A stretch of 14,510 nt of DNA, taken from Chitinophaga pinensis (GTDB lineage Bacteria; Bacteroidota; Bacteroidia; UKL13-3). Each line of letters begins with the position of its first letter. The first letter of the stretch is position 1. The notes beneath the pieces were generated by a model. That model searched no databases. It had not been told where the DNA came from and was given only the letters and a program-made list of their open reading frames with translations. Below, in pieces: positions 1-14,510 of this stretch. Made by a program: the position numbers and the translations under genes. The stretch is from the NCBI GenBank assembly GCA_945876985.1, contig CAMCQX010000008.1, positions 1 to 14,510 on the forward strand, given 5' to 3'.

Positions 1-162
1 TTAACTTACCATTTTGACGAAGTATGGAAAAAACAAGTTGCTGATAATAATGATAGTAAATTAAATAATACAGCTATAATAAAACCAGAAGTACTTATTC
101 GTGTTACTGATAAAAAAGGAAATGTGGCAGAAAAATTATTTGAAATGCCAATTACTTTTTAA
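1..162 (+). CDS. C-terminal end of an unidentified protein (5' end outside window)
   Basis: An open frame enters from the left edge in frame 1 and gives 53 residues before a TAA stop at 160-162. The visible part is hydrophilic, with an Asn/Asp/Lys-rich stretch around residues 17-24. It ends in short alternating hydrophobic segments (PEVLIRVTDKKGN, then LFEMPITF) that would fit beta strands of a small sandwich-like domain; that is only an impression. No catalytic or binding motif is visible, so no function is proposed. It lies 24 bases upstream of the peroxiredoxin gene on the same strand with no obvious terminator or promoter between, so the two could be co-transcribed. That it is coding is supported by its clean frame and its stop just before the next gene. 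Confidence 0.6.
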   Translation, partial: LTYHFDEVWKKQVADNNDSKLNNTAIIKPEVLIRVTDKKGNVAEKLFEMPITF

Positions 163-186
163 TTTAAACCAAAACTAACTACAAAA

Positions 187-636
187 ATGATTACACTTAA
201 AGAAGGTGATAAAGCACCTGCATTTTCAAGCACTAATGAAAAAGGAGAAGCAGTTTCATTAGCAGATTTTAAAGACAAAAAATTGGTTTTGTATTTTTAT
301 CCAAAAGATTCAACCCCTGGCTGCACTTCCGAGGCATGTGATTTAAGAGACAATTACCATGTTTTCAAAGAGCAAGGTTACGAGATTTTAGGAGTTAGTC
401 CTGATAGTGCCGCCTCACATATTAAGTTCATTTCAAAATACGAATTACCATTTAGTTTATTAATAGATAATGATCATTCAGTAGCAGAAACTTTTGGAGC
501 TTGGGGTGAAAAAAGTATGTATGGAAAAAAATATATGGGCATTTTAAGAAGTACTTTTGTAATAAATAAGCAAGGAATTATTGAAAAAATAATAGAAAAG
601 GTAGATACCAAAGCTCATTCCAAACAATTGATTTAG
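187..636 (+). CDS. bcp: Thioredoxin-dependent peroxiredoxin, Bcp/PrxQ type
   Basis: A cytoplasmic thiol peroxidase that reduces hydrogen peroxide and organic hydroperoxides and is recycled by thioredoxin. The 149 residues match the normal length of the Bcp (AhpC/TSA) family. The active-site motif STPGCTSEACDLRD spans residues 42-55. It has the peroxidatic cysteine at 46 and a second cysteine at 51, the five-residue spacing of the atypical 2-Cys PrxQ subgroup. T43 and the conserved arginine at 121 (LRSTFVI) complete the expected catalytic set. The start at 187 gives the usual N-terminus (LKEGDKAPAF) and has no Shine-Dalgarno sequence, as is common in this phylum. It is followed by an A/T-only inverted repeat. 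It has no functional tie to the ribosomal cluster and is simply the upstream neighbour. Assignment to the family is secure; the exact substrate is not shown by sequence. Confidence 0.95.
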   Translation: MITLKEGDKAPAFSSTNEKGEAVSLADFKDKKLVLYFYPKDSTPGCTSEACDLRDNYHVFKEQGYEILGVSPDSAASHIKFISKYELPFSLLIDNDHSVAETFGAWGEKSMYGKKYMGILRSTFVINKQGIIEKIIEKVDTKAHSKQLI

Positions 637-642
637 TTTATA

Positions 643-668
643 ATAAAAAAATAAACAAATTTTTTTAT
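643..668 (+). repeat. A/T-only perfect inverted repeat after bcp
   Basis: Ten bases at 643-652 (ATAAAAAAAT) are exactly complementary to 659-668, separated by a six-base loop, starting seven bases after the bcp stop. It contains no G or C in the stem and no long U run beyond it, so it would be a weak terminator at best. It might instead act as a 3' end stabiliser, or simply reflect base composition. Confidence 0.35.
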
Positions 669-687
669 AAAAATATTGGGGAAGTTA

Positions 688-718
688 TTTGTATTATTAA
701 TTATTTCTAATACTTTCA
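688..718 (+). promoter_or_regulatory. Candidate Bacteroidota-type promoter for the TerB-like gene
   Basis: A TTTG at 688-691 is followed after 19 bases by TACTTTCA at 711-718, a six-of-eight match to the -7 consensus TAnnTTTG. The spacing is the same as in the better promoters of this window. It would place the transcript start about 10-15 bases before the ATG at 738. The imperfect -7 box keeps confidence moderate. Confidence 0.5.
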
Positions 719-737
719 CTTCAAATTTATAGAAATT

Positions 738-1103
738 ATGACTACCCAATTTATAAGTAAAATGAATAAAACCGAAGCTGGTTTTCATATATTAATGATA
801 TTATCAAAAGCTGACGGTAAAATAGACACATCTGAAAGTGATGTATTATTTGAGTTTTTAGAAAAAAACTTTAATGAACCAGTTGACGTAATCAAAGAAC
901 AAGCATTTTTGATGGCTTATCCCACTGACTCCGTTATGGATCATTTTTTAGAAACTGCAGAACATTTTTTTAAAATTTCTAATGTAGTTGAAAGAAATAA
1001 ACTAATTCAGTTTGCCATGAAGATATGTATGGCCGATGAAAAAATGGAAATTCAGGAAAATAAATTTATCAATGCATTATATGATGCCTGGGGTTTAGAA
1101 TAA
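738..1103 (+). CDS. Small TerB-like (tellurite resistance protein B fold) protein
   Basis: A 121-residue, mainly helical acidic protein of the TerB-like type. The recognisable features are two helix-loop-helix acidic motifs: SKADGKIDTSE at about residues 23-33 and MADEKMEIQE at 98-107. These are the duplicated A-D-G-x-I-x-x-x-E-like sites that in the TerB family bind metal ions. In the second copy the usual Gly is replaced (ADEK). No signal peptide or membrane segment is visible, so it should be cytoplasmic. Small stand-alone TerB-like proteins are common in Bacteroidota and most have no demonstrated role; nothing here shows tellurite resistance. A second in-frame ATG at 762 is possible, but the start at 738 sits better relative to the candidate promoter. 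It is closed off from the ribosomal genes by a strong terminator. Confidence 0.72.
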   Translation: MTTQFISKMNKTEAGFHILMILSKADGKIDTSESDVLFEFLEKNFNEPVDVIKEQAFLMAYPTDSVMDHFLETAEHFFKISNVVERNKLIQFAMKICMADEKMEIQENKFINALYDAWGLE

Positions 1104-1127
1104 ATTTTCAAATGACATTTTTAAAAC

Positions 1128-1154
1128 AAAAAATCGCTTTTTTAGCGATTTTTT
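1128..1154 (+). terminator. Intrinsic terminator after the TerB-like gene
   Basis: An 11-base perfect stem, AAAAAATCGCT at 1128-1138 with its complement at 1144-1154, closes a five-T loop and runs into a T tract ending at 1156. The A run upstream and T run downstream mean it could work in both directions. It insulates the upstream genes from the ribosomal protein cluster, whose first promoter starts about 60 bases later. Confidence 0.88.
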
Positions 1155-1217
1155 TTATGCGTAACTGTTTGGCTTTATTTGATTTCAAAAAATAATTATA
1201 TTTTTTTTTAATAATAC

Positions 1218-1247
1218 TTGTATTAGTAAATTAGAAAATTATATTTG
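1218..1247 (+). promoter_or_regulatory. P1, distal promoter of the rpsL cluster
   Basis: TTG at 1218-1220 and a perfect TAnnTTTG (TATATTTG) at 1240-1247 are separated by 19 bases, the arrangement used by the Bacteroidota primary sigma factor. An A/T-rich tract lies just upstream (about 1185-1217). The following bases GCACCCCC put the start of transcription in the C run around 1251-1256. Transcripts from here would carry about 180 bases of leader before rpsL, including the structured element at 1260-1325. Confidence 0.85.
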
Positions 1248-1259
1248 CACCCCCTTTAA

Positions 1260-1325
1260 ACGGGAAAAGTCCCAAGCGGCATTGTCTGATGGTTAATTTT
1301 TCGATTCAACCCGCTCAGCAAATTG
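1260..1325 (+). promoter_or_regulatory. Structured 5' leader element, candidate S7-binding rRNA mimic
   Basis: This part of the 329-base gene-free stretch 1104-1432 is much richer in G and C than its surroundings and folds. GGGA/TCCC (1262-1265 with 1270-1273) forms a small hairpin. AGCGG (1275-1279) pairs with CCGCT (1311-1315). Between them GGTTAAT (1291-1297) pairs with ATT-C-AACC (1304-1311), sharing one base with the outer stem. Order and sequence resemble E. coli 16S rRNA 924-973: ACGGG, CAAGCGG, TGGTT, AAT, TCGAT, CAAC. The 3' side, CGCT then AGCAA, resembles 1342-1350. AGCGG/CGCT is the helix 29 pairing, within the region bound by S7. S7 is encoded by rpsG, the second gene of the transcript. 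That it is a structured leader is likely; S7 as ligand is inference. Confidence 0.5.
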
Positions 1326-1364
1326 TATTTTATATTCTTTGTTAAAATATTTTTTGTTGCGCAT

Positions 1365-1394
1365 TTGTTTTGCTCGATTATTCATCTACCTTTG
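1365..1394 (+). promoter_or_regulatory. P2, proximal promoter of rpsL
   Basis: TTG at 1365-1367, 19 bases, then a perfect TAnnTTTG (TACCTTTG) at 1387-1394 followed by CAGCCC. The start of transcription should fall near 1400, giving a leader of only about 30 bases before the rpsL ATG at 1433. Because it lies downstream of the folded element at 1260-1325, transcripts from P2 escape whatever that element does. Confidence 0.85.
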
Positions 1395-1432
1395 CAGCCC
1401 TTAAAAAAAAGGTTTATAAGTATTTAATTAAT

Positions 1433-1849
1433 ATGCCAACTATACAACAGCTTATTAGAAAAGGTCGTACCGATGTGGTTTTTAAAAGTAAATCACCAGC
1501 ACTTGACAACTGTCCTCAACGTAGAGGTGTTTGTACTCGTGTTTATACTACTACGCCAAAAAAACCAAATTCAGCAATGCGTAAAGTTGCTCGTGTTCGT
1601 TTAACTAACGGAAATGAAGTAAATGCATACATTCCTGGAGAAGGTCACAATTTACAAGAACATTCAATTGTTTTAGTACGTGGTGGTCGTGTAAAAGATT
1701 TACCGGGTGTAAGATATCACATTGTTCGTGGTGCATTGGATACCGCAGGTGTTGAAGGAAGAACACAACAAAGATCTAAATATGGAACTAAACGTCCTAA
1801 ACCAGGAGCAGCTCCTGCAGCAGACGCCAAAGGCAAAAAGAAGAAATAA
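1433..1849 (+). CDS. rpsL: 30S ribosomal protein S12
   Basis: S12 sits at the 30S decoding centre and helps monitor codon-anticodon pairing. The 138 residues begin [11 protein letters not shown], the usual N-terminus, and hold the universal motifs [25 protein letters not shown] (about 27-51) and [14 protein letters not shown] (83-96). K43 and K88, whose changes give streptomycin resistance, are in the wild-type state. D89, the residue methylthiolated by RimO in other bacteria, is present. The C-terminus has an Ala/Pro/Lys tail ending in four lysines, longer than in E. coli. The start is the ATG at 1433: the reading frame stays open upstream to a TTG at 1370, but that stretch contains promoter P2 and has no S12 homology. 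First gene of the cluster. Confidence 0.98.
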
Positions 1850-1878
1850 TTTAGTAGCTAGATAAGCGATAGATTACA

Positions 1879-2349
1879 ATGAGAAAATCAAAACCTAAAA
1901 AACGCATTTTAACACCTGATCCAAAGTTTAATGATACTTTGGTTACAAGGTTTGTAAATAATATGATGTGGAGCGGAAAGAAGAATACTTCTTTTACCAT
2001 ATTTTATGATGCATTAGATAAAGTAGAAGCAAAATTGCAAGAACGCGGAATCGATGTATGGAAAAAAGCATTAAACAACATTATGCCTTCTGTTGAGGTA
2101 AAAGCAAGAAGAGTTGGAGGGTCTACCTTTCAAATTCCTATTGAAGTACCTGCAGACAGAAAAGTAGCTGTTGGAATGAAATGGTTAATTTTATATGCTC
2201 GTAGACGTAGTGAAAAATCTATGTCAGATAAATTGGCTGCTGAAATTATCGCTGCTTCAAAAAATGAAGGTGCATCAGTTAAGAAAAGAGAAGATACGCA
2301 TAAAATGGCTGACGCTAATAAAGCATTCTCTCATTTTAAGTTATCATAA
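1879..2349 (+). CDS. rpsG: 30S ribosomal protein S7
   Basis: S7 is a primary binder of the 3' major domain of 16S rRNA; it nucleates assembly of the 30S head and lines the E/P-site side near the mRNA exit. The 156 residues match the family length. Visible signatures are the basic N-terminus (MRKSKPKKR), KALNNIMPSVEVKARRVGG at about 63-81, TFQIPIEV and the WLILYARRRSEKSM block. In E. coli S7 is the feedback repressor of the str operon, binding between rpsL and rpsG. Here the rpsL-rpsG gap is only 29 bases (1850-1878) and has no room for such a site, which makes the folded leader at 1260-1325 the better candidate. Confidence 0.98.
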   Translation: MRKSKPKKRILTPDPKFNDTLVTRFVNNMMWSGKKNTSFTIFYDALDKVEAKLQERGIDVWKKALNNIMPSVEVKARRVGGSTFQIPIEVPADRKVAVGMKWLILYARRRSEKSMSDKLAAEIIAASKNEGASVKKREDTHKMADANKAFSHFKLS

Positions 2350-2371
2350 TAATTAAAAAAGAGTAAATATA

Positions 2372-4468
2372 ATGTCTCGCGACTTAAAATATACAAGAAA
2401 CATAGGAATTGCAGCTCATATTGATGCGGGTAAAACCACTACAACTGAGCGTATTTTGTACTATTCTGGAGTAAACCATAAAATTGGTGAAGTTCATGAT
2501 GGTGCTGCTACTATGGACTGGATGGTTCAAGAACAAGAAAGAGGTATAACAATTACTTCTGCTGCTACTACCGTTTTTTGGAAGTACCGTGATCAACAAT
2601 ACCACATCAATATTATTGATACTCCTGGTCACGTTGATTTTACAGTAGAAGTTAACCGTTCTTTACGTGTTTTGGATGGTTTAGTATTTTTATTTAGTGC
2701 AGTTGATGGTGTAGAGCCACAATCTGAAACTAACTGGAGACTAGCAAATAATTACAACGTAGCTCGTATCGGTTTTGTTAATAAAATGGATAGAGCTGGT
2801 GCAGATTTCTTAATGGTTGTGAAACAAGTTCGCGACATGTTAGGAAGCAATGCAGTTCCATTACAATTACCAATTGGTGCAGAAGACAATTTCACTGGAG
2901 TTATTGATTTAATCAATTTCAGAGGAATGGTTTGGAATGAGCATGATAAAGGTATGACTTACAAAGAAGTTCCGATTCCAGAAGATATGATGGATGAGGC
3001 TTTAGAGTGGAGAGAAAAATTATTAGAAGCAGTTTCTGAATACGATGATAATTTATTAGTAAAATTCTTTGATGATCCTTCAACTATTTCTGAAAGAGAA
3101 ATATTAGATGCCTTACGCAAAGCTTGTTTAGACATGAAGATTGTACCTATGGTATGTGGTTCTTCTTTCAAAAACAAAGGTGTTCAAACAATGTTGGATT
3201 TGGTAATGGAATTAATGCCTAGTCCAATGGATAGAAAAGAAGTGATAGGTACTAATCCTGATACAGGTGCTGAAGAAACTCGTAAACCAGATTACAATGA
3301 ACCTTTTGCCGCTTTAGCATTTAAAATTGCAACAGATCCTTTTGTTGGTAGATTAGCATTTATGAGAGCATATTCAGGAAAATTAGATGCTGGTTCTTAT
3401 GTACTAAATAATAGAAGTGGAAACAAAGAACGTATTTCACGTATTTTCCAAATGCATGCTAATAAGCAAAATCCAATCGAAAGCTTAGGTGCTGGAGATA
3501 TTGGAGCTGCAGTTGGATTTAAAGATATAAAAACAGGTGACACGCTAAGTGATGAAAAATTCCCAATAGTATTAGAATCAATGAATTTCCCTGAACCAGT
3601 TATTGGTTTAGCGGTTGAACCAAAAACTCAAACAGATTCTGATAAATTAGGTATGTCTTTAGCGAAATTAGCTGAAGAAGATCCTACATTCCGTGTCAAA
3701 ACAGATGAAGATTCTGGACAAACAATTATCTCTGGAATGGGAGAATTGCATTTAGAAATTATAGTTGATAGATTAAGACGTGAATTTAAAGTTGAAGTTA
3801 ACCAAGGTGCTCCTCAAGTTTCATATAAAGAAACTATAACAGTTCCAGTTACTCACAGAGAATCATATAAAAAACAATCTGGTGGTAGAGGTAAATTTGC
3901 TGATATTCAATTTGAGTTAATTCCTGGAGATCCAGAAAAATCAGGTTTAGAATTTGTAAATGAAATAGTAGGTGGATCAATTCCAAAAGAATTTATTCCT
4001 TCTGTAGAAAAAGGATTCAAAGCAGCAATGAATAATGGTGTTTTAGCTGGATTCGCAGTAGAAAGTTTAAAAGTTAGATTATTTGATGGATCATTCCACG
4101 CAGTGGATTCAGATTCAATGAGTTTTGAACTTTGTGCTAAAATTGCTTTTAAGGAAGCATCTAGAAAAGCAAAACCTGTATTACTTGAACCAATCATGAA
4201 ATTAGAAGTTTTGACCCCAGAAGAAAATATGGGTGATATAATTGGTGATTTAAATAGAAGACGTGGACAATTAGAAGGAATGGATAGTAGAGCAGGAGCT
4301 CAAGTTGTAAGAGCAAAAGTACCTTTAGCAGAAATGTTTGGGTATGTAACTCAACTTAGAACCTTATCTTCTGGACGTGCATCATCTACAATGGAATTTA
4401 GTCACTTCGCTGAAGCTCCTAGAAATGTTCAAGAAGAAGTATTAGCAAAAGTTAACGGAAAAGCATAA
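2372..4468 (+). CDS. fusA: Translation elongation factor G
   Basis: EF-G is the GTPase that drives tRNA and mRNA translocation and, with RRF, ribosome recycling. The 698 residues are normal length. GTPase motifs are all present: AHIDAGKT at 15-22 (P loop), RGITIT at 57-62 (switch I), DTPGH at 83-87 with the catalytic histidine H87, NKMD at 137-140, and GSSFKNKG at 263-270. Domain II follows, then domains III-V with the [19 protein letters not shown] and [12 protein letters not shown] blocks. It has the standard str operon place after rpsG (22-base gap). In many bacteria tuf follows; here rpsJ follows after 19 bases, joining the str and S10 operons. A second EF-G-like gene elsewhere in the genome cannot be excluded. 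Confidence 0.98.
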
Positions 4469-4487
4469 GCTTAATAATATAATAATT

Positions 4488-4793
4488 GTGAGCCAAAAAA
4501 TAAGAATTAAGTTAAAAAGTTTCGATTACAATCTAGTTGACAAGTCAGCAGAAAAAATCGTTAAAACTGTAAAAAGCACTGGTGCTATTGTAAGTGGTCC
4601 AATACCTCTTCCAACACAAAAGAAAATTTATACAGTATTACGTTCGCCTCACGTAAACAAAAAGGCTAGAGAACAGTTTCAATTATGTTCATACAAACGC
4701 ATACTTGATATTTATAGTAGCACTGCTAAAACAGTAGATGCTCTTATGAAACTTGAGTTGCCAAGTGGTGTTGATGTTGAAATTAAAGTTTGA
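4488..4793 (+). CDS. rpsJ: 30S ribosomal protein S10 (NusE), GTG start
   Basis: S10 is a late-assembling head protein of the 30S subunit and also acts as NusE in transcription antitermination and transcription-translation coupling. The 101 residues include [13 protein letters not shown] (31-43) and [14 protein letters not shown] (51-64), the typical beta-hairpin segment. The start is GTG at 4488: no ATG lies upstream in frame, and the next residues [12 protein letters not shown] are the normal S10 N-terminus, so a later start is excluded. It is the only GTG start among the ribosomal genes here, and one of few with a TGA stop. No promoter is visible in the 19-base gap after fusA, so expression depends on upstream transcription. 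Confidence 0.97.
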
Positions 4794-4826
4794 TCAATTA
4801 TTAAAAGAAATTTAGACAGATAGATT

Positions 4827-5444
4827 ATGTCAGGATTGATAGGAAGAAAAGTAGGTATGACTAGCGTATTTAACCAAGATGGTAAGCAAATGGCTTGCAC
4901 CGTGGTTGAAGTAGGGCCAAACGTTGTTACACAGGTTAAAACTGTGGAAACTGATGGTTACAATGCTATTCAATTAGCGTATGGTGATGCAAAAGAAAAA
5001 AACACACCCGCTGCACTAAAAGGAATATTTAAGAAAGCAAATACAACTGCTAAAAGAAAAATCGTTGAATTTAAAGGATTTGAAGTTCCTTTAACTTTAG
5101 GTGATGTTTTGATGGCTGATTTATTTGAAGTTGGAGAGTATGTAGATGTTGTTGGTACTTCAAAAGGTAAAGGTTTTCAAGGTGTTGTTAAAAGACATGG
5201 ATTTGCTGGTGTTGGAATGGCTACTCACGGTCAACATGATCGTCAAAGAGCTCCAGGTTCAATTGGTGCATCTTCAGATCCTTCTAAAGTATTCAAAGGA
5301 ATGAGAATGGCTGGTAGAATGGGTGGAGTTAGAGTGAAGAAAACAAATCTTCAAATTTTAAAAGTGTTGAAAGAGCAGAATCTTTTGGTAATTAAAGGAT
5401 CAATTCCTGGTGCTAAAGGTTCATTTATATTATTGGAGAAATAA
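4827..5444 (+). CDS. rplC: 50S ribosomal protein L3
   Basis: L3 is an early 50S assembly protein whose extended loop reaches towards the peptidyl transferase centre. The 205 residues show the N-terminal LIGRKVGMT, the [13 protein letters not shown] segment (114-126), and the loop motif [16 protein letters not shown] (137-152) followed by [11 protein letters not shown]. It lies 33 bases after rpsJ and five before rplD in the conserved S10 operon order. Confidence 0.98.
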
Positions 5445-5449
5445 GAAGG

Positions 5450-6085
5450 ATGGAATTAGCAATATTAAATACACAGGGCGCTGATACTGGTCGTAAAGTA
5501 GTTTTAAGCCAAGATATTTTTGGAATAGAACCTAACGATCATGCAATATATTTAGACATTAAACAATTTTTAGCTAACCAACGTCAAGGAACACATTCAG
5601 CTTTAGAAAAAAGTCAGATTAGTGGTTCAACTAAAAAACTTCATCGTCAAAAAGGTACAGGTGGTTCTCGTAAGGGAAGTATTAAATCTGGAACTAGAGT
5701 TGGTGGTGCACGTATTTTTGGACCAAGACCTAGGGATTACAGTTTTAAATTAAATAAAAAATTGAAACAATTGGCTAGAATGTCAGCATTTGCTTACAAA
5801 GCTAAAGATAACAATATTACAGTTTTAGAGAATTTTACTTTTGATTCTGCTAATACTAAAAATTATATCAATATTTTAAGTAACCTTAAATTGAGTAATG
5901 CTAAAACATTATTAATTATGGCTGATTACAATGATTTTATTTATAAATCAAGTCGTAATTTACCTAGAACTAAGGTTGTTACTGTTTCTGATGTAAATAC
6001 TTATGAAATTTTGGATGCTCAAAAAGTTATTTTAATAGAAAATTCTTTAGGAGTTATTGATAACCTTTTTAATAAAATTAAGTAA
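5450..6085 (+). CDS. rplD: 50S ribosomal protein L4
   Basis: L4 is an early assembly protein lining the peptide exit tunnel. The 211 residues contain the tunnel-loop block LHRQKGTGGSRKGSIKSGTRVGGARIFGPRPRDYSFKLNKK (about 65-105) and a C-terminal Rossmann-like part. In E. coli L4 also represses the S10 operon through a leader upstream of rpsJ. No equivalent leader exists here, since rpsJ follows fusA by 19 bases, so that circuit must be absent or placed elsewhere. The stop codon TAA shares its last A with the ATG of rplW (TAATG), which suggests translational coupling. Confidence 0.97.
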   Translation: MELAILNTQGADTGRKVVLSQDIFGIEPNDHAIYLDIKQFLANQRQGTHSALEKSQISGSTKKLHRQKGTGGSRKGSIKSGTRVGGARIFGPRPRDYSFKLNKKLKQLARMSAFAYKAKDNNITVLENFTFDSANTKNYINILSNLKLSNAKTLLIMADYNDFIYKSSRNLPRTKVVTVSDVNTYEILDAQKVILIENSLGVIDNLFNKIK

Positions 6086-6375
6086 TGGGTATTCTTAAAA
6101 AGCCACTTATCACTGAAAAATTTAATCGCTTGAGCGAAAAATTTAATCAGTTTGCTTTTATCGTAGAGAAAAAAGCATCAAAACCTGAAATTATTAGTGA
6201 AATTGAAAAAATATATAGTGTAAACGTAACTGGTATTAGTACTATGGTTTATGCTGGCAAAGTAAAATCAAGATCAACTAAACGCGGTCAGTTTACTGGC
6301 AAAAGAACAGCTTTTAAAAAGGCTATTGTTACACTTAAAGAAGATCAAAAAATTGACTTCTTCCAAAACGTTTAA
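6085..6375 (+). CDS. rplW: 50S ribosomal protein L23
   Basis: L23 lies at the peptide tunnel exit and is the docking site for trigger factor and SRP. The 96 residues begin [27 protein letters not shown], the conserved L23 opening, and include the central RNA-binding loop ([26 protein letters not shown]). The gene overlaps rplD by a single base, so ribosomes finishing L4 can restart directly. It is followed after eight bases by rplB. Confidence 0.97.
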
Positions 6376-6383
6376 TAAACAAA

Positions 6384-7205
6384 ATGGGAATTAGAAAATT
6401 TAACCCGATAACTCCAGGCACACGTTTTAAGTCTGCTAATACTTTTGAGGAATTAACAGCCTCAAAACCAGAAAAATCTTTAACATTTCCGTTAACTAAA
6501 TCTGGTGGTAGAAATAATACTGGAAAAATGACAATTCGCTACGTAGGTGGTGGTCATAAAAGAAAATATAGACTAGTAGATTTTAAAAGATCTAAGGCTG
6601 GTGAAGCAAATGTATTGACAATTGAGTATGATCCAAATCGTTCTGCTCGTATTGCATTAATTCAATATGCTGATGGTGAAAAAAGTTATATTTTATCACC
6701 AAAAAATTTACAAGTTGGTCAAGTAGTTCAAAGTGGAGCAGGTTCACCTCCGGAAATTGGTAATACATTGCCTATTTCTGAAATACCTTTAGGTTCTTTA
6801 ATTCATAATATTGAATTATTACCAGGTAAAGGTGGTAAATTAGTTCGTTCTGCTGGTTCTTTTGCTCAATTATTAAACAGAGATGGACGTTATGCTACTG
6901 TAAAATTAGCATCAAGTGAAACGCGCATGATTTTAGTGGCTTGTTCTGCTACAATTGGTCAAGTTTCAAATCCAGATCATAATTTAGAAAGAAAAGGTAA
7001 AGCTGGTGCTAACAGATGGAGAGGTGTAAGACCACGTACTCGTCCAGTAGCAATGAATCCAGTAGATCATCCAATGGGTGGTGGTGAAGGTAGAGCTTCT
7101 GGTGGACATCCTCGTTCTCGTAACGGTATTAAATCAAAAGGTTACAAAACACGTACACCTAAAAAATATTCAAATAGATTTATCATCGAAAAGCGTAAGA
7201 AGTAA
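6384..7205 (+). CDS. rplB: 50S ribosomal protein L2
   Basis: L2 is one of the largest and most conserved 50S proteins, needed for subunit association and near the peptidyl transferase centre. The 273 residues match E. coli almost exactly in length, and the key histidine falls at the same number, H229, within [20 protein letters not shown] (224-243). The position after DHP is Met instead of the His of E. coli. Other landmarks are [13 protein letters not shown] (51-63) and [12 protein letters not shown] (82-93). Third 50S gene of the classical S10 order. Confidence 0.98.
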
Positions 7206-7211
7206 TAGAAT

Positions 7212-7478
7212 ATGGCTCGTTCACTAAAAAAAGGTCCTTTCATTGATTTCAAACTTGAAAAAAAGGTTGATGTTATGAATGAGGCTAAGAAAAAATCTGT
7301 AATTAAAACTTGGAGTCGCAGATCAATGATATCTCCAGAATTTGTAGGACATACTTTTGCTGTTCATAATGGCAATAAATTTATACCTGTTTATGTAACT
7401 GAAAATATGGTTGGTCATAAATTAGGTGAATTTTCTCCTACACGTACATTTAAATCACATCCAGTTAAGAAAGATTAG
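7212..7478 (+). CDS. rpsS: 30S ribosomal protein S19
   Basis: S19 forms a complex with S13 in the 30S head near the A and P sites. The 88 residues have the expected [12 protein letters not shown] start, the [23 protein letters not shown] core (about 33-55) and the [17 protein letters not shown] end. It starts six bases after rplB and ends two bases before rplV, consistent with tight co-translation. Confidence 0.97.
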
Positions 7479-7480
7479 TA

Positions 7481-7876
7481 ATGGAAGCAGTTGCAAAATT
7501 AAATAATTGTCCTACCTCTCCTCGTAAAATGAGATTAGTTGTGGATTTGATTCGTGGTAAAAAAGTGGAAGAAGCTTTTAATACTTTACGTTTCAATAAT
7601 AAAAAAGAAAGTGCACATCGCGTTGAAAAATTATTACGTAGTGCAATAGCAAATTGGGAGCAAAAGAATGAAGGTTCTCGTGCTGAAAACAATGAGTTAT
7701 TTGTTAAAACAATTTTTGTTGATTGTGGAACAATGATGAAACGTGTTTTACCAGCTCCTCAAGGACGTGCACACAGAATTCGTAAACGTTCTAACCATGT
7801 TACTTTAATAGTTGACAGTATGGTTATCAATAATTCAGTAGAAACAACAAACGATAAAGAAAACTCTAAAATATAA
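7481..7876 (+). CDS. rplV: 50S ribosomal protein L22
   Basis: L22 contacts all domains of 23S rRNA and its long hairpin lines the exit tunnel next to L4. The 131 residues show [24 protein letters not shown] near the N-terminus and the hairpin block [26 protein letters not shown]. The hairpin is of ordinary length with no insertion or deletion that would suggest macrolide resistance. The last A of its TAA stop is the first base of the rpsC ATG. A Thr/Asn/Lys-rich tail of about 15 residues extends beyond the conserved domain. Confidence 0.97.
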
Positions 7877-8652
7877 TGGGACAAAAGGTAAATCCGATAG
7901 CATTACGTTTAGGAATAATTAGAGGCTGGGAAAGCAATTGGTTTGGAGGTAAGAATTTTGCTGAAAAACTAATAGAAGACGAAAAAATTAGAAAATATTT
8001 ACGTGCTCGTATAGTTAAAGCAGGTATGTCTAAAATTGTAATTGAGCGTACTATTAAACGTATTATAATTACTATTCATACTTCTCGCCCTGGCATTATT
8101 ATTGGTAAGGGTGGTACTGAAGTTGACAAAATCAAAGAAGAAATTAAAAAGCTAACTAAAAAAGATGTTGCTATTAATATCTTCGAAATTAAACGTCCTG
8201 AGTTAGATGCAGTTTTAGTAGGTGAGCAAATTGCTAGCCAAATTGAAGCTCGTGTATCATATAAAAGAGCGCTTAAAGGTGCCATACAAAATACCATGAA
8301 AATGGGTGCTGAAGGTATCAAAGTAATGATTAGTGGTCGTTTAGGTGGAGCAGAAATGGCTCGTTCTGAATCTTATAAAGAAGGAAGAACTCCATTACAC
8401 ACTTTACGTGCTGACATTGATTATACAATTGCTGAAGCATTAACTGTATATGGAAAAATTGGTATTAAAGTTTGGATCTGTAAAGGTGAAATTTATGGTA
8501 AAAGAGATTTATCTCCTAATCAAGGTGTAGCGGAAGTAAAAGGTCAAAACCAACGTCCAGATAGAAGAGGTGATAGAAGAGACGACAGAAGAGACAGTCG
8601 TGGTGGTGCTGGAAAAGCTGGTGATAGAAAACCAAGAAGAGAAAGTAAATAA
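7876..8652 (+). CDS. rpsC: 30S ribosomal protein S3 with charged C-terminal tail
   Basis: S3 sits at the mRNA entry tunnel and contributes to helicase activity and initiation fidelity. The 258 residues comprise an N-terminal part beginning [13 protein letters not shown], a KH type II domain with the GIIIGKGG loop at 73-80, and the C-terminal S3 domain with [30 protein letters not shown] (155-184). After about residue 222 the sequence becomes an Arg/Asp/Gly-rich tail ([16 protein letters not shown]) ending at RRESK. The tail is likely disordered; similar charged tails are frequent in S3 of this phylum. It overlaps rplV by one base. Confidence 0.98.
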
Positions 8653-8687
8653 ATTAGTTTTATCAATATTAATAAATAACTGTAAAA

Positions 8688-9110
8688 ATGTTACAGCCTA
8701 AAAAAACAAAATTTAGAAAACAACAAAAAGGTAAAGTTAAAGGTAATGCCTCTAGAGGATTTACTGTTGCCTTTGGGTCATTTGGTTTAAAAGCACTTGA
8801 TACTTGTTTTTTAACGTCTAAACAGATTGAAGCTGCTCGTGTTGCTTTAAATCGTTTCATGAAAAGAGAAGGTCAAGTTTGGATTAGAGTTTTCCCTGAT
8901 AAGCCAATGACTAGAAAACCTGCAGAGGTTCGTATGGGAAAAGGAAAAGGAGCTCCTGAATTTTGGGTAGCTGTTTGTAAACCAGGAACAATAATTTTTG
9001 AAGCTGAAGGTGTACCAATGGAAACTGCTAAGGAAGCAATGCGTTTAGCATCTCAAAAATTACCAGTTGTTACTAAATTTATTGTTAAACCAGATTATAA
9101 CGGAAACTAG
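8688..9110 (+). CDS. rplP: 50S ribosomal protein L16
   Basis: L16 helps shape the A-site and is a late 50S assembly protein. The 140 residues begin [16 protein letters not shown] and contain [32 protein letters not shown] (65-96). R82 corresponds to the arginine that is hydroxylated in E. coli. The 35-base gap before it (8653-8687) is A/T-rich and shows no promoter or stem. It ends two bases before rpmC. Confidence 0.97.
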
Positions 9111-9112
9111 TT

Positions 9113-9310
9113 ATGAATAATAAAGAAATTAAAGAATTATCGGAAAAAGAATTGAATATTGCTTTTAAAGATGAAAAGTTAAATTTAACAAAAATGACTC
9201 TTCAAAATGCTGTATCTCCAATTGAAAATCCCAAATTAATAAACGAAAGCAAAAAAACTATTGCACGAATTCTTACTGAAAAAAGAGCTCGTCAATTAGC
9301 AACTGCTTAA
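9113..9310 (+). CDS. rpmC: 50S ribosomal protein L29
   Basis: L29 is a small two-helix protein next to L23 at the tunnel exit. The 65 residues begin with EIKELSEKELNIAFKDEKLNLTKMTLQNAVSPIENPKLI and end KKTIARILTEKRARQLA, the standard L29 helix-turn-helix layout in its Bacteroidota form. The position between rplP and rpsQ is diagnostic for such a short, variable protein. Confidence 0.94.
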   Translation: MNNKEIKELSEKELNIAFKDEKLNLTKMTLQNAVSPIENPKLINESKKTIARILTEKRARQLATA

Positions 9311-9325
9311 TATAACTGTAATAAA

Positions 9326-9595
9326 ATGGAAATAACAGCAGAAAACAGAAATTCACGTAAAGTTATAGTTGGGAAAGTAGTAAGCAACAAAATGCAAAAA
9401 ACAATTGTTGTTTCTGTAGAACGTAAAGTTATGCACCCAAAATACGGTAAATTTATAAAAATGACTTCTACTTTTAAAGCTCATGATGAGAACAACGAAA
9501 GTAGTATTAACGATATCGTAAAATTAATGGAAACAAGACCATTGAGTAAAGATAAGCGTTGGAGATTAGTAGAAATAGTAGAAAAAGCTAAATAA
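9326..9595 (+). CDS. rpsQ: 30S ribosomal protein S17
   Basis: S17 is a primary 16S binder in the 5' domain needed for early 30S assembly. The 89 residues are an OB fold with [15 protein letters not shown] (15-29), [19 protein letters not shown] and the C-terminal [17 protein letters not shown]. It starts 15 bases after rpmC and is separated from rplN by a single base. Confidence 0.97.
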
Positions 9596-9596
9596 A

Positions 9597-9965
9597 ATGA
9601 TACAACAAGAATCAAGACTAAAAGTAGCCGATAACAGTGGAGCTCGCGAGGTATTATGTATCCGAGTTCTTGGAGGTACTGGAAGAAGATATGCTTCTGT
9701 AGGCGATAAAATTGTCGTAACAGTAAAATCAGCTTTGCCTTCTGGTGGAGTTAAAAAAAGTGCAGTTTCAAAAGCTGTTGTTGTTAGAACAAAAAAAGAA
9801 ATTCGCAGAGCCGATGGTTCTTATATTCGTTTTGACGATAATGCATGTGTATTATTAAATGCTCAAGATGAACCTCGTGCTACTCGTATTTTTGGCCCTG
9901 TAGCCCGTGAATTAAGAGAAAAACAATTCATGAAAATCGTTTCATTAGCACCGGAGGTATTATAA
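9597..9965 (+). CDS. rplN: 50S ribosomal protein L14
   Basis: L14 lies at the subunit interface and forms an intersubunit bridge with L19; it is also the docking site of the silencing factor RsfS. At 122 residues it has the exact family length. It shows [27 protein letters not shown] (1-27), the conserved [17 protein letters not shown] and the terminal [26 protein letters not shown]. The codons for its last residues contain a GGAGGT that could serve as the ribosome binding site of rplX. Confidence 0.97.
9953..9958 (+). promoter_or_regulatory. Shine-Dalgarno-like GGAGGT before rplX
   Basis: GGAGGT at 9953-9958 leaves nine bases before the rplX ATG at 9968. It is encoded inside the final Pro-Glu-Val codons of rplN, so it may reflect protein conservation as much as ribosome binding. 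Most genes in this window have nothing like it. Confidence 0.45.
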
Positions 9966-9967
9966 TC

Positions 9968-10312
9968 ATGGAAAAGAAACAAAAAGTAAAAATTAAATTA
10001 CGCGTTAAAAAAGATGATCGCGTAAAAATAATTGCAGGTGATGATAAAGGCAAAACTGGTAAAGTATTAGAAATTATTACTGATACTAATAGAGCTATTG
10101 TAGAGGGAATTAACATTGTTAGTCGTCATACAAAGCCTAATGCTCAAAATCAACAAGGTGGTATTATCAAAAAAGAAGCACCTATTCATATTAGCAATTT
10201 AGCTGTTTTAGACAAAAATGAAGTAGCTACTAAAGTTGGTCGTATGAAAAATGAAGAAGGCAAAACTGTTAGATTTTCAAAAAAATCGGAAAATAAAGAT
10301 ATAATTAATTAA
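9968..10312 (+). CDS. rplX: 50S ribosomal protein L24
   Basis: L24 initiates 50S assembly by binding the 5' region of 23S rRNA. The 114 residues contain a KOW motif ([20 protein letters not shown], 17-36) and the [36 protein letters not shown] segment that follows it in the family. The N-terminus carries a lysine-rich extension of about 12 residues ahead of the KOW motif. Confidence 0.96.
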
Positions 10313-10316
10313 TAAC

Positions 10317-10880
10317 ATGACTACAACATACATTCCTAGATTAAAACTTGACTATGATGCAAAAATAAAACCTGCAATGATAGAAAAGTTTGGCTATAAA
10401 AATGTAATGCAAGTACCCAAATTACTTAAAATTTGTTTAAACCAAGGTGTTGGTGCTGCAGTATCAGATAAGAAAATAATTGACCAAGCTTTGCTTGAAA
10501 TGACAACTATTAGTGGTCAAAAAGCAGTTGGTACAAAATCTAAGAAAGATATTTCTAACTTTAAATTACGTAAAAACGTTCCTATTGGTGCTCGTGTTAC
10601 GTTAAGAGGAGAAAGAATGTATGAATTTTTAGATAGATTAATTGCTGTGTCTTTACCTCGTGTTAGAGATTTTGCTGGATTAAATGATAAAGGTTTTGAT
10701 GGTCGTGGTAATTATACTATGGGTATTACAGAACAAATTATTTTCCCTGAAATAGTAATTGAAAAAGTGAGTAGAATTAATGGTATGGATATTACTTTTG
10801 TAACTACTGCTCCAACTGATGAAGAATGTCTTTCATTGTTGAAAGAATTTGGTTTACCTTTCAAAAATCAAAATAAATAA
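10317..10880 (+). CDS. rplE: 50S ribosomal protein L5
   Basis: L5 binds 5S rRNA and forms part of the central protuberance. The 187 residues hold the family blocks [55 protein letters not shown] and the C-terminal [19 protein letters not shown]. In E. coli the S8 feedback site covers the start of rplE. The four-base gap before this gene (10313-10316) and its first codons show no such stem; the matching structure here is before rpsH. Confidence 0.97.
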
Positions 10881-10887
10881 TTAAGTT

Positions 10888-11157
10888 ATGGCTAAAGAAT
10901 CAGTAAAAGCTCGTCAACGTAAAAGAGAAAAGTTAAACGCTCAATTCGCAGATAGACGCAAAGCTCTTAAAGAAGCGGGTGACTATGTAGGTTTACAAAA
11001 ATTACCTCGTAACTCATCATCAGTTCGTTTACATAATAGATGTAAATTAACAGGTAGACCAAAAGGTTACATGAGTGATTTCGGTATTTGTCGTAATCAA
11101 TTTCGTGAACTAGCTTCAATGGGTAAAATACCAGGAGTGACTAAAGCTTCGTGGTAA
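10888..11157 (+). CDS. rpsN: 30S ribosomal protein S14, zinc-free long form
   Basis: S14 is a head protein of the 30S subunit. The 89 residues are the long form: the [52 protein letters not shown] block is complete. The two CxxC pairs of the short zinc-binding form are absent, with only isolated cysteines in NRCKL and GICR. This indicates no structural zinc. It ends a run of tightly spaced genes; the following 123-base gap (11158-11280) contains a new promoter and a leader structure. Confidence 0.97.
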
Positions 11158-11171
11158 TTAAAAAAATAAAT

Positions 11172-11202
11172 TTGCTTAAGGTGTATAAATTAATTATATT
11201 TG
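11172..11202 (+). promoter_or_regulatory. Internal promoter driving rpsH and downstream genes
   Basis: TTG at 11172-11174, 20 bases, then a perfect TAnnTTTG (TATATTTG) at 11195-11202, followed by CACCCC. The -7 box and first transcribed bases are the same as at P1 (TATATTTGCACCCC in both). The start should be near 11206-11210, giving a leader of about 70 bases. It lies wholly in the rpsN-rpsH gap and begins 14 bases past the rpsN stop. Confidence 0.85.
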
Positions 11203-11226
11203 CACCCCTTATAAATTTTAACAACA

Positions 11227-11265
11227 CTTAGTTAGTAAGAGTGCCTTTGGCTTACTGCTAACAAG
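11227..11265 (+). promoter_or_regulatory. Candidate S8-binding stem-loop (16S helix 21 mimic) in the rpsH leader
   Basis: The RNA folds as a lower stem GUUAGU (11231-11236) with GCUAAC (11257-11262), extended by CUU/AAG (11227-11229 with 11263-11265) past a bulged A. Above it lies an asymmetric core, AAG (11237-11239) opposite UACU (11253-11256), capped by AG/CU pairs and a GC-containing loop. In 16S rRNA the S8 core is A595-A596-G597 opposite U641-A642-C643-U644, with closing pairs 598-640 and 599-639 above and a stem beginning 594-645 below. All seven core bases match. Pair 594-645 is U-G in both RNAs, while 598-640 and 599-639 differ in sequence but stay paired. It ends 15 bases before the ATG of rpsH, the S8 gene. 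Binding and repression are inferred. Confidence 0.78.
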
Positions 11266-11280
11266 TATAACAATTAAATA

Positions 11281-11679
11281 ATGACAGATCCAATATCAGA
11301 TTACCTAACAAGGTTGCGTAATGCTATCAAAGCGAATCATCGCATTGTAGAAATTCCTGCATCAAATCTTAAAAAAGAAATAACCAAAGTTCTATTTGAA
11401 AATGGTTATATTCTAAACTACAAATTTGAAGATGTAGTAAATCATCAAGGTTCAATAAAAATTGCCTTAAAATATCACCCTATTTCTAAATCATCAGCTA
11501 TTAAAAAATTGGACAGAATTAGTCGTCCAGGTTTAAGAAGATATACCGGAACTGATAATATGCCTAGAGTTATAAATGGGTTAGGTATTGCAGTTTTAAC
11601 TACTTCTAAAGGAGTAATGACTGATAAAGAAGCTAGAAAATTAAACGTTGGTGGCGAAGTATTATGTTATATTTATTAA
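11281..11679 (+). CDS. rpsH: 30S ribosomal protein S8
   Basis: S8 binds the central domain of 16S rRNA at helix 21 and is essential for platform assembly; in E. coli it is the translational repressor of the spc operon. The 132 residues begin TDPISDYLTRLRNAI and end with NGLGIAVLTTSKGVMTDKEARKLNVGGEVLCYIY (99-132), the conserved RNA-binding C-terminal part. The usual STSKG appears here as TTSKG (107-111), a mild change. It has its own promoter and a leader that copies its rRNA target, so it is probably autoregulated together with rplF, rplR and the genes beyond. Confidence 0.98.
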   Translation: MTDPISDYLTRLRNAIKANHRIVEIPASNLKKEITKVLFENGYILNYKFEDVVNHQGSIKIALKYHPISKSSAIKKLDRISRPGLRRYTGTDNMPRVINGLGIAVLTTSKGVMTDKEARKLNVGGEVLCYIY

Positions 11680-11684
11680 TCAAT

Positions 11685-11690
11685 AAGGAG
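11685..11690 (+). promoter_or_regulatory. Strong Shine-Dalgarno sequence of rplF
   Basis: AAGGAG at 11685-11690 leaves nine bases before the rplF ATG at 11700. It lies entirely in the 20-base gap after rpsH, so it is not constrained by coding sequence. It is the clearest such site in the window; nearly all other genes here start without one. Confidence 0.65.
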
Positions 11691-11699
11691 AACAATTAA

Positions 11700-12254
11700 A
11701 TGTCACGTATAGGAAAAGCCCCAATAAAATTGCCAGCTGGTGTTGATTTTAAAATTAACAGCAACAATTTAGTTTCCATTAAAGGACCTAAAGGCGAATT
11801 GCATCAACAAATTGATGCCGATATTACAGTAACTTTAACTGATAGTGAAATATTAGTTACTAGACCTACTGATCACAAAAGACATAGAGCATTACATGGT
11901 TTATACAGATCACTAATTAATAATATGATTGTTGGAGTAACCGCTGGTTACATCAAACGTCAAGAATTAGTTGGTGTTGGTTTTAAAGCTACTAATGAAG
12001 GTAATATTTTAGATTTAATTCTTGGTTTTTCACATCATATTTATTTTGAAATACCAAAAGAAATTACAATTAAAACTGAAACTGAAAAAGGTAAGAACCC
12101 AATCATTACCTTAGAAAGTGCCGATAAACAATTGATTGGTCAAGTAGCTGCAAAAATTCGTGCACTAAGAGCTCCTGAACCTTACAAAGGCAAAGGTATC
12201 AAGTTTGTTGGTGAAGTTCTTAGAAGAAAAGCGGGTAAAACAGCATCTAAATAA
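11700..12254 (+). CDS. rplF: 50S ribosomal protein L6
   Basis: L6 lies near the GTPase-associated centre and the sarcin-ricin loop. The 184 residues show MSRIGKAPIKLPAGV (1-15), the LHGLYRSLINNMIVGVTAGY segment and the signature near the C-terminus, RAPEPYKGKGIKFVGEVLRRKAGK. It has an unusually good Shine-Dalgarno sequence for this genome. Eight bases separate it from rplR. Confidence 0.97.
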   Translation: MSRIGKAPIKLPAGVDFKINSNNLVSIKGPKGELHQQIDADITVTLTDSEILVTRPTDHKRHRALHGLYRSLINNMIVGVTAGYIKRQELVGVGFKATNEGNILDLILGFSHHIYFEIPKEITIKTETEKGKNPIITLESADKQLIGQVAAKIRALRAPEPYKGKGIKFVGEVLRRKAGKTASK

Positions 12255-12262
12255 TATAATTA

Positions 12263-12610
12263 ATGGCAACCAAAAAAGAATTACGCAGAATTAGAGTAAA
12301 AAAAGGAATACGTGGTCGTATTAAAGGTACTACTCAAAAACCTCGCTTATCTGTTTTTAGAAGTAATAAAGCTATTTATGCTCAAATTATTGATGATATT
12401 ACTGGTAAAACTTTAGTATCATCTTCTTCTAGAGCAATAACTGAAAATATTTGTAAAGTAGAATTATCCAGTATAGTTGGTAAAGATTTAGCTCAAAAAG
12501 CAATAGCTTCAGGAATTAGTGAAGTAGTTTTTGACAGAAATGGATATTTATACCATGGACGTATCAAAAGCTTAGCTGATGGTGCTAGAGAAGGAGGTTT
12601 GAAATTTTAA
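12263..12610 (+). CDS. rplR: 50S ribosomal protein L18
   Basis: L18 binds 5S rRNA in the central protuberance alongside L5. The 115 residues begin with a lysine- and arginine-rich segment (KKELRRIRVKKGIRGRIKGT), then the core KPRLSVFRSNKAIYAQIIDD and the C-terminal VVFDRNGYLYHGRIKSLADGAREGGLKF. It is followed by the second largest gap inside the ribosomal cluster (57 bases), which holds an inverted repeat. Confidence 0.97.
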   Translation: MATKKELRRIRVKKGIRGRIKGTTQKPRLSVFRSNKAIYAQIIDDITGKTLVSSSSRAITENICKVELSSIVGKDLAQKAIASGISEVVFDRNGYLYHGRIKSLADGAREGGLKF

Positions 12611-12623
12611 ATTGCTTTTATAT

Positions 12624-12656
12624 TTTTATTTTGAATTTATTCAATGTAAAATAAAA
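12624..12656 (+). repeat. Inverted repeat in the rplR-rpsE gap
   Basis: TTTTATTTT at 12624-12632 is perfectly complementary to AAAATAAAA at 12648-12656, with a 15-base spacer. Inside it TTGAA can pair with TTCAA around a TTTA loop as an alternative inner stem. The arms lack G and C and no T run follows, so it is a poor terminator. It begins 13 bases after the rplR stop and ends 11 bases before the rpsE ATG. No TAnnTTTG promoter is present in the gap. It could be an RNA processing or stability element, or chance in A/T-rich sequence. Confidence 0.45.
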
Positions 12657-12667
12657 CAATAAATATT

Positions 12668-13192
12668 ATGTCTACAGAAAATATAAAAAGAGTAAAATCA
12701 AGCGAAATCGAGCTTAAAGAAAGAGTAGTTTCAATTAACCGTGTAGCGAAAGTTACAAAAGGTGGACGTACTTTTAGCTTTTCCGCTTTAGTTGTTGTTG
12801 GAGATGGAAATGGTGTAATTGGATACGGTTTAGGTAAAGCTAACGAAGTAACTGATTCTATTAGAAAAGGTGTTGAAGATGCTAAAAAGAATTTATTAAA
12901 AGTTCCCGTTCTTAAAGGTACTATTCCTCACGAACAAACTGGTAAATACGGTGGAGGAAGAGTATTCTTAAAACCTGCTGCTCATGGAACTGGTGTTATT
13001 GCAGGTGGTGCAATGAGAGCTGTTTTAGAAAGTGCTGGTGTTACAGATGTACTTGCTAAATCTAAAGGATCATCTAATCCTCACAATGTGGTAAAAGCTA
13101 CGGTTGATGCTTTATTGAATATGCGTGATGCTTATACAATTGCTAATACTCGTGGTATTTCAATGAAGAGAGTATTTAACGGAGGAGAATAA
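12668..13192 (+). CDS. rpsE: 30S ribosomal protein S5
   Basis: S5 lies at the mRNA entry side with S3 and S4 and affects decoding accuracy. The 174 residues show the double-stranded RNA-binding type N-terminal domain ([47 protein letters not shown], 15-61), with the loop where spectinomycin-resistance changes occur unaltered. They also hold the C-terminal [37 protein letters not shown]. It precedes rpmD by four bases. Confidence 0.98.
13181..13185 (+). promoter_or_regulatory. Shine-Dalgarno-like GGAGG before rpmD
   Basis: GGAGG at 13181-13185 lies 11 bases before the rpmD ATG at 13197, inside the final Gly-Gly-Glu codons of rpsE. The distance is slightly long, but an overlapping GGAG shifted three bases would improve it. 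It may be coding constraint only. Confidence 0.4.
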
Positions 13193-13196
13193 AATA

Positions 13197-13376
13197 ATGG
13201 CCATAGTAAAAATTACATACATAAAAAGTATTATTGATAGACCAGAAAATCAAAAGCGTACAATAAAAGCTTTAGGTTTTTCTAAACTTAACCAATCACG
13301 TGAAGTTGAAGGCACACCTGCTGTATTAGGTATGATCAATAAAGTTGCTCATTTGTTAAAAGTTGAAAACGTTTAA
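13197..13376 (+). CDS. rpmD: 50S ribosomal protein L30
   Basis: L30 is a small peripheral 50S protein. I translated 59 residues from the ATG at 13197 to the TAA at 13374-13376: MAIVKITYIKSIIDRPENQK, then RTIKALGFSKLNQSREVEGT, then PAVLGMINKVAHLLKVENV. These show the L30 pattern: K-I-T-x-I-K-S at the N-terminus, the R-P-x-x-Q-K-x-T-I-x-A-L-G-F helix, and the G-M-I-N-K-V-x-H-L-L-x-V end. The place between rpsE and rplO confirms it. It is easily missed because of its size. Confidence 0.96.
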   Translation: MAIVKITYIKSIIDRPENQKRTIKALGFSKLNQSREVEGTPAVLGMINKVAHLLKVENV

Positions 13377-13388
13377 ATACATAAATTT

Positions 13389-13838
13389 ATGAATTTACAT
13401 AATTTAAAGCCAGCAGCTGGTTCAATAAAAAAAGAAGGAAAAAGAATAGGTAGAGGAGAAGGAAGTGGAAAAGGTGGAACTGCAGCTCGTGGTAATAAAG
13501 GTGCCGGCTCTAGAAGTGGTACAAGTACAAAAAGAGGTTTTGAAGGTGGTCAAATGCCATTATATAGACGTTTACCTAAAGTAGGTTTTAAAAATTTCAA
13601 TAGAGTAGAATACGTAGGTATTAATCTTGATAAATTACAACTTATTGCAACTGAAAAGAATTTGAAATCAATTGATTTTGACATATTAGTTGCTAATGGT
13701 GTTGTAAGTAAAAATGGCCTTGTTAAAATATTAGGTAGAGGTGAAATTAATATTGCTTTAGATATTAAAGCACATGCTTTTTCTGCTTCAGCTCAAAAAG
13801 CGATAGAAGCAATTGGAGGTTCAATAGCTAAAATTTAA
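13389..13838 (+). CDS. rplO: 50S ribosomal protein L15
   Basis: L15 is a late-binding 50S protein with a long extended N-terminal part threading into the rRNA. The 149 residues begin MNLHNLKPAAGS. A Gly/Arg/Lys-rich extended segment follows (KRIGRGEGSGKGGTAARGNKGAGSRSG, about 18-44), then the FEGGQMPLYRRLPKVGFKN motif and the C-terminal signature VKILGRGEINIALDIKAHAFSASAQKAIEAIGG. It lies 12 bases after rpmD and three before secY, the standard spc order. Confidence 0.97.
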   Translation: MNLHNLKPAAGSIKKEGKRIGRGEGSGKGGTAARGNKGAGSRSGTSTKRGFEGGQMPLYRRLPKVGFKNFNRVEYVGINLDKLQLIATEKNLKSIDFDILVANGVVSKNGLVKILGRGEINIALDIKAHAFSASAQKAIEAIGGSIAKI

Positions 13839-13841
13839 TAT

Positions 13842-14510
13842 ATGAAAAAACTTTTTGATACTTTAAAAAACATTTGGAAAATTGATGATTTAAGATACAA
13901 ACTTCAAATCACATTTTGGCTGTTGTTAGTATATAGAATTGGTAGCTACGTAACTTTACCTGGCATTGATCCTAATTTACTTGACACTACTCAAGCAGAT
14001 GGTGGATTATTTGGTATCATTAATATGTTTGCTGGTGGAGCATTTGGTAGAGCTTCTATTTTTGCTTTAGGTATAATGCCTTATATTAGTGCATCAATTG
14101 TTGTTCAGTTATTATCATTGGCTTTACCTTCATTTCAAAGAATGCAGAAAGAAGGAGAAGATGGTAGAAGAAAAATCAACCAAATTACTCGTTATTTAAC
14201 AATTGCAATTACTGTTGTTCAATCATATGGTTTTGTTATAAACTTAAAAAACAATAATCCTCTTGCGATTATTTCACCTGATGTTTTATCAGACTTTATG
14301 TTCACATTTAGTTCTATGGTTATTTTAACTGCTAGTACTATGTTTGTAATGTGGTTAGGTGAAAGAATAACAGATAAAGGTATTGGTAATGGTATTTCAT
14401 TAATCATAATGATTGGAATTATTGCACGATTACCTATTGCATTTTGGGATGAATTTAATTTCAAATTGTCTACTGGTGGTGGAGGTTTAGTAATATTCGT
14501 AATTGAATTA
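13842..14510 (+). CDS. secY: SecY, protein translocase channel subunit (3' end outside window)
   Basis: SecY is the pore of the SecYEG inner-membrane translocon. I translated 223 residues from the ATG at 13842 with no stop before the right edge, about half of a typical SecY. Visible are the amphipathic N-terminus (MKKLFDTLKNIWKI), a first membrane helix near 22-40, a plug-like Gly-rich region (55-72) and TM2 with FALGIMPYISASIVVQLL (74-91). The cytosolic loop MQKEGEDGRRKINQITRY comes next, then TM3 and TM4 near 117-135 and 152-172. The cytosolic ITDKGIGNGISLII motif (176-189) leads into TM5. It follows rplO by three bases, so it is co-expressed with the ribosomal genes, as in most bacteria. 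Confidence 0.97.
   Translation, partial: MKKLFDTLKNIWKIDDLRYKLQITFWLLLVYRIGSYVTLPGIDPNLLDTTQADGGLFGIINMFAGGAFGRASIFALGIMPYISASIVVQLLSLALPSFQRMQKEGEDGRRKINQITRYLTIAITVVQSYGFVINLKNNNPLAIISPDVLSDFMFTFSSMVILTASTMFVMWLGERITDKGIGNGISLIIMIGIIARLPIAFWDEFNFKLSTGGGGLVIFVIEL

Follow-up and report, generated by a model that had tools for sequence, protein, structure and literature searches.

Results

A hairpin in front of rpsH reproduces the S8-binding core of 16S rRNA

The rpsH leader in the stretch of DNA that we analysed (the window, 14,510 nt) carries a hairpin that reproduces the S8 site of 16S rRNA helix 21. We propose that it is an autogenous ribosomal protein leader with S8 as its predicted ligand, a reading to which we give a probability of roughly 0.86. 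The window corresponds to the str-S10-spc cluster in a draft genome from the phylum Bacteroidota, with the end of rpsN at 11157 and the start of rpsH at 11281. The hairpin lies in this gap, between an internal promoter and rpsH, and the features on which the proposal rests are as follows:

11171..11174, + strand, TTTG, −33 element of a Bacteroidota-type promoter, from the sequence
11195..11202, + strand, TATATTTG, −7 element, from the sequence
11227..11229, + strand, CUU, 5′ arm of the outer stem, pairing with AAG at 11263-11265; compensatory changes among relatives
11231..11236, + strand, GUUAGU, 5′ arm of the lower stem (11236 = U594); a single pair takes as many as five standard pair types among 31 distinct sequences
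11237..11239, + strand, core AAG (A595, A596, G597); descriptor match, as in E. coli rrsH, invariant in the 16-sequence family alignment
11240..11252, + strand, AG (598-599) at 11240-11241, apical loop UGCCUUUGG and CU (639-640) at 11251-11252
11253..11256, + strand, core UACU (U641, A642, C643, U644); descriptor match, relatives having U or A at 641
11257..11262, + strand, GCUAAC, 3′ arm of the lower stem (11257 = G645); compensatory changes among relatives
11263..11265, + strand, AAG, 3′ arm of the outer stem; compensatory changes among relatives
11266..11280, + strand, A/U-rich spacer of 15 nt to the rpsH start codon, within what is presumed to be the initiation region
11281..11679, + strand, rpsH, ribosomal protein S8 (NCBIfam S8 equivalog, 170.8 bits, cut-off 119), proposed repressor and first target
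11700..12254, + strand, rplF (L6), proposed co-regulated
12263..12610, + strand, rplR (L18), proposed co-regulated
12668..13192, + strand, rpsE (S5), proposed co-regulated
13197..13376, + strand, 59-aa ORF, candidate rpmD (L30) from position and reading only
13389..13838, + strand, rplO (L15), proposed co-regulated

The hairpin (11227-11265) has the sequence CUUAGUUAGUAAGAGUGCCUUUGGCUUACUGCUAACAAG, and it is its asymmetric internal loop, AAG opposite UACU, that reproduces the rRNA site. Compared with E. coli 16S rRNA (rrsH), in which bases 594-599 are UAAGUC and 639-645 are GAUACUG, all seven core bases (595-597/641-644) are identical. Below the core, U594.G645 corresponds to 11236.11257 and the lower-stem pairs GUUAG/CUAAC to 11231-11235/11258-11262; above it the window has AG (598-599)/CU (639-640) where E. 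coli has UC/GA. The S8 core contains the triples (G597-C643)-U641 and A595-(A596-U644) (PMC4176348), and the window hairpin has A595, A596-U644, G597-C643, U641, A642 and a paired 598-640. The sequence-only reading had described this same fold (GUUAGU/GCUAAC, AAG opposite UACU, AG/CU, with U-G below the core) and the agreement of the seven core bases with E. coli; both can be read in 11227-11265 and rrsH, and the gene that it placed directly downstream is an intact rpsH.

The register claimed for the hairpin needs a qualification. In the minimum-energy fold of the lone window sequence, AG is paired with UU and neither G597 nor C643 has a partner, and some relatives favour on folding a shifted register, AGU/ACU (register II). 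We prefer the helix-21 register because the long upper stems of other relatives fit only that one: L016 and L299 have the stem AGUUAUU/AAUGGCU immediately above the core, and L298 has AGUUG/CAACU. In single-sequence folding the stability of the window hairpin was unremarkable (z −0.8 to −1.2). Among 20,000 dinucleotide shuffles of the gap, the E. coli-exact core occurred with 5 bp below it in 28 and with 4 bp in 67, and a relaxed core with 4 bp in 180. The support for an S8 site derives from comparison, not from the single sequence.

The promoter was assigned from TTTG and TAnnTTTG, which we take to be the Bacteroidota promoter consensus. A TAnnTT[T/C]G element was present in all 13 family gaps examined, with TTTG ~20 nt before it in nine of them by reading; outside that set, L016, L298 and L299 had no such element by reading. 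Transcription would start at about 11208-11212. An inverted repeat at ~11176-11212 overlaps the −7 element, and its arms appear to co-vary among relatives by reading and folding; an operator, a partial terminator or a processing stem are candidates for it.

The stem covaries around a fixed core in the window's family

Among the 30 relatives first read, 17 (L001-L016 and L018) had the hairpin, with the lower stem in the variants GUUAG/CUAAC, GUCGA/UCGGC, GCGGG/CCCGC, GCCGG/CCGGC and GCAAG/CUUGC around a constant part AAGAGU...GGCU[U/A]ACU. The AG/CU pairs above the core were invariant across the 16-sequence family alignment (A1), in which cells with both sides of a pair changed numbered 28, compared with 7.4 in shuffles. 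From 16 sequences of the window's family, which match it by construction, we built the covariance model R1 and searched 60 family genomes, part of which had supplied training sequences. R1 matched once each in 43 of the 60, and all 43 matches ended 10-19 nt before rpsH. We detected rpsH in 53 of these genomes; the remaining seven have no R1 match, and neither do 10 of the 53 (five in g14, three in g5 and one each in g12 and g4). Within the family, the subclade of L020, L021, L023, L313 and L314 has instead of an R1 match a divergent hairpin, GAAAGU[G/A]C...G[U/C]AACUC, which is perhaps a shortened S8 site. In this subclade hairpin, G.U and A.C exchange at one place. No hairpin was seen in L019 when folded, or in L309-L312 by reading.

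In the 43 matches (31 distinct), both sides of a pair had changed in 53 cells, compared with 12.6 in shuffles. Their covariation score was 0.390, whereas shuffles gave 0.175 and slid controls no more than 0.149; the alignment was fitted to R1 and hence leans towards it. The number of pairs with both sides changed (7 vs 5.3, reached in 54 of 500 shuffles) and of further pair types (16 vs 15.3, 230 of 500) was not outstanding, and the same held for the 16-sequence alignment. Altogether, three of five covariation measures lay beyond all 500 shuffles in both alignments, and all five did so in a further leader alignment. Conservation of the core and compensatory pairs in relatives had been set beforehand as the check on the sequence-only reading; we found the motif in 43 of 60 genomes, with a covarying stem and a fixed core, and the reading withstood the check. 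Since the core is nearly invariant within the family, covariation inside it comes only from comparison with other families, for which common origin is unproven. The G-U pairs on the + strand point to an RNA of that strand.

The core is also found before rpsH beyond the window's family

When searched against 16S rRNA, R1 gave no helix 21 match because the parts above the core differ, and we therefore used a descriptor made from the rRNA core. It asks for 4 bp below, a free 594.645, A595, A-U or G-C at 596-644, G597-C643, paired 598-640 and 599-639, U or A at 641, and A642. Two of these places were relaxed: G596-C644 was admitted after seeing the Sphingobacteriaceae leaders, and A641 after seeing other leaders and the 16S rRNA of the family. 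On both strands of the whole window the descriptor had a single match, 11237-11256, which is this hairpin. There is no second core match in the window and hence none near rplE, in line with the earlier claim that the site is placed differently from that of E. coli. In 16S rRNA it found helix 21 in 23 of 24 loci, as the sole match in 17 and with one extra match in six, and missed it in one. In the E. coli spc region, intended as a positive control, it had no match, even with only 2 bp below the core.

Of the 80 named loci, which are those with the S8 most like the window's, 37 matched at most 110 nt upstream of rpsH, and 18 matches fell elsewhere in the 348,860 bases scanned; one of these loci (L036) repeats the genome of L007, L045 is nearly devoid of upstream sequence, and the match of L091 may be chance. 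We found rpsH in 288 of 296 genomes and drew a further set from the places listed for them. It comprised 108 upstream regions, from 71 genomes of the same class (all but the window's own and G036) and 37 of other classes chosen for family spread. Of the 108 regions, 35 matched, whereas 50 shuffles gave 0.38 matches on average and never more than 2. The 35 comprise 30 of the 71 from the same class, one of which (L182) is off its leader by reading, and five of the 37 from other classes (L215, L221, L225, L242 and L245). The same core thus recurs before rpsH in families and classes beyond the window's own, which supports the sequence-only reading.

We then left single positions of the descriptor free, in counts that include loci used to set it and related loci that are not independent. 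With 596-644 free, 87 of 212 distinct upstream regions matched, 63 with G-C, 24 with A-U and none with any other pair. Freeing 598-640 gave U-A 65, A-U 17, C-G 4, U.C 1 and G.U 1, whereas 599-639 was always a standard pair (C-G 41, U-A 23, G-C 22, A-U 1). Position 641 of the leaders was A in 71 and U in 16, and 594.645 was mostly A.A or C.A. With 597-643 free the matching loci rose to 106 (G-C 87, A.A 12, U.U 12, A-U 6, U-A 5 and others); we take the extra matches as chance, showing what the fixed G597-C643 contributes.

The core occurs in two versions. Leaders of Sphingobacteriaceae (Pedobacter, Mucilaginibacter, Sphingobacterium, Olivibacter, Parapedobacter) are typically GAUAG-[C/A]-AGGUC...GA[A/U]ACC-A-CUAUC, with UC/GA above the core as in 16S rRNA but G596-C644 within it. 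In family f21, probably Flavobacteriaceae from its place beside Moheibacter in the tree, AGGUU...A[A/U]ACC was present in 26 of 29 genomes (for example GAUUA-A-AGGUUC...GAAAACC-A-UAAUC), with lower-stem mismatches in five of the 26; the other three genomes have gaps of just 18-21 nt. The A596-U644 version occurs in the window's family, in Moheibacter (L096) and in four deep rows of the tree. In Sphingobacterium (L090, L097) we also observed a terminator-like hairpin and a U run between rpsN and the rpsH leader.

The 16S rRNA varies at 641 as well. All six 16S sequences attributed to the window's family have A641 (AAGUC...GAAACU, that is, AACU); four (L031-L034) come from family genomes, and the other two, L116 and L120, belong to the genomes that also contain L039 and L038, both placed in the family by the tree. 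A very divergent 16S match, L035 (G005), was dropped, and the window's own draft genome yielded no 16S sequence. The window leader, with U641, therefore differs from its clade at this base; other leaders of the family do have A641. Sphingobacteriaceae 16S has U641, and the leaders use both U and A.

Distribution of the core and other rpsH leaders

We placed the core on a FastTree tree of joined ribosomal proteins, with local support only, that kept 119 of 157 rows after those >93% identical were dropped. The core was found in other classes of the phylum, in Cytophagales, in the window's family, in the Moheibacter/f21 group and in Sphingobacteriaceae; the ten rows from other classes include the five matches by choice, and the share there is meaningless. 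Presence and absence of the core took at least 13 changes on the tree, and A-U versus G-C at least four. The core was not found in Bacteroidales (type C), in a second Bacteroidia group (type D) or in several short-gap lineages. Such a scattered distribution is compatible with one old origin and several losses, and equally with repeated origins; the independent evolution that the sequence-only reading had raised as possible is one of these two histories. We put at about even odds the broader proposal that S8 feedback sited at rpsH is the ancestral form of spc control in Bacteroidota. It would be older than the classes, use two interchangeable cores (A596-U644 and G596-C644), have undergone several losses or replacements by unrelated rpsH leaders, and be a closer copy of helix 21 than the E. 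coli operator.

Other leaders occur at the same place. Bacteroidales have just before rpsH a conserved and different leader, AAAUAUUGUC...GAU[U/C]AAUUUAA, without the S8 core (L100, L102, L104, L107, L108, L110, L112, L113, L115, L148 and L152); Rfam gave no match for the Bacteroidales-type leader in the tested loci L071, L100 and L107. A third rpsH leader, UAUAAUUAUCC...GGAUAA[C/G/A]AUAUA, has a 2x1 internal loop (L040-L044, L046, L052, L053, L061, L067, L079, L081, L082, L087, L095, L098 and L114). We considered type C and type D leaders as S8 sites, but inspection by eye gave no fit to the S8 topology. In Cytophagales (L022, L047, L050, L070, L094 and L140) an S8-like core is farther upstream, about 95-101 nt from rpsH, and is followed by a promoter-like TTTG-N19-TATCTTTG and a terminator-like hairpin, GCAGCCCG...CGGGCUUGCUUUUUU; with this layout, another mode of control may operate there.

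Discussion

Proposed mechanism and its alternatives

The hairpin would be present, a few nucleotides ahead of the start codon of rpsH, both in transcripts begun at the internal promoter and in those that read through from rpsN. S8 in excess of free 16S rRNA would bind the helix-21-like internal loop and clamp the hairpin, 30S initiation at rpsH would then be hindered, and less S8 would be made. Through translational coupling, rplF, rplR, rpsE, rpmD and rplO would probably be lowered too. The 3′ edge of the hairpin is 15 nt from the start codon, with a similar distance across the family, and bound S8 should therefore hinder initiation at rpsH. It may also be that S8 binds but acts through mRNA decay or a premature end of transcription and not by blocking initiation, an alternative that we think unlikely while granting it an appreciable chance. 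The S8 control of E. coli also involves mRNA processing and retroregulation, and the distant Cytophagales core precedes a terminator-like hairpin; against this, no terminator-like site was found in the window between 10850 and 11320, and the spacing to the start codon is near-constant in the window's family.

We regard it as very improbable that the leader serves another ribosomal protein or a general factor, with the S8 core a coincidence. The type C and D leaders of other Bacteroidota lineages, which do without this core, mean that a hairpin before rpsH need not bind S8. However, 35 of the 108 further genomes have the exact topology upstream of the S8 gene when 0.38 are expected, and 596-644 is exclusively G-C or A-U across 87 loci; both are hard to obtain by chance. 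Scarcely probable at all, in our view, is a reading in which S8 plays no part and the inverted repeat serves as a DNA operator or as a processing stem for an RNase. The hairpin does adjoin the promoter, where the second inverted repeat overlaps the −7 element, but its asymmetric internal loop and G-U pairs fit an RNA of the + strand, and it lies downstream of the likely transcription start. An S8-binding leader remains our preferred reading.

Comparison with known systems

With a relaxed E-value, Rfam gave for the window a single chance-level match, elsewhere than the hairpin, and at the gathering score no match in 17 loci spanning the leader types. The literature that we covered, as titles, abstract openings and passages of largely open-access papers, describes no Bacteroidota leader for S8. 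The leaders of Bacteroidia and Flavobacteria described by Eckert and Weinberg in 2020 (L13, S4, S15 and S16; PMC7247131) are likewise clade-specific and located before ribosomal protein genes; none of the 20 leaders in Table 1 of that paper targets S8 or rpsH, and the main text mentions neither rpsH nor uS8. The portions of Weinberg 2010 (PMC2864571) that we covered name no S8 leader. According to the relevant passage of a 2024 review (PMC10931766), spc control is unknown in B. subtilis or other species, and that of V. cholerae is presumed to be E. coli-like.

The E. coli spc operator, at the start of rplE, shares with the proposed leader an mRNA site modelled on the S8-binding loop of helix 21, through which S8 represses spc genes (passages of PMC4176348 and PMC10931766). 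It differs in place, the window site being in the leader of rpsH itself, behind an internal promoter, with no core match near rplE. By our own fit the E. coli operator would read A-C-G at 595-597 and, since the descriptor misses it, the Bacteroidota leaders seem to be closer copies of helix 21. With 16S helix 21 the leaders have in common A595, R596-Y644, G597-C643, W641, A642 and paired 598-640/599-639, and those of Sphingobacteriaceae also have U598 C599/G639 A640 exactly as in the rRNA. In contrast to helix 21, their apical part is short, their stems are others, 594.645 is often A.A or C.A, and G596-C644 occurs in 63 of 87 leader loci, compared with A596-U644 in the 24 16S loci. Work on an S8 SELEX aptamer, in the passages of PMC4176348 to which we refer, shows that S8 tolerates changed bases: G-(G-C) can replace A-(A-U) as an isosteric triple, and the core can be flanked by an A.A pair. 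That aptamer does not have the natural core and rearranges when it binds S8, whereas the leaders retain the natural topology.

These leaders offer a testable candidate S8 site for a large phylum, including the growable Pedobacter, Mucilaginibacter and Sphingobacterium. Nature has in effect tested how S8 recognises RNA, through the compensatory A-U/G-C swap at the triple A595-(596-644) and through position 641, where U and A exchange in mRNA as well as in rRNA. The leaders also suggest that one protein-RNA contact has come to be used at different genes of a single gene cluster. Control of S8 by its own product through rRNA mimicry is of a known kind; its place, its lineage and the G-C version appear to be new.
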